Assembly: GCF_009296025.1 (NCBI RefSeq)
Contig: NZ_CP045178.1
Coordinates: 7,068,001 to 7,132,000 of the forward strand
From: Streptomyces tsukubensis
Lineage (GTDB): Bacteria; Actinomycetota; Actinomycetes; Streptomycetales; Streptomycetaceae
DNA: 64,000 nucleotides
Direction: 5' to 3'
How positions within the stretch are numbered: the stretch's first letter is position 1; the number at the start of each line of letters is the position of its first letter. The translations under genes and the position numbers were made by a program. Positions 1 to 64,000 of this stretch are shown piece by piece. Under the pieces are notes generated by a model that saw only the letters and a list, made by a program, of their open reading frames with translations, was not told where the DNA came from and did no database searches.

Positions 1-7073
<7,073 letters not shown>

Positions 7074-7184
7074 CCGCCGGCCGAGAGGCACCTCACCGAG
7101 CGGCGGGGCGCACCAGGCGCACTAGCCGTACCGGGCACACCAGGCACACCAAGCGCACCAGGCGTACCGGGCGTGTCGGCCGTA

Positions 7185-8420
7185 CTAGCGCGTATGAACC
7201 CGCTGCCACTTCCGCGCGTGCCCGGTGATCGCCCCGAGCACCTCGGGCATGTCCGGGTCCCGGGCCCCTATCAGTACCTGCGAGCCCTGTCCCGGCCCGT
7301 CAATGACCTCACAGACGGCGACGAGCGGAAAGGTCGCGGGCGGGGTGTTCCGCGACCGCCGGCCGGACACCGCTTGCCGCGCGCCCGGCGCCTCCTCGTG
7401 CTGGCGGGAGAAAGCCGCGTACAACCGCACGGCCCGCGGATCGCTGCGGTACGGCGGCCGCACGGTGATCACCCGCAGTGGCCCCGGCAACGGCATCAAC
7501 CCGACCCTCGCGCGTGGGTCAGGGGTCGTACCGAGGACATCGGGGCCCACGTACAGCGGCCCTTTGATGCTCAGTTTCCACGGTCCTGTCCCGGCTACGC
7601 CTCCGGCCACCGGGCGTACCGCGACCGGCTCGACCGGCTCCACCTCGCTCTTGCCCGGCAGCCGGGTCCGTGTCCACCGCCGCAGCCACAGCAGACCGGG
7701 GATCAGGAGGACCACTGCCACAACGGCGAAGACACGCACCACTGCTCCGGGCCGGGGTTCGAGCAGCGCCGCCCCCGCACCGGCACCGCCCGCGATGACG
7801 AAGGTGGACAGCGGGGCCATCGACTGCCAGGCCCCCACCACAGGATGGCGCCGCCCTCGCATCAGCAGCCACAGTGCCGACCACAGCGGTCCGAGGCCGA
7901 AGCCGAAGAGCAGGGAGGCCAGGGCGCCGGGTGTGCTGAAGAGCCGCCCCGGATAGTGGGTGGTGCGCACGGTGACGGTGTCGCCGTCCTCCCCGGCCTG
8001 GATCATCCGCACCGAGCCGCGCCACCAGAACAGCGTCACCGCTTTCTCCGACCGCGCCCGCTCGTATACGGCGTCGGCACTGTTCGACGTGGTGTTTCTG
8101 AAGCTGTACTCCGTCGCCCACCCGTCCGCACGGGCCACCTCCAGCGTGTACAGCCTGCCGGAGCGCTTGGTCTCGTAGCCGGCGTCGCGCACCGTGACTT
8201 GTTCCCGCCGCATGCAGGAGGGCTCGCGGTGGTGGTCCCCGCACACCTTGAGCTGCCCGGTGGGGTGACCGTTCTCGACCACCGTCACCTTGGAGAAGCC
8301 CACGTCGTCCGAGTGGGCCCCTTCCGCGATGCGCCACAGTGCCCAGGCGCTCCCGAGCAGGACGGCAGCGAGAAGTGTGTACACCCCCGCGCGGACGAAG
8401 TCTCCGTTCCTGGCCCTCAT
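7185..8420 (-). CDS. Hypothetical integral membrane protein
   Basis: 411 residues from the ATG at 8420; an in-frame ATG at 8438 is also possible. I see one N-terminal membrane segment (about residues 10-30), then roughly 140 residues probably outside the membrane with several Cys and charged residues, then hydrophobic segments around residues 175-200 and 215-265, and a cytoplasmic C-terminal domain of about 150 residues. It is convergent with the giant gene. The 110-bp gap between them contains a run of 9-bp CRCACCAGG-like repeats. No family recognised with confidence; the layout resembles actinobacterial DUF3592-type proteins. Confidence 0.75.
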   Translation of the reverse strand: MRARNGDFVRAGVYTLLAAVLLGSAWALWRIAEGAHSDDVGFSKVTVVENGHPTGQLKVCGDHHREPSCMRREQVTVRDAGYETKRSGRLYTLEVARADGWATEYSFRNTTSNSADAVYERARSEKAVTLFWWRGSVRMIQAGEDGDTVTVRTTHYPGRLFSTPGALASLLFGFGLGPLWSALWLLMRGRRHPVVGAWQSMAPLSTFVIAGGAGAGAALLEPRPGAVVRVFAVVAVVLLIPGLLWLRRWTRTRLPGKSEVEPVEPVAVRPVAGGVAGTGPWKLSIKGPLYVGPDVLGTTPDPRARVGLMPLPGPLRVITVRPPYRSDPRAVRLYAAFSRQHEEAPGARQAVSGRRSRNTPPATFPLVAVCEVIDGPGQGSQVLIGARDPDMPEVLGAITGHARKWQRVHTR

Positions 8421-8579
8421 ACGAGCCTCGCCCCCCATGCGCGACCGTTTCCCACCGGTCGCGGGAGGTGCCCGACATCCTATCCACCGGGGCAACGGAC
8501 GCCAGGCGCAGGCCAGTCGGGCCTCAGCGGAGCCACCGATCCCCGAGAGGCGGCCGACGGTGCGGCGCGGGACGCCCTA

Positions 8580-9416
8580 CTAGGACCGACGGCCGGGCTT
8601 GCCGCCCTTTCCGCCGCCCCTGCCTCCCTTGGCGCCCTTGTTGCCCTTGGTTCCGTTGCGGGCGCCTGAGCCGCCCGAGCCACCCCGGGGGTTCTTGCCG
8701 GCCGGCTTCCGCGCCGGGGCGGACTTCTTCTTCGCGCCGGTCTTCTCCGCGCGCTTGGTCTGCGGCTGCGCGGCGGGCGCCCCACGCCCCCGTGAGCTGT
8801 TGACGGTACGGCCGCGCACGATCCCGATGAACTCCTCCACCAGCTCCGTCGTCTCCTCCTCCCGCCACGACAGCGCGACGCGCGACGCGGGAATGTCGTC
8901 GCCGCTCACCGTCCGGTACGTGAGGTCCCTGCGCGCGTGCAGACGTGCGAGCGACTGCGGTACGAGGAGAAGCCCCACCCCTGCCGCCACCAACTCGATC
9001 GCGTCGGCCGTGGTGGCCGGGCGCTCCTTCGCGGGCGTGCCGGGCGGCCGTCCCTCTCCCCAGTCGAGGGTGTCGTCGAGGGGGTGCAGCACGACCTCGT
9101 CGGCCAAGTCCTCGGCGGGGACCTCTTCCGTGGCCTCGACCGCCGCGAAGAGGTGGTCCTTGGGGAGCACGACGACGGTCGTCTCGGTGTAGAGGGGGAT
9201 CGCGCTCAGATCCGTACGGTCGATCGGCAGCCGTACGAAACCGGCATCAGCACCCAGCTCCCGCAGTACGCCGGGCGCGTCGGCGGGGGGGAGCTGAGCG
9301 AGGGAGAGCGGGACGTCGGGCAGCCGCTCGTTCCAGATCCTGACCCACTTGGCGGGGGTCACGCCGGGGACGTACGCGAGCCGGAACGAGGGAGGAGATG
9401 CTTCCGAGCTTGTCAC
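8580..9416 (-). CDS. LysR-type substrate-binding domain protein without HTH, with basic C-terminal tail
   Basis: 278 residues from a GTG start. Residues about 10-195 read as a LysR-family effector-binding domain: a FRLAYVPG opening strand, then an alternating alpha/beta pattern with a TTVVVLPKDH strand and a VAAGVGLLLVPQSLA helix. The usual N-terminal winged-helix DNA-binding domain is absent, and the start sits directly before the domain. The last ~70 residues are rich in Lys, Arg, Gly and Pro, with a KKK/KGGKGGR-like composition as in actinobacterial histone-like tails. The gene diverges from the DUF5997 gene across a 61-bp gap, so they may share a control region. A sensor domain with a nucleic-acid-binding tail is my inference. 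Confidence 0.8.
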   Translation of the reverse strand: MTSSEASPPSFRLAYVPGVTPAKWVRIWNERLPDVPLSLAQLPPADAPGVLRELGADAGFVRLPIDRTDLSAIPLYTETTVVVLPKDHLFAAVEATEEVPAEDLADEVVLHPLDDTLDWGEGRPPGTPAKERPATTADAIELVAAGVGLLLVPQSLARLHARRDLTYRTVSGDDIPASRVALSWREEETTELVEEFIGIVRGRTVNSSRGRGAPAAQPQTKRAEKTGAKKKSAPARKPAGKNPRGGSGGSGARNGTKGNKGAKGGRGGGKGGKPGRRS

Positions 9417-9477
9417 CCGGCCAGGCTACCGGCCGTGGTGGTCAACGGTCGCGCACGTACTCGATACCCTTGACGCC

Positions 9478-9891
9478 ATGACGTCGCACCAGAGCACCCA
9501 GACCATGAAGCCCGCCACGGCGGCGAAGAAGCTGGGTGTGTACCTTGAGGCCACCCCCGCGGAATTCCAGGAGGGTGTCGTCTCGCGCTCCGAGCTGAAC
9601 GCGTTGCAGACCGACCCCCCGCAGTGGCTCCAGAACCTGCGCGCGGACGGGCCGCACCCCCGCCCGGTGGTCGCGTCGAAGCTGGGCGTCTCGATCTCGG
9701 GTCTGGCGCGGGGCGGAGTCACCGAGGCCCTCACCACGGAGCAGATCGAGGCACTGAAGGCCCAGGCTCCGGAGTGGCTCCAGAAGGAGCGGGCCATGCA
9801 GGCCGAGGTCCGCAAGGAGACGGTCCGCATCAAGGAACTGCACGCCGAGCAGGCGGCCAAGCGCGCCGACCGGGACGACCAGGACCGCTGA
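9478..9891 (+). CDS. DUF5997 family protein
   Basis: 137 residues. The start is the ATG at 9478; an upstream in-frame ATG at 9349 would overlap the divergent gene. The sequence has the conserved core TAAKKLGVYLEATP, then a repeated WLQ...L/GG pattern suggesting two similar helical units (PPQWLQNLRADGP and APEWLQKERAMQ), and ends in a charged helix. I recognise it as the small soluble family DUF5997, which commonly sits beside the LysR-like sensor protein found here. Function unknown; the fixed pairing suggests they work together. Confidence 0.85.
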   Translation: MTSHQSTQTMKPATAAKKLGVYLEATPAEFQEGVVSRSELNALQTDPPQWLQNLRADGPHPRPVVASKLGVSISGLARGGVTEALTTEQIEALKAQAPEWLQKERAMQAEVRKETVRIKELHAEQAAKRADRDDQDR

Positions 9892-10057
9892 TCGGTTCTC
9901 CCTCTCAGGGTGTGGGCACGCGGTCACGCCTCGCCTCGACCCCCGGGCCCCACGCCGAAGGGGCGTAAGGGGTCCTGCCTCCAGGACGTAGGAGCGCCGC
10001 GCGGAGCGGGCTCCTCAGGACCGGTGATTTCGCCGATGCGGCCGGGCGCGGGACGGG

Positions 10058-10114
10058 TTGACAGTGACACGGCAAGTCACCCGGTGAAGATGCCGGGCCC
10101 CCCGCCAGAGAGGA
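10058..10114 (+). promoter_or_regulatory. Possible promoter/operator and RBS ahead of the cutinase gene
   Basis: A TTGACA hexamer lies at 10058-10063. It is followed by a short inverted repeat, GTGAC-7 nt-GTCAC (10064-10080), that could be an operator. No good -10 box sits at 17-18 bp, so the promoter call is weak. AGAGAGGA at 10107-10114 is a plausible ribosome binding site 10 nt before the GTG start at 10125. Confidence 0.3.
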
Positions 10115-10124
10115 CGACTGCGTC

Positions 10125-11090
10125 GTGCAGCAGCACCAGAGCACCAGCGTCACCACCCAGGTCCCCCCACCGCTCTCCTCCGGTTCCGAGCACGGCAGGG
10201 GCCGCCGCCCCGGACGCCGGACACGCCCCTTCGCCGGCGCGCTCGCGGCGCTGGCCGCCGTCGTGGCGCTCGGCACCGCGGCCACCCCCAGCGCCCACGC
10301 GGCCGACAACCCGTACGAGCGGGGCCCCGCCCCCAGCAACTCCAGCATCGAGGCGCTCCGCGGTTCCTACTCCGTCTCGGAGACGAGAGTCTCCTCGCTC
10401 TCCGTCTCGGGTTTCGGAGGCGGCACCATCTACTACCCGACGAGCACCGCGGACGGGACCTTCGGGGCCGTCGTCGTCGCGCCCGGCTTCACCGCCACCC
10501 AGTCCTCCATGGCATGGCTGGGCCCGCGACTGGCCTCGCAGGGCTTCGTCGTCTTCACCATCGACACCCTCACCACGCTCGACCAGCCCGACTCACGCGG
10601 CCGTCAGATGCTGTCCGCGCTCGACTACCTCACTGGACAGAGCTCGATACGTACGCGGGTCGACAGCAGCAGGCTCGGGGTGATGGGTCACTCCATGGGC
10701 GGCGGCGGCACTCTGGAGGCCGCGAAGTCCCGTCCCTCGCTCCAGGCCGCGATCCCGCTGACACCGTGGAACCTCGACAAGACGTGGCCGGAGGTGTCCA
10801 CACCGACCCTGGTCGTCGGCGCCGACGGCGACACGATCGCGCCGGTCCTCACCCACGCGGAACCCTTCTACGGAAGCCTTCCCTCGTCCACGGACCGCGC
10901 GTATCTGGAGCTGAACAACGCGACGCACTTCTCGCCGAACACCTCCAACACGACGATCGCGAAGTACAGCATTTCCTGGCTCAAGCGGTTCATCGACAAT
11001 GACACCCGCTACGAGCAGTTCCTCTGCCCGCTGCCGCAGCCGAGTCTGACCATCGACGAGTACCGGGGCAACTGCCCGCACAACGGCTGA
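10125..11090 (+). CDS. Secreted cutinase / polyester hydrolase of the actinobacterial PET-hydrolase family
   Basis: 321 residues with a signal peptide; predicted cleavage follows the AHA at residues 57-59, and an RR pair precedes the hydrophobic core. The mature start NPYERGPAP and the later [31 protein letters not shown] and [12 protein letters not shown] blocks are those of Thermobifida cutinases and leaf-branch-compost cutinase. The alpha/beta-hydrolase triad is complete: Ser190 in GHSMGGGG, Asp236 in GADGDTIAP, His268 in ATHFSP. Trp215 (TPWNLDK) matches the substrate-clamp Trp. The other clamp position, usually Tyr in GYT, is Phe122 (PGFTAT). Cys301 and Cys317 match the C-terminal disulfide. 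These enzymes hydrolyse cutin and aliphatic polyesters, and several hydrolyse PET; activity of this one is inferred. A strong hairpin terminator follows. Confidence 0.93.
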
Positions 11091-11120
11091 CCCCGGAAGA
11101 CGCCCCCGCCCCACGCACCC

Positions 11121-11155
11121 GGTGGCGGCCACGCCGAGAAGGTGTGGCCGCCACC
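11121..11155 (+). terminator. Hairpin terminator after the cutinase gene
   Basis: A perfect 12-bp GC stem (11121-11132 with 11144-11155) encloses an 11-nt loop, 30 bp after the cutinase stop. There is no U-tract, as is common for Streptomyces terminators. Confidence 0.75.
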
Positions 11156-11318
11156 GGCCTTGTGCCCCGGCACAGATGTGGTCCCTCAGCCCTGGGCACC
11201 GGCACACCCTGCCAGCACCACTTCGGGCACCGGCGCAGGCGGGGCGGGTCCCGAGCCGTCCGGGTACGCGTGGACAGTGGCCTTCCGAGGCGCGTTACGC
11301 GCGGGTAACGTCACCGCA

Positions 11319-14300
11319 ATGACGCGACGGACGAGCGCGCGAGACCTTCCACCGATGCACGGCCGCGCCACGGAGTGGCGGGCGGTGTCGACCCTCCTGG
11401 ACCGGACGGGGTCAGGCGGGGGAGCGCTCCTCGTGACCGCGGGGCCGGGGTTCGGCCGCACCACCCTGCTGGAACACGCCGCCCACGCCCCTGGTTCCCG
11501 CCACGTACTCCGGGCCAGGGGCGTCCTCGCCGAGAGCCGCATACCGTACGGCGGACTGCACGCGGTGCGGTACGCGGCACTCGACGGGGGACGCCGGGGC
11601 GCGTCCGCCGTCGATACCGGGGGCCAGCCACCCGCGGACCAAAGGCGCCGGGCCGGGCGGGCCGCCGAAGCCCAGGACGGGCTGCTCACACTCCTGCGGG
11701 AGGTGGGGGCGCGGGGCCCCGTCCTCCTCTGTGTCGACGACGCCCATCTGTGGGACGCCCCCTCGCGGGCCGCACTCGGCTTCGCGGCCAGAAGGGCGCA
11801 CGCGGTGGGCCCGGTGGTCCTGCTCGTGTCCGTCGCGGGGCACCGGGCCGCGGACCCCGACTTCGCGGGACTGCCCGTGCTGGACCTCGGCCCGTTGCCC
11901 CGCCAGGCGTCCGAAGCCCTCCTCGACGATCTGCCCGAGGCGCCCAAGGACCCGGCGGTCCGTGCCGAGTTACTGGTCCGGGCCGCGGGCAACCCCGCAC
12001 TCCTGCTCGCCCTCGTCCGGCGCCTGTCGGCCGCCGAACGGGCAGGACATGCGGTACTGCCCGACGCGAACGCCGAGGCCGAGCTGCTCGGCGAACTGTT
12101 GAACAGCGTGCTGGGCCCGCCCCTCACCGCCCCCTCCACCCTCGGCCCCTCGACGGGCCCGGGGGCGCACCTGGCACTGGTCGCGGCAGCGGCACACGAA
12201 CACGAACGGGAAGGCGCGGGAGCCGACGCCCGCCTCGTCCACCGCGCGGCCACGCTCCTCGCCCGCGCGGCGGGGCTGGCTGCCGTACCGGGGACGGAAG
12301 CGCCGGGGACGGCCGTACCGGGGGCTGCCGTGCCTGGGGTGGCCGTACCGGCGGCGGACGCGCCGAAAGGCCGTACCGACTTCGGCACTCCGGGAGAGCC
12401 CGGAACCTGGCCGGACGTCCTGCGCGTGGTCGGTGCCCGAGTCCACTTCACCGCCGACCTCATACGCCGTGCCGTCTACGCCACCGCCCCGCCCGGCCCG
12501 CGCGGCAGCGCCCACCGAGCGCTCGCCCGGCTCCTGGAGGCCGACGGCCGGCCTCTCGCGGCGCTCCTGCACCGGGCACTGGCGGCGCCGGCCCCGTCAC
12601 CCGCCCTCGCGGCGGAACTCGCCAGGGCCGCCGCCGACCCGGCAACGCCGGACGCCGGCCGACTGCGGGGGGCGGCCCTCGCCCGCGCCGCCGAGCTGGC
12701 AGGCGACGAGGGCTCACGCGCCCGCTGGCGCACGGACGCGGCCGAACACGCCCTGCGCGCCGACCGTCCCCACGAGGCCCGCAGGCTACTGCTCGCCGCG
12801 GTGAGCGGCGGCCCCGCGCCGCGTGCCGTACGCGGCCGGGCCGAACTGCTGCGTGGCCGAATGGCGTTGCGCGAGGGCCCGATGGCCGACGCGCACGCGT
12901 CCCTGATGCTCGCGGCCTCACTGCTCGGCCCCACCGGTCATGGCGCCACCGAGGCGCGGCTCGCCGCCGCCGACGCCGCGTGGGCCGCGGGGGACGTGAC
13001 GGCCTGCCTGACCGCACTGGGAGCCGGTACCCGGGACCCGGATCCGGCCCCCGAGGGAACCTGGGAGCCGCCCGCCGTGTCCGGTACTTCGGACTCCGGG
13101 CCGGTCCTCGAAGGGGTCTGGGAGCCGCCCGCCGTGTCCGGTACTCCGAACTCCCGCCCGGCCCCCGGAGGGGCCTGGCAGCCGCCCGCCGTGTCTCTCC
13201 CCCCTCCTCCCCACGGGGTGCGACCCGCACCGCGCCCGGCGATGTGGGGCGGCGGTCGGACCGACCTCGCCCGCGACTACGGCCTGGGCATGCGCGCCCT
13301 GCTTGAGGCGCGGCTCGACCGGGCGGCCCGGCCGCTGCGCCGCGTACTGGAGCAGGCGCGGGAGGAGGACACGCCGGAAGTACTGCTACGAGCAGGGGCG
13401 GCGGCGCTCCTGCTCGGTGACGTGGGTGCCGCGTGCGGCCTCGGGGCGCGCGCGCTGGCCGCGGCCCGTGCGGTGGAGCCGGGACTCCTCGTCCCCCGGG
13501 CCCTGGAACACCTCGCCTACGCCGAACTCCGCGCGGGAAGGCACGCCAGAGCCCGCGCCCACGCCGAGGAGGGACTGCGCGCGGCGCTCCGCTCGGGCCA
13601 GGTCAACCTCGTCGCCCACCATCACGCGGTACTCGCTCTGGCGGCGTCCATCGAGGGCGACACGAAAGTGGTGGCGGGGCATGTGGCGGCGGCCCGGGTG
13701 ACGGCGCGCCGCAACGGGTTGGCACAGGCGGCGACCCTGGCCGAATGGGCTGCGGGGCGAACGGAGTTGGGGCGGGGCCGCCTGGTCGAGGCCGCCGCCC
13801 GTCTGGGCCCCCTGGTGCGCCCGGGTGGACCGGGCGGACATTTCGCCGTGCGGATGCTGGTCATGCCCTGCGCCGTCGAGGCGGCGGTGCTCGCGGGACG
13901 GCCGGAGGAGGCCCGCGCGACGGCCGAGGAGTTCGCCCTGTGGGCGGATTTCGGCGCCGATGCGCAGGCCCTGCCGCAACTCGCGCGATGCAAAGCCCTG
14001 TTGGCCCCACCGGAGATGGCGGGGCCACTGTTCGAGCAGGCGCTGGCCCTGCACGAACAGTGTCAGGGAGGCGACTTCGAACAGGCCCGCACCCAACTTC
14101 TGTACGGCAAGTGGCTGCGGCGCAGACGCAGACCCCGCGAGGCGGGCGACCGGCTACGAGAGGCCCTGACCGCCTTCGACCGCTGCGGGGCGCACCTCTG
14201 GGCCGAGCAGGCGCGCGGTGAACTGCGGGCAGGAGGTGCGGGGGTGAGCGACGCGCGCGCGGGAGCACTCACCTGCCTGACACCGCAGCAACTGCGTATC

Positions 14301-14474
14301 GCCCGATGCGTCGCCGAGGGCGCCACCAACCGAGAGGTGGCGCTGCGTCTGTCGGTGAGTACCCGCACCGTCGACCACCACCTCCGCAATGTCTTCGCCC
14401 AGCTCGGCGTGCGCTCCCGCGTGGAACTCGCGCGCCTGGTCGAACGGACGGAGAAGACGGGGGCGCGCCCGTAG
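11319..14474 (+). CDS. LAL-type LuxR family transcriptional regulator
   Basis: 1,051 residues from the ATG at 11319; upstream in-frame starts would run into the terminator hairpin. An N-terminal STAND/AAA-type ATPase has a Walker A-like segment at residues 42-49 (GPGFGRTT) with Arg47 where Lys is usual, and a good Walker B (LLCVDDAHLWD). A long helical, TPR-like middle follows, then a LuxR HTH at the C-terminus (LTPQQLRIARCVAEGATNREVA through STRTVDHHLRNVF). At 13053-13200 a 19-residue unit with the core WEPPAVSGT is repeated about 2.6 times, and around 12290-12365 a Pro-Gly-Ala five-residue motif is repeated. Large LuxR regulators of this type usually activate catabolic or secondary-metabolite genes. 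The GH114 gene is convergent, only 38 bp away. Confidence 0.9.
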   Translation: MTRRTSARDLPPMHGRATEWRAVSTLLDRTGSGGGALLVTAGPGFGRTTLLEHAAHAPGSRHVLRARGVLAESRIPYGGLHAVRYAALDGGRRGASAVDTGGQPPADQRRRAGRAAEAQDGLLTLLREVGARGPVLLCVDDAHLWDAPSRAALGFAARRAHAVGPVVLLVSVAGHRAADPDFAGLPVLDLGPLPRQASEALLDDLPEAPKDPAVRAELLVRAAGNPALLLALVRRLSAAERAGHAVLPDANAEAELLGELLNSVLGPPLTAPSTLGPSTGPGAHLALVAAAAHEHEREGAGADARLVHRAATLLARAAGLAAVPGTEAPGTAVPGAAVPGVAVPAADAPKGRTDFGTPGEPGTWPDVLRVVGARVHFTADLIRRAVYATAPPGPRGSAHRALARLLEADGRPLAALLHRALAAPAPSPALAAELARAAADPATPDAGRLRGAALARAAELAGDEGSRARWRTDAAEHALRADRPHEARRLLLAAVSGGPAPRAVRGRAELLRGRMALREGPMADAHASLMLAASLLGPTGHGATEARLAAADAAWAAGDVTACLTALGAGTRDPDPAPEGTWEPPAVSGTSDSGPVLEGVWEPPAVSGTPNSRPAPGGAWQPPAVSLPPPPHGVRPAPRPAMWGGGRTDLARDYGLGMRALLEARLDRAARPLRRVLEQAREEDTPEVLLRAGAAALLLGDVGAACGLGARALAAARAVEPGLLVPRALEHLAYAELRAGRHARARAHAEEGLRAALRSGQVNLVAHHHAVLALAASIEGDTKVVAGHVAAARVTARRNGLAQAATLAEWAAGRTELGRGRLVEAAARLGPLVRPGGPGGHFAVRMLVMPCAVEAAVLAGRPEEARATAEEFALWADFGADAQALPQLARCKALLAPPEMAGPLFEQALALHEQCQGGDFEQARTQLLYGKWLRRRRRPREAGDRLREALTAFDRCGAHLWAEQARGELRAGGAGVSDARAGALTCLTPQQLRIARCVAEGATNREVALRLSVSTRTVDHHLRNVFAQLGVRSRVELARLVERTEKTGARP
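13053..13200 (+). repeat. 57-bp tandem repeat inside the LAL regulator gene
   Basis: Units begin at 13053, 13110 and 13167. Each encodes a 19-residue stretch with the WEPPAVSGT core, the third being truncated and diverged. The 57-bp period is in frame, so this is a linker expansion rather than a disruption. Confidence 0.9.
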
Positions 14475-14512
14475 CGGCGCACCTCACCCGCCCGATGACG
14501 CGGCCTTGTCCT

Positions 14513-15340
14513 TCAGCAGGCCCGGCGCCACGCCCCCAGCTCCCACCCCTTTCGCATGGAGGAGAGTCCCAGCCTGCGGGACTCGGGGCAGAAGCGGTGG
14601 GTGGGCTCGGTGTACTCGACGTGGAAGACCGCCTTGCCGCCCTTGACGAACGGTGTGAGCCGGGCGCACTCGTGGTACTGCGCGCACTGCTCGTTGACCG
14701 CGAAGTCGAAGGCGTGAACGAGCTGCGGGATCTGCGGCAGGTCGTTCTTCAGGCCCACGGCCAGGCCACGATCGTGGGCGATGTCAGCGATCATGCGGTT
14801 GTACGTGAGCTGGTCCCGCGCGGTGAGCGGGAAGCCGGTGTCGTCGGCGTACCCCTCCACGAGGTCGGGCTCCACCGCGTCGAACCCCTTCTTGCCGCAC
14901 ATGTCGAACCGCCGCTCCATGATCGGCCGCAGCAGGGAGATCCGCCGGATGTCGAGCCAGCGCTCGCCCTGCCAGCCGTTCGGCCCGCCCAGCACCGAGC
15001 GGGGAAAGGCGTCCTTGTCGGGTCGGTAGTCCTCCCAGGCGCCCACGTTGATGTAGCAGATCACCTTGCGGCCTGCGCGGTGCAGCCGGGCCACGTCCGC
15101 GGCGGTGTTCTCGAAGCCGTCGATGTCGTAGACCGGCACGTCGGCCGAGTCGGCGTCGACCTTCCCGTCGAGCTGCCACTGCCAGGCCAGCCCGGGACGG
15201 GGCTGCCACAGTCGCTGCCGGGGCGCGTCCGACGAAGTGCCCCGGCCGCCGCCCGTACCGGAACAACCGGTCAGTACGGTCGTCACCGAGACCGCGAGCA
15301 CGATCAGGAGGGTCGCCCACGTCCGGGCTCCGTGGATCAC
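14513..15340 (-). CDS. GH114-like endo-alpha-1,4-polygalactosaminidase lipoprotein
   Basis: 275 residues from the GTG at 15340, whose GTGA overlaps the stop of the upstream gene. The N-terminus is a lipoprotein signal with lipobox LTGC (Cys26), so the enzyme should sit on the outer face of the membrane. The rest is a TIM-barrel of the GH114 type: WQWQLDGKV and PVYDIDGFEN (Asp72) early, KVICYINVGAWEDYRPD, and the catalytic-strand motif GFDAVEPDLVEGY (Glu157, Asp159), then a GLAVGLKND strand. GH114 enzymes, including Aspergillus Ega3, cleave alpha-1,4-linked galactosamine polymers. It is the last gene of the operon and probably trims, releases or recycles the polymer made by it. Confidence 0.88.
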   Translation of the reverse strand: MIHGARTWATLLIVLAVSVTTVLTGCSGTGGGRGTSSDAPRQRLWQPRPGLAWQWQLDGKVDADSADVPVYDIDGFENTAADVARLHRAGRKVICYINVGAWEDYRPDKDAFPRSVLGGPNGWQGERWLDIRRISLLRPIMERRFDMCGKKGFDAVEPDLVEGYADDTGFPLTARDQLTYNRMIADIAHDRGLAVGLKNDLPQIPQLVHAFDFAVNEQCAQYHECARLTPFVKGGKAVFHVEYTEPTHRFCPESRRLGLSSMRKGWELGAWRRAC

Positions 15341-15999
15341 CGTCCCGCCCCCGACAGTACCGGTGTAAGCCCGGACCAGGGATTGGGCGGTTCCCCGGTC
15401 ACCGGTCCCGACACGGCGGCGCCACGCTCCCCGGCGGTGCGCACGGCCAGCGGGGCCAACGCGTCGGGCACGCCGTACACCAGATGGCAGAATCGCTCGG
15501 GCGGATGGCGCGCCGTCCAGTCGGGTCTGCTGAACGCCGACACATAGGTGGTCCAGGGGCCCTCGAACGTGACGACGAGATCGGCGTTCCTGGCGTAGCC
15601 GGGGGCCGGGTGCACGCCCGGATTGAGGACCACGAGCGACGCGCCCTGTCTGCGCAGCGCGCGCACCAGCTTTCGGTAGGCGGGCAACGCGTCCTCGGAC
15701 GCGCTCACCCGGTCCAGGAAACAGCCCTCGGTCGCGTACCACTCCCGGTGCCGAGCGGCGTCGGCGGTGACATCCGCGGCGGGGCGGGTGCCGTAGTCGG
15801 TGTCCACGTAGCCGAGCAGCCGGGCGCCCGCTCCGCGCAGCGCGTCCGCCGCGGAGACGAAGGCGGGATCGGGCGCGTCGCCCGGCCCGTCCGCGGGGTT
15901 GAGTACCACCGCGTAGGTACGGTCGGCCGCGGTGATGAGCCGGTGCCAGGCGCCGGGGTCCACGGCCGGGTGGATGTACAGGGGGATCAGCAGGCTCAC
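15337..15999 (-). CDS. Spherulation-specific family 4 (GH135/Sph3-like) protein
   Basis: 220 residues from the GTG at 15999, in a GTGA overlap with the SDR stop; its own stop overlaps the GH114 start the same way. The sequence follows the spherulin-4 pattern: IPLYIHPAVDPGAWHRL, the AVVLNPADGPG strand, LLGYVDTDYGTR, a GCFLDRVS strand, VVLNPG and a VVTFEGPW strand carrying a candidate acidic residue. As I remember the family, FLD/FFD is followed by Glu; here it is Arg. The Aspergillus homologue Sph3 is an endo-acting hydrolase of galactosaminogalactan. No signal peptide or membrane anchor is seen, which is odd for a glycan hydrolase, so a cytoplasmic or membrane-associated role is possible. Confidence 0.75.
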   Translation of the reverse strand: MSLLIPLYIHPAVDPGAWHRLITAADRTYAVVLNPADGPGDAPDPAFVSAADALRGAGARLLGYVDTDYGTRPAADVTADAARHREWYATEGCFLDRVSASEDALPAYRKLVRALRRQGASLVVLNPGVHPAPGYARNADLVVTFEGPWTTYVSAFSRPDWTARHPPERFCHLVYGVPDALAPLAVRTAGERGAAVSGPVTGEPPNPWSGLTPVLSGAGR

Positions 16000-16922
16000 G
16001 TCGTCAGTTCGCCTTCCAGGCGGGCGGGCGGGGGGTGGGCGACGGCCGACCACAGCGCCGCCAACGACTCCCGGAGCGTGTACGAGGGGCGCCAGTCGAG
16101 GGCGGTCCTCGCGGCGGAGATGTCGGAACACTGCCAGGACACCAGCTCCGAGCGGCCGGAGCCCGCACCCTGTTCCTCGACGCGTCCACCGAAGTGCGCG
16201 ATGTCAGCGAGCGTACGCACCAGTTGGCGTACCGGTACGGCCTCGCCGCCGCCGATATTGAGCACGCGCGGCAGCGGCCCGGGTGCGGTCACCGCCCGGG
16301 TCACCGCCCGTGCCACGTCGCGTACGTCGACGAAATCGCGGTACGCCGACAGGTCACCGAGACGGAGCACGGCGTCCGAATCGGACCCCGCCTCGCGCAA
16401 CAGCCCGGTGACGCGTCCCGGCAGCCCGGTGGGCGGGGCTCCTGGCCCCACCGGGTTGCCGACCCGCAGGACGAGCGCGTCCAGAGCGGAGGCCGAGACG
16501 GTGACCGTGCCGGCCAGTTTCGTGGCCCCGTAGGCGCTGAGCGGGCGGGTGGCCGCCGACTCCGACGTCGGGACCCGGCCGGTCCCAGGGCCGTACTCGG
16601 CTGCCGAACCGAGATGGACCAGCCGGGCCGACGGGCAGGCCAGAGCCATCGCCGCGCACAGGACGGCCGGGCCCCTGGAGTTGACCTCCGCCAGCGTCAC
16701 CGGGTCGCCCCCGGTCGCACCGGCGCAGTTGACCACGGCGTCGGGCGCCACCGCGGCCAGGGTCTCCGCGAGCCGGCCGGCGGAGTCGGTCGCGAGGTCG
16801 ACGGGCACGCCGGCGGCGGGGGACCGGCCGCCGGCGAGGACCCGCGCGCCCCGGAGGGCGCCGAGCCGCTCGGCGACGTGGGCCCCCAGATAGCCGGTGG
16901 AACCCAGGACGAGAATGCGCAT
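15996..16922 (-). CDS. NAD(P)-dependent sugar epimerase/reductase (extended SDR)
   Basis: 308 residues from the ATG at 16922, 7 bp after the nucleotidyltransferase stop and with GGGAG upstream. Rossmann motif GSTGYLGAH is at residues 7-15. The catalytic region is HLGSAAEYG followed by YGATK (Tyr and Lys of the YxxxK pair). FVDVRDVARAV and LNIGGGEAVPVRQL are typical of extended SDRs such as RmlD or GalE relatives. In context it probably reduces or epimerises the keto-sugar nucleotide made by the LegB-like dehydratase; the exact sugar cannot be read from sequence. Its stop overlaps the start of the GH135-like gene. Confidence 0.85.
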   Translation of the reverse strand: MRILVLGSTGYLGAHVAERLGALRGARVLAGGRSPAAGVPVDLATDSAGRLAETLAAVAPDAVVNCAGATGGDPVTLAEVNSRGPAVLCAAMALACPSARLVHLGSAAEYGPGTGRVPTSESAATRPLSAYGATKLAGTVTVSASALDALVLRVGNPVGPGAPPTGLPGRVTGLLREAGSDSDAVLRLGDLSAYRDFVDVRDVARAVTRAVTAPGPLPRVLNIGGGEAVPVRQLVRTLADIAHFGGRVEEQGAGSGRSELVSWQCSDISAARTALDWRPSYTLRESLAALWSAVAHPPPARLEGELTT

Positions 16923-16929
16923 ACGGTGC

Positions 16930-17643
16930 TCAGACTCCCTTGAGCAGCAAGGACTTGCGGCTGGTGAACTCCGCGTTGGCACGGTCGTAGTCGTCGGGAC
17001 GGCCGATGTCCAGCCAGTAGCCGTCGAATTCGTAGGCGTGCGGCGGGTTGCCGGAACCCAGCAGGTCCAGCACCAACTCGTCGAAGCCCAGCGGCAGTCC
17101 TGCGGTGTACCCGTCGAGTGTGGCCCGGGTCAGCCCGTACACCCCCATGGAGACGCGGTAGTCCATGCTCGGCTTCTCGGTGAAACCGACGACCTTGCTG
17201 TCGGCGGTGGTGAGTACCCCGAAGTCGATGCGCACCTGGCGCGCGTACGTGGCGATCGTGAGAGGCGCTTCGGAGACCTGGTGGCGGCGGAGGAGGGAGG
17301 CGTAGTCGAGATCCGTGAGGATGTCTCCGTTCATCACCAGGAAATGCTCCGGCAGCCGCTCACGCATGGTCAGCAACGGGCCCATGGTGCCCAGCGGGGC
17401 CTCCTCGGTGGAGTAGCCGACTGTCAGGCCCCACTGGGAGCCGTCGCCGACGTAGGCCCGGATGATCTCGCCGAGATGGCCTATGGCGATGGTGCAGCCG
17501 GTGAATCCGGCCGAGGCGAGCTGGCGCAGGACGATCTCAAGGATGGCGTGCTGGTCGCCGATGGGCACCAGCGGCTTGGGCAGGGCCGTGGTGTAGGGCC
17601 GCAGCCGGACGCCCTTGCCTCCGGCCAGGATCACTGCGTGCAT
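16930..17643 (-). CDS. Sugar-1-phosphate nucleotidyltransferase
   Basis: 237 residues, starting 34 bp after the LegB stop behind an AGGGGGAAG ribosome site. The N-terminal pyrophosphorylase signature is intact (AVILAGGKGVRLRPYT, then PKPLVPIGDQ), as are the metal-binding segment LVMNGDILTD and the FTEKP and YWLDIGRPDDY blocks. The length fits a minimal RmlA/GMP-type nucleotidyltransferase without the C-terminal left-handed helix. It activates a hexose or hexosamine-1-phosphate to an NDP-sugar. Lying between the two SDR genes, it presumably supplies or channels the activated sugar for the polymer. Confidence 0.9.
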   Translation of the reverse strand: MHAVILAGGKGVRLRPYTTALPKPLVPIGDQHAILEIVLRQLASAGFTGCTIAIGHLGEIIRAYVGDGSQWGLTVGYSTEEAPLGTMGPLLTMRERLPEHFLVMNGDILTDLDYASLLRRHQVSEAPLTIATYARQVRIDFGVLTTADSKVVGFTEKPSMDYRVSMGVYGLTRATLDGYTAGLPLGFDELVLDLLGSGNPPHAYEFDGYWLDIGRPDDYDRANAEFTSRKSLLLKGV

Positions 17644-17677
17644 GGTCTTCCCCCTTGCTCGACGTGCCGGACGTGGG

Positions 17678-18679
17678 TCAGATGTTGTAGATGCCGGTCT
17701 TGTAGCGGGCGAGGTTGGCCGGCTCGCGGAAGAAATCCACCGTGTGGGCGAGGCCCTCCTCCAGGGTGTGCGCCGGGCTCCAGCCGGTCGCGGCGCGCAG
17801 TCGGCCGGCGTCCGCGACCAGCCGCATGACCTCCGAGTTGGCCGGACGCAGCCGCTGCGTGTCCTCGCGGACGTCGAGCCCGGTCTCCATCACCTTGCCG
17901 ATGAGGGTGACCAGGTCGCCGACGGAGATCTCGCCGCCGGTTCCGGCGTTGAAGGTGCGGCCCACGACCTGCTCTGCGGGGGCGGAGCCGACCGCGAGGA
18001 ACGCCTGCGCGGTGTCCTTGACGAAGGTGAAGTCGCGGGTGGGGCGCAGGTCGCCGAGGGTGATGGTCCGCTCCCCGGCCGCGACCTGGCCGATGACGGT
18101 CGGGATCACCGCCCGCATGGACTGCCTCGGCCCGAAGGTGTTGAACGGCCGCAGCGTCACCACCGGGGTGTCGAAGCTGGCGTGGTAGCTGTCGGCCAGC
18201 CGGTCCCCGCCCGCCTTCGAAGCCGCGTACGGCGACTGGGTGTTGATGGGGTGGTCCTCGGTGATGGGCACGGTCTGCGCGGTGCCGTAGGTCTCGCTGG
18301 TCGAGGTGTGCACCAGCCGCGGTGTGCCCGCGGCCCGTACCGCCTCCAGCACGTTCAGTGTGCCGGTGACGTTGGTGTCCACGTAGCTGTGGGGCGCCCG
18401 GTAGGAGTACGGGATGGCGATGAGAGCGGCCAAGTGGTAGACGCTGTCGGCACCTTCGACGAGATGGCGGACCGAGCCCGGATCGCGGACGTCGCCGAGG
18501 ACGACCTCGACCTGGTCGAGGACATCGGGGGAGAGGGTCTCCAGCCAGCCGTACGAGGAGAAGGAGTTGTACTGCGCCATGGCTCTCACCCGGTGTCCCG
18601 AGGCGACGAGCGCCTCGGTGAGGTGGGAACCGATGAAGCCCTCGGCTCCGGTGACGGCGGCGAGCGGTGGTGCGGTCAA
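17678..18679 (-). CDS. LegB-like NAD-dependent UDP-GlcNAc 4,6-dehydratase
   Basis: 333 residues. I chose the TTG at 18679, because GGAAGG lies 9 nt upstream and the open frame farther up only translates an 8-bp repeat. The protein has the NAD-binding AVTGAEGFIGSH, HLAALIAIPYSY, YVDTNVTGTLNVL, STSETYGTAQ, SPYAASKAG (YxxxK), RPFNTFGPRQS, AVIPTVI, PTRDFTFVKDTA and a C-terminal YKTGIYNI. This combination is what I associate with LegB-type dehydratases, which convert UDP-GlcNAc to a 4-keto-6-deoxy intermediate. The polymer may therefore contain a deoxy-aminosugar. A plain 4-epimerase role cannot be excluded. Confidence 0.85.
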   Translation of the reverse strand: MTAPPLAAVTGAEGFIGSHLTEALVASGHRVRAMAQYNSFSSYGWLETLSPDVLDQVEVVLGDVRDPGSVRHLVEGADSVYHLAALIAIPYSYRAPHSYVDTNVTGTLNVLEAVRAAGTPRLVHTSTSETYGTAQTVPITEDHPINTQSPYAASKAGGDRLADSYHASFDTPVVTLRPFNTFGPRQSMRAVIPTVIGQVAAGERTITLGDLRPTRDFTFVKDTAQAFLAVGSAPAEQVVGRTFNAGTGGEISVGDLVTLIGKVMETGLDVREDTQRLRPANSEVMRLVADAGRLRAATGWSPAHTLEEGLAHTVDFFREPANLARYKTGIYNI

Positions 18680-18700
18680 GGTGGGTGGCCTTCCGTGGTT

Positions 18701-18748
18701 GCGGGTTTGCGGGTTTGCGGGTTTGCGGGGTTGCGGGTTTGCGGGTCG
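18701..18748 (-). repeat. 8-bp tandem repeat in the leader of the LegB-like gene
   Basis: The plus strand reads GCGGGTTT three times, then GCGGGGTT, GCGGGTTT and GCGGGTCG, six 8-bp units in all. The array lies 22-69 bp upstream of the TTG start and between the membrane-protein gene and LegB, so unit number would alter leader length. Confidence 0.9.
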
Positions 18749-18792
18749 CGGGACGTGGGTCGCGCGTTTGCGGGCGGTGGAGCGGAACGGCG

Positions 18793-20260
18793 TCAGCCGT
18801 GGGCGGCCGGCCGGCCCAGCTGTCGCAGGGCCACCGCGACGAGACAGAGGACGGCTCCGCCGCAGCACAGCGGCAGCGCCGCGGAGCCCGGTGGGGAGCC
18901 GGTCAGCAGCACCGCGCCCGCGCACACCGCCGCGGTGAGACACAGAGCCGCCGGTGGCCACGCGGTGCCGAACGCCTGGAGCAGCAGCGAGATCCACAGC
19001 GCGGCGGCGAGCAGGAGCAGGGTGACGGGCTCGACGTCCACGAGCAGCGCCGCCGGTGCGAGCGGAGCGAGGTACACCAGCAGGCAGCCGGCGAGAACGG
19101 CGGCGGAACGGGCACGGAACCCGGCAGGTGTCCTCGTGGACCGCAGAGCCGCCACCGACAGTCCGCGGTAGCGGTACAGCAGCCACTCGGCAGGCCCCAT
19201 GCTCAGGGTCAGTACGATCGCCGCCCAGGGATGGTCCCGGCCCGCCAGGAACACCAGCGACCCGGCGGCCAGCCCGAACAGCCCGTACGGGAGGGACGGC
19301 CACAGTCCCGGACGCGTGGCACCGGGCGCCGCCGGGGCCGTGCGGGTGGCGCGCAGCGCCCAGCCGGCCGCGGCGACGGCGCCGAAGAGCGACAGCAGCG
19401 GCAGCACGGCCCGGAGCACGGTCCCCGGCTCCCCCACAGCAGCGCGGCCCTCCGGCCGCGACCGGCGCGAGTACCGCGAGCAGCAACCGCTCCCGGCCCA
19501 GGAGGAGCAGCACACCCGCCGCCGCCAGGTACGCGGACTGGGCCGTGACGGCCAGTGCCGTCGCACCCGCCCCCGCGAGCGCGACTCCCGCTCCGGCCGC
19601 CACCGCGGCGCCCAGCGGCGCCCCCTTCGCCAGGGTACGGCCCGCCTCCCTGCGCCCGGTCGCCAGGCGCGTGTACGCCCGGTGTCCCAGTGCCTGGTTC
19701 CAGGCCCAGGAGATCAGCCCGGCCACCACCAGCGCCCGCACCGTGCCGTCAGGTGGCAGCAGCCGTCCGGCGAGCGCGTAGGCGAGGCCTGGCAGCGCGA
19801 ACAGCAGACCTCGCAGGGCACAGCGCAGATGGTCGGGGCGCCAGGGATCGGCGGGCCGCCGAGGCTCGGGGAACGCCCTCGGTATGCGCTGGTAGACCGC
19901 CGTGGCCAGCGAGAACAGATCGGCGTGCCCGTACTTCTCCCGGATCACCTCGCCGGTGAATCCCTCGGACTCCAGCAGCGCGGCGACCTCGTAGGGGTGG
20001 ACCGCGGAGGCGACGCGGTCGGCCAGTTCGGCGGCGAGCCCGTCCACCGCCTCGCGCCGCGCTCCTCGGCCGGGCACGACCAGGGCCAGGGTGTGCTGGT
20101 CGGCGACGCGCGGGGCATGGGCGCGGTCGTCGGTGAGGCGCCGCAGGGCCAGGGTGTGCTGGTCGGTGGCGCGCGGGGCGCGGGTGCTGTCCTCGGTGAG
20201 GCGCAGGGCCAGCGTGTCCTGTTCCGCGCCGCCCGGCTCCAGCCACATGGGTCCGCTCAT
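18793..20260 (-). pseudogene. Polytopic membrane protein of the EPS operon, interrupted by a frameshift
   Basis: The first ~274 codons start at the ATG at 20260, in an ATGA overlap with the PelF-like stop. The hydrophobic protein then continues only in another frame, from about 19440 down to 18793. One extra base in the C5 run at 19431-19435 (plus strand) would explain the shift; restoring it gives about 489 residues. The N-terminus carries a repeated DQHTLAL motif, then a soluble helical segment (HPYEVAALLESEGFTGEVIREKYG), then about ten membrane helices. By position it could be the polymer exporter or synthase partner, like PelG/PelE in Pel loci, but I see no convincing PelG sequence motif. 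It may be a genuine pseudogene, a sequencing error or programmed frameshifting. Confidence 0.7.
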
Positions 20261-21780
20261 CCGGCCGCGCTCCTCACCGGTGACCTGCCCGCCGTCGCCG
20301 GCGCGCGTTCCTCGGGGGCCGGCGGCACGCTGCGGCCACCTGACGCCGACAGCTCCAGATAGATGGAGCGGAAGGTGTCGATGGTCTGCCGGAGGGTGAA
20401 CTGCTCGATCACCCTGAGCCGGGCCGCCTCACCGATCCTCCGGCGCCGCTCGGCGTCGGCCAGCAGCTCCAGCGCCGCGGCGGCCATCGCGGCCGGATCG
20501 CGGGGCGGCACCACGAGACCGGTGTCGCCGACGGCCTCCCGGACGCCGCCCACGTCCGTGGAGACGGTCGCCCGCCCGCAGGACATCGCCTCGATCAGAG
20601 TGAAGGGGAAGCCCTCGCTGATGCTGGAGAGCATCACGATGTTGCCCGCGGCGTAGGCGTCCTTGATGTCATCGACCCGGCCCTCGAAGGTCACCGCGTC
20701 GGCGTGGCCCAGTTCAGCGGCCAGTGCCTCGCACCGGTCCCGGTAGGCCTCCCCGCCGCGTGGCGTGCCGCCGAACAGGCGCAGCCGCGCCGCGGGCACC
20801 CGTGCCCGTACGAGGGCGAAGGCGCGGATCAGGGTCTCCAGGTCCTTGATCGGGTCGACACGGCCGGCCCAGCTGAGTACGGGATCGACCGGCTCGGGGC
20901 CCGCGGGCGGGAACGCGGCGGGGTCGACGCCGTTGTAGACCGTCCGGATCGACTCGGGCGCGGCGCCGCCGCGCTCCTCCCAGAGCCGGTTGTAACGGTT
21001 GCCCGGGGTGATCAGGGCGGCCCGCCGGTACGTCTCCTCCGCCAACAGCCGGAAGAAGCCCAGCACAAGCGCCTTCACCGGCCACCGGTAGGGGGCGGTT
21101 CGGTACCCGAGGTAGCGCTCGCGCAGATAGACGCCGTGCTCGGTGAGCAGCAGCGGCACCCCGTGCCGATGCAGCGCGGCGAGGCCGGGCAGGGCCGCCA
21201 CGCCGCCACTCACCGCGTGCGCCACGCCCGCATCGGGGAACGGCGCGGCCAGCGGGCGCAGCGCGTGCTCCAGCAGCGTGGTCGCGGTCACGGCGTCCTG
21301 AAGGGTCGGCCGGGCCTCGCGCACCGCGAGTCCGGGCCGGTTCCACAGGGACGTCAGAATGCGGATGGCACGGTCCCCGCGCAGGAACGGACTGAGTCCG
21401 CCGTCCTCGGCGGCCCGTGCGAGCGTGTACAGGGCCGGGCCGAAGCCGTCCTCGGAGCGAGGGTCGAGCAACGCCGTCACGAAGCGCTCGTAGGACTCGG
21501 CGAGCCGCCCGAGATGGGGTCCGCGCGGCGCGCGCCCGTCGGGCGTGGGCCCCCACATGGGGACGGAGACGATGCGGTCGACGTGGGCCGGGACGTCCCA
21601 GACGACCGGCTCGCGGCCGGTGCCGGTGACGGCGATCACGTCGAAGGCGATGTCGGGCATGCCGGTGACGAGTTGGTCGCACCAGACGCTCACACCGCCG
21701 TGACTGTGCGGATAGGTGCCTTCGGTGAGCAGGGTGACGCGTGGCGCGGCGGGGTGTCGCGCGCCCGGGGGTATGTGCAT
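20257..21780 (-). CDS. pelF: PelF-like GT4 glycosyltransferase
   Basis: 507 residues from the ATG at 21780, with GGAG 8 nt upstream; a longer open frame exists but lacks coding character. The N-terminus VTLLTEGTYPHSHGGVSVWCDQL is the hallmark of the PelF group of GT4 enzymes, and the length equals that of PelF. The C-terminal Rossmann domain has GRVDPIKDLETLIRAF, EGRVDDIKD, and the EX7E motif in ISEGFPFTLIEAM, then the DVGGVREAV phosphate-binding loop. There is no signal or membrane segment, so it is cytosolic. PelF uses a UDP-N-acetylhexosamine donor to polymerise Pel; here it is the only glycosyltransferase in the operon, so it probably makes the main chain. The stop overlaps the membrane-protein start. 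Confidence 0.9.
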   Translation of the reverse strand: MHIPPGARHPAAPRVTLLTEGTYPHSHGGVSVWCDQLVTGMPDIAFDVIAVTGTGREPVVWDVPAHVDRIVSVPMWGPTPDGRAPRGPHLGRLAESYERFVTALLDPRSEDGFGPALYTLARAAEDGGLSPFLRGDRAIRILTSLWNRPGLAVREARPTLQDAVTATTLLEHALRPLAAPFPDAGVAHAVSGGVAALPGLAALHRHGVPLLLTEHGVYLRERYLGYRTAPYRWPVKALVLGFFRLLAEETYRRAALITPGNRYNRLWEERGGAAPESIRTVYNGVDPAAFPPAGPEPVDPVLSWAGRVDPIKDLETLIRAFALVRARVPAARLRLFGGTPRGGEAYRDRCEALAAELGHADAVTFEGRVDDIKDAYAAGNIVMLSSISEGFPFTLIEAMSCGRATVSTDVGGVREAVGDTGLVVPPRDPAAMAAAALELLADAERRRRIGEAARLRVIEQFTLRQTIDTFRSIYLELSASGGRSVPPAPEERAPATAGRSPVRSAAG

Positions 21781-21934
21781 CGATGTGCTCCACGGCCGGG
21801 AAGCGGGGGTGTCGGGCCCGGGGGTCGCGGGGCCCGGCCCGGCCGCCGCACAGGCGGCCGGGACAGGACGGGACAGGCAGGAGGGGACAGGACGGGGCGG
21901 GAGGGGTGGGGCAGGAGCGGCGTGCGTACGCCTG

Positions 21935-24070
21935 TCAGCGCTCCGCGCCGTAGGGGACCCGCTTCTCGACGCCGGCCGGCACCTTGGTCCTGGGCGCGGC
22001 GGGTGTCGGCGGGGCGGGCTTCCCTGCCGGCTCGACCGCCGCGGCCGGCGCACCGGCCGACGTCGGCACGTCCAGGGTGTACGGCAGGCCGTCGGCCGAG
22101 GCCCAGCCGGAGACCGCACCCGCGTAGGCGGCCCCGAAGCCCGTGCCGCCGTGCTGAGTTCCGGCGGGCATGGTGGCCGTGAGCGCCACGCCGTCGGGTG
22201 TCCGCACGGTCACGCTGTCGCCGATCCGGTACGCGCTGACCTGGCCCGCGTCCAGGGCGGCCCGCCAGGCTGCCCGGCGCTGCATCTCGACGCCGATCTC
22301 CTTCATACGGAGATTCACCACGGGGGTGTCGTCGGTGAACAGGTCGTCGTAGTCGCCGAGCACACCGTCGAGCACCGGGTAGGCGATGCGGTCCTCGGTG
22401 AGGTTCGACTGGTGGATGAAGTGCGGCTTGGGGTCGTTGGCGAGGACGTGCCCCAGTGCGATCCGGGTCTCCAGCGGCACGATGTGGTCGGTGTAGCCGG
22501 TGGCGGTGTCCAGTGGCGCGGACAGGCAGGTGGAGGTGGCGGGGTTGTCCTCGCAGATCCCGCTGCCGCCCTGGGCGCGGCTCGTGTAGAACCAGTTGTA
22601 CTCGTCGACCTGTTCGGACGCGCGCCCCGCGTTGTAGAAGACGTTCATCGGGTAGCGGGAGACGGTGGTGGCGGGCCCCACCTGGCGCTGCACGGGGTCA
22701 CGGGAGTTGTCCGAGCCCAGCCACTTGATGCCCGTGTCGGTGAGGGCAGGCCCCAGGTTGGGGTTGTCCACCGGCTGCTGCGGGCTCAGTTTCAGACCGG
22801 AGTGCTCGCCGGTGACCAACTCCTCCTTCTGGAGCGGAAGTCCGGCCGCCACGCCCCACGCCTCGTTGGTCGCGATCTCGTCGACGATGTCGTTCCTGCT
22901 CACCCACCGGGTGGAGCCGTCCGCGTTCGTCGCGCACTTCCACGGCACCACACTGGTGTCCTGCACGCAGCCCAGGTAGGCGTGGGTGTAGGTGTGGTTG
23001 ATCCATCGGAACCGGTCGCGGTCGGCCTTCAACTTGTCGGCGAGGGCGTCCTGGCCGCCGTTGTCCTCACGGTAGTCCTCGGACCCTGAGGCGTTGTAGG
23101 CGAAGTCGAGGGTGAAACCCCGGCTGTTCTGCCAGGCGGAGGCGTGGTCGACATCGGCCGGGACCATACGGATCGGGTCAGGGGCGCCCTCGCCCGGCTG
23201 GCAGTCCACGTCGCCCGGCGTGCAGTTGAGTTCGGTGTCCCAGCGGTCGTCGGCGGCGAAGACGTCATCGACGTGGACCGCGAAGTAGTTGCGTTCGGCG
23301 CCGAGGTGCACCCCGCCGGTCATCCACTCCACGATGCCCCTGGCCAGCAGCCGGTACTGCTGCTGGTACTGGTTGTAGACGAAGGTGACGACGAGTTCAC
23401 GTCTCCCGTCGTGCCGGTACTCGCCCACCAGGGAGCCCTTCGTCGACCTGCCGGGGACGGCGGCCTGGACGTAGGGGACGAAGTCGGCGCCGGTGGCGGG
23501 TGTCGAGAGGTAGGCGTAGGACTCGCCCACCGTGGGGGAGTTGTCCTCGAACGGGACAGCGCCCTCCAGGTAACCGAAGGCCCCGGCCTTGCCTGCCTGC
23601 GTCACCTCGGCCCGCACCCCGTCGATGCTGCCGGCGTAGCCCGTACCGACCGCGGCGTTGAGCCCTACCTGGGGACGTGCGTAGGTGTAGGCGTCGACCT
23701 GCGGGACCGAATACGTCTGCTCGTAGGCCGTCAGGGCCGCCATCTCGGCGGAGCCCGTCGGGAACGGGTTGTCGTTGGGCAGGACGACGGCCTGGTACTT
23801 CGCACGTGGCCGGCCGTCGACCGTGTCGGCGAGGAAGCCCGCGTCGATCGTGGCCCGGCCCGTGTCCTCCAGATCGACCTCGGTGTACGGCGTTCCCGCG
23901 TTCTCCAGTTCTGCGGCGATGGCTTCGGTGGACGGCCCCCCGTCGCTCACGACGAGCACGCGCAGATCTATGCGCGGTGTCTGATCGTCCGCCTGTGCCG
24001 TGGCGGCAGGCAGCCCGATGGCCGCCAACATGCCCCATATGAGCGCGGTGGTGCGAATGGTCCGCTTCAT
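21935..24070 (-). CDS. Agd3-like (CE18) secreted polysaccharide deacetylase
   Basis: 711 residues with a signal peptide (cleavage after AQA, about residue 27). Residues 33-250 form an alpha/beta region opening with RIDLRVLVVSDGG, resembling the N-terminal carbohydrate-binding and Rossmann-like part of Agd3. The catalytic part has a metal-binding Asp pair in HVDDVF (Asp268, Asp269) and an HxxxH in NHTYTH (His359, His363), with a later HIVPLETRIALGHV block. This pattern matches the CE18 enzyme that deacetylates galactosaminogalactan in Aspergillus and differs from standard NodB enzymes. The C-terminal ~60 residues are Pro/Ala-rich with no anchor seen. As first gene of the operon it probably converts GalNAc-type residues to cationic galactosamine outside the cell. 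Confidence 0.82.
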   Translation of the reverse strand: MKRTIRTTALIWGMLAAIGLPAATAQADDQTPRIDLRVLVVSDGGPSTEAIAAELENAGTPYTEVDLEDTGRATIDAGFLADTVDGRPRAKYQAVVLPNDNPFPTGSAEMAALTAYEQTYSVPQVDAYTYARPQVGLNAAVGTGYAGSIDGVRAEVTQAGKAGAFGYLEGAVPFEDNSPTVGESYAYLSTPATGADFVPYVQAAVPGRSTKGSLVGEYRHDGRRELVVTFVYNQYQQQYRLLARGIVEWMTGGVHLGAERNYFAVHVDDVFAADDRWDTELNCTPGDVDCQPGEGAPDPIRMVPADVDHASAWQNSRGFTLDFAYNASGSEDYREDNGGQDALADKLKADRDRFRWINHTYTHAYLGCVQDTSVVPWKCATNADGSTRWVSRNDIVDEIATNEAWGVAAGLPLQKEELVTGEHSGLKLSPQQPVDNPNLGPALTDTGIKWLGSDNSRDPVQRQVGPATTVSRYPMNVFYNAGRASEQVDEYNWFYTSRAQGGSGICEDNPATSTCLSAPLDTATGYTDHIVPLETRIALGHVLANDPKPHFIHQSNLTEDRIAYPVLDGVLGDYDDLFTDDTPVVNLRMKEIGVEMQRRAAWRAALDAGQVSAYRIGDSVTVRTPDGVALTATMPAGTQHGGTGFGAAYAGAVSGWASADGLPYTLDVPTSAGAPAAAVEPAGKPAPPTPAAPRTKVPAGVEKRVPYGAER

Positions 24071-24547
24071 GCGGTGGAAACCCCTCCCCAGGGCAGGGAT
24101 GGTCGGGCTCCTGTCGGAGCCTGCCCCACCCCCATGACCACGCCGTCGCCCCCCTGAGACGCCGGTCGTCGACGCATTCGTCGTGTCACATGGTGCGGTC
24201 TGTGTGGAGTTTTTGTGTGCTTGTTGGGGAACTTGGCGGAAAAGCGTATGTGTCGATCAATGGGGCGGGATGGCCGTCATGAGTGGCGTGGTGCCCCCGA
24301 TTGTCGGGCGCGGTGCTCGCCCGTACCCCCCGTGTGCTGGCGTGGAGGGCGAACGGCCCGATGCGGATCGTCAGGGTCCGCGGAGTGGAACATCAATGGT
24401 CCAGGCCAAAGCGCTGAACGGTGGGGAGCTGGATCAAGTCACTTCGTGGAGGCATGCCGACGGCGGCCGGCGTGGAGCGAGGGCCGGCCGCCGTCTTCGT
24501 TCATGAGCTCCCCGCTCAGCGGGGGTGTGCGCCGCTCGGGGGTGTGG
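24071..24547. other. Intergenic region, probable control region of the EPS operon
   Basis: 477 bp without a convincing gene. The half next to the deacetylase start (about 24180-24290) is less GC-rich than the rest and probably carries the operon promoter, but I could not pick -35/-10 boxes. The other half holds the hairpin at 24459-24495. Confidence 0.5.
24459..24495 (-). terminator. Hairpin terminator after the secreted-protein gene
   Basis: A perfect 13-bp GC stem (24459-24471 with 24483-24495) encloses an 11-nt loop, about 50 bp past the stop of the minus-strand gene at 24548. It separates that gene from the EPS operon. Confidence 0.7.
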
Positions 24548-25075
24548 TCAGGCGCACAGTACGCGGGTCTCGGGCGTGTAGGCCGGACCGCCGCTGAGGC
24601 TGGTGCTGTCGCTGAACTCCGCGTAGAAGTACGAGTAGAAGCCGATGTTGCCGTTGCAGCCGGAGTCGGCGGCCACCTGCAAGGTCAGGGTGACAGTGCG
24701 GCTCTGGCCGGGCGGGACGGTGGCGCCGTAGTTGCCGCCGAGGTCCGCGGGGCCGGTGCCGGAACACGGGACGGCCCCGGCGTCCGTCGCCAGACTGCAG
24801 CCGGTGAAGCTGTACTTGAGGTCGGGGCGCTGGGTGGTCAGCCAGGTCGGGTCGATGGACTGGTAGACGAACCAGATGTCGTACGTCTGGTTGTTCTTGA
24901 TCGTCATCGACAGGTTCACCGTGCCGCCGGGTGTGGTGGTGGCGGCGTCGGTACTGAACGACAGCTCGGCCGGGGCCGGGTCGGCGGCGCTCGCGGAGGG
25001 GGCCAGGCCGAAGAGGGCGACGGCGAGAGCGAAGACAGTGGCGAGACCGAAGCGTCTCGTGCTGAGGAATCTCAT
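24548..25075 (-). CDS. Small secreted protein, function unknown
   Basis: 175 residues with a clear Sec signal peptide (RR, a hydrophobic core, and ASA cleavage near residue 30). The mature part is beta-rich and begins PAPAELSFSTDAATTTPGGTVNLSMTIKNNQ, like a CARDB/Ig-type stalk or DUF11-like bacterial surface fold. Four Cys could form two disulfides, and the protein ends at a Cys near the C-terminus. No anchor is seen, so it is probably released. It precedes the EPS operon on the same strand but is separated from it by a terminator, so a functional link is uncertain. Confidence 0.75.
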   Translation of the reverse strand: MRFLSTRRFGLATVFALAVALFGLAPSASAADPAPAELSFSTDAATTTPGGTVNLSMTIKNNQTYDIWFVYQSIDPTWLTTQRPDLKYSFTGCSLATDAGAVPCSGTGPADLGGNYGATVPPGQSRTVTLTLQVAADSGCNGNIGFYSYFYAEFSDSTSLSGGPAYTPETRVLCA

Positions 25076-25679
25076 GGGCCGGGAGATTAGGCACGGTCCT
25101 GACGCACCGTCTGCACCCCGGGACGCACTGTGCACGCCGTGCGGCCGAAAGCGGTCGCAAGGTGAAGGTTCGGTGAAGCCATCCTCACAAGGGGGCGCGA
25201 GGGATGTTCCCGCACTCCAACGGCATGATGCGGCGTGGGCACGGAGAGCGGCCACGGGGCGCCTGGCGGGAGGCGCGCGCTGTGAGGCCAATGGCGAATT
25301 CCGGTCGGCTCGTAGCGGCCCCGCACACCTCCTGCGTCACCGTGGCGGCGCGCAGTGACGTAGGAGCAGCGCGGGCCGCCGACCAGCAGTTCCACGGGGC
25401 CGACGCCTGCGCCCGCTCGCCGCTGGAACGGGGCGAGTCCTCGAAAGCGCGCCCCCGTGAACTTCCCGCGCACGCGTCGCAGGATCACCCCGCCGACGAA
25501 TCGGCGAGGTGCGAACCGGTGTGTGTGAATCGGCGTGGTGCGAACCTGCGTGGCGTGAATCGGCGCTGGGCGCGTCTTGGGTGACGTGCTCGACCAGGTT
25601 CGGCGACGACCATCGACCGGGACTCGGACGGCCGACGGCCGCGCAGGCGCTCGATCCCCTTCCGGTAGGCCCGTCCAGG
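25076..25679. other. 604-bp gap with no recognisable gene
   Basis: Short open frames on both strands have no recognisable motifs. The only structure I see is a degenerate direct repeat at 25499-25572, described separately. Confidence 0.55.
25499..25572. repeat. Degenerate 29-30 bp direct repeat
   Basis: Two units starting AATCGGCGWGGTGCGAACC (25499 and 25528) are followed by a diverged partial third at 25558. The array lies just beyond the 3' end of the helicase gene. Confidence 0.75.
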
Positions 25680-27050
25680 TCAGCGGCCCTTGCGTACCCG
25701 GGCCGCCGCGCGTGCTTCCGCCGTCTTGCGGGCGTCGGCCGCTTTGCGGGACTCCTTGGGGCGGCCCGGACGAGTGCCCTTGCCACGGAAGGGGGCGTTA
25801 CCGCCGCCCTTCCCTTCGATCGGCGGGCGCTTGGCTCCGGTGATGGCGGTCAGCTTCTCCTCGCCGGAACGCACTTGGGTCACGGTCGGCCGGATCCGGG
25901 CGTCGGCCATGATCCGGTTCACGTCTCGCCGCTGGTTCGGGGTGACCAGCGTGACCACGTTCCCGGATTCCCCGGCGCGAGCCGTACGCCCGCCACGGTG
26001 CAGATAGTCCTTCGCGTCGGCAGGCGGGTCGACGTTGACGACGAGGTCGAGCGCCTCGATGTGAATGCCGCGAGCCGCGACATTGGTGGCCACCAGCACG
26101 GTGATCCCGCCGTCCTTGAACTGCGCGAGCGTGTGCGTGCGCTGGGGCTGCGACTTCCCGCTGTGCAGGGCGGCCGCCCGTACGCCGCTGGCCCGCAGGT
26201 GCCGGGTGAACTGGTCCACGCCGGCCCTGGTGTCCAGGAACATCAGGACCCGGCCGTCCCGCGCGGCGATCTCGGTGGCCGTCGCGTACTTGTCGGCGGG
26301 GTGGATGTTCAGCACATGGTGTTCCATCGTGGTGACCGAGCCCGCCACACGGTCGAGCGAGGTCACTACCGGCTCGTGCAGATAGTTCCGCACCAACTGG
26401 TCGACATTGCGGTCGAGCGTTGCCGAGAAGAGCAGCCGCTGTCCGTCGGGACGGACCTGGTCCAGGATTTCCGAGACCTGCGGCAGAAACCCCAGGTCGC
26501 ACATCTGATCCGCCTCGTCCAGCACCGTGATCCGCACCTGCCCCAGATCACAGGACCGACGCGATACGAGATCGGCGAGCCGCCCCGGCGTCGCGACGAC
26601 CACTTCGGCGCCGGTCCGCAGCAGCGCCGCCTGCCGGTTGATCGCCAGCCCGCCCACCACCGTCGCCAGCCGCACGTTCAGTGCCCGCGCGTACGGTGCC
26701 AGCGCGTCGCTCACCTGCTGAGCGAGCTCCCGGGTCGGCACCAGGACCAGGGCGAGTGGCCGCCTCGACTCCGCTCGCGTATCCGCGGTCCGCGCCAGCA
26801 GCGCAAGCCCGAAGGCAAGCGTCTTGCCGGAGCCGGTCCGGGCGCGGCCGAGGACATCGCGGCCCGCCAGCGCGTTGGGCAGGGTCGCGGCCTGGATCGG
26901 GAAGGGCTCTGTCACGCCGAGGCCGGTCAGCGTCGTCGTCAGCTCCGGCGGCAGCCCGAGTGCGTCGAAGGACTCGACCGGCGGCAGGCCACCGGCAGCA
27001 CTCCGCGGCGTTGTGAGTTCGCCCGTCGGGGCCGGCGGCTTCGCGTTCAT
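25680..27050 (-). CDS. DEAD-box ATP-dependent RNA helicase (RhlE-like)
   Basis: 456 residues. Core motifs run in order: Q motif (FDALGLPPEL and PIQAATLP), Walker A ARTGSGKT (residues 70-77), PTRELAQQ, TPGRLADL, DEAD in VLDEADQM, SAT in LFSATL, then the second RecA domain with VLMFLDTRAGVD, ATNVAARGIHI and HRGGRTARAG. A Lys/Arg-rich C-terminal tail is typical of RhlE-type helicases that remodel structured RNA, ribosomal assemblies or cold-induced mRNAs. The leader contains a very strong hairpin (27088-27115), which suggests post-transcriptional control. It is followed on the minus strand by the gap to the secreted protein. Confidence 0.93.
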   Translation of the reverse strand: MNAKPPAPTGELTTPRSAAGGLPPVESFDALGLPPELTTTLTGLGVTEPFPIQAATLPNALAGRDVLGRARTGSGKTLAFGLALLARTADTRAESRRPLALVLVPTRELAQQVSDALAPYARALNVRLATVVGGLAINRQAALLRTGAEVVVATPGRLADLVSRRSCDLGQVRITVLDEADQMCDLGFLPQVSEILDQVRPDGQRLLFSATLDRNVDQLVRNYLHEPVVTSLDRVAGSVTTMEHHVLNIHPADKYATATEIAARDGRVLMFLDTRAGVDQFTRHLRASGVRAAALHSGKSQPQRTHTLAQFKDGGITVLVATNVAARGIHIEALDLVVNVDPPADAKDYLHRGGRTARAGESGNVVTLVTPNQRRDVNRIMADARIRPTVTQVRSGEEKLTAITGAKRPPIEGKGGGNAPFRGKGTRPGRPKESRKAADARKTAEARAAARVRKGR

Positions 27051-27087
27051 GGGGGAACCTTCCTCGGTCTGGCGCCAGGAACGAGCC

Positions 27088-27115
27088 GGGGCCCGTACCC
27101 CTCGGTACGGGCCCC
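27088..27115 (-). promoter_or_regulatory. Perfect hairpin in the DEAD-box helicase leader
   Basis: A 12-bp perfect stem (27088-27099 with 27104-27115) has a 4-nt loop, 38 bp upstream of the helicase start. Read on the minus strand it lies in the 5' leader and is not followed by a U-tract, so attenuation or helicase-dependent control is more likely than simple termination. It could also be a plus-strand terminator, as it is followed there by AACGTTTT, but no plus-strand gene precedes it. Confidence 0.6.
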
Positions 27116-27239
27116 AACGTTTTCGAAGCGTGCCCCCAGTTTATCAGCGGAGGCCCCTGGATCACGCCGAGCAGGAGACCGGCCACCCGCGACGTCCCTC
27201 GGACCGGGCACGGGAACGCGCTGGTGGGGACGGTGCTGG

Positions 27240-27455
27240 TCAGCTCGGTGCGGTGCCGTCGCCCGCCTGCCCCGCGTCCTCGGCTGCGGCTGCCTTCTCG
27301 CGCATCTTGCGCACCAGCTCCGCCTTCTGCTCGGCAGCGCCCCGGCGGTCGAGGTTGCGGTGCGGACCGTTGTTCTGCCGTTCGGCGCGGGACAGCTTCT
27401 TGCGCTGGCCGCCGCCCATGCCCACGGGGTTGTTGATGTTCTTGCTCACGGTCAC
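27240..27455 (-). CDS. DUF6243 family small protein
   Basis: 71 residues, very basic and hydrophilic. It has the conserved actinobacterial pattern SKNINNPVGMGGGQRKKLSRAERQNN followed by a charged helix (AAEQKAELVRKMREKA). I recognise it as DUF6243, a short soluble family found across Streptomyces next to helicase or stress genes. The size and charge suggest nucleic-acid or ribosome association, but the function is unknown. It lies upstream of the helicase on the same strand, with about 190 bp between them. Confidence 0.8.
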   Translation of the reverse strand: MTVSKNINNPVGMGGGQRKKLSRAERQNNGPHRNLDRRGAAEQKAELVRKMREKAAAAEDAGQAGDGTAPS

Positions 27456-27701
27456 GGGTTCTCCCGGTAATGATGTGAATTGATCTACGGATTCATCGGT
27501 GGGGGACGGGCGGCGACGTCGTAGAACGTCAGCGGGGACCCCTCACACTCTCACTCGTAAATCGGCGTCTGGAAGAACATGACAAAGACGTTACCCGGTT
27601 CCGTCGGCCCCGCACACCAACCTCTCCTCGCCCCGGCCTGGGCCGTCGCCCTTCTCGACGGGAGCCCCACAGCGGTGACGAGGACGAGGAACGGATCGGC
27701 G

Positions 27702-27849
27702 TCATCCACCGGTCAGCTGCTGGATGGCCTTGAGCACCTGACCCGCTCCGTTCTCGGTCACCGGATGATGCGCCGCTCTTGCGGCGGCCCGGCTGTGTGC
27801 CCGTTCCGACGTCTCCGCGCGATCCGGCCGCGGCGATCAGGATCCGCAC
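27702..27849 (-). pseudogene. Internally deleted GT1 glycosyltransferase remnant
   Basis: From a GTG at 27849 the minus strand reads V/M-RILIAAAGSRGDV, the standard start of UDP-dependent macrolide-type glycosyltransferases. After about 14 residues the sequence changes, and a different frame ending at 27702 reads ARAAHHPVTENGAGQVLKAIQQL, typical of the last helix of the same family. About 350 codons appear to be missing. It overlaps the end of the TipAS gene by 13 bp, as in a former operon. Confidence 0.6.
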
Positions 27850-28199
27850 TGGCCCTCCTCGAAATCGGTACGGCCACCCGCGTGGCGGGCCGCGTTGGCG
27901 TGCACCCCCTCGCGGGTATAGGCGGCCAGCCCTGGGAGTTGCTGCGACGGCGGTATGACCAGCGCGAATACGCGTGGGTCGGCGACGAAGTCGTCCGCGA
28001 TGCGCCGGTGCATGTCGGGCGGGCAGCTGGTGAACCAGCGTGCGATGTGCGAGCGGTGCTCCTCAGCGAGGTCCATGGCCCGCTCGCCGTTGCTCAGCTC
28101 CCCCTCGTCGAAGGCCGCGAGCAGCTCCCCGCGCCAGGCGGTGGCTTCACCCATGAGCTGGCGCCAGTCCTCTTTGGTGTGGGCAGCCGCGCGCGCCAT
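27837..28199 (-). CDS. Orphan TipAS-type drug-binding domain protein (possibly truncated)
   Basis: 120 residues. The sequence matches the C-terminal half of TipAS/TipAL: WRQLMGEATAWRGELLAAFDEGELSNGERAMDLAEEHR, HIARWFTSCPPDMHRRIADDFVADPRVFAL, then LPGLAAYTREGVHANA. The family normally has an N-terminal MerR HTH and coiled coil, which are absent here. TipAS domains sequester thiopeptides and other cyclic drugs. It may be a free sequestering protein like the TipAS isoform, or the decayed end of a full regulator. The adjacent glycosyltransferase remnant suggests a former antibiotic-response unit. Confidence 0.65.
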   Translation of the reverse strand: MARAAAHTKEDWRQLMGEATAWRGELLAAFDEGELSNGERAMDLAEEHRSHIARWFTSCPPDMHRRIADDFVADPRVFALVIPPSQQLPGLAAYTREGVHANAARHAGGRTDFEEGQCGS

Positions 28200-28266
28200 C
28201 GCCTCGTGCTGTCCCTCCGAGTGCGCCCTCTGCCCTGGACTGTTCGCCGGAGGTTCTTCAGCGGTG

Positions 28267-28404
28267 TCACTCCATAGTGAGTTCGGCTTTGGCAGTTGAC
28301 GTCATGCGGTGGTAGCGGGAGGGACGGAAGATCGTCCAGGACTTGAGGTGGGCGAGGGCGAAGTCCAGCACGCGGCGCAGCCGAAGGCGGAGCGGGTCGC
28401 ACAC
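28267..28404 (-). pseudogene. Possible transposase C-terminal remnant
   Basis: The minus-strand frame ending at 28267 reads RRVLDFALAHLKSWTIFRPSRYHR, which resembles the C-terminal helix of IS5-like DDE transposases. There is no matching N-terminal part, and the frame is not continuous upstream. Weak call, supported by nearby integrase and glycosyltransferase debris. Confidence 0.3.
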
Positions 28405-28554
28405 GGAGGAGGCCGAGGAGTTCCTGGTGGCCCAACGCGTTCATCCGGCTCTTACGATTCCCGAAGTGGCACACTGATGTAAGGAAGAACGCATGGGGGG
28501 CCGCCTATCTGCGGGCCCGATGAGATACGGCGTGCGGTGGAGAGGCGGTGTGCC

Positions 28555-28980
28555 ATGCGATCACTGCTGGCGGTGGACGGCTCCGAAGGGCCCGACCCCC
28601 TTGCGGACCTCAAGGATTGGCTCAGCGACGAGTCACTGCTGCGCGGACGGGTGCACGTTCCGCCGTCCGCACCCGGTGCGGGCCAACTGGGCGCCTGGAG
28701 CGACACCCTCATCGTGGCGGTCGGCGCCGGAGGCGCGCTGACGGCACTGGCCAGGTCGGTCGCGGTCTACGTGCGCCAGCCGCGCCGCAGCACCGTACGG
28801 GTCAAAGTGGTCGCCCCCGACGGGACACGTACGGAACTGACGGTCCAGCACGCGAAGAATCTCGACGCGGTCGAGAACCTGCTGCGTACGGCGCTGCATT
28901 TGGACCCGGATACGGGAAGGGAGGCCGTCTCCGGGGGAGCGGCCCTCGCTCTCGGTGAGGCGTCCGAAGCGGAGGGCTGA
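28555..28980 (+). CDS. EACC1-like (effector-associated constant component) domain protein
   Basis: 141 residues from the ATG at 28555 (GAGAGG 9 nt upstream). It shows the small alpha/beta pattern I associate with EACC1: an N-terminal strand, then DLKDWLSDESLLRGRVHV, GQLGAWSDTLIVAVGAGGALTALARSVAVYV, and a strand-rich VRVKVVAPDGTRTELTV followed by a short helix. EACC1 was named from comparative genomics of NTPase, caspase and kinase-linked conflict systems in multicellular bacteria, where it is the constant partner of a variable effector. Here it heads a tight operon with a caspase-TPR protein (2-bp gap) and a Ser/Thr kinase. Its molecular role is unknown; a signal adaptor is likely. Confidence 0.75.
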   Translation: MRSLLAVDGSEGPDPLADLKDWLSDESLLRGRVHVPPSAPGAGQLGAWSDTLIVAVGAGGALTALARSVAVYVRQPRRSTVRVKVVAPDGTRTELTVQHAKNLDAVENLLRTALHLDPDTGREAVSGGAALALGEASEAEG

Positions 28981-28982
28981 GC

Positions 28983-30902
28983 ATGATGCGCCCACCCGAT
29001 CCGGCTCGTTCACGCGCTGTTCTGGTCGGCACGGCGGAGTACACCGAGGATGCCCTGCTGCCCGATGTCCCGGCCGTACGGACCAACGTCCGTGACTTCC
29101 AGCGGCTGCTCACACAAGGCCGGCCAGGAGCCTTTTCCACGGAATTCACTCGCACGGTTCTCGATCCGGCCACGCCGAGGGAGCTCGGACTGCCGCTGCT
29201 TGAGGCCGCCCGCCAGGCCGAGGACGTCTTTCTCGTCTACTACGCGGGGCACGGCCTGATCGGTCACGAGCGGCGCGAGTTGTATCTCGGGCTGTCCAAG
29301 ACCGTCGGCGAGGCACCGTCGTTCACGGCCTTCCCGTTCCAGGGAGTCCGCGAGGCATTTCTGGCCACTCCGGCGCGTAATCGGATCCTCATCCTCGACT
29401 GCTGTTTCTCCGGACGCGCCATCGCCGGTGGATTGTCCGGAACATACGAGCCGCTCATCGACCAGATGGAGATCACAGGCACCTATACGCTGACGTCGGC
29501 AGCCGCCAATGAGCCCGCCCGGTTCCAGGACGGCGAACGGCACACCGCGTTCACCGGCGAACTGTTGCTCACCCTGCGGGACGGTATCCCCACTACGTCC
29601 GCGGCCGAGGTCACACTGGGCGCATTGTTCCGGCACCTCAAACGAGTGCTTCCGGCGAAGGGACTACCGGAGCCCCAGCAATGCGGAACGGACACCGCGG
29701 AGTTCCTGATCCTGACTCGGCCCCGGCCGCGTGCCAGACGCGGACCGGTCACCGAGACCGACGTGGGCGGCCCTCCCGGCGGCCGGGAGGGGCTGCTGGC
29801 CCGCCGGGATCTCGGCCGCCGTCTTGGCGAGGAAGGCCAGACCGGCGAGGCAATGCGTCTGCTGAACGAAGTGGTGCCCGATCTTACCCGGACGCTGGGG
29901 CCGGACGATCCGGCCACCCTCGTCGGGCGGATCAACCTCGCCTACTGGACGGGGCGTGAGGGGGACACCGACGAGGCGCTCAGACTGTCCTCCGCCGCGG
30001 TCAGTGACATGACGCGCGTGCTCGGACCGGACCACCGCGCCACGCTCGTCGGACAGAGCCAACTCGCCCACTGGACCGGCGAGTCGGGAAGACATCATGA
30101 GGCGCTGAGCCTCACCACCTCCGTCCTCACCGACCTCGTGCGCGTCCTGGGACCCGACGACCGTGAGACTCTCATCGGCCGTGCCCGGCTGGCTCGTTGG
30201 GCCGGAGAGGCCAGGGATCCGGCCGCGGCGGCGCGGTTGACCGGTGAGCTCGTACCCGATCTGTCCCGCGTCCTGGGCGCGGAGGACCGCGAGACCTTCA
30301 CCGGGCGTATGAACCTGGCACAGTGGACGGGGCGGGCCGGTGGGAGCAAGCGTGCCGTGCGACTGCTCACGGACCTGGTGCCGGACGTGTCCTGGGCCCT
30401 GGGCGCCGATGACCGGCACGCTCTTCTTGGCCGCTCGCGACTGGCCCACTGGTCGGGCGCCGCGGGACGACGGCGCCGGGCGCGGGGGCTGTTCGCCGCT
30501 GCGGTACCGGATCTCGAACGGGTGCTGGGCCCCGACGACCGCGAGACCCTGCTCGCACGCGGCCAGCTCGCTCACTGGACCGGAGAGACGGGGCACGCCG
30601 CGGAAGCGGTGCGAATCTTCAGCCTGTTGGTGAGCGACATCGCCTGGGTCCTCGGCTCCGATGACAGGGCCACGCTGGTCAGCAGGGCACGGCTGGCCCA
30701 CTGGACGGCAATACAGGGTGAAGTGGGCGACGCCATCCACCAGTTCCACGCTGTCCTGCCGGATCTCCACCGAGTCCTGGGCCCGGACGCTCCCGAAACC
30801 GTCGAGAATCGGGTGCTGCTGGCCTTCTGGCGAAAGAAGGCGGACAGACGGCTCATGGGTCAGATCCTTTACGGCACGGGACCGCGCGGAGGCTCGCCGT
30901 GA
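28983..30902 (+). CDS. Caspase-family (C14) protease with TPR repeats
   Basis: 639 residues; an ATG also lies 3 nt downstream. Residues 10-245 form a caspase/metacaspase-like peptidase. The His is in YYAGHG (His90) and the Cys in LDCCFSG (Cys141), with a typical ALVGT-like first strand and an LTSAAANEPA/FTGELL segment. After a short Arg-rich linker, residues ~260-620 hold about eight TPR-type repeats of ~42 residues, each with an LGPDDRET...RLAHWTGE-like core. There is no signal or membrane segment, so it is cytosolic. In bacterial conflict systems such proteases are dormant until a sensor triggers them. The stop overlaps the kinase start (GTGA), so the two are translationally coupled. Confidence 0.9.
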   Translation: MMRPPDPARSRAVLVGTAEYTEDALLPDVPAVRTNVRDFQRLLTQGRPGAFSTEFTRTVLDPATPRELGLPLLEAARQAEDVFLVYYAGHGLIGHERRELYLGLSKTVGEAPSFTAFPFQGVREAFLATPARNRILILDCCFSGRAIAGGLSGTYEPLIDQMEITGTYTLTSAAANEPARFQDGERHTAFTGELLLTLRDGIPTTSAAEVTLGALFRHLKRVLPAKGLPEPQQCGTDTAEFLILTRPRPRARRGPVTETDVGGPPGGREGLLARRDLGRRLGEEGQTGEAMRLLNEVVPDLTRTLGPDDPATLVGRINLAYWTGREGDTDEALRLSSAAVSDMTRVLGPDHRATLVGQSQLAHWTGESGRHHEALSLTTSVLTDLVRVLGPDDRETLIGRARLARWAGEARDPAAAARLTGELVPDLSRVLGAEDRETFTGRMNLAQWTGRAGGSKRAVRLLTDLVPDVSWALGADDRHALLGRSRLAHWSGAAGRRRRARGLFAAAVPDLERVLGPDDRETLLARGQLAHWTGETGHAAEAVRIFSLLVSDIAWVLGSDDRATLVSRARLAHWTAIQGEVGDAIHQFHAVLPDLHRVLGPDAPETVENRVLLAFWRKKADRRLMGQILYGTGPRGGSP

Positions 30903-32296
30903 GCCGGCGGCAAGCGCGGGGCGCGCGGGACGAAGGAGGAATCGGCCCGGGAACCGATTCCGCCCTGCGGCGTTCCGATCCTGTGCGGATCGGGCCCTAT
31001 CAATTGCTCGGCCGGCTGGGGTCCGGCGGCATGGGCAAGGTGTATCTCGGCCGCTCGCGCACGGGGCATCTGGCCGCGGTCAAGGTGATGCACGGCGAGT
31101 TCACGGCGGACCCGCAGTTCCGCACCAGGTTCGAGCGTGAACTGCGCGCGGCATCGCGGGTCAGCGGTCGTTTCACTGCCACCGTTCTGGAGTCGTCCCG
31201 CCCTGTCGAAGAGCGTCTCTGGATGGCGACCGAGTACGTTCCGGGGCCCTCCCTGACCCAGGCGGTCTCGGCGTTCGGGCCGCTGGCCCCGACGACGCTG
31301 TTGGCTCTGTGGCTGGGGCTGCTCGGTGCGTTGGAGTCGATCCACGCGGCGGGAATCGTGCACCGCGACCTGAAACCGTCGAACGTACTGCTCGCAGAGG
31401 ACGGCCCCCGGCTGATCGACTTCGGTATCTCCGCCCTCGCCGACGCGAGCGCGCTCACCCGTACGGGAATGGTCGTCGGAACCCCTGGATACATGTCGCC
31501 CGAGGAGGTCCGGGGCGACAAGTCGGGACCTCCCAGCGATGTGTTCGCACTGGCGTGCACGCTGATGTACGCCGCCACGGGCACCGGCCCGTTCGGGGGG
31601 ACGAACCCGATGGGAGTGATGTACCGCATCGTCCACGAGGAGGCCGACCTCAGTCGTGTGCCGACCCGTATCGTCGCACTGATCAGCCCCTGCCTCGACA
31701 AGGATCCACTCTCCCGGCCCTCGGTCACGGAGCTGATCAACATGTTGTCCGGGGCGGAGACGGACGAGGTGTCCCGGCTGCTGGCCCATGGCAAATGGCT
31801 GCCCGAGGACATCCGGCGCCGGACGCGGGGACACGCGGAAAGATTCTTCCTGGGGGACGGTGTGCGTCCCTCCGCTCGGCCTGCGGCGCACCCGGACCAT
31901 CACGAAGAGGGCGGGCCCGCCCTTCACACCGGGAGGTTCTCCGAACAGCGGTCGCAGCCGGATCCGACGCCGCAGCCGGACCACACCATCACCCGGGGCC
32001 TGAGCGGCCCGGGGCGCGAGCCGAACGCCGAGCCTCCCACAGTCTCCCGGAGCAGTGTCGGCGCACCTCCGAACGGCAGTCCCCCGAACCCCCCGAACCC
32101 CCCGAACCCCCCGAACCCCCCGAACCCCCCGGGCCCCCCGGACCCCTACGACACCGGCGGTTTCGAGCCCGATCCCACGAACGAGGCGTCCTTGCGGACC
32201 CACACGGTTCCCCTGTCCGCGGAGCTGCCACCGCTGCCACGGATCCCGCGCCGTACCTGGCTCCGCTGGCTGCCGCAGCGACGCGGTGGGCGATAA
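30899..32296 (+). CDS. Soluble Ser/Thr protein kinase of the EACC1-caspase operon
   Basis: 465 residues from the GTG at 30899. A complete Hanks-type kinase domain spans residues 31-300: glycine loop GSGGMGKVY (41-49), AVK (Lys62), HRDLKPSN (Asp157), DFG (Asp174), and an activation segment with TRTGMVVGTPGYMSPEE. The C-terminal ~165 residues are Pro-rich and low in complexity, including five NPP units encoded by a 9-bp repeat near 32086-32128. No transmembrane helix or PASTA domains are present, unlike housekeeping PknB. In context it may phosphorylate the caspase or EACC1 protein to license or hold back activation; that is inference. Confidence 0.92.
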   Translation: MSRRQARGARDEGGIGPGTDSALRRSDPVRIGPYQLLGRLGSGGMGKVYLGRSRTGHLAAVKVMHGEFTADPQFRTRFERELRAASRVSGRFTATVLESSRPVEERLWMATEYVPGPSLTQAVSAFGPLAPTTLLALWLGLLGALESIHAAGIVHRDLKPSNVLLAEDGPRLIDFGISALADASALTRTGMVVGTPGYMSPEEVRGDKSGPPSDVFALACTLMYAATGTGPFGGTNPMGVMYRIVHEEADLSRVPTRIVALISPCLDKDPLSRPSVTELINMLSGAETDEVSRLLAHGKWLPEDIRRRTRGHAERFFLGDGVRPSARPAAHPDHHEEGGPALHTGRFSEQRSQPDPTPQPDHTITRGLSGPGREPNAEPPTVSRSSVGAPPNGSPPNPPNPPNPPNPPNPPGPPDPYDTGGFEPDPTNEASLRTHTVPLSAELPPLPRIPRRTWLRWLPQRRGGR

Positions 32297-32409
32297 CCAG
32301 CGCCGGATTCTGAGCTGACACCAAACCCGCCTGCCGCGCCGGGCAAGCCCGACCGGGAGGGCTCGGTCGATGACCTCAGAACGAGAGCCTTTTCCGCACC
32401 GGGCCCGGA

Positions 32410-32739
32410 TCATGTCGACGCTCCGTTTTCGTCCTGGTGGACGAGACCGGGGAAGCTCGGAACGTAGAGCGATTCCGCCGACGGGCCTACCGGATCATGG
32501 AGAATCCGGGTCTCCGGCAGGTGCGCCCGTACGACGCTCGGGCATCCTGTCTCACGTACTCGGCCGACGGGGGCGTGCCGGGCCGGCTGCCGGCACGGTG
32601 GGCGGGACACGCGAACGTCACGACCATGAAGAAGTGGTATATCGCCCTGAATCTGGACGATCTTCGTGGAGCGGTCCCGGTGTGGGGCGGGCCACATGGG
32701 ACCGCGAGGGACAGACCGCACGGTCGTGAGAGATTCTGA
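32410..32739 (+). pseudogene. Tyrosine recombinase/integrase C-terminal remnant
   Basis: The frame from about 32410 to the stop at 32739 reads SVFVLVDETGEARNVERFRRRAYRI, then VRPYDARASCLTYSADGGVP, RWAGHANVTTMKKWY. These are the C-terminal catalytic parts of phage-type integrases: Arg of the RPYDARAS box, GH in WAGH, and Tyr in KKWY. The N-terminal half is missing and no start is clear, so this is a decayed integrase. It lies 110 bp after the kinase gene and marks one edge of the accessory island. Confidence 0.75.
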
Positions 32740-32758
32740 GATGTGGGAGCGTGAGCGA

Positions 32759-34045
32759 GTGAGCGAGACGACGACTGAAACCCTCCAATACCGCTTTGAC
32801 GGGCCGGAGCAGGCACCAGTGCTGATCCTGGGCCCCTCCCTCGGAACCACATGGCACATGTGGGATCGGCAGATACCGGAGTTGATTCGGCACTGGCGGG
32901 TCTTCCGCTACGACCTTCCGGGGCACGGTGGTGCCTCCGCCCACCCGGCGGGTTCCGTCGCGGAACTCACCGACCGGCTGCTCGCCACGCTCGACGAGGC
33001 CGGAGTGGGGCGTTTCGGGTACGCGGGCTGCGCCCTCGGTGGCGCTGTCGGCGCTGATCTCGCGCTGCGGCATCCGCAGCGCCTCGCGTCACTCGCGCTG
33101 ATCGCCGCCTCCCCGAGGTTCGGCACGGCCGACGAGTTCCGCCAGCGTGGTGTGGTCGTCCGTACCAATGGGCTCGACCCGATCGCCCGAAGCTCACCCG
33201 AGCGATGGTTCACGCCCGGCTTCGCCGCCGCCCAGCCCGCGATCACGGAGTGGGCCGTGCAGATGGTGCGCACCACCGACCCCGGCTGCTACATCTCGGC
33301 CTGCGAGGCGCTCGCCTCCTTCGACATCCGCTCGGAACTCGCCCGCATCGCGGCCCCGACACTCGTTCTCGTCGGCTCGGAGGACCAGGTCACAGGCCCC
33401 GCCCAGGCCCGCACGCTGGTCGCGGGCATAAGGGATGCCCGGCTCGCCGTCGTCCCCGGCGCCTCCCACCTCGCCCCCGTGGAGCAGCCGGCCGCCGTCA
33501 CCGACCTTCTCGTACGCCACTTCACGACGGCCTGGCAGCCGGAGCAGGCCGCGTCCCCCGCGGCCATCGTGGCGCCGCCCGTGAAGCCCGTCATCTCCCC
33601 GCCGCAGCAGACGGGCCCGGTCGCGGAGATCGCCCCGTTCGCCGTCGAGGAGCCCGCGGTCCGCCCCGACGCGTACGAGACGGGTCTGAAGGTGCGCAGG
33701 GCCGTGCTCGGTGACGCGCACGTGGACGGGGTCCTCGACTCCGCCGACTCGTTCTCCGAGGACTTCGAGCGGTTCGTCACCCGCTACGCCTGGGGCGAGG
33801 TCTGGGACCGGCCGGGTCTTGACCGTCGCAGCCGTAGCTGTGTCACGCTCACCGCGCTGGTCGCGTCCGGCCACCTGGAAGAGCTCGCTCTCCACACCAA
33901 AGCGGCCCTCCGCAACGGCCTGACACCCGCCGAGATCAAGGAAGTCCTCATCCAGGCCGGCGTCTACTGTGGCGTGCCGGCCGCCGCCGCCGCGTTCAAA
34001 GTGGCGCGTGAGGTGATCCAGCAGGAGACGACACCACAGGAGTAG
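32759..34045 (+). CDS. pcaL: PcaL-like fusion: 3-oxoadipate enol-lactonase + 4-carboxymuconolactone decarboxylase
   Basis: 428 residues from the GTG at 32759 (the ATG at 32741 is an alternative). Residues 1-260 form an alpha/beta hydrolase like PcaD (LGPSLGTTWHMWDRQIPEL, YDLPGHGGAS, GSEDQVTGP, GASHLAPVEQP). Residues ~315-425 form a CMD domain (DSADSFSEDFERFV, LALHTKAALRNGLTPAEIKEVLIQAGVYCGVP). The fusion carries out two successive steps of the beta-ketoadipate pathway. The expected nucleophile elbow GxSxGG reads GCALGG: Ala92 stands where Ser should be, with Cys91 just before it, while the Asp and His of the triad are kept. The lactonase half may be inactive, use Cys91, or have another role. 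No other pca genes are nearby. Confidence 0.85.
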   Translation: MSETTTETLQYRFDGPEQAPVLILGPSLGTTWHMWDRQIPELIRHWRVFRYDLPGHGGASAHPAGSVAELTDRLLATLDEAGVGRFGYAGCALGGAVGADLALRHPQRLASLALIAASPRFGTADEFRQRGVVVRTNGLDPIARSSPERWFTPGFAAAQPAITEWAVQMVRTTDPGCYISACEALASFDIRSELARIAAPTLVLVGSEDQVTGPAQARTLVAGIRDARLAVVPGASHLAPVEQPAAVTDLLVRHFTTAWQPEQAASPAAIVAPPVKPVISPPQQTGPVAEIAPFAVEEPAVRPDAYETGLKVRRAVLGDAHVDGVLDSADSFSEDFERFVTRYAWGEVWDRPGLDRRSRSCVTLTALVASGHLEELALHTKAALRNGLTPAEIKEVLIQAGVYCGVPAAAAAFKVAREVIQQETTPQE

Positions 34046-34063
34046 CCGTAGCAGGATGGGGGC

Positions 34064-34705
34064 ATGACCATCGAACTGACGAAGAAGACCCACGCGTGTG
34101 TCCGGCTGGAGAAGGCAGGACGCGTTCTCGCCATCGACCCCGGCGTGTTCACCGAGGAAGGCGCGGCCGTCGGCGCGGACGCCATCCTCGTCACGCACGA
34201 GCACCCCGACCACTTCAGCGAGGGACAGCTCAGGGCGGCGCTGGAGGCCAACCCGGAGGCCGAGATCTGGACGCTGCGCTCCGTCGCGGAACAGATCTCC
34301 GCGGCCTTCCCGGGGCGGGTGCACACCGTGGGGCACGGCGACACCTTCACGGCGGCCGGGTTCGACGTCCAGGTACACGGAGAACTGCACGCCGTCATCC
34401 ACCCCGACATTCCCAGGATCACCAACGTCGGGTTCCTCCTCGACGGCTCGGTCTTCCACCCCGGCGACGCCCTCACCGTCCCCGACCGGCCCGTCGAAAC
34501 GCTGATGCTCCCTGTGATGGCGCCCTGGAGCAAGCTCTCCGAGGTCATCGACTACGTACGGGAGGTCAAGCCGCAGCGCGCGTACGACGTCCACGACGCG
34601 CTCCTCACCGACCTCGCCCGCCCCGTCTACGACAGCCAGATCGGCTCCCTCGGCGGCGGCGCGGAGCACCTGCGGCTCGCATCCGGCGAGTCCGCCACCA
34701 TCTGA
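34064..34705 (+). CDS. MBL-fold metal-dependent hydrolase (UlaG-like)
   Basis: 213 residues, starting 18 bp after the PcaL stop. Metal-binding motif HEHPDH (residues 46-51) follows the first strand with its AIDPG turn. Further metal and fold positions are HGELHAVIHPD and FHPGDAL. It lacks the longer C-terminal region of RNase J or CPSF types, so it belongs to the small single-domain MBL group often annotated UlaG-like. The substrate cannot be predicted. The short spacing suggests co-transcription with the PcaL gene. Confidence 0.88.
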   Translation: MTIELTKKTHACVRLEKAGRVLAIDPGVFTEEGAAVGADAILVTHEHPDHFSEGQLRAALEANPEAEIWTLRSVAEQISAAFPGRVHTVGHGDTFTAAGFDVQVHGELHAVIHPDIPRITNVGFLLDGSVFHPGDALTVPDRPVETLMLPVMAPWSKLSEVIDYVREVKPQRAYDVHDALLTDLARPVYDSQIGSLGGGAEHLRLASGESATI

Positions 34706-34798
34706 CCCCGCCTGGACAAGGGGGCGCGCGGCCGTGAGGCCCGCGGCGCCCCCCGGCTCCGCGGCCGGTTGTCCGACCCGCCGGGTAGGTTGGACGGC

Positions 34799-35578
34799 AT
34801 GCGGATTGCCACCTGGAACGTGAACTCGATCACCGCCCGTCTCCCGAGGCTGCTGGCCTGGCTGGAGAAGAGCGGTACGGACGTGCTGTGTGTCCAGGAG
34901 ACCAAGACCACCGCCGAGGCCTTCCCCGCCGAGGCCCTGCGCGAGGTCGGCTACGAGTCGGCGGTCAACGCCACCGGCCGGTGGAACGGCGTGGCCTTGA
35001 TCTCCAGGGTCGGTCTCGACGACGTCGTACCCGGCCTGCCCGGCGGCCCCGACTACGACGGCGTGACCGAGCCCCGCGCCATTTCGGCGACGTGCGGCCC
35101 GGTCCGCCTCTGGTCGGTCTACGTGCCCAACGGACGCGAGGTCGGCCACGACCACTACACGTACAAACTCCGCTGGTTCGAGGCGCTGCGGGCCGCGGTC
35201 TCCGACGACGCGGCGGGGCCACGGCCCTTCGCCGTCCTCGGCGACTACAACGTCGCGCCCACCGACGACGACGTATGGGACCCCACCGTCTTCGAGGACT
35301 CCACGCATGTCACGGCCCCCGAGCGCGACGCCCTCACCGCACTGCGCTCCACCGGCCTGAGCGACGTGGTGCCGCGCCCCCTCAAGTACGAGAGGCCGTA
35401 CACCTACTGGGACTACCGTCAGCTCGCCTTCCCCAAGAACCGGGGCATGCGCATCGACCTGGTGTACGGCAACGAGCCGTTCGCGAAGGCCGTCTCCGAC
35501 TCCTACGTCGACCGCGAGGAGCGCAAGGGCAAGGGCGCCTCCGACCACGCACCCGTCGTCGTGGACCTGGACGTGTGA
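34799..35578 (+). CDS. xthA: Exodeoxyribonuclease III
   Basis: 259 residues from the ATG at 34799. Endonuclease/exonuclease/phosphatase fold with the diagnostic motifs: MRIATWNVNSITAR, LCVQETKT (metal Glu), YVPNGREVGHDHYTYKL, LGDYNVAPTDDDVWD (catalytic Asp/Asn), RIDLVYG and SDHAPVVVDL (catalytic Asp-His). It acts in base excision repair as an AP endonuclease and 3'-phosphodiesterase. The gene stands alone, about 90 bp after the MBL gene. Confidence 0.95.
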   Translation: MRIATWNVNSITARLPRLLAWLEKSGTDVLCVQETKTTAEAFPAEALREVGYESAVNATGRWNGVALISRVGLDDVVPGLPGGPDYDGVTEPRAISATCGPVRLWSVYVPNGREVGHDHYTYKLRWFEALRAAVSDDAAGPRPFAVLGDYNVAPTDDDVWDPTVFEDSTHVTAPERDALTALRSTGLSDVVPRPLKYERPYTYWDYRQLAFPKNRGMRIDLVYGNEPFAKAVSDSYVDREERKGKGASDHAPVVVDLDV

Positions 35579-36128
35579 CCTGGAGGACGTGGGACCTGGC
35601 GGCCCGGTGGCCAGGAGAGCGCGTGGCCCGGCATGTCTCCCGGTGGTGCGGCCCGGGGTGAACGGGGAGGCGCGCGGCCGGTCACTGCGCGCTGAGCGCC
35701 TTCAGGTCGACCATGGCCGCCCTGCCTGACCGCCCTGTTGTCGAAGAGCTGACTCAGCGGCTGTGGGCGGGAGTTGTCCGGTGACGCGGACTCGCGGACG
35801 GACGCGGCGGCGGGCGCTGCCACGACGGCGAGCCGCGCGCGAACCATGGCCGTCCCCGGATGTGCCGACGCACCTCCCTTCCCCTCTCCGCGAATCCCGG
35901 TCGGGTGCGCTCCACCGGTCCGCACGGATCACCGGTGAGGGCGACGCGCGGGACGGCGGCGGGGTTCAGTGAAAGGCGCGCCCCGAAAGCGGAGACGTGA
36001 CGACGGTGCGTCAACGCGGCGGTCGGCGACAGGCGAGGAACACTTCCGGGGGACAACGGACGCCCACGCCCTGCGGACCGTGCGCGCCCTGTGGTGTGAC
36101 CGCCACGCGGAGTGCGAGGCTGGGTGGT
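35579..36128. other. 550-bp gap with no recognisable gene
   Basis: Open frames exist on both strands, but none shows a known motif or a start with a good ribosome site. I see nothing specific here. Confidence 0.5.
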
Positions 36129-36668
36129 ATGAAGATCCCTTTCGCGGACAAGTGGCGCAAACAGCCCGTTCCTGGTCATGCGAGCGACACGGGCGCGGGT
36201 GAAGGTGAGGACGTGGGCGGAGCGGTCGCCGCGGCGTCAAGGGGTGACCGGCCCTCCCGCTCCGGGCCTGTTCCGCCCGCCCCTCCACCCGTATCGGCGT
36301 TCGAGGAGGCGCCGGAGGGGGCGGCCGAGCTGTTGTCCGAATGTGAGTTGCTGCGTTCGCAGGCCGACGACGCGGGACTCGAACTCGACGACACACCGGC
36401 CTCGTTGGGCGCTCTCGACCAGCTCTCGCCGCGCTGGCGCGACGACCCGGAGATGCTGCCGTGGCTCGGCAACGACGCCGGTCTCTACCTCGGCACGGTC
36501 ATCGTCCGCACGGTGCCGGGCGCTGTCTGGCACATCTGGCCGGGCGGCCACCCGATCGTGCGGCTCCCCTCCGGACGTGAACTCCATGTGGTGGAGGCCG
36601 GTCTTGAGTGGGCGGTCAACGGCGCACCCGGCCTCTCCCAGGTCTACTGGGAGGCTTCGGAGACGTAA
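36129..36668 (+). CDS. DUF6278 family protein
   Basis: 179 residues. It starts MKIPFADKWRKQP, followed by a ~45-residue Gly/Pro/Ala linker, then a compact domain: LLSECELLRSQADDAGLELDDTPASLGALDQLSPRWRDDPEMLPWLGNDAGLYLGTVIVRTVPGAVWH, ending in GLEWAVNGAPGLSQVYWEASE. I recognise the second half as DUF6278, a conserved Streptomyces family with a SUKH-like or immunity-like look (LGNDAGLYLGTVIV). There is no signal peptide. Function unknown. Confidence 0.8.
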   Translation: MKIPFADKWRKQPVPGHASDTGAGEGEDVGGAVAAASRGDRPSRSGPVPPAPPPVSAFEEAPEGAAELLSECELLRSQADDAGLELDDTPASLGALDQLSPRWRDDPEMLPWLGNDAGLYLGTVIVRTVPGAVWHIWPGGHPIVRLPSGRELHVVEAGLEWAVNGAPGLSQVYWEASET

Positions 36669-36844
36669 GCCCCCTGCCCCCTGAGGCTTTTCCCGCACGT
36701 CCACACGGACATGTCCTCACGGACGCCCGTCCCGGGGTCGGAATGACAGCCCTCTCTCGGGCCCGGAACGACCGCCCGTTCCGGGAGTCGGAACGGCCGG
36801 CCACTCTCGGGTTCGGTCCGCCGCTCGTCACGCAAGGACCCCTC
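36669..36844. repeat. Repeat-rich gap with a third MITE end
   Basis: No gene. Two imperfect copies of a segment reading GGRGTCGGAA...CTCTCGGG lie about 54 bp apart in 36731-36815. At 36831-36843 CGCAAGGACCCCT matches the terminal repeat of the MITE-like elements and directly abuts element 1. Confidence 0.5.
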
Positions 36845-37008
36845 AGGGGCCCTTGCCATAGGGGCGCCCGGGCCGCGGGGGCCGGCACCGCACCTCGCGG
36901 CGTTGCCGAAAAGCCCTGGTAGCTCCGCTACGAGGGCTCTCCGGCGCCTTGCGACGCACGGCACCGGCCCCCGCGGCCTGATCGGACTCCCCTATGGCAA
37001 GGACCCCT
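36845..37008. mobile_element. MITE-like palindromic element, copy 1 (164 bp)
   Basis: Near-perfect 20-bp terminal inverted repeats (36845-36864 and 36989-37008, 19 of 20 matching) have the form AGGGGYCCTTGCCATAGGGG. Inside is a perfect 15-bp stem (36871-36885 with 36964-36978), then a further stem around a GGTAGC/GCTACG core (about 36914-36940). No open frame fits it. A shorter relative lies at 46526-46602. It may also work as a terminator or structured RNA. Confidence 0.7.
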
Positions 37009-37123
37009 AAATAACATCAGCGCGCAAATACGGTTAATTCCCGCTCGTGCGTGTCGTCCGTCAAGTCCCCTGAGGGATGGATAGTTTGCGCGGACCCGAC
37101 ATGGAGAGTGGGTAGGTCCTGGC

Positions 37124-37867
37124 ATGGCCGTCGATCCGCTGATCGAGCTGCGTGGCGTCAACAAGTACTACGGGGAGCTGCACGTACTCCAGGACATCGA
37201 TCTGACGGTCGCCCGAGGGGAAGTAGTGGTCGTCATCGGCCCCTCAGGCTCCGGCAAGTCGACGCTCTGCCGGGTGGTCAACCGGCTGGAGACCATTCAG
37301 TCGGGGACCATCAGAGTCGACGGCAGGCCGCTCCCGGAGGAGGGCAAGGCCCTGGCGGGGCTGCGGGCCGAGGTCGGGATGGTCTTCCAGTCCTTCAATC
37401 TCTTCGCGCACAAGACGGTCCTGCAGAACGTCTCCCTCGCCCAGATGAAGGTACGCGGGCGCAAGAGGGAAGAGGCCGACCACCGTTCCCGGGAACTCCT
37501 GGACCGGGTCGGCCTGTCCTCGCAGGCCGCCAAACTGCCGGCCCAGCTCTCCGGCGGACAGCAGCAGCGGGTGGCGATCGCCCGAGCCCTGGCCATGGAC
37601 CCCAAGGTGCTGCTCTTCGACGAACCGACATCGGCTCTCGACCCCGAGATGATCAACGAAGTCCTTGAGGTCATGCGCCGGCTGGCCCGCGACGGAATGA
37701 CGATGGTGGTCGTCAGCCATGAGATGGGCTTCGCGAGGTCGGCCGCCAACCGGGTGGTGTTCATGTCCGAGGGGCGCGTCGTCGAGGACCGCACCCCCGA
37801 GGATTTCTTCACCCGACCGGAGAGCGAACGGGCCAGGGACTTCCTCTCCAAGATCCTCAAGCACTGA
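37124..37867 (+). CDS. gluA: Amino-acid (glutamate-type) ABC transporter ATP-binding protein
   Basis: 247 residues. Polar amino-acid transporter ATPase with Walker A GPSGSGKST, Q-loop MVFQSFNLF, signature LSGGQQQ, Walker B VLLFDEPTSALDPE and the H-loop SHE. FNLFAHKTVLQN and ALAMDPKVLLFDEPTSALDPEMINEVLEVM are typical of the GluA/GlnQ subfamily. It heads the operon gluABCD: binding protein 13 bp downstream, then two permeases. Substrate (glutamate, aspartate or glutamine) is inferred from the family and the operon layout. Confidence 0.92.
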   Translation: MAVDPLIELRGVNKYYGELHVLQDIDLTVARGEVVVVIGPSGSGKSTLCRVVNRLETIQSGTIRVDGRPLPEEGKALAGLRAEVGMVFQSFNLFAHKTVLQNVSLAQMKVRGRKREEADHRSRELLDRVGLSSQAAKLPAQLSGGQQQRVAIARALAMDPKVLLFDEPTSALDPEMINEVLEVMRRLARDGMTMVVVSHEMGFARSAANRVVFMSEGRVVEDRTPEDFFTRPESERARDFLSKILKH

Positions 37868-37880
37868 GGGGGCGCGAGCC

Positions 37881-38789
37881 ATGAGGAATCGATACTCCGT
37901 CCGGGCACTGACCGCCCTGCTGCTGACCCTCGCGGCCCTGGCCGGCTGCGGCAAGGAGGGCAGCCCGCCCGTGAAGGGACCACGCGCGGACCAACTCCCG
38001 AAGTACCGCGTGGCCCGGGAGTTCCGGCTGGCCGACTCGCCGACCTGGCGGGCGGCCAGGGCACGGGGCCACCTCGTTGTCGGAGCCAAGGAGGACCAGC
38101 CCTACCTCGGCGAGAAGGACCCGTCAGGGGGCGGCTACACCGGATTCGACATCGAGATCGCCAAGATGATCTCCGCCGGTCTCGGATTCGCTCCCTCCAC
38201 CATCTCGTTCCGGACGATCGCCTCGGCCAACCGCGAGACCTCGCTCCAGAACGGCCAGATCGACTACTACGTCGGCACCTACACCATCAACGCCAACCGC
38301 AAGAAGAGCGTCGGCTTCGGAGGGCCCTACTACATGGCGGGTCAGGGCCTGTTGGTCCGTACCGACGAGGACAGCATCCACGGACCGCACGACCTCGCCG
38401 GAAGGCGCGTCTGCTCCGCCGCGGGCTCCACTCCCTACCAGCGCATCCAGAAGGACCATCCGGAGGCGCGCCTGGTCTCCTACGACACGTACTCGATCTG
38501 CGTCGACAACCTGCTGACCTATCAGGTCGACGCCGTCACCACCGACGACTCGATCCTGCTGGGATACGCGGCGAAGGTGCCCGAAGAACTGAAAGTCACG
38601 GGAAAGCCGTTCTCGAAGGAGCCCTACGGAGTGGGGCTGCCCAAGAACGACACCGCGCTGCGGTTCGCCGTCGACGACATCCTCGCGGCGGGCGAGCGCG
38701 ACGGCGACTGGAAGAAGGCGTACGAGGCGACGCTCGGTCTCTCCGGAGTCCCCGCTCCCAAGCCCCCACCCATCGACCGCTACCGGTGA
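37881..38789 (+). CDS. gluB: Amino-acid ABC transporter substrate-binding lipoprotein
   Basis: 302 residues from the ATG at 37881. A signal peptide ends in the lipobox LAGC. The SBP_bac_3 fold is clear: RGHLVVGAKEDQPYLGEKD, GFDIEIAKMIS, TIASANRETSLQNGQIDYYVGTYTINANRKKSVGF, GPYYMAGQGLLV, and the hinge and lid pattern AVTTDDSILLGYA. It captures the amino acid outside the membrane and delivers it to the gluCD permease. It sits between the ATPase and permease genes. Confidence 0.92.
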   Translation: MRNRYSVRALTALLLTLAALAGCGKEGSPPVKGPRADQLPKYRVAREFRLADSPTWRAARARGHLVVGAKEDQPYLGEKDPSGGGYTGFDIEIAKMISAGLGFAPSTISFRTIASANRETSLQNGQIDYYVGTYTINANRKKSVGFGGPYYMAGQGLLVRTDEDSIHGPHDLAGRRVCSAAGSTPYQRIQKDHPEARLVSYDTYSICVDNLLTYQVDAVTTDDSILLGYAAKVPEELKVTGKPFSKEPYGVGLPKNDTALRFAVDDILAAGERDGDWKKAYEATLGLSGVPAPKPPPIDRYR

Positions 38790-38855
38790 GCACCACACGC
38801 CGGCCGAGAACGACAGACGCGAACGGCACCTCACGAACGACAGGCACCCACCGAC

Positions 38856-39500
38856 ATGGACGTACTGACAGAGAACTTCTCCGACTACGGAAAGGGCTTC
38901 CTCGGCACCGTCGAACTCACCGTCTACGCCTCGGTCCTGGCGCTCGTCCTCGGCTTCGTCATGGCCTCGTTCCGGGTGGCGCCGGTCGGATCGCTGCGTG
39001 TCTTCGGTACCGCGTGGGTCACCGTCCTGCGCAACACCCCGCTGACACTTCTCTTCTTCGCCGTGCTGCTCGGGCTTCCGCGCTTCGGTCTGGTCCTCCC
39101 CTTCCAGCTCTTCGCGGTCCTCGCGCTCGGCTGCTACACCTCGGCGTTCATCTGCGAGGCACTGCGCTCGGGGATCAACACCGTCCCGCGCGGACAGGGA
39201 GAGGCGGCGCGCAGCCTGGGAATGACCTTCGGGCAGACGCTGGTCTTCGTCATCCTGCCGCAGGCCTTCAGATCGGTGATCTCGCCGGTCGGCTCGAACC
39301 TCATCGCCCTGGCCAAGAACTCCGCCATCGCGGGAGCGTTCAGCGTCACCGAACTGCTCGGCACCTACAAGACACTCAACGAACTCGGCTACAACATCAT
39401 CTGGACCTTCGTCTGGATCGCTGTCGGGTACCTCATCCTCACGCTCGCTCTCAGCGCGGTGTTCAACGTGCTGGAGAAGCACTGGGGGGTGGCCCGATGA
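38856..39500 (+). CDS. gluC: Amino-acid ABC transporter permease
   Basis: 214 residues, with about five membrane helices. The HisM/GluC-type permease signature is clear: GTVELTVYASVLALVLGF, VLRNTPLTLLFF, and the EAA loop EALRSGINTVPRGQGEAARSLGMTFGQTLVFVILPQAFR. The stop overlaps the gluD start by ATGA, so translation is coupled. There is a 66-bp gap after gluB and no strong ribosome site. Confidence 0.92.
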   Translation: MDVLTENFSDYGKGFLGTVELTVYASVLALVLGFVMASFRVAPVGSLRVFGTAWVTVLRNTPLTLLFFAVLLGLPRFGLVLPFQLFAVLALGCYTSAFICEALRSGINTVPRGQGEAARSLGMTFGQTLVFVILPQAFRSVISPVGSNLIALAKNSAIAGAFSVTELLGTYKTLNELGYNIIWTFVWIAVGYLILTLALSAVFNVLEKHWGVAR

Positions 39501-40402
39501 GCGGGGTGTTCTCCCTGCACGGCTCCACCGGAGCCTCCGCGCTGTACGACGTGCCGGGGCCGAGGACCCGCAGACGGCACACCCTGTACGGGCTCCTCTC
39601 GACGCTGGTGATCCTGGCGCTCCTCGGGTGGCTGCTCTATCTGCTGTTCGACACGGACCAGTTCACCGCCGAGAAGTGGACCCCGTTCGAGTACAAGGGC
39701 ATCCAGGAACTGCTGCTGCGGGGGCTCGGCAACACCCTGAAGGCCTTCGCCATCTCCGCGGTGCTCGCACTGGCGCTCGGGGCGCTGCTCGCGGCGGGCC
39801 GGCTCTCCGACCACAGGCCCGTGCGCTGGGTCTCCACTGTCCTGGTCGAGTTCTTCCGGGCCATGCCGGTACTGGTGATGATCTTCTTCGTCTTCGTGGC
39901 GCTGAAGGTGCAGCCGCTGCCGGCCCTGGTCACCGGGCTCACCCTCTACAACGGCTCCGTGCTCGCCGAGGTCTTCCGCTCCGGCGTCAACTCCGTCGAG
40001 CGCGGGCAGCGGGAGGCCGCCTACGCGCTGGGGATGCGCAAGACCCAGGTGATGTCGCACGTCCTGGTCCCGCAGGCCGTACGCGCGATGCTGCCCTCGA
40101 TCATCAGCCAGCTCGTGGTGGCCCTCAAGGACACCTCATTGGGCTTTTTGATCACCTATGAGGAGTTCCTCCACGCCGGAAAGCTGATCGCGTCGAATCT
40201 CGACTACGATTTGCCGTTCATCCCGGTGGTGATGGTGATCTCGCCGATCTACATCGGGATGTGCATGGTGCTCTCCTGGCTCGCCCACTGGGTGGCCGCG
40301 AGGGAGCGGCGCAGTCCCAAGACCGAGGCCGTGGATCTCGTCCCGGCCGCACCAGGGACGCTGCTGCCGGGGGGCGGTCCCTCCACATCCTCCCGGGAGT
40401 AG
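39497..40402 (+). CDS. gluD: Amino-acid ABC transporter permease
   Basis: 301 residues from the ATG at 39497. It has a longer N-terminus than gluC, with a first membrane helix at about residues 30-50. The permease core has LGNTLKAFAISAVLALALG, EFFRAMPVLVMIFF, and the EAA loop EVFRSGVNSVERGQREAAYALGMRKTQVMSHVLVPQAVR. The C-terminal ~35 residues are hydrophilic. It pairs with gluC to form the heterodimeric channel. Convergent with the S15 hydrolase gene 50 bp downstream. Confidence 0.92.
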   Translation: MSGVFSLHGSTGASALYDVPGPRTRRRHTLYGLLSTLVILALLGWLLYLLFDTDQFTAEKWTPFEYKGIQELLLRGLGNTLKAFAISAVLALALGALLAAGRLSDHRPVRWVSTVLVEFFRAMPVLVMIFFVFVALKVQPLPALVTGLTLYNGSVLAEVFRSGVNSVERGQREAAYALGMRKTQVMSHVLVPQAVRAMLPSIISQLVVALKDTSLGFLITYEEFLHAGKLIASNLDYDLPFIPVVMVISPIYIGMCMVLSWLAHWVAARERRSPKTEAVDLVPAAPGTLLPGGGPSTSSRE

Positions 40403-40452
40403 AGGGGAGGACAGCAGCCAAGGGCAATGGCCCGCCCGGCAGCAGCCGGTGA

Positions 40453-42144
40453 TCACTGTTCGCGCAGCGGTACCGACAGGTAGGACGGGTCGGCCGCGGG
40501 TGAGGAGAAGGTCAGCTGCGCGCCGGACGGGTTGTGCTCGATGTAGAGCGGGTCGACCGTGTCGACGACCATCGCGAGGCGGTGTCCGGCCGGGACGTCG
40601 TAGGCCGTGGAGAACAGCTCCAGGTCCACGCCGAACGGCCGGCCGGGCGTCTTGCCGTGGAAGGTGTACGGCGCGTTGCTGACCAGCTTGCCGAGGCCGA
40701 GCGGCCCCACGTCGTACAGGTACGCGACGAGGGTGCCGCTCTCCTTGGTACTGGTGAGGGTCGTATGCAGTTTCGCCGTTCCCCGTACCCGCTGCTCGGT
40801 GCCGTACTTCTCCGACTGCCAGACGGCGGCGTAGCGGCGCGGCAGCAGCGGCACAGAGGCGATGGGCGGGATCCTCGTGAGCTGGTCGAGCGCGTTGGAG
40901 AGCAGCACGATGCCGCCGTTGGCGCCGGAGTCGACGTTGGCGTGGATGGTCGTGGTGCCCGCCAGGTCGAGTTTCTCGCGGTCGGGGCCGACCGATTTCC
41001 AGTCCGGATAGTTCTCGTAGCCGCCGCCCGAGCGGGACGAGATCTTGACGGGCTGTTCGCGGTCGACGCCGTTGTCCTCGCCCTTGAGGTAGTGGTCGAA
41101 CCAGCGCCGGGTGTCGGTCCAGGTGTCGTTGGGCAGGCCGAGGAGTCCGGTCAGCTCCGAGGTGGCGTGGTCGCCGGGGCGCAGTTCGAGTCGCTTGGGG
41201 ACGGTGAGCTTCTCGAAGAAGTCGGCGTACTGGTTGGGCGGGAAGATCGTGTCGCCCCAGGCGTTGCCCAGCAGCAGGGCCGCGCCGTTCTTGTTGAGGG
41301 CGTCGAGGTAGGTCGAGGGAGAGCGCTTCTTGCCCCAGGCGATCATCTCGTCCTCCTTGGCGAGATTGGAGCCGAGGAAGTCGCTCAGGATCTGCTGGAG
41401 TTCGGGTCCGGGCCGTCCCGTGAGGTAGCCGGAGCCGCCGAGGAGCGCCGCCGCCTGGGAGTGCTGGGTGCGTCCGCTGTAGATCGAGTCGATCAGGTCG
41501 CCCCACCCGCTGAGGGCCGCGACGGCCTTGACCCGCGGGTCGTGGGCGGCGGCGAGGAGACCGATCCCCGCTCCGTACGAGACACCCGCCATGCCTACCT
41601 TCCCGGGGTTCGCCGGGGTGTTGGCCAGGGTCCAGTCGATGACCTTGGACGCGTCACCGATGTCCTTCGGCCCGCCCACCTCGATCTCGCCGCCCGACTG
41701 CCAGAAGCCGCGCGAGTTGTAACTCACGACGACATAGCCGGTGTCGGCCAGTTTCTGCGCCTGCGCCAGGTACTCCACCTGCGGGATCGCCCAGCTCGTG
41801 GGCAGTATGACGACGGGGTGGCCGCCCGCGGGCGCGGCGCCGGACGGGGTGACGACATTGGCCTTGAGTACGGTGCCCCCGTCGCCCGGGATGTCGACGA
41901 AGCGGATGCCTGCCGTCGCCTGTGCGGCCTGCGCCGCCCTGGCGGTCCCGGGGGCGTCACCGGCCTGCGCCGGAGTGACCGCGGCTCCGGCGAGCAGCAG
42001 GGCGCAGAGCGCGCCCGCCGCCGTCGCGCGGGGGAGTCTCGCCGTCCGCGCCGAACGGCTGGGTGGCGGGCCGAGGCGGCGGCTCGGAGCCTGACGCCCC
42101 GGGGACCGGCCGAGCTGTCGGCCGGCCTTGCGCGGGTGTCCCAT
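40453..42144 (-). CDS. Secreted CocE/NonD-type (peptidase S15) alpha/beta hydrolase
   Basis: 563 residues. The N-terminus is long and Arg-rich, followed by a hydrophobic signal segment (GALCALLLAGAAVTPAQA, cleavage near residue 62), so it is exported. The catalytic domain has the nucleophile elbow GVSYGAG, an upstream SYNSRGFWQSGGE strand and a late GDHATSE His region. The C-terminal jelly-roll (GTAKLHTTLTSTKESGTLVAYLYDVGP, FGVDLELFSTAYDVPAGHRLAMVVDTVDP) is that of X-Pro dipeptidyl-peptidase or CocE acyl hydrolases. The substrate (peptide or acyl ester) cannot be decided. A cluster of CGGTAA boxes lies just upstream. Confidence 0.88.
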   Translation of the reverse strand: MGHPRKAGRQLGRSPGRQAPSRRLGPPPSRSARTARLPRATAAGALCALLLAGAAVTPAQAGDAPGTARAAQAAQATAGIRFVDIPGDGGTVLKANVVTPSGAAPAGGHPVVILPTSWAIPQVEYLAQAQKLADTGYVVVSYNSRGFWQSGGEIEVGGPKDIGDASKVIDWTLANTPANPGKVGMAGVSYGAGIGLLAAAHDPRVKAVAALSGWGDLIDSIYSGRTQHSQAAALLGGSGYLTGRPGPELQQILSDFLGSNLAKEDEMIAWGKKRSPSTYLDALNKNGAALLLGNAWGDTIFPPNQYADFFEKLTVPKRLELRPGDHATSELTGLLGLPNDTWTDTRRWFDHYLKGEDNGVDREQPVKISSRSGGGYENYPDWKSVGPDREKLDLAGTTTIHANVDSGANGGIVLLSNALDQLTRIPPIASVPLLPRRYAAVWQSEKYGTEQRVRGTAKLHTTLTSTKESGTLVAYLYDVGPLGLGKLVSNAPYTFHGKTPGRPFGVDLELFSTAYDVPAGHRLAMVVDTVDPLYIEHNPSGAQLTFSSPAADPSYLSVPLREQ

Positions 42145-42181
42145 GGGTCACTCCTCACTACGGGCGAGTGATGCAAAGTGA

Positions 42182-42243
42182 CCCGACGGTAACCTTGATG
42201 GATTACCCCCGGTAACCCGTCGGTAAGTTACGCGCCGGTAACG
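42182..42243 (-). promoter_or_regulatory. Clustered CGGTAA boxes upstream of the S15 hydrolase
   Basis: Four CGGTAA hexamers occur within 60 bp (42187, 42211, 42222, 42235), together with a GTAAGTTAC palindrome, 40-100 bp upstream of the hydrolase start. The spacing looks like a multi-site operator or repeated binding boxes. No regulator is adjacent. Confidence 0.45.
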
Positions 42244-42419
42244 ATTGCTCGTCCCTCCGGACGCCGTAGTGAGGGGAGTTCGCGCCGCGCCCCTTCCCCA
42301 CCGTCGAGCCCGGCGGTTCGCACGCCGGGCAGCCCCATGGCTCGTACACCGTCGGCCCGGACGGCTCGTACACCGTCGGCCCGCCGGCTGTCACCTCGTC
42401 GCGCCCCGTCCGACAGCTG

Positions 42420-42767
42420 TCACACCGCCGTGCCGGACGGCCGAAGCGTCGGGGAGACAGAACCGCGTACGACCAGGGTCAGGGCGGAGAGCACCGCGGC
42501 GTTGATGGCGCCGATGGTCGCCTGCGACACGTCGTAGCCGAACGCCGCCACGAGCACGGCGCCAGCGGAGACGACCGCGGTGAAGGCCGCCGGGGCGATG
42601 GGGCGCGTCATCCAGGCGGCGGCCGCACCGAGCAGCGCCGTGGCGAAGCCGACGATGGCCGCCGCCGCTTCGGGACTCAGCCCGGTCAGCCCGAGACTCA
42701 CGACCAGGCCGAGCACGGCCGACAGGGTGTGGAGAAGCACGACCGGCTCATAGCCGAAGATCTTCAT
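42420..42767 (-). CDS. Small membrane protein, holin-like size
   Basis: 115 residues with about three or four hydrophobic helices: VVLLHTLSAVLGLVVSLGL, AAAAIVGFATALLGAAAAWM, APAAFTAVVSAGAVLVAAFG and a last helix ending before a polar tail. There is no signal peptide and few charged residues. Size and layout recall phage-type holins, but it matches no family I know. It follows a LysM-like gene fragment on the same strand, so it could belong to a decayed lysis-type cassette. Confidence 0.55.
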   Translation of the reverse strand: MKIFGYEPVVLLHTLSAVLGLVVSLGLTGLSPEAAAAIVGFATALLGAAAAWMTRPIAPAAFTAVVSAGAVLVAAFGYDVSQATIGAINAAVLSALTLVVRGSVSPTLRPSGTAV

Positions 42768-42777
42768 CGGGGCTGCC

Positions 42778-42900
42778 TCACTTCCAGGGGACCTTCAGGG
42801 CCTGGCCGGGGGAGATCCGGTGGGGCTGCCCGCTGGAGCGGGCCTTCGACGGATGTCCGGTCAGGGAAGGTACGGCCCCGGCGCCGGCCCTCGGATCGAG
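42778..42900 (-). pseudogene. Possible LysM-domain C-terminal fragment
   Basis: The minus-strand frame ending at 42778 reads RSSGQPHRISPGQALKVPWK, which fits the end of a LysM peptidoglycan-binding repeat (HRI-x-PGQ-x-L-x-VP). Upstream, the frame becomes Arg/Ala-rich without LysM features, so at most a remnant is present. The stop lies 10 bp before the small membrane protein. Confidence 0.3.
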
Positions 42901-43137
42901 GGGCTCCGCCGGAGCCCACCGTCTACGACGATAGGGCGGACAGCCGCCCGCGGCCCCGTCCTCGCAAGGGCTTCCGGTCCGCGCTCGGCCGTGCGTGTCG
43001 GACGCGGCTCCCTCCTGGCGGGGTGGGCGGCCCCTGCCGAAACGGCCCCCGAGGGGCGCTCTGAGGTTCGAGGTTGTTCTGGCGGCGGGGGACGTGCGAA
43101 GTTACGCTGCGCGGACGGCTGTTGACCGGAGGTACGG

Positions 43138-44967
43138 ATGCGTCGCCCATTCGCACGAAACAAGCCCGCCCTCTCCCTGCTCTCGGCGTGCGCCGTCACC
43201 GCGGGGCTGCTCACCGCGGGAGCGGCGCCACCCGCGGTCGCCACGCCGGGCGCGGCGACCGTGAGATCCCCGCACAAGGAGCCCGTCGCCACCGGCTACG
43301 GCGGCGCCGTCTCCAGCGTCGACGCCGACGCCTCCGCCGCCGGGATCGAGGTGCTGCGCAAGGGCGGCAACGCCGTGGACGCGGCCGTCGCCACCGCCGC
43401 CGCCCTCGGGGTCACCGAGCCCTACTCCGCGGGGCTCGGCGGCGGAGGGTACTTCGTGTACTACGACGCGAGGACCCACCGCGTGCACACCCTCGACGGA
43501 CGCGAGACCGCCCCGCTGAGCGCCGACGCCGATCTCTTCGTGGAGAACGGCAAGCCCATTCCGTTCGCGGACGCGGTCACGAGCGGCCTGGGCGTCGGCA
43601 CTCCGGGCACCCCCGCCACCTGGCGGGACGCCCTGCGCGCGTGGGGCGGCAAGTCGCTGCGCCAGGTGCTCGCACCGGCCACCAAGCTCGCGCGGAACGG
43701 CTTCACCGTCGACGAGACGTTCCGCTCACAGACCGCCTCGAACGAGGAACGGTTCGCCGACTTCCCCGCCACGGCGGAGCTGTTCCTGCCGGGCGGGGCA
43801 CCCCCGAAGGTCGGTTCCACGCTGAAGAACCCCGACCTCGCGCGGACCTACGACGAGCTGAGCCGCAAGGGGATGGACCCGCTCTACAAGGGCGACATCG
43901 CCGAGGACATCGTCCGTACCGTCAACAAGCCGCCGCTCGACCCGGCCTCCGACCGTGTCGCCCGCCCCGGCGACCTCACCCGCAAGGACCTCCGGTCCTA
44001 CGCGGCGAAGCGTCAGGCGCCGACCAGGACCGGCTACCGGGGCCTGGACGTCTACTCCATCGCCCCGTCCTCCTCCGGCGGTACGACCGTCGGCGAGGCC
44101 CTCAACATCCTGGAGCGCACGAACCTCTCCAAGGCCTCCCGCGAGAAATACCTGCACCGCTACATCGAGGCGAGCCGCATCGCCTTCGCCGACCGGGGCC
44201 GCTGGGTCGGTGACCCCGTCTTCGAATCCGTACCGGCCAAGGGGCTGCTCTCCCAGCGGTTCGCCGACGCGCGCTCCTGCCTCATCAAGGACGACGCCGT
44301 ACTGGAGAGTCCCCTCGCCCCCGGAGACCCGCGCCACCCTGCGGCCTGCTCGACGGCGGGCGAGGCGGCGCCCACGACCTACGAGGGCGAGAACACCACG
44401 CACCTCACCACGGCCGACAAGTGGGGCAACGTCGTCTCCTACACCCTCACCATCGAACAGACCGGTGGCAGTGGGATCACCGTCCCCGGCAGGGGCTTCC
44501 TGCTCAACAACGAACTCACCGACTTCTCCTTCGCGCCCGCCGACCCGGCCGTGCACGACCCGAACCTGCCGGGGCCCGGCAAGCGCCCGCGCTCCTCGAT
44601 CGCGCCGACCATCGTCCTCGACCACGGAGCGCCCGTCCTCGCCCTCGGCTCGCCGGGTGGCGCGACCATCATCACCACCGTGCTCCAGACGCTCACCAAC
44701 TTCGTGGACCGCGGGATGCCCCTGGTGGACGCCATCGCCGCACCGCGCGCCAGTCAGCGCAACGCGGCCTCCACGGAACTCGAACCAGGACTGTGGAACA
44801 GCCCGGTCCGAGGGAAACTCACCGCGATCGGGCACTCCTTCACCCAGAACCCCGAGATCGGCGCGGCCACCGGCGTGCAGCGGCTGAAGGACGGACGCTG
44901 GCTGGCGGCGGCCGAGACGCAGCGCAGGGGCGGCGGCTCGGCGATGGTGGTGCGCCCGTCGCGCTGA
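43138..44967 (+). CDS. ggt: Gamma-glutamyltransferase
   Basis: 609 residues with a signal peptide (AAPPAVATP region, cleavage near residue 36) and GGAGG 7 nt before the start. The Ntn-hydrolase precursor is complete: AAGIEVLRKGGNAVDAAVA, PYSAGLGGGGYFVYYD, then the autocleavage site N-T-T-H, where Thr420 becomes the nucleophile of the small subunit, followed by DKWGNVVSYT and the GSPGGATIITTV block. The enzyme transfers or hydrolyses gamma-glutamyl groups from glutathione-like or polyglutamate substrates outside the cell. Confidence 0.95.
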   Translation: MRRPFARNKPALSLLSACAVTAGLLTAGAAPPAVATPGAATVRSPHKEPVATGYGGAVSSVDADASAAGIEVLRKGGNAVDAAVATAAALGVTEPYSAGLGGGGYFVYYDARTHRVHTLDGRETAPLSADADLFVENGKPIPFADAVTSGLGVGTPGTPATWRDALRAWGGKSLRQVLAPATKLARNGFTVDETFRSQTASNEERFADFPATAELFLPGGAPPKVGSTLKNPDLARTYDELSRKGMDPLYKGDIAEDIVRTVNKPPLDPASDRVARPGDLTRKDLRSYAAKRQAPTRTGYRGLDVYSIAPSSSGGTTVGEALNILERTNLSKASREKYLHRYIEASRIAFADRGRWVGDPVFESVPAKGLLSQRFADARSCLIKDDAVLESPLAPGDPRHPAACSTAGEAAPTTYEGENTTHLTTADKWGNVVSYTLTIEQTGGSGITVPGRGFLLNNELTDFSFAPADPAVHDPNLPGPGKRPRSSIAPTIVLDHGAPVLALGSPGGATIITTVLQTLTNFVDRGMPLVDAIAAPRASQRNAASTELEPGLWNSPVRGKLTAIGHSFTQNPEIGAATGVQRLKDGRWLAAAETQRRGGGSAMVVRPSR

Positions 44968-45106
44968 CGCCCGTCACCCCGACGGGCGTCACGCCGACGT
45001 CCGTCACGTTGAGGCCATCACGTTGAGGCCCGTCACCCCGACGGGCGTGGGAGTCAGGAGGGGCGCGAAGGGCGCGGGGACCGCGGCGGGGGCGCGGTCC
45101 CCGCGT

Positions 45107-45805
45107 TCAGTCCTCCGTCTTCTCCCGCAGTACGTTGCCGTCCTTGGCGGAGATGTCGACCTCGGTCTCCTGATAGGTCCGGGGCGCCACGACGGAGACC
45201 TGCCACACAGGCCGGCCCCGCTCGTCGTCCAGATCGATGTGGACGGGGGTGCCCGGACTGCGCTCCGCCGCCTTGTCCGCCGCCTGCGCGGCCGTGATGG
45301 TGCTCGCGTCCAGCAGCTCCATACGTTCCGAGCGGTCCTCCGAGTCGTTGTCGTCGGAGCCGCTCAGCGCGCCCGCCTTACCGGTGTCGGCCGCGACGCG
45401 CACCATGAACGCGGTGCCGTCCTTCTCCACCAGGGTGCCCTCCCAGTAGGGCGTCCCTCGCCCCGACCTTTCGAGTTCCAGCTCGCTGAGGCGGGTTCCC
45501 GACTTCACGGCCAGTGCCGTCTTCGCGGCGTCGGCCGCCTTGACCTTGGTGGCGGCCAGCAGGTCGGCGTGTTCCCTGGCGTCGTCGTCGAGCGAAGGTG
45601 AGCCGGTGGGGGAGACGGAGGGCGAGCCCGAGGCGGCGGAACCGTTGGTGGACGCGGCGCCGGAGGCTTGCCCGCCGCTGTCGGAACCACCGCCGTCCGA
45701 GCCTCCGCAGGCCGTGACGGTCAGGGCGCAGGCCGCGACGGTGACGAGCGTGGCCAGCGCACGGGCCGGCCGACGACGCGGGGCAGGACGGTGTGTGGGG
45801 TTCAT
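45107..45805 (-). CDS. PepSY-domain lipoprotein
   Basis: 232 residues from the ATG at 45805, with an AGAGGGAA ribosome site. The lipoprotein signal ends in the lipobox VTAC, followed by a Gly/Ser-rich linker of about 45 residues. Two PepSY-like units follow (KAADAAKTALAVKSGTRLSELELE...YWEGTLVEKDGTAFMVRVAADTG, and AAQAADKAAERSPGTPVHIDLDDERGRPVWQVSVV...EVDISAKDG). PepSY lipoproteins are thought to restrain secreted peptidases or bind the cell wall. Convergent with ggt; the gap between them has short Thr/Pro-type repeats. Confidence 0.85.
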   Translation of the reverse strand: MNPTHRPAPRRRPARALATLVTVAACALTVTACGGSDGGGSDSGGQASGAASTNGSAASGSPSVSPTGSPSLDDDAREHADLLAATKVKAADAAKTALAVKSGTRLSELELERSGRGTPYWEGTLVEKDGTAFMVRVAADTGKAGALSGSDDNDSEDRSERMELLDASTITAAQAADKAAERSPGTPVHIDLDDERGRPVWQVSVVAPRTYQETEVDISAKDGNVLREKTED

Positions 45806-46069
45806 ACGGGGGTTCCCTCTTCGTGGTCGGCGGTGAGGCGGGTACCCCTGCACCTTCGCCCGTAGCGGGCGGGTCAAAACGGAAGAACACGTAAGAAAGA
45901 CCCGAATGTGTCAGCCGCTCGGGGTGAACTCACCGTCACATGGGAGATCGGACGTGAACCACCGTCCTCAACCCTCGCAATCCGCAACGCCCGTATCCGC
46001 CTCGCGTTCTCAGCCCTCGCGCTCTCAGCTCTTCTGTCCTCGGTCCTCGTGTCCTCAGCCCTGGTGTCC

Positions 46070-46276
46070 TCAGCCCTCGTAGGGAGTGGCGTGGGAGACG
46101 GCCGGGGGCCCGGTCCGTGCGCCCTCGTGCGGTTCCGCCCGCTTGCCCTGCTTGCCGCGGCTCATCTCGATGCGCACGGGTACGGCCACACAGGTGACCG
46201 CCGTCGCGAGCAGCGCGGCGATCAGCAGGAGCCAGTCGAGGCCGGGAACGGCCCCTGTCGGCGCGAGATGTGTCAT
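46070..46276 (-). CDS. Small single-pass membrane protein
   Basis: 68 residues from the ATG at 46276 with GAGGA upstream. One hydrophobic helix (LDWLLLIAALLATAVTCVAVPV) follows a short outside segment; the inner tail is basic and Pro/Ala-rich. No family recognised. Downstream, short tandem TCCTCAGCC-like repeats (about 46010-46080) continue from its 3' end. Confidence 0.5.
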   Translation of the reverse strand: MTHLAPTGAVPGLDWLLLIAALLATAVTCVAVPVRIEMSRGKQGKRAEPHEGARTGPPAVSHATPYEG

Positions 46277-46525
46277 GTCGTCTCTTCCTCTTCCCGCCGC
46301 CGACGCGGCCCTCCGGCCGTGCGGGTACTTGGCCGCACGATTCGCGTGGTCGCGTGATCTCGTGCCCGCCGGACACCGATACATGCGCGCCCGGGGAGAG
46401 CCACGGCCGCGGCGGTCCCGTGCGGGGCCCACCTCGCACTGCCCCGCCGGGCCCCGGGCCGGGGCGGCGCACTCCGGGGGCGCGACAATCGACCCCTTCC
46501 CGCGCCCCCCGGTGCGATGTCGCTG
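46277..46525. other. Gap without a gene
   Basis: No convincing coding sequence; together with the adjoining MITE-like copy this makes a 413-bp gene-free stretch up to the PPOX gene. Confidence 0.5.
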
Positions 46526-46602
46526 AGGGGTCCTCGCGACAGGGGAGTCCGATCAGCCCCCCGCGGCTCGGGCGCCCCTGCGCCCCTGCCGCAAGGACCC
46601 CT
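46526..46602. mobile_element. MITE-like palindromic element, copy 2 (77 bp, internally deleted)
   Basis: Terminal repeats at 46526-46545 and 46583-46602 are 18 of 20 matching and nearly identical to those of copy 1. The left interior GGGGAGTCCGATCAG matches the right arm of copy 1 in reverse, and the right interior CCGCGGCTCGGGCGCCCCT matches its left arm. The central hairpin is missing and an 8-bp GCGCCCCT duplication is present. So copy 2 is copy 1 with the centre deleted, in opposite orientation. Confidence 0.7.
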
Positions 46603-46689
46603 AAACCCCTGAACTCAGGGTTTCACACGCCTGGTTGACGTAGACATGATGTGCCCCTGAGCGGCGCTCACGGGACTTAGGATCGGTTC

Positions 46690-47091
46690 ATGGTCCTCAA
46701 AGAGCTCGGCAGCGCCAAGTACGTGAACATCACCACCTACCGCAAGGACGGCAGCGCCGTCGCCACACCCGTATGGGTCGCCCCCGACGGCGAGAAGCTC
46801 ATCGTCTGGACGCGCGACGACTCCTGGAAGGTCAAACGGATCAAGCGTGACCCCCGCGTCGAAGTGGCCGCCTGTGACGCCCGGGGCCGGGTCAAGGAAG
46901 GCGCGGCCCGTGCGCACGGCGCAGCCGAGGTGCTCCCCAAGTCGGAGCTGACACGCGCGCGGAAACTGCTCTCCCGCAAGTACACCTGGCAGTTCTGGCT
47001 GCTGGACACCCCCGCCACGCTCTTCAGGCGCGGAAAGCGTCCGCACGTCGCCATCTCGATCGCGTTGGGCGCCAAGGCCGAGGCCGATTAG
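46690..47091 (+). CDS. PPOX-class F420/FMN-dependent oxidoreductase
   Basis: 133 residues. Split-beta-barrel flavin/F420 fold of the PNPOx-like family: YVNITTYRKDGSAVATPVWVAPDGEKLIVWTRDDSWKVKRIKRDPRVEVAACDARG, ending in a Trp/Phe-rich strand. Such small proteins bind F420, FMN or haem and reduce small molecules; the substrate is unknown. Standalone gene just after the MITE-like copy. Confidence 0.85.
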   Translation: MVLKELGSAKYVNITTYRKDGSAVATPVWVAPDGEKLIVWTRDDSWKVKRIKRDPRVEVAACDARGRVKEGAARAHGAAEVLPKSELTRARKLLSRKYTWQFWLLDTPATLFRRGKRPHVAISIALGAKAEAD

Positions 47092-47320
47092 CACGGGTCG
47101 GTGCGGGTCGGCGCGAAGCACCGGCGCCGCTGAGTCGAGCGATCCGCTCCTGGCACGCCCGGCTCCGTGGGCCTGTCGCCCGCACGGGTGTGAAACGTGA
47201 TCGACTTCAGCCGTGCACCTCGATGGTCTTGCCCCGCGCTGTGGAGGGGCTTACGTTCGTGCTTCCACGCCACGTCTACGGGCGTAGAAGCTCTCTGACG
47301 TCCCGTCGAAGGAGCAGGCC

Positions 47321-48163
47321 ATGGCTGACGTCGTACGCGCCGCACTCGTTCAGGCGACCTGGACAGGCGACACCGAATCCATGATCGCCAAGCATGAGGA
47401 ACACGCCCGCGAGGCCGCCCGCCAGGGCGCGAAGATCATCGGTTTCCAGGAAGTCTTCAACGCCCCCTACTTCTGCCAGGTGCAGGACGACGAGCACTAC
47501 CGGTGGGCGGAGCGAGTACCGGACGGGCCGACCGTGACCCGGATGCGGGAGCTGGCCAGGGAGACCGGCCTGGTGATCGTCGTCCCGGTCTTCGAGGTCG
47601 AGCAGTCCGGCTTCTACTTCAACACCGCGGCCGTGATCGACGCGGACGGCAGCTACCTCGGCAAGTACCGCAAGCACCACATCCCCCAGGTCAAGGGATT
47701 CTGGGAGAAGTTCTACTTCAAACCGGGCAACCTCGGCTGGCCCGTCTTCGACACCGCCGCCGGCCGCGTCGGTGTCTACATCTGCTACGACAGGCACTTC
47801 CCCGAGGGGTGGCGCCAACTCGGTCTGAACGGCGCCCAGATCGTCTACAATCCGTCTGCGACCTCCCGCGGACTCTCCGCCTATCTCTGGCAGCTCGAAC
47901 AGCCCGCCGCGGCCGTCGCCAACGCGTACTACGTCGCCGCGATCAACCGCGTCGGTCAGGAGGAGTACGGCGACAACGACTTCTACGGCACCAGCTACTT
48001 CGTGGACCCGCGCGGCCAGTTCGTCGGTGACCCCGCGGGCGACAAGACCGAGGAACTGGTCGTACGCGACCTCGACCTCGCCCTCATCGACGAGGTCCGC
48101 CACCAGTGGGCCTTCTACCGCGACCGCCGCCCCGACGCGTACCAGGGACTGGTGAACCCGTGA
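47321..48163 (+). CDS. Beta-ureidopropionase (nitrilase superfamily)
   Basis: 280 residues; GAAGGAG lies before the start. The nitrilase triad is in place: Glu44 (FQEVFNAPYF), Lys118 (KYRKHHIP), Cys155 (YICYDRHFPE). PYFCQVQDDEHYRWAE and the Y-x-GTSYFVDPRG end are typical of the N-carbamoyl-beta-alanine amidohydrolase/N-carbamoylputrescine branch. It catalyses the last step of reductive pyrimidine breakdown, releasing beta-alanine, CO2 and ammonia. It heads a four-gene operon and overlaps the next start by GTGA. Confidence 0.88.
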   Translation: MADVVRAALVQATWTGDTESMIAKHEEHAREAARQGAKIIGFQEVFNAPYFCQVQDDEHYRWAERVPDGPTVTRMRELARETGLVIVVPVFEVEQSGFYFNTAAVIDADGSYLGKYRKHHIPQVKGFWEKFYFKPGNLGWPVFDTAAGRVGVYICYDRHFPEGWRQLGLNGAQIVYNPSATSRGLSAYLWQLEQPAAAVANAYYVAAINRVGQEEYGDNDFYGTSYFVDPRGQFVGDPAGDKTEELVVRDLDLALIDEVRHQWAFYRDRRPDAYQGLVNP

Positions 48164-49443
48164 CCCCCCTGCACGCCAGGCACCGCGCCGTACTGCCCGA
48201 CTGGCTCGCGCTCTACTACGCGGACCCCATCGAGATCACCCACGGCGAGGGCCGCCACGTGTGGGACGCGTCGGGGAGGAAGTACCTCGACTTCTTCGGC
48301 GGGATCCTCACCACGATGACCGCGCACGCGCTGCCCGAGGTCACCAAGGCGGTCGCGGAACAGGCCGGCAGGATCGTCCACTCCTCGACGCTCTACCTCA
48401 ACCGCCCGATGGTGGAGCTGGCGGAGCGGGTCGCCACCCTCTCCGGCATCCCCGACGCCCGTGTCTTCTTCACCGCGTCGGGCACCGAGGCCAACGACAC
48501 CGCCCTGCTGCTCGCGACCGCCCACCGACGCTCCAACCAGATCCTGGCGATGCGCAACAGCTACCACGGCAGGTCCTTCTCCGCCGTCGGCATCACCGGC
48601 AACGGAGGCTGGTCGCCGACCAGTCTCTCGCCGCTCCAGACTCTGTACGTCCACGGTGGCGTCCGCACCCGAGGCCCCTTCGCCGGCCTGGGTGACGCGG
48701 AGTTCACGGCGGCCTGCGTCGCCGACCTCAAGGACCTGCTGGGCCAGGTACGCGGGGGAGTGGCCGCGCTCATCGCGGAACCCGTCCAGGGTGTCGGCGG
48801 ATTCACGTCACCGCCCGACGGCCTCTTCGCCGCCTTCCGTGACGTACTGAACGAGCACGGCATCCTCTGGATCTCCGACGAGGTGCAGACCGGCTGGGGC
48901 AGGACGGGCGACAACTTCTGGGGCTGGCAGGCCCACGGGAGGTCGGGGCCGCCCGACATCCTGACCTTCGCCAAGGGCATCGGCAACGGCATGTCCATCG
49001 GCGGGGTCGTCGCCTCCGCCGAGATCATGAACTGCCTCGACGCCAACTCCATCTCGACCTTCGGCGGTTCACCCGTCACCTTGGCCGCGGGCCTCGCCAA
49101 CCTCACCTACCTGCTCGACCACGACCTCCAGGGCAACGCCCGCAGAGTCGGCGGCCTGCTCATCGAGCGGCTGCGTGGAGCGGCGGCCCGTGCCTCCTAC
49201 GTACGGGAAGTACGGGGCCGGGGCCTGATGATCGGGGTCGAACTCGCGAGGCCGAGCACCGGCGAAGCGGCGCCCGAGGCGGCCACGGCGGTTCTGGAGG
49301 CGGCGCGCGAGGGAGGGCTGCTCATCGGCAAGGGCGGCGGCCACGACACCAGTGTGCTGCGCATCGCCCCACCGCTCAGCCTCACCGTGGCGGAGGCGGA
49401 GGAGGGCGCCGCCATCCTGGACACGGCCCTGCGCGGGATCTGA
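48160..49443 (+). CDS. Class III aminotransferase (beta-alanine transaminase type)
   Basis: 427 residues from the GTG at 48160. Fold-type I PLP enzyme: RKYLDFFGGILT, FTASGTEANDTALLLA, NSYHGRS, the PLP-Asp segment WISDEVQTGWGRTG, and the Schiff-base Lys in TFAKGIGNGMS, then STFGGSPVTLAAGLA. It resembles beta-alanine/4-aminobutyrate:pyruvate transaminases and AGXT2-like enzymes. Downstream of beta-ureidopropionase it should convert beta-alanine (or aminoisobutyrate) to the semialdehyde. Confidence 0.88.
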   Translation: MTPLHARHRAVLPDWLALYYADPIEITHGEGRHVWDASGRKYLDFFGGILTTMTAHALPEVTKAVAEQAGRIVHSSTLYLNRPMVELAERVATLSGIPDARVFFTASGTEANDTALLLATAHRRSNQILAMRNSYHGRSFSAVGITGNGGWSPTSLSPLQTLYVHGGVRTRGPFAGLGDAEFTAACVADLKDLLGQVRGGVAALIAEPVQGVGGFTSPPDGLFAAFRDVLNEHGILWISDEVQTGWGRTGDNFWGWQAHGRSGPPDILTFAKGIGNGMSIGGVVASAEIMNCLDANSISTFGGSPVTLAAGLANLTYLLDHDLQGNARRVGGLLIERLRGAAARASYVREVRGRGLMIGVELARPSTGEAAPEAATAVLEAAREGGLLIGKGGGHDTSVLRIAPPLSLTVAEAEEGAAILDTALRGI

Positions 49444-49634
49444 GGCGGGAGCTCAAGCGGGCCCTCGGGCACTTCAGGACCGCCGGAGCTTCCGGCTCCC
49501 CGGAGCCTGTAATTCCCCGGCCCTTCCAGTTCCCCCGGCACTTCCTGTTCCCCGACGTTCGCAGTTCCCCGGCACTTCCACGCCGCCGGTACTTCCACGC
49601 CTCCAGAACTCTCACGCATCGCAGAAGGAGGACC
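49444..49634 (+). repeat. Degenerate CTTCC-rich repeats between transaminase and dihydropyrimidinase genes
   Basis: The 191-bp gap consists largely of degenerate units reading GCACTTCC-R-N-TTCCCCGG. The last part carries a very good ribosome site (AGAAGGAGGACC) for the dihydropyrimidinase. No gene is seen. Confidence 0.5.
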
Positions 49635-51035
49635 ATGAACCGTACAGTCATCCGGGGCGGCCTCGTCGTCACGGCCGCGGACGAGATCCACGCCGACGTC
49701 CTGGTCGAGGACGGCAGAGTCGCGGCCCTCGCCGCGCACGGCACCGAAGCGGCGGAGGGGTTCCGGGCGGAGAACACCGTGGACGCCACGGGAAAGTACG
49801 TCATCCCCGGGGGAGTCGACGGCCACACGCACATGGAGATGCCGTTCGGCGGGACCTTCGCCTCCGACACCTTCGAGACGGGGACGAGGGCCGCGGCCTG
49901 GGGCGGCACGACGACCGTCATCGACTTCGCCATCCAGTCCAAGGGCGGCTCCCTCAGCGAGGGGCTCGACACCTGGCACGGGAAGGCCGACGGGCGATGT
50001 GCCATCGACTACGGCTTCCACATGATCATGTCCGACGTGAACGAGTCCTCGCTCAAGGAGATGGACAGGCTTGTCGAGGCCGGTGTCAGTTCTTTCAAGC
50101 TGTTCACGGCCTATCCAGGGGTCTTCCTCTCCGACGATGGACAGATCCTGCGGGCCATGCAGCGCGCCGCCTCCAACGGCGGACTGGTGATGACCCACGC
50201 GGAGAACGGCCTCGCGATCGACGTACTGGTCGAGCAGGCGCTCGCACGCGGCGAACGGGACCCGCGCTACCACGGGGAGGTCCGCAGAGCACTCCTCGAA
50301 GCGGAGGCCACGCACCGGGTGATCCGGCTCAGCCAGGTGGCGGGAGCCCCTCTCTACGTCGTCCACGTGTCGGCGCGGGAGGCCCTCGCCGAACTGACGC
50401 GAGCCAGGGACGAGGGGCTCCCGGTCTTCGGTGAGACCTGCCCGCAGTACCTCTTCCTGTCGACCGACAACCTGGCGGAGCCCGACTTCGACGGCGCCAA
50501 GTACGTCTGCTCCACCCCCTTGCGCCCGAAGGACCACCAGGAGGCGCTGTGGCGGGGCCTCAGGACCGACGACCTCCAGGTGGTGTCCACGGACCACTGC
50601 CCGTTCTGCTTCAAGGGGCAGAAGGAGATGGGCCGAGGGGACTTCTCCAGGATCCCGAACGGCATGCCGGGCGTCGAGAACCGTATGGACCTCCTGCACC
50701 AGGCCGTCGTCGAAGGCCACATCAGCCGCCGCCGCTGGATCGACCTCGCCTGCGCCGCGCCGGCCAGGATGTTCGGCCTCTACCCGAAGAAGGGCACGAT
50801 CGCACCGGGGGCCGACGCCGACATCGTCATCTACGATCCGCACGCCGAGCAGATCATGTCCGCGCGGACACACCACATGAACGTCGACTACTCGGCTTAC
50901 GAGGGCAAGCGCGTGACCGGGCGGGTGGAGACGGTCCTCTCACGCGGTGTCCCGGTGATCGAGAACCGTGCCTACGTGGGCCACGCGGGGCACGGCACCT
51001 ATCTGCCGAGGGGACTCTGCCAGTATGCCGACTGA
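49635..51035 (+). CDS. hydA: Dihydropyrimidinase (hydantoinase)
   Basis: 466 residues. Amidohydrolase-family barrel with metal ligands in GHTHME (His64, His66), the carboxylated Lys155 (SFKLFTAYPG), MTHAEN, VVHVSA and the STDHCPF Asp. It also has TSTTTPLRPK-like CSTPLRPKDHQ and NRMDLLHQ. It opens dihydrouracil/dihydrothymine to N-carbamoyl-beta-amino acids, feeding the beta-ureidopropionase upstream. The next gene starts inside it (11-bp overlap). Confidence 0.93.
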   Translation: MNRTVIRGGLVVTAADEIHADVLVEDGRVAALAAHGTEAAEGFRAENTVDATGKYVIPGGVDGHTHMEMPFGGTFASDTFETGTRAAAWGGTTTVIDFAIQSKGGSLSEGLDTWHGKADGRCAIDYGFHMIMSDVNESSLKEMDRLVEAGVSSFKLFTAYPGVFLSDDGQILRAMQRAASNGGLVMTHAENGLAIDVLVEQALARGERDPRYHGEVRRALLEAEATHRVIRLSQVAGAPLYVVHVSAREALAELTRARDEGLPVFGETCPQYLFLSTDNLAEPDFDGAKYVCSTPLRPKDHQEALWRGLRTDDLQVVSTDHCPFCFKGQKEMGRGDFSRIPNGMPGVENRMDLLHQAVVEGHISRRRWIDLACAAPARMFGLYPKKGTIAPGADADIVIYDPHAEQIMSARTHHMNVDYSAYEGKRVTGRVETVLSRGVPVIENRAYVGHAGHGTYLPRGLCQYAD

Positions 51036-52083
51036 GCCGTCAGACGCGCCCATGGACTTCGGCCTTGTGCTCCAGACCGATCCGCCCGCCTCGGCCGTCG
51101 TCGGGCTGATGCGCCGCGCGGAACGCAACGGGTTCAGGTACGGCTGGACCTTCGACTCCGCCGTACTGTGGCAGGAACCCTTCGTCATCTACAGCCAGGT
51201 GCTCGAACACACCTCCAAACTCGTGGTCGGGCCCATGGTGACCAATCCGTCCACCCGCACCTGGGAAGTGACGGCCTCCACCTTCGCCACCCTCAACGAC
51301 ATGCACGGCAACCGCACGGTGTGCGGCATCGGCCGCGGCGACTCGGCCATGCGCGTCGCGGGCCGCAAGCCGAACACCCTCGCCACGCTCGGCTCTGCCA
51401 TCGACGCCATCAGGGATCTCGCGGAGGGCAGGGAGACCGACATCGACGGCAGACCCGTCAGGCTCCCCTGGGTGAAGGACGGCAGACTGCCTGTCTGGAT
51501 GGCCGCCTACGGCCCCAAGGCGCTCGCCCTCGCGGGTCAGCGCGCCGACGGGTTCATCCTCCAGCTCGCCGATCCCTTCCTCGCCGCGTCGATGATCGAG
51601 GCCGTCCGCACCGCCGCCTCCGACGCGGGCCGCGATCCCGCCTCCGTCACCATCTGCGTGGCGGCGCCCGGCTATGTCGGGGACGACCTCGCGCACGCCA
51701 GGGACCAGTGCAGGTGGTTCGGCGGCATGGTCGGCAACCACGTGGCCGATCTGGTCAGCCGCTACGGGACGGAGTCGGCCGCCGTACCCGAGGAGCTGAC
51801 CTCCTACATCGCGAGCCGTGAGGGATACGACTACAGCCACCACGGCAGGGCGGGCAACCCGTCCACCGACTTCGTCCCCGACGACGTCGTGGACCGCTTC
51901 TGCCTGCTCGGCCCCGCGGAGGCGCACATCGAGAAGCTGCGGGAGCTACGCGCCCTCGGCGTCGACCAGTTCGCGCTCTACGCCATGCACGACGCGCGCG
52001 AACAGGCCATCGACGGCTACGGCCAGCAGATCATCCCCGCGGTGAACCGCACCCCACGGGGCGGAGGGAGCGGCGGACCGTGA
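51025..52083 (+). CDS. LLM-class F420-dependent oxidoreductase (TIGR03842-like)
   Basis: 352 residues. I chose the ATG at 51025, because GAGGGGAC lies 10 nt upstream; the internal ATG at 51052 has none. Luciferase-like TIM barrel: MDFGLVLQTDPPASAVVGLMRRAE, GPMVTNPSTRTWEVTASTFATL, GIGRGDSAMRVAGRKPN, LPVWMAAYGPKALALAGQRADG, and a SATICVAAPGYVGDD-like segment. It resembles the LLM group repeatedly found in these operons. No classical dihydropyrimidine dehydrogenase (pydA) is near, so it might supply the reducing step; inference only. Confidence 0.82.
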   Translation: MPTEPSDAPMDFGLVLQTDPPASAVVGLMRRAERNGFRYGWTFDSAVLWQEPFVIYSQVLEHTSKLVVGPMVTNPSTRTWEVTASTFATLNDMHGNRTVCGIGRGDSAMRVAGRKPNTLATLGSAIDAIRDLAEGRETDIDGRPVRLPWVKDGRLPVWMAAYGPKALALAGQRADGFILQLADPFLAASMIEAVRTAASDAGRDPASVTICVAAPGYVGDDLAHARDQCRWFGGMVGNHVADLVSRYGTESAAVPEELTSYIASREGYDYSHHGRAGNPSTDFVPDDVVDRFCLLGPAEAHIEKLRELRALGVDQFALYAMHDAREQAIDGYGQQIIPAVNRTPRGGGSGGP

Positions 52084-52090
52084 CCAGGGT

Positions 52091-52190
52091 CCCTCCCCTG
52101 CCGGGGCGGCGGACCGGCTACGAGCACGATCCGTCCCCTGCCGGGGCGGCGGACCGGCTACGACCACGCCCCGTCCCCTGCCGGGCGCGG
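52091..52190. repeat. 40-bp tandem repeat (2.5 units) overlapping a gene end
   Basis: Two units of exactly 40 bp (52091-52130, 52131-52170) and a 20-bp partial third. The units share CTGCCGGGGCGGCGGACCGG and TACGA-CACG. The array covers the stop and last codons of the minus-strand AhpD-like gene and the short gap after the LLM gene. Confidence 0.95.
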
Positions 52191-53174
52191 GTCGATCCAC
52201 GTCTCCGCTTCGATCCGTTCGACCGCGGCGAAGGCGCCGTACGCGATCAGGTGCACCAGGCAGTGGTCCGTGTGGTGCGGCCCGCGCCACGCCTCCACGT
52301 CCTCGGCCGTGATCCGGTACGGGGCCAGCGCGGCCAGCGCCGCGAGGCGTGCCCCCGGCCGGTCACGGCCGGGCAGGCCGGGCGAGGCGAGGTCCGGGTG
52401 CCCGCCGTCCCACTCCGCCACCGCCTTTCCGAGCAGCGCCAGATCCTCGTCGTCGAGCAGACCCTCACCCATCAGCGCGGCGGACCGCAGCGCCGCGTAC
52501 GCCGTACCCACCGGGGTGTCCGTCGCCCAGGCAGGGGCGGGACCCGTCTCTCCGGCCAGCAGGGGCAGGCTCAGCCCCGGTACGGGGATCCGCGCGCCGC
52601 CGTCCGGTACCGCCCGCACCTCCATCTGGTCCGTACGGCGCAGCAGTTCGGCCTCTTCGTGCAGCAACTCCTCGTCGACCAGGGCCGACACCACCCGGTT
52701 GATGAAGTGGAAGGCCAGCGCGGTGCCGAAGTACGCGGGGGCGAGCGGCTGCGGGAAGGGAAGCGGCCAGGTGGCGGGAGAGCCGGGAACCCGCGTGGCG
52801 CGGCCCCAGTCGAGCAGCCGCGCCTGCGCCGGGTCGCCCGGGACCTCGCCCCTGGCCAGGGTCACCGCCAGGGTCCGCTCGCCCGTCGCGTGGAGCAGTA
52901 GCGCGTGCGCGTCCACACAGAACGGGCAGCGGTTCGCCTCGGACACGCCGGAGGCGATCAACTGCCGTGCCGTCCTGCTGCCGTCCCCCGCGAGCAGTGT
53001 CTCGCGGAGCAACGCCCAGGTGGCGGAGAGGAGTTCGGGTGACGGTGACAGGGCCGCCAGGGGCGGCGGGTAGGCGATCCCGAAGTCCTCCGCGATCTGG
53101 GCGTACAGCGTCGCGGTGGCGCCGGTCGCCTCCGCGAGAGGTGCGGGGCTGGTGAAACGGAATGGGTGCGCCAC
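52158..53174 (-). CDS. AhpD-like carboxymuconolactone decarboxylase family protein
   Basis: 338 residues from the GTG at 53174, chosen because AAGGAG lies 5 nt upstream; upstream ATGs lack one. The CMD/AhpD motif NRCPFCVDAH gives Cys83, Cys86, His90 (CxxC...H), as in alkylhydroperoxidase-like thiol enzymes. The following ~230 residues are helical with CMD-like repeats (FHFINRVVSALVDEELLHEE, AYAALRSAALMGEGLLDDEDLALLG). This is a two-domain member found in Streptomyces; the thiol-peroxidase or hydroperoxide-reducing role is inferred. The tandem repeat overlaps its 3' end. Confidence 0.82.
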   Translation of the reverse strand: MAHPFRFTSPAPLAEATGATATLYAQIAEDFGIAYPPPLAALSPSPELLSATWALLRETLLAGDGSRTARQLIASGVSEANRCPFCVDAHALLLHATGERTLAVTLARGEVPGDPAQARLLDWGRATRVPGSPATWPLPFPQPLAPAYFGTALAFHFINRVVSALVDEELLHEEAELLRRTDQMEVRAVPDGGARIPVPGLSLPLLAGETGPAPAWATDTPVGTAYAALRSAALMGEGLLDDEDLALLGKAVAEWDGGHPDLASPGLPGRDRPGARLAALAALAPYRITAEDVEAWRGPHHTDHCLVHLIAYGAFAAVERIEAETWIDPRPAGDGAWS

Positions 53175-53386
53175 GGGGGCTCCTTCAAGTCCGAGCTTCT
53201 GACGGTGGGTTCGCCCGTCCACCGCCATCCTGTGCGCGTCGCGCGTGCGGCGCGTCCCCCGGAGGATGCTGGTCCCCGCCGCACCCCGGGGTCCGGGGGC
53301 GACGCCGCCCTACCCCAGGGGGAGTAGGCCTGGTCCCCTCTTCCGGTAGGACGACGCGGCCTTCGGCCCGGGTCTAGGGTGCGGCC

Positions 53387-54532
53387 ATGGCGGGGGAACA
53401 CGCGGATCGAGCACAAGCAGACCAGGAACACGCGGGCCAGGGACTCTCCGCTCGGGACCAGGTGGCGGCGGGAACGGCGGCGGTCGTGGTCGGTGCCATC
53501 ACCGGGTTCGCCGTGTCCTTCGGGGCTTCCCCCGGCGTACTCGACTACGCGCTTCTCTCGGCGGGCTCCCTGGCTCTCGCCGTCCAGCGACGCGCCCCAC
53601 TCCTCGTACTCGCCCTCACCACCCTCTGCCTGACGGGGTTCGTGCTCCACGGCCACCCGGCGGCCATCGCCGCGCTGCCGGTCATCGGTGCCGTGCACAC
53701 GGTGTCCAGCATCGGACGACGCGGACCCGGGGCGTTGGCCAGTGTTGTGTTCCTCGCGGGGTACCTGATCGCCGCGCCCGGCGACGCCGAGATGGCGAAG
53801 AAGGTCGGCCTGCTCGCCGGATGGTTCGTATGCGCGCTGGTGACGGGCCTCGCGGGCAAGAACTGGCAGGCGTACCTCCGGCAGACCGAAGAGCGCGCAC
53901 TCGAAGCGGAACGCACCCGCGAGGAGGCGGGGCTGCGCAGAGCGGGCGAGGAACGGCTGCGTATCGCGAGGGAGTTGCACGACTCCCTCACCCACAGCAT
54001 CTCCATCATCAAGCTCCAGGCGGGGGTCGCCGCGCACCTCGCGCGCAAACGCGGGGAGGAGGTGCCACCGTCGCTCCTCGCCATCGAGGAGGCCAGCGGC
54101 GAGGCCATGCGGGAACTGCGCGCCACCCTCGACGTCCTGCGCACCGACGAACCCACGGGGACACCCGCCCTGCTCGTCGAACGTGCCAGGGGAGCGGGGC
54201 TGGCGGTCTCCCTGAGGGTCAGCGGGAGGGAACGCCCCCTGTCCAGGGGGATCGACGGTACGGCGTACCGCGTCGTACAGGAGGCGCTCACCAATGCGGC
54301 CCGGCATGCGGGGGGCGGCGAAGTGCGCGTGGAACTGTGCTACGAAGAGCGGGAGTTGGTGGTATCGGTGGACGATGACGGGTCCGCGCGCCCCGGGCGG
54401 CCCGTCAGGGCGGGCGTGGGGCTGACCGGGATGGGGGAGCGCGTGGCCGCTGTGGGCGGGACGCTGTGCACGGGGCCGCGGGAGGGCGGAGGCTTCTCCG
54501 TGCGGGCCGCTCTACCCGTGGAGGCGCCGTGA
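53387..54532 (+). CDS. Sensor histidine kinase (NarL/DesK type)
   Basis: 381 residues. An N-terminal charged segment is followed by about four or five membrane helices, then a HisKA_3 dimerisation helix with phosphorylated His198 (RIARELHDSLTHSIS). The HATPase_c domain has the N box EALTNAARHA and G box GVGLTGMGERV. The sensing part is only the membrane helices, so it may detect a membrane or lipophilic signal. Overlaps its response regulator by GTGA. Confidence 0.92.
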   Translation: MAGEHADRAQADQEHAGQGLSARDQVAAGTAAVVVGAITGFAVSFGASPGVLDYALLSAGSLALAVQRRAPLLVLALTTLCLTGFVLHGHPAAIAALPVIGAVHTVSSIGRRGPGALASVVFLAGYLIAAPGDAEMAKKVGLLAGWFVCALVTGLAGKNWQAYLRQTEERALEAERTREEAGLRRAGEERLRIARELHDSLTHSISIIKLQAGVAAHLARKRGEEVPPSLLAIEEASGEAMRELRATLDVLRTDEPTGTPALLVERARGAGLAVSLRVSGRERPLSRGIDGTAYRVVQEALTNAARHAGGGEVRVELCYEERELVVSVDDDGSARPGRPVRAGVGLTGMGERVAAVGGTLCTGPREGGGFSVRAALPVEAP

Positions 54533-55221
54533 TCCGAGTGGCGCTCGTGGACGACCAGGCGCTGATGCGCGCGGGCTTCCGCGCGCTCCTCGAAGCCGAG
54601 GACGGCGTCGAGGTGGTGGGTGAGGCGGCCGACGGCGCGGAGGGACTCGCCCTGATCCGGAAGGTGAAGCCGGACATCGCGCTGGTCGACGTGCAGATGC
54701 CGGTGATGAATGGGATCGAGATGACGAGGCGCCTCGCCGCAGAGCCCGTACTGAGCGGGGTGAGGGTGGTCGTCCTCACCAACTACGGACTCGACGAGTA
54801 CGTCTTCGAGGCGCTGCGGGCGGGGGCGGCCGGCTTTCTGCTCAAGGACACCGACCCGGCCGGTCTGCTCCAGGGGATCGCGGTCGTCGCGGGCGGCGAG
54901 TCACTGCTCTCGCCCTCGGTCACGGGCCAACTGATCCGCGCCTACGTCTCCAGGCCACCCGACCGGCACACCGCCGCGGACGTCTCCGTACTCACCCGCA
55001 GAGAACGCGAGGTGACGGCGCTGGCCGCGCGGGGCCTGAGCAACGAGGAGATCGCCGCGCACATGGTGATCAGCCCGCTGACGGCGAAGACCCACGTCAG
55101 CCACGCCATGACCAAGCTGGGCGCCAGGGACCGGGCCCAACTCGTCGTATTCGCCTACGAGTCGGGTCTTGTGTCACCGGGAGGAGGCCCCGCCGGGGCC
55201 CTGCCCGGACGGCGGCCGTAG
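54529..55221 (+). CDS. NarL/FixJ family response regulator
   Basis: 230 residues from the GTG at 54529. Receiver domain: acidic pair VDD at residues 8-9, phospho-Asp54 (ALVDVQMPV), Thr/Ser switch (VVLTNYG) and Lys (LLKDTD). A C-terminal LuxR-type HTH follows (LTRREREVTALAARGLSNEEIAAHMVISPLTAKTHVSHAM). Paired with the kinase just upstream; target genes unknown, and no likely target sits immediately downstream. Confidence 0.93.
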   Translation: MIRVALVDDQALMRAGFRALLEAEDGVEVVGEAADGAEGLALIRKVKPDIALVDVQMPVMNGIEMTRRLAAEPVLSGVRVVVLTNYGLDEYVFEALRAGAAGFLLKDTDPAGLLQGIAVVAGGESLLSPSVTGQLIRAYVSRPPDRHTAADVSVLTRREREVTALAARGLSNEEIAAHMVISPLTAKTHVSHAMTKLGARDRAQLVVFAYESGLVSPGGGPAGALPGRRP

Positions 55222-55305
55222 TGCGCCGGCGGCGGCCGTGGTCACGTGCGCGCCGTCGCGGGCCGGACTGCCGCGGGCGTGTCCCTCCCCTTGCGTTACG
55301 CCAGG

Positions 55306-56370
55306 TCACGGCACGCGAGCCGTCCACTCCGGTGTCGAGAACTTGGTCCTGGCCAGCTCCCGCGCCCGCGCCATCTCCTCCTCCGTGACGTGGCCCTCCG
55401 CCAGGCCGTAGCGCGAACGGAAGGACTCGACCATCCGCTCGATGACCGTCTCGCGGGGGAGGCCGGTCTGCCGTCGCAGCGGGTCCACGCGCTTCTTGGC
55501 GCTGCTCGTGCCCTTGTCGGACGGTTTCTCCTTGCCGATGCGCAGCACCTCCACCATCTTGTCGGCGTCGATGTCGTACGCCATCGTCACGTGGTGCAGC
55601 ACGGCGGGAGCGCCACCCCGGGGTGCGGCCACCCGGCGCTGCGCGGCCCCGGCGATCTTCCCCGCCTCGGTGGCGATGTCGTTGAGCGGCTGGTACCACG
55701 CCTTGATGCCCATGTCGCCGAGGGCGCTCAGCACCCAGTCGTCCAGATAGGCGTAGCTGTCGGCGAAGGAGAGACCCTCGACGAGGGCGCTCGGCACGGC
55801 GAGGGAGTACGTGATGCTGTTGCCCGCCTCCATGAACATCGCGCCGCCGCCGGTGACCCGCCGCACGACCGTCACTCCGTGGCGCTCGGCGCCCTCGGGG
55901 TCCACTTCGTTGCCCAGCGACTGGAAACTCCCGATGACCACAGCGGGTGAGGACCACTCCCACACCCGCAGGGTCGGCGGGCGGTTACCCGCGGCGACCT
56001 CCTGGGTGATGACCTCGTCGAGGGCGAGGTGAAGTGCGACCGGCTGCGGGCCGTCGTGGATGAGCTGCCAGTCGTAGTCGTTCCAGTCGGTGGCGCGCGA
56101 GAGGGCCCTGCGTACGGCGACGGCGATGCCTTGCGAGGTCAGCCCGTACATGACTGTCTCCGGGGGCAGGGCCGCGTCGACCAGGGCGGCGAGCCCCGCG
56201 GAGTCGGTGAGTGCCGGCGCGCCCTCAAGGGCCGCGTTGATCGCTTCGATCGCCTCGTCGGGCTCCAGGAAGAAGTCACCGGCGACGCGCACATCGCGCA
56301 GGACACCACCGTCGCTCTCCAGGTCGACCACGACCAGCTTTCCGCCTGGGACCTTGTACTCACCGTGCAT
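55306..56370 (-). CDS. lplA: Lipoate-protein ligase A family protein
   Basis: 354 residues from the ATG at 56370 (GGGGAG upstream). Residues 1-90 are an accessory lipoate-handling domain, with the family fold from about 100 on: WQLIHDGPQPVALHLALDEVI, RVWEWSSPAVVIGSFQS, RRVTGGGAMFMEAGNSITYS, ATEAGKIAGAAQRR (substrate Lys) and HHVTMAYDID. It attaches lipoate or octanoate to E2/GcvH domains. The accessory domain is N-terminal, as in many actinobacterial LplA proteins. Confidence 0.88.
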   Translation of the reverse strand: MHGEYKVPGGKLVVVDLESDGGVLRDVRVAGDFFLEPDEAIEAINAALEGAPALTDSAGLAALVDAALPPETVMYGLTSQGIAVAVRRALSRATDWNDYDWQLIHDGPQPVALHLALDEVITQEVAAGNRPPTLRVWEWSSPAVVIGSFQSLGNEVDPEGAERHGVTVVRRVTGGGAMFMEAGNSITYSLAVPSALVEGLSFADSYAYLDDWVLSALGDMGIKAWYQPLNDIATEAGKIAGAAQRRVAAPRGGAPAVLHHVTMAYDIDADKMVEVLRIGKEKPSDKGTSSAKKRVDPLRRQTGLPRETVIERMVESFRSRYGLAEGHVTEEEMARARELARTKFSTPEWTARVP

Positions 56371-56554
56371 GCTCACTCCCCATGCTGATCACGTCGATCA
56401 TGCTGATCACGTCTTTGACCTGCGTATTCAGGGTAGCTCCGGCATCTCGCACGCGCGGATGCGCCTCGCGCGTTCCGCCCGAGCACCTCTACAGGGAAGT
56501 CCGGACACCAGCCAGGAATTCCGGGCCCACCGCCAGGTCGCGGGAGGAGTGGTG

Positions 56555-56746
56555 TCAGCTTTCGGGCCGCTCCTCTTCCGGTGGGGCGGTCGCGGAGACG
56601 GCGTGCAGATCGTCGAAGGCTTGGAGGAGGTGTGCGTCCAGGCTCCGCGAGGGGTCGTCGATCCAGGCCCCGGCCGCGTGGTGAAAGGTGGCCCAGCCGG
56701 TCTGTGCGGCCCGAAGAGGCCAAGAGACCGCCCCGGGAGACGCACG
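56555..56746 (-). pseudogene. TetR-family regulator C-terminal remnant
   Basis: The minus frame ending at 56555 reads WPLRAAQTGWATFHHAAGAWIDD, then LDAHLLQAFDDLHAVS, the typical C-terminal helix pair of TetR regulators. A stop lies upstream in frame at 56747 and no HTH or start is present. Only the last ~60 residues survive. It faces the AhpD-like gene, which the original regulator may have controlled. Confidence 0.55.
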
Positions 56747-56840
56747 TCACACCCATGGATGTCACATCCCGTACGGGCCGCTCCGTCAGAAGTGTGTAAC
56801 CACCGGCCACCGGCCATCGGCCACAACGGAGGGGCACATC

Positions 56841-57314
56841 ATGGACGCTCGATTGAATCTTCTCGGCAACCCGGCCGCGGGCAAGTTCGTGCGGCACCTG
56901 GTCTCGGCGGGCGCGGTCTTCGCGGACTCGGCGCTGCCGGCCGCGACACAGGAGCTGGTGAAGATCCGGGCCAGCCAGATCAACGGCTGTGGAGGCTGCC
57001 TCGACATGCACACCAAGGACGCCATCGAGGCGGGGGAGACCTCACTCCGCCTCAACCTCGTCGCGGCCTGGCGCGAGGCCAAGGTCTTCACCGACGCCGA
57101 GCGCGCCGCCCTGGAGCTGGCGGAGCAGGGCACCCGTATCGCGGACGCGGCGGGTGGTGTCCCTGACGAGGTGTGGGCCAACGCCGCCAAGCACTACGAC
57201 GAGCACCAGCTCACCGCCCTGGTGGCCCTCATCGCGCTCATCAACACCTTCAACCGCCTGAACGTCATCACCCAGCAGCCCGCGGGCGACTACCGGCCCG
57301 GCCAGTTCGGCTGA
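56841..57314 (+). CDS. AhpD-like carboxymuconolactone decarboxylase family protein
   Basis: 157 residues behind a GGAGGGG ribosome site. AhpD-type motif CGGCLDMH (Cys50, Cys53, His57), with a VKIRASQINGC entry helix and the second helix repeat LELAEQGTRIADAAGGVPDEVW. Small single-domain members act as alkylhydroperoxide/thiol disulfide enzymes. Neighbours are the TetR remnant upstream and, in convergent orientation, the SDR gene, with a strong shared terminator between. Confidence 0.9.
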   Translation: MDARLNLLGNPAAGKFVRHLVSAGAVFADSALPAATQELVKIRASQINGCGGCLDMHTKDAIEAGETSLRLNLVAAWREAKVFTDAERAALELAEQGTRIADAAGGVPDEVWANAAKHYDEHQLTALVALIALINTFNRLNVITQQPAGDYRPGQFG

Positions 57315-57316
57315 CC

Positions 57317-57345
57317 AGGGGGATCAGGGGGATCAGGGGGATCAG
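57317..57345. repeat. 9-bp tandem repeat (GGGGGATCA)
   Basis: About three GGGGGATCA units immediately after the AhpD-like stop; short simple-sequence array in the 3' flank. Confidence 0.7.
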
Positions 57346-57448
57346 AGAGACTACGGGGCAGGGGATCACGGGAATCAGGGGGTCACGGGGGTCGGGGGGT
57401 TCACGGCGGTCTGGAGTAGTCGGTAAGGGGGAGTGGGGAGGAGTACTC

Positions 57449-57493
57449 CCGGCCGGAGGGCGCCGCATCCTGTGTGCGGCGCCCTCCGGCCGG
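57449..57493. terminator. Bidirectional hairpin terminator between convergent genes
   Basis: A perfect 19-bp stem (57449-57467 with 57475-57493) encloses a 7-nt loop between the AhpD-like gene and the convergent SDR gene, whose stop codon is only 11 bp away. Confidence 0.85.
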
Positions 57494-57503
57494 TCGAGTG
57501 GTG

Positions 57504-58259
57504 TCAGTGCGCGGTGAGTCCTCCGTCGACCACCACTTCGGAACCGGTGATGAACGACGACTCGTCACTCGCGAGGAGCAGCATCACGGGTGCCACCTCG
57601 TCCGCCCGGCCCGCGCGGCCCATGGGGGTGCGTACGATGTCGGGCTGCTGATCGCCCTGCTCGTCCAGGATTCCCTGGATCATCGGTGTGGCGATCACCC
57701 CGGGATGTACGGAGTTGACCCGTACGTTGTCCCGCGCGTACTCGACCGCCGCGGTCTTCGACAGCAGACGTACGGCCCCCTTGGACGCCGTGTACGCGGC
57801 AGCGCCGCCGCCACCCACCAGGCCCAGCACGGACGAGGTGTTGATCACCGAACCACGGCCACTGGCCCGCAGGAGCGGCATGGCCGCCTTCATACCCAGC
57901 CAGGTGCCCTTCTGATTCACGTCGATGACGCGGTCCCAGGACTTCTCCTCGGTGTCCTCGATACCCGGCCAGTCCACGACACCCGCGATGTTGACGAGGA
58001 CGTCGAGACGGCCGAAGTGCTCGTACGCGGTGTTGACGGCGCTCTCCCAGGCCGGGGCCGAGGTGACATCGAGTACCGCGGTGACCACCTCGCCGTCCTG
58101 CCGCCCGATCCGTTCGGCCAGTATCGAGAGCGGCTCGTGGGCCACATCCGTGATGACCAGGCGCGCCCCCTCCCGCGCGAAAAGCTCCGCCGTCGCCGCT
58201 CCGATGCCTCCACAGGCTCCGGTGATCAGCGCGACCTTGCCCTGTAGACGTCCGGTCAT
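57504..58259 (-). CDS. Short-chain dehydrogenase/reductase
   Basis: 251 residues. Classical SDR: cofactor motif TGACGGIGAA (residues 14-23), NIAGV, the Ser-Tyr-Lys triad (NTSSVLGLVG...YTASKGAV) and VHPGVIATPM with a VDGG end. The size and C-terminus fit FabG-like or 3-alpha-hydroxysteroid-type reductases; substrate unknown. An 8-bp tandem repeat lies in its leader. Confidence 0.92.
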   Translation of the reverse strand: MTGRLQGKVALITGACGGIGAATAELFAREGARLVITDVAHEPLSILAERIGRQDGEVVTAVLDVTSAPAWESAVNTAYEHFGRLDVLVNIAGVVDWPGIEDTEEKSWDRVIDVNQKGTWLGMKAAMPLLRASGRGSVINTSSVLGLVGGGGAAAYTASKGAVRLLSKTAAVEYARDNVRVNSVHPGVIATPMIQGILDEQGDQQPDIVRTPMGRAGRADEVAPVMLLLASDESSFITGSEVVVDGGLTAH

Positions 58260-58661
58260 GGGGTGGTGTCCTCGATCCTTGTTGGTGCGTTGGTGCGTTG
58301 GTGCGTTGGTGCGTTGGTGCGTTGGTGCGTTGGTGCGTCGGCAGTGGGTGTGGGTGTGGGTGGTGGCGGGGGCCGGTCGTTCGCGCGGCTGTCCCGCCGT
58401 CCGAGCATGCGCGGCTCGGCGCCGGTCGACCAGGCCGTGCGCCGCCTGGGTGCGCCATACCCAGGGAGCTGATGGACGCGGGTCGCGCTCAAGCGCGCCA
58501 CCGGGCGATTGTGGGCGGGTATGGGGCGAAGTGCCGGAGGCAGTTACCCGATCTTCATCAAACCCCGGTCCGCTATTCGGACAACCCTCTTGCGGTACGG
58601 ACTGTATGCGAAATACGTTCTGCGGTATTCATTGATCGTCCCTGGCGGGAGGTATCCCCTC
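58260..58661. other. Divergent control region between the SDR and transporter genes
   Basis: 402 bp without a gene. The SDR-proximal part contains the 8-bp repeat; the transporter-proximal part (58540-58640) is more AT-rich and probably holds the promoter of the oligopeptide-transporter operon, though I cannot assign boxes. Confidence 0.5.
58281..58336 (-). repeat. 8-bp tandem repeat in the SDR gene leader (7x GTTGGTGC)
   Basis: Seven perfect GTTGGTGC units on the plus strand (58281-58336), 22-77 bp upstream of the SDR start. Same position and period as the array upstream of the LegB-like gene, with a different unit. Confidence 0.95.
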
Positions 58662-60267
58662 GTGCGCCAAAAAGCGGTTGCCCTGACGGCGTTTGCCCTG
58701 GTGTGCTCCACAATGGCGGGCTGTAGCTCCCTGCGGTCCTCGGCGACCGAGGCCGACGGCGAGCGGATGACCGACTCCCGGCCCGTACGCGACGGCGGAA
58801 CGCTCACCGTCGCGCTCAAGTCGGACCCCGACAAGCTCGACCCCACCCTGTCGCAGACCCTGGTGGGCCGCACGGTCTTCGCCGGGATGTGCGAGAAGCT
58901 CTACGACACCGACCGGAACGGCACCATCGTGCCGCAACTGGCCGCGAAACTGCCGAAGATCACCGACCACGGCCGCACCGTCACCATCGACGTACGCGAG
59001 GACCTCACCTTCAGTGACGGCACCAAGCTCGACGCCGACGCGGTGGTCACCTCCCTGCTGCGCCACCGCGACCTCGCGGGCTCGGCGCGCGCCACGGAAC
59101 TCGGCCCCTGCGCAAGGTGGAGACGGTGGGCCGCTACCGCGTACGGCTCTCCCTGAAGCAGGCGTACGTGCCGCTGACCGCCGCCCTCGCGGACCGGGCG
59201 GGCATGGTGATGTCCCCGAAGGCGATCGAGGAGTACGGGAAGAACTTCACCAACCACCCTTCCTGCGGGGTCCTTTCCACTACGTGGAGCGGGTCGGGGC
59301 GACGTATCGTCCTCGCCAAGGACAGCACTACTACGACGCCGACAGGGTCCACCTCGACAAGGTCGTCTACAAGCCGATCCCCGACGGGAACGTCCGCCTC
59401 GCCAACCTCCGCTCCGGCGACGTCCAGGCCGGCGACCAGATGGCCCCCGTCGACGTACAGAGCGCCCTCACCGAGCCCAAGCTCCAACTCTTCAACTCCC
59501 CCTCGCTCGGCTACCAGGGCATCGGCATCAACATCGGCAACACCAAGGGCCTCGGCCGGAAGCCCGGCCGCGTCGACACCCCGCTCGGCAGCGACAGGAA
59601 GGTCCGCGAGGCCTTCGAGCTCTCCCTCGACCGCGACCTCCTCAACAAGGTCGTCTTCCAGGACATGTACGACCCGGCCTGCGGCCCCATGTCCCCGGAG
59701 TCCGCCGTGGCACCCGGCGTCAAACCCTCCACCTGCCCCAAGCGGAACGTGGCCAAGGCGAAGCGCCTGCTGAAGGAGGCCGGGGTGAAGAGGCCGGTAC
59801 GTATGGAGCTGAAGGTCGACACCACCCCGGAGTCGAGCCGTATCGGGCAGGTCGTCCAGGCCATGGCGGAGGAAGCGGGATTCTCGGTCACCCTGCGGCC
59901 CACCGAGTACGCCACCATGATCGAGGACAGCGACTCGGGCGAGTACGAGGCGTTCCTCAGCGGCTGGTCGGGACGGCTCGACCCGGACGGCAACGTCGCC
60001 AACTTCCTCCAGACGGGCGGTGCCATGAACGCCTACGGAATCGGGGACCCCGCCATCGACAAGCTCATCGCACGCGGACGTACCGAACCCGACCCCGAGG
60101 TCCGCGCCTCGCTCTACGACGAGATCACCCGCAGGGCAGGGGCCGAGCGCGGTCTCATCTACCTCTACCGTCAGGAGAACTACGTCGTCACCCGCAAGGA
60201 CATCGCAGGTGTGCGCGTCTACACCGACGGTCTCGTGCGGGTCAAGAACGCGGGGTACGCACGATGA
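58662..60267 (+). pseudogene. Oligopeptide ABC transporter substrate-binding lipoprotein, broken reading frame
   Basis: The gene starts at the GTG at 58662 (GGGAGG 8 nt upstream) with the lipobox MAGC and the SBP family 5 core (GGTLTVALKSDPDKLDPTLSQT). At about 59105 a base is missing in a C-run, and the frame continues as KVETVGRYRVRLSLKQAYVPLTAAL. Near 59265 a second change (about 4 bp missing, the expected VGTGPF is lost) shifts it to the frame with GPFHYVERV, and a short RIVLAKD piece between suggests two more compensating changes. From about 59325 to the stop at 60267 the frame is intact. Either a real pseudogene or several sequence errors; the rest of the operon is intact. Confidence 0.75.
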
Positions 60268-61217
60268 CGAAATACCTTCTGACCCGGCTGCGCCAGTCCC
60301 TCATCACCCTCTTCCTGGTCAGCGTCGTCGTCTTCGCCGGTATCCGGGCGCTGCCCGGTGACCCCGCGATCGCCCTGGCGGGGGAGGAGCGCAGTCCCAA
60401 GGCGCTCGCCGCGATCCGTGCCGCCTACGGGCTCGACGACAACATCTTCGTCCAGTACGGGCGCTTCATCGGGCACGCGCTCCAAGGAGACCTCGGCACC
60501 TCGGCGCGGACCGGCCTCCCTGTCTCCTCCGCGATCGGACAGGCCCTGCCGGTCACCCTCGAACTGGCCGCTCTCTCCCTGCTGTTGGCCGTCGTCCTCG
60601 GTATCGGAGCCGGTGTCGTCGCGGCCGTAAGGCGCGGGAAGGCGGAGGAGTGGCTGGCCAACGCCATCGCCCTGCTCGGCCTCTCCGTGCCCACCTTCTG
60701 GCTCGGCATCGTGCTGGTACTCGCCTTCGCCATCGCTCTGCCCGTCTTCGCCGCCTCCGGCTTCGTCCCCTTCGGCACCGACCCGCTCGACAACCTCCGC
60801 CGCATGGTGCTGCCCGCCGTCGTCCTCGGATCGGGGCTCGCCGCCGTGGTGATGCGCCAGACCAGGGCGGCGATGCTCGACTCGCTCTCCGCCGACTACG
60901 TCCGCACCGCCCGCGCCAAGGGACTCTCCCGGCGCCAGGTCGTCGGCGGTCACGCCCTGCGCAACTCGCTGGTGACCGTGGTCACCGTCCTCGGTCTCCA
61001 ACTCGGCCACCTCATCTCCGGGGCCGTCGTCACCGAGCAGATCTTCGTGCTGCCGGGGTTCGGCAAGCTCACCATCGACGCCGTGTTCACCCGCGACTAC
61101 TCGGTCCTGCAAGGCGTGGTGCTGTGCACCTCCGCCGCGTACATCCTCATCAACCTGCTGGTCGACGTCGCGTACTCGGTCATCGACCCGCGGATCCGGC
61201 TCGGAGGTGCCCGGTGA
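60264..61217 (+). CDS. Oligopeptide/dipeptide ABC transporter permease (DppB-type)
   Basis: 317 residues, overlapping the binding-protein stop by ATGA. DppB/OppB family: RLRQSLITLFLVSVVVFAGIRALPGDPA start, the VPTFWLGIVLVLAFAIALPV helix and EAA-loop ADYVRTARAKGLSRRQVVGGHALRNSLVTVVT, then the GAVVTEQIFVLPGFG and a terminal DRDYSVLQG-like helix. Six membrane helices. Overlaps the next permease by GTGA. Confidence 0.92.
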   Translation: MTKYLLTRLRQSLITLFLVSVVVFAGIRALPGDPAIALAGEERSPKALAAIRAAYGLDDNIFVQYGRFIGHALQGDLGTSARTGLPVSSAIGQALPVTLELAALSLLLAVVLGIGAGVVAAVRRGKAEEWLANAIALLGLSVPTFWLGIVLVLAFAIALPVFAASGFVPFGTDPLDNLRRMVLPAVVLGSGLAAVVMRQTRAAMLDSLSADYVRTARAKGLSRRQVVGGHALRNSLVTVVTVLGLQLGHLISGAVVTEQIFVLPGFGKLTIDAVFTRDYSVLQGVVLCTSAAYILINLLVDVAYSVIDPRIRLGGAR

Positions 61218-62122
61218 CCACAGCCGTCCCCACGACGACGGGAGCCTCCCCGGCCGCCCGGCTGCTGCACGCTGTGCGGGCCAGTGCGAGCGGGGGCAGA
61301 CTGCGCGCCCTGCGCAAGAACCGCCTCGCCCTCACCGGCGGTGCCATCGCCGCCGTCTTCGTCCTCGTCGCGCTCCTCGCACCCCTCATCGCTCCCTACG
61401 ACCCCGCGCGGCCGGACTTCGGCAACGTACTCGCGGCGCCGGGCTGGTCGCACTGGCTCGGCACCGACGACCTGGGCCGCGACCAACTCTCCCGCGTGAT
61501 GTACGGGGCGCGTGCCTCGATGCAGGTGGGCGTGCTCGCCGTGGTGCTGGCCTTCGTCGTCGGGGTGCCGCTCGGCCTCGCCGCCGGCTACTACGGGAAG
61601 TTCACCGACGGAATCGTCTCCCGCATCACCGACACCCTCCTCGCCTTCCCCTTCCTGGTGCTGGCCGTGGGGCTCGCCGCGGTCCTCGGCCCCTCGCTCA
61701 CCAACGCCACGATCGCCATCGGCATCTCCCAGATCCCCGCCGTCATCCGCATCACCCGCGCGGAGACCCTGCGCCTCAAGGGCGTCGACTACGTGCACGC
61801 GGCCATCGCCAACGGTGGGGGTGACGGTACGGTCCTCGCCAGGCACATCCTCCCCAACGCGACCTCCGCGCTGATCGTCCAGGCCACGGTCGGCATCCCC
61901 ACCGCCATCATCGGTGAGGCGCTGCTGAGCTTCCTCGGGCTCGGCGTCCAGCCACCCGCGCCCTCGCTGGGCGTGATGCTCTCCGGGGCACAGTCGTTCC
62001 TGGCCCCCGCGCCCTGGCTGGCCGTCTTCCCCGGCCTCGCCATCGTGGCGGCGACCCTCGCGTTCAACCTGCTCGGCGACGGGCTGCGCGACATCCTCGA
62101 CCCCCGTGGAGCCACCCGATGA
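61214..62122 (+). CDS. Oligopeptide/dipeptide ABC transporter permease (DppC-type)
   Basis: 302 residues from the GTG at 61214. DppC/OppC features: a short Ala/Arg-rich N-terminus, first helix (AIAAVFVLVALLAPLIAPYDP), HWLGTDDLGRDQLSRVMYGARAS, EAA-loop LRLKGVDYVHAAIANGGGDGTVLARHILPNA, and the GEALLSFLGLGVQPPAPSLGVML block. Overlaps the ATPase gene by ATGA. Confidence 0.92.
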   Translation: MTTAVPTTTGASPAARLLHAVRASASGGRLRALRKNRLALTGGAIAAVFVLVALLAPLIAPYDPARPDFGNVLAAPGWSHWLGTDDLGRDQLSRVMYGARASMQVGVLAVVLAFVVGVPLGLAAGYYGKFTDGIVSRITDTLLAFPFLVLAVGLAAVLGPSLTNATIAIGISQIPAVIRITRAETLRLKGVDYVHAAIANGGGDGTVLARHILPNATSALIVQATVGIPTAIIGEALLSFLGLGVQPPAPSLGVMLSGAQSFLAPAPWLAVFPGLAIVAATLAFNLLGDGLRDILDPRGATR

Positions 62123-63339
62123 CCACTCAGGACAGCAAGAGCGGCCAGGACGGCCGAGGCGACCAGGACAGTCAGGGCGGCCAGGACGGCCGTCGGGACA
62201 ACCAGGACAGCCGTGCGGAGAGCCGTCGGGACAACCCGGACGCGCCGCGCACGCAGGACGCGCAGGACGCGCCGAACAACGCGCCGCCCGCGCGGAACGA
62301 CACGCGGGACTCCAGGGAGAAACCGGCCGTCCCCGCGCTGAGCGTCCGGGACCTCGCGGTCTCGTTCCGGTCGGACACCCGCACCGTGCACGCCGTCGAC
62401 CACGTCTCGTACGAGGTGGCCCCGGGGGAAGTGCTCGCCGTCGTGGGAGAGTCCGGGTGCGGCAAGTCCGTCACTTCCATGGCTGTCATGGGGTTGCTGC
62501 CGCCCAGCGCCTCCGTCACGGGATCCATCAGGCTCGCGGGCCGTGAACTGGTCGGCGCACCGGAGAAGGAGCTCCAGCGCCACCGGGGCAAGGACATGGC
62601 GATGATCTTCCAGGAGCCGATGACCTCGCTCAACCCGGTCCTGACCATCGGCAGACAGATCGGCGAAGTGGTCCGCAGGCACCAGGGCCTCTCCAAGAAG
62701 GACGCCCGTGCCCGCGCCGTCGAACTCCTCGACCTGGTGGGCATCCCCGCACCACGCCAGCGCGTCGACGAGTACCCGCACCAACTCAGCGGCGGTATGC
62801 GCCAGCGCGTCATGATCGCCGTCGCGGTGGCCTGCGACCCCGCCGTACTGATCGCGGACGAACCCACCACGGCCCTCGACGTCACCGTCCAGGCCGGAAT
62901 CCTCGAAGTGCTGCGCTCCCTGCGGGAACGGCTCGGCACCGCCATCGTTCTTATCACCCACGACCTCGGCGTCGTCGCGGACGCCGCGGACCGGGTCATG
63001 GTCATGTACGCGGGGCGGGCTGTCGAGGAGGCCCCCGTGGACGAACTGTTCGCCCGGCCGCGCCACCCCTACACCCACGGGCTGCTCGGCGCGGTACTGC
63101 GGCCCGGCGGCGAGGGCAAGCGCAGGCTGCCGGAGATCCCCGGACTCGTACCCGGCCTCGATGTCCAGCCCGACGCCTGCACGTTCGCGCCGCGCTGTCC
63201 CCGCGCAGACGACACCTGTACGGCTGCCAGGCCCGGCTTCACACCGGCGGGGCCTGACACGGGCACAGGGCCGGTGCATCGCGCCGCCTGCTGGCACCCG
63301 CACCCCACCGCGACGACGGCCGAGGAGGCCCCCGCGTGA
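62119..63339 (+). CDS. Oligopeptide ABC transporter ATP-binding protein (DppD-type)
   Basis: 406 residues. A ~70-residue N-terminal extension rich in Gln, Asp, Arg and Asn, with repeated QDGR/QDS words, precedes the ATPase and is unusual for the family. Core: Walker [11 protein letters not shown]-loop [11 protein letters not shown], signature LSGGMRQR, Walker [15 protein letters not shown]-loop THDLG, and the oligopeptide C-terminal Cys cluster ([14 protein letters not shown]...C). Overlaps the following ATPase by GTGA. Confidence 0.92.
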
Positions 63340-64000
63340 GCACAGATACGACCGGAGCCGGAGCCGGAGCCGAGGCCGGAGCCGGAGACGCCGTGGCGGG
63401 CACTCCCTCTCCCGTACTCGAAGTCGATGGTCTGACCCGGCACTTCCCCGCCGCCCGAGGCACCGTACGGGCCGTTGACGGAGTGACGCTCACCATCGGA
63501 CGCGGCGAAGTGGTCGGCCTGGTAGGGGAGTCGGGCAGCGGGAAGTCCACCGTCGGGCGGTGCGTCGTACGGCTGGACGAGCCCACCGAGGGAAGCGTCC
63601 GCATCAACGGCACCGACGTCACCCGCATGTCCCGGCGCGCCCTGAGGCCCCTGCGCAAGGACTTCCACCTGGTCTTCCAGGACCCGTCCTCGTCCCTCGA
63701 TCCCCGGATGACCGTCGGCAAAATCATCGCGGAGCCCCTGAAACTGCACGGCATCGCCAAGGGTGACGCGGCCCGTGCGCGCGTCGCGCAGCTCCTGGCC
63801 CAGGTCGGTCTGCGCCCCGAGCACGCCGACCGGCACCCGCACGAACTCTCCGGCGGCCAGCGCCAACGCATCTCCATCGCCCGCGCCCTCTCCGTCGACC
63901 CCGATCTGCTGGTGGCGGACGAACCCACCTCCGCGCTCGACGTCTCCGTTCAGGCGTCGGTGCTCAATCTGCTGGCCGACCTCCAGCGTGACCGGGGCTT
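63336..64000 (+). CDS. Oligopeptide ABC transporter ATP-binding protein (DppF-type, 3' end outside window)
   Basis: Starts with the GTG at 63336 (GTGA overlap); at least 221 residues are visible and the frame is open at the end of the window. The N-terminus is a Gly/Ala/Glu repeat. Walker A GESGSGKST, Q-loop VFQDPSSSLDPRMTV, signature LSGGQRQR and Walker B LLVADEPTSALDVS are present. It pairs with the DppD-type ATPase. Confidence 0.93.
   Translation, partial: MSTDTTGAGAGAEAGAGDAVAGTPSPVLEVDGLTRHFPAARGTVRAVDGVTLTIGRGEVVGLVGESGSGKSTVGRCVVRLDEPTEGSVRINGTDVTRMSRRALRPLRKDFHLVFQDPSSSLDPRMTVGKIIAEPLKLHGIAKGDAARARVAQLLAQVGLRPEHADRHPHELSGGQRQRISIARALSVDPDLLVADEPTSALDVSVQASVLNLLADLQRDRG

What the first reader, a model, noticed from the sequence alone, without database searches (positions are those of the whole stretch)
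14513..24070. Bacterial operon with the parts list of the fungal galactosaminogalactan cluster plus PelF
Eight collinear, mostly overlapping minus-strand genes encode an Agd3/CE18-like deacetylase, a PelF-like GT4, a polytopic membrane protein, a LegB-like dehydratase, a nucleotidyltransferase, an extended SDR, a spherulin-4/GH135-like protein and a GH114 lipoprotein. Aspergillus makes galactosaminogalactan with a GT4 enzyme (Gtb3), an epimerase (Uge3), a deacetylase (Agd3, CE18), and hydrolases Sph3 (GH135) and Ega3 (GH114). Pel loci use PelF and a deacetylase. Having all the fungal functional classes in one actinobacterial operon suggests a cationic, deacetylated aminosugar exopolysaccharide. 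The LegB-like enzyme implies a possible deoxy-aminosugar, which would distinguish it from both known polymers. I know of no described Streptomyces system like this but cannot search.
Basis: partly seen in the sequence, partly recalled or inferred. Interest (0 to 1): 0.88.

Follow-up and report, generated by a model that had tools for sequence, protein, structure and literature searches.

The report
Streptomyces cationic-polymer operon with deoxysugar cassette
A gene set that Streptomyces bacteria share in outline with a biofilm-sugar cluster of moulds comes here with three extra sugar-making genes, and the genes that build and cut the polymer appear re-tuned to match, which suggests a chemically different sticky coating that can be tested.

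Summary
The operon is real, with corrections. GH114, GH135/spherulin-4, PelF-like GT4, LegB-like dehydratase, nucleotidyltransferase and SDR are present. The deacetylase is Agd3/CE18-like by family and motifs, though the window's copy scores below the Pfam cut-off. The membrane-protein gene is frameshifted in this strain.

The general idea is published: Bamford et al. 2020 (PMC7229062) describe bacterial agd3 operons with a GT, a polytopic protein, GH114 and, in some Actinobacteria, spherulin-4.

I found no description of two parallel versions. "Core" operons (agd3-GT-membrane protein, usually GH135 and GH114) lack sugar-nucleotide genes. "Type B" operons, including this one, carry an inserted LegB-NTase-reductase trio. 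Trio presence splits the genus's agd3 and GT trees cleanly. Of 18 chosen two-copy genomes, 14 hold one of each.

The trio goes with active-site changes. The residue after the GH114 nucleophile is Asn in 20 of 21 core operons and in fungal Ega3, but aliphatic in each readable type B enzyme, including one from another family. Four GT positions also split the types. A ninth, secreted gene lies upstream in 74 of 88 type B loci and 0 of 30 core loci.

Best reading: a deacetylated, GAG/Pel-like polymer built partly from a 6-deoxy-aminosugar. No chemistry is shown.

The parts
24548..25075 (-). Ninth gene, not in the finding: small secreted protein (175 aa, signal-peptide-like N-terminus by eye), no annotated family
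   Evidence: tblastn: upstream of agd3 on the same strand in 74 of 88 type B loci with room, 0 of 30 core-only loci; no Pfam/NCBIfam hit above cut-off
21935..24070 (-). g1, Agd3/CE18-like secreted deacetylase, 711 aa
   Evidence: Agd3_CE 18.9 bits, below cut-off; 30 of 31 proteins match at E<=0.1; D268-D269, H359xxxH363, H553 invariant and R472 at 90% or more in A4, counterparts by motif order of Agd3 CM1-CM4
20257..21780 (-). g2, PelF-like GT4 glycosyltransferase, 507 aa
   Evidence: NF038011 PelF 173.7 bits, cut-off 100
18793..20260 (-). g3, polytopic membrane protein, frameshifted in the window (halves in two frames, change at about 19,430-19,450)
   Evidence: single ORF in 83 of 86 loci; alignment with relatives; no Pfam family matched by more than 1 of 30 relatives at E<=0.1, PelG not among them
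17678..18679 (-). g4, LegB-like NDP-sugar 4,6-dehydratase (TTG start)
   Evidence: TIGR04180 453.5 bits, cut-off 475; T-S-E triad and YxxxK, the GMD-type signature [ST]SE of Table 1 in PMC8987622
16930..17643 (-). g5, sugar-1-phosphate nucleotidyltransferase, nearest solved relative mannose-1-phosphate guanyltransferase
   Evidence: PF00483 129 bits; best PDB hit 7d72, 1e-26
15996..16922 (-). g6, extended SDR, probable 4-keto-reductase
   Evidence: best PDB hit 6x3b, GDP-6-deoxy-D-mannose reductase, 9e-17; G-S-A-A-E-Y-G and YxxxK, without the Glu of the dehydratase triad
15337..15999 (-). g7, spherulin-4/GH135-like protein, apparently without signal peptide (GTG start overlaps g6 stop)
   Evidence: Spherulin4 125 bits; Sph3 1e-13; D98 and E148 kept (numbering of window:15337-16005), residue after D98 is R or Q in the segments shown for both types, E in Sph3
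14513..15340 (-). g8, GH114 lipoprotein (LTGC lipobox by eye), Ega3-like
   Evidence: 281 bits; Ega3 1e-54; nucleophile-flanking PDLxE instead of PDNxD

Best explanation
This is a member of the published family of bacterial agd3 operons, in a variant whose building block is set by its own sugar-nucleotide cassette. Inferred steps: g5 activates a sugar phosphate, most likely GlcNAc/GlcN-1-P to GDP-GlcNAc. g4 removes C6-OH and oxidises C4. g6 reduces C4. The product would be an NDP-6-deoxy-HexNAc (FucNAc- or QuiNAc-like). The PelF-like GT4 (g2) polymerises it, alone or mixed with ordinary HexNAc, together with the membrane protein g3, which would export it. Agd3-like g1 partly deacetylates it outside the cell, giving a cationic, adhesive polymer. 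Lipoprotein GH114 (g8) trims or frees it. GH135-like g7 looks cytosolic and may edit the polymer at the synthase. Shown here: gene content, its conservation, the two-type split and the linked active-site changes. Not shown: any sugar, linkage, polymer or phenotype.
For: Family assignments.

Two operon types: of 20 second-group loci fetched, 15 have the core without the trio, 2 have the trio and 3 have agd3 alone.

The trio label is one clean split in the agd3 tree (99/98) and the GT tree (100/100), with 15 core rows and 24 of the 72 type B rows.

14 of 18 chosen two-copy genomes hold one of each, 3 hold type B plus an isolated agd3, 1 holds two type B, 0 hold two core.

GH114 residue after the nucleophile: Leu in 63 of 66 type B by pattern; the other three read by alignment are L181 Leu, L154 Val and Leu (two copies), and L049 a remnant. 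Asn in 20 of 21 core.

GT positions 26, 255, 260 and 374 separate 14 of 14 chosen type B rows, including L154, from 12 of 12 chosen core and GalE rows. Over all loci, residue 260 is Gly in 93 of 93 type B and 0 of 31 core, and residue 374 is acidic in 93 of 93 type B and 3 of 3 type C but 0 of 31 core.

L154's GT lies outside the Streptomycetaceae clade that holds both types (at least 2 changes forced), so the link is seen in two lineages.

C. jejuni LegB acts on GDP-GlcNAc (PMC7439481 passages).
Against: LegB scores just under its cut-off, and NTase and SDR substrates cannot be read from sequence. L130, a core operon, also has Leu after the GH114 nucleophile. The position that I align by eye with PimA Asp253 (guanine contact, PMC9883506) is acidic in 28 of 31 core loci too, so a GDP-versus-UDP switch of the GT is not shown. 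GH114 was not seen in 17 of 69 type B loci, so it is not indispensable. g3 is frameshifted in this very strain. No structure model could be made. Relatedness inflates the counts.
Confidence: 0.5

Rival explanations
1. An ordinary bacterial GAG/Pel-like poly-GalNAc/GalN operon; the trio makes a minor side group or another glycan and does not set the backbone.
For: Core enzymes are the same as in core operons, and core-only operons exist and presumably use housekeeping UDP-HexNAc. The published Agd3 acts on alpha-1,4-GalNAc oligosaccharides (PMC7229062 passages).
Against: GH114 and GT residues change together with the trio in two lineages.
Confidence: 0.27
2. The trio makes a neutral GDP-6-deoxyhexose such as GDP-D-rhamnose, giving a mixed polymer in which only the HexNAc part is deacetylated.
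For: g5 is nearest to mannose-1-phosphate guanyltransferases, g6 to GDP-6-deoxy-D-mannose reductase, and g4 has the GMD-type T-S-E triad.
Against: g4 scores 453.5 bits to LegB against 85.5 to GMD.
Confidence: 0.13
3. The operon is decaying in this strain: with g3 frameshifted no polymer is made.
For: g3 halves lie in two frames, while 83 of 86 loci have one ORF; pairwise alignment with two near relatives shows two one-base gaps in the window.
Against: The other seven genes are open and 85 to 98% identical to those of L034 and L063; a short indel in a GC-rich run may be a sequence error.
Confidence: 0.1

Closest known systems
Bacterial agd3 operons of Bamford et al. 2020 (PMC7229062)
   Same: Agd3-like CE18, cytoplasmic GT, multi-spanning membrane protein, GH114, spherulin-4 in some Actinobacteria (section 13)
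   Different: Section 13 and the passages I read mention no sugar-nucleotide cassette, no split into two types and no linked active-site change; figure and supplement were not seen
Fungal galactosaminogalactan cluster (uge3, gtb3, agd3, sph3, ega3)
   Same: Deacetylase, GT4-type synthase, GH135 and GH114 classes
   Different: No epimerase in this operon; a LegB-NTase-reductase trio is present instead; GT and membrane part are separate genes (that Gtb3 joins them is recalled)
Pel loci, including Gram-positive pelDEADAFG (PMC7112168, passages)
   Same: PelF-like GT4 above the NCBIfam cut-off; deacetylated aminosugar polymer logic
   Different: No PelG found in the genome; no PelG match in g3 relatives; hydrolase and deacetylase are separate genes here
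Campylobacter legionaminic acid pathway (PtmE recalled; LegB in PMC7439481 passages)
   Same: LegB-like 4,6-dehydratase, a nucleotidyltransferase
   Different: No LegC aminotransferase above cut-off in the genome; a 4-keto-reductase-like SDR instead

Membership tests
Bacterial agd3 (CE18) exopolysaccharide operon | Agd3-like protein with CM1-CM4 residues | tested here: met
   DD, HxxxH, H invariant and R at 90% or more in A4; Agd3_CE matched at E<=0.1 by 30 of 31, but below cut-off for the window copy
Bacterial agd3 (CE18) exopolysaccharide operon | GT, polytopic membrane protein and GH114 in the same operon | tested here: met
   the membrane gene is frameshifted in the window
CE18 | Deacetylase activity and three-domain fold | not testable with these tools
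GH114 | Family profile and catalytic Asp/Glu | tested here: met
   281 bits; PD and VNE kept in the window
GH135 | Family profile and catalytic Asp/Glu | tested here: met
   125 bits; FLD and TFE kept, neighbouring Glu not kept
GH135 | Secreted or surface location (recalled for Sph3) | tested here: inconclusive
   GTG start coupled to g6 stop, no room for a signal peptide in the window; crude hydropathy upstream of the barrel: none in 27 of 27 core and 79 of 89 type B; 10 type B frames have a hydrophobic stretch; L159 and L160 of another family do look secreted
Pel operon | PelG | tested here: not met
   0 matches in own genome
Pel operon | PelF | tested here: met
   NF038011 above cut-off
Pel operon | PelD/PelE | not tested
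   no search made
Galactosaminogalactan cluster | UDP-Glc(NAc) 4-epimerase in the cluster | tested here: not met
   neither SDR reaches the GalE cut-off of 262.3: 142.4 and 54.5 bits
Legionaminic acid pathway | LegC aminotransferase | tested here: not met
   best 128.8 bits, cut-off 420
LegB equivalog | TIGR04180 at or above cut-off | tested here: inconclusive
   453.5 against 475 bits

The most novel reading that the evidence does not exclude
The agd3-GT-membrane-GH135-GH114 set is a chassis on which actinobacteria mount interchangeable sugar-nucleotide cassettes: none, GalE, LegB-NTase-reductase, or NTase-reductase-UDP-sugar dehydrogenase-SDR. This yields a family of cationic polymers with different monomers. 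The type B polymer is a poly-6-deoxy-aminosugar unlike GAG and Pel, often made alongside a GAG/Pel-like one in the same cell, with its own secreted partner protein.
Probability: 0.35. Interest if true: 0.75.

Novelty: new variant of a known kind. Interest (0 to 1): 0.55.

Why it matters
To my knowledge the adhesion and hyphal-aggregation polymers of Streptomyces are only partly defined. A matched pair of operons in one genome, one with and one without a monomer cassette, is a ready experiment: delete one, compare polymers. The linked residues in GH114 and GT would show how Pel/GAG-type enzymes read their sugar, and type B hydrolases could be a new specificity of biofilm enzymes.

Tried and rejected
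Pel locus: rejected, no PelG found. Legionaminic acid pathway: rejected, no LegC above cut-off. UDP-to-GDP switch read from the PimA Asp253 position: looked promising, dropped because 28 of 31 core loci are acidic there too. Programmed frameshift in g3: not supported, since 83 of 86 loci need none. Sph3 loss of catalysis by change of the Glu next to the Asp: dropped, as R or Q stands there in both types and the paired Asp/Glu are kept. Rfam: 0 matches at gathering score in 9000-31000. Sigma-70 promoter scan: 0; terminator-like sites: 3, against 1.8 expected. The second LegB-like gene of the genome (C2:3729496) has none of the other operon genes within L140 at E<=1e-4, apart from a weak cross-match of g6 to that same gene.

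Nine paper searches were answered; seven bear on this operon. None of the titles listed is a paper on a Streptomyces agd3 operon with these three genes, but the lists were capped (20 of 86, 20 of 154, 12 of 145), only open-licence papers are held, and most hits were seen as listings.

Papers seen: PMC7229062 passages and section 13; PMC12054363 passages and sections 27, 28; PMC7112168, PMC8987622, PMC7439481, PMC9883506 passages; the rest as search listings. PtmE, the Sph3 location and the make-up of Gtb3 are recalled.

Bias: L034-L113 are the best 80 of 322 matches to the window's agd3, so they favour type B. The 18 two-copy genomes and the rows were chosen by hand. Loci were deduplicated on agd3 (148 of 150 kept) only for the GH114 motif count; the counts were not.
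Full report
OBSERVATION. The eight genes are present at 14513-24070 on the minus strand. Profiles confirm GH114, Spherulin4, PelF-type GT4, a LegB-like dehydratase, a nucleotidyltransferase and an extended SDR. The GH114 protein aligns with Ega3 at E about 1e-54 and the spherulin-4 protein with Sph3 at 1e-13. The deacetylase matches Agd3_CE only below the cut-off (18.9 of 27.6 bits), but 30 of 31 aligned proteins match it at E<=0.1 and 9 of 31 match CBM87_Agd3. Two more distant relatives pass both cut-offs (L156 and L200). The residues that Bamford et al. found essential in Agd3 (D377, D378, H510, H514, R613, H668) have counterparts D268, D269, H359, H363, R472 and H553 by motif order. In alignment A4 of 11 diverse members all are invariant except R472, which is at 90% or more.

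THE MEMBRANE GENE IS BROKEN HERE. g3 is read in two frames in the window. Among loci where both halves are seen, 83 of 86 have one ORF; the window, L075 and L111 do not. Against near relatives L034 and L063 the window shows two one-base gaps at about 19,430-19,450, in a GC-rich stretch. This may be a real mutation or a sequence error. At most 1 of 30 relatives matches any Pfam family at E<=0.1, and PelG is not among those families. Hydropathy of an intact relative (L063) shows many membrane segments, and 1152 database proteins match it at E<=0.001; of the best 120 listed, none carries a precomputed Pfam domain.

DISTRIBUTION. An agd3 homologue is found in 69 of 150 genomes of the genus, in 18 of 296 of the class and, at E<=1e-20 with a broader profile, in 110 of 245 of the order and 9 of 296 of the phylum. 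Of the 80 named loci fetched (the best 80 of 322), 69 show the trio between g3 and g7, in the same order as the window; the other 11 contigs end before it. GH114 was not seen in 17 of those 69, in at least two because the contig ends.

TWO TYPES. Twenty further loci of the more distant agd3 group were fetched. Fifteen have agd3, GT and membrane protein and no trio ('core'); 14 of the 15 also show GH135 and 10 show GH114. Two, L115 and L129, have the trio (type B). Three have agd3 alone. On trees of agd3 and of the GT (15 core rows and 24 of 72 type B rows) the trio label needs one change (support 99/98 and 100/100). In 18 two-copy genomes that I chose, 14 have one type B and one core operon, 3 have type B and an isolated agd3 (two of these with a GH114), one has two type B, none has two core. 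So these are two systems that coexist, not alleles.

OTHER CASSETTES. Outside the genus, L152 is core. L153 has a GalE equivalog (337 bits, cut-off 262) just before the GT and no trio. L154 has the full trio (65, 64 and 44% identity to g4, g5 and g6). L156, and in the genus L200 and L201, have NTase and g6-like SDR with a UDP-sugar dehydrogenase and another SDR (type C). L153 shows what the fungal Uge3 function could look like in such an operon, and the window lacks it. Other distant agd3-like hits (L158-L160) sit in other settings and were not followed.

LINKED ACTIVE-SITE CHANGES. In Ega3 the nucleophile Asp189 is followed by Asn and, two further on, Asp (alignment; Asp189/Glu247 from PMC12054363). 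Core operons keep this: 20 of 21 read PDNxD, L130 reads PDLxD. Of 66 type B loci with a GH114, 58 read PDLxE and 5 PDLxD; the pattern missed three, which I read by alignment: L181 Leu, L154 Val and Leu in its two copies, L049 a remnant. Four of five loci in neither class read PDNxD and one was not read. In the GT, positions 26, 255, 260 and 374 separate 14 of 14 chosen type B rows, including L154, from 12 of 12 chosen core and GalE rows; in agd3 and in GH114 no position passed the same strict filter (L130 breaks the GH114 rule), and in GH135 one did. Over all loci, position 26 is Ser in 91 of 93 type B and Val, Ala or Ile in 31 of 31 core; 255 is Ala or Ser in 93 of 93 and Asp or Arg in 31 of 31; 260 is Gly in 93 of 93 and Cys or Val in 31 of 31; 374 is acidic in 93 of 93 type B and 3 of 3 type C but in 0 of 31 core and 0 of 1 GalE (a full recount because the list was capped). 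Nine further GTs in neither class were left out of these counts: six are type-B-like loci cut by contig ends (five readable at 374, all Asp), and L159 and L160, distant GTs without the trio, have Glu there. Position 374 lies near the loop that binds the nucleobase in GT4 enzymes. The PimA residue known to touch guanine (Asp253, PMC9883506) aligns by eye with position 371, which is acidic in 28 of 31 core loci as well, so I do not claim a nucleotide switch. L154's GT is excluded from the Streptomycetaceae clade that holds both types (100/100; at least two changes forced), so the linkage is seen in two lineages; L154 is a long branch. These are correlations among related sequences, not tests of specificity.

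WHAT THE TRIO MAKES. g4 is LegB-like (453.5 bits) far more than GMD-like (85.5), with the T-S-E...YxxxK triad that Table 1 of PMC8987622 lists for GDP-mannose dehydratase. C. jejuni LegB takes GDP-GlcNAc (PMC7439481). g5's nearest solved relatives are mannose-1-phosphate guanyltransferases. g6's is GDP-6-deoxy-D-mannose reductase, and it lacks the Glu of the dehydratase triad. Together these point to an NDP-linked, perhaps GDP-linked, 6-deoxy-HexNAc. An aliphatic residue next to the GH114 nucleophile would fit a methyl group at C6, but its position relative to the sugar was not checked.

A NINTH GENE. A secreted-looking protein of 175 residues (24548-25075) lies upstream of agd3, on the same strand, in 74 of 88 type B loci with room, in 0 of 30 core loci, and in 11 of 17 truncated or other loci; the gap is 302-899 nt, median 407. 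It has no family above cut-off. Among the 14 type B loci without it are the deep ones L115, L129 and L199.

GH135 WITHOUT SIGNAL. g7 starts at a GTG that overlaps the g6 stop. A crude scan finds no hydrophobic stretch ahead of the barrel in 27 of 27 core and 79 of 89 type B frames; 10 type B frames have one, in sequence that may be read-through of g6; L159 and L160, from another family, look secreted. A role at the synthase is inference.

KNOWN OR NEW. The general kind is published: section 13 of PMC7229062 describes bacterial agd3 operons with GT, multi-spanning protein, GH114 and, in some Actinobacteria, spherulin-4, and its discussion supports transfer of the cluster from bacteria to fungi. 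In seven paper searches that bear on this operon, whose lists were partly capped, I saw no report of the trio, the two types, the linked residues or the upstream gene; the figure and supplement of PMC7229062 were not readable here. I file it as a new variant of a known kind.

Noticed in passing
window 24548-25075 (-): Conserved secreted-looking protein of unknown family upstream of type B operons, not seen at core operons.
   Followed up: partly
window 20081-20236: 63-bp tandem repeat (2.5 copies) inside the N-terminal coding part of g3.
   Followed up: no
window 18699-18746: Six copies of an 8-bp repeat (TTGCGGGT) in the gap between g3 and g4.
   Followed up: no
G000 C2:3729496-3730380 (L140): Second LegB-like dehydratase (425 bits) elsewhere in the genome, near a MurG-like and a WecA-like gene by eye.
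   Followed up: partly
L200, L201, L156: Third operon type with a distant agd3, GT, NTase, SDR, UDP-sugar dehydrogenase and another SDR; L200 also holds a GH114 protein nearest to TIGR01370 (149 bits, cut-off 181).
   Followed up: partly
L153: Relative of another family with a GalE equivalog in the operon and an agd3 with fibronectin III repeats.
   Followed up: partly
L162 and L184: g4 is matched in two pieces, so the dehydratase gene may be interrupted in these two genomes.
   Followed up: no
window 11142-14474 (+): Large ATPase-like protein with a LuxR-type C-terminus next to the operon (by eye).
   Followed up: no
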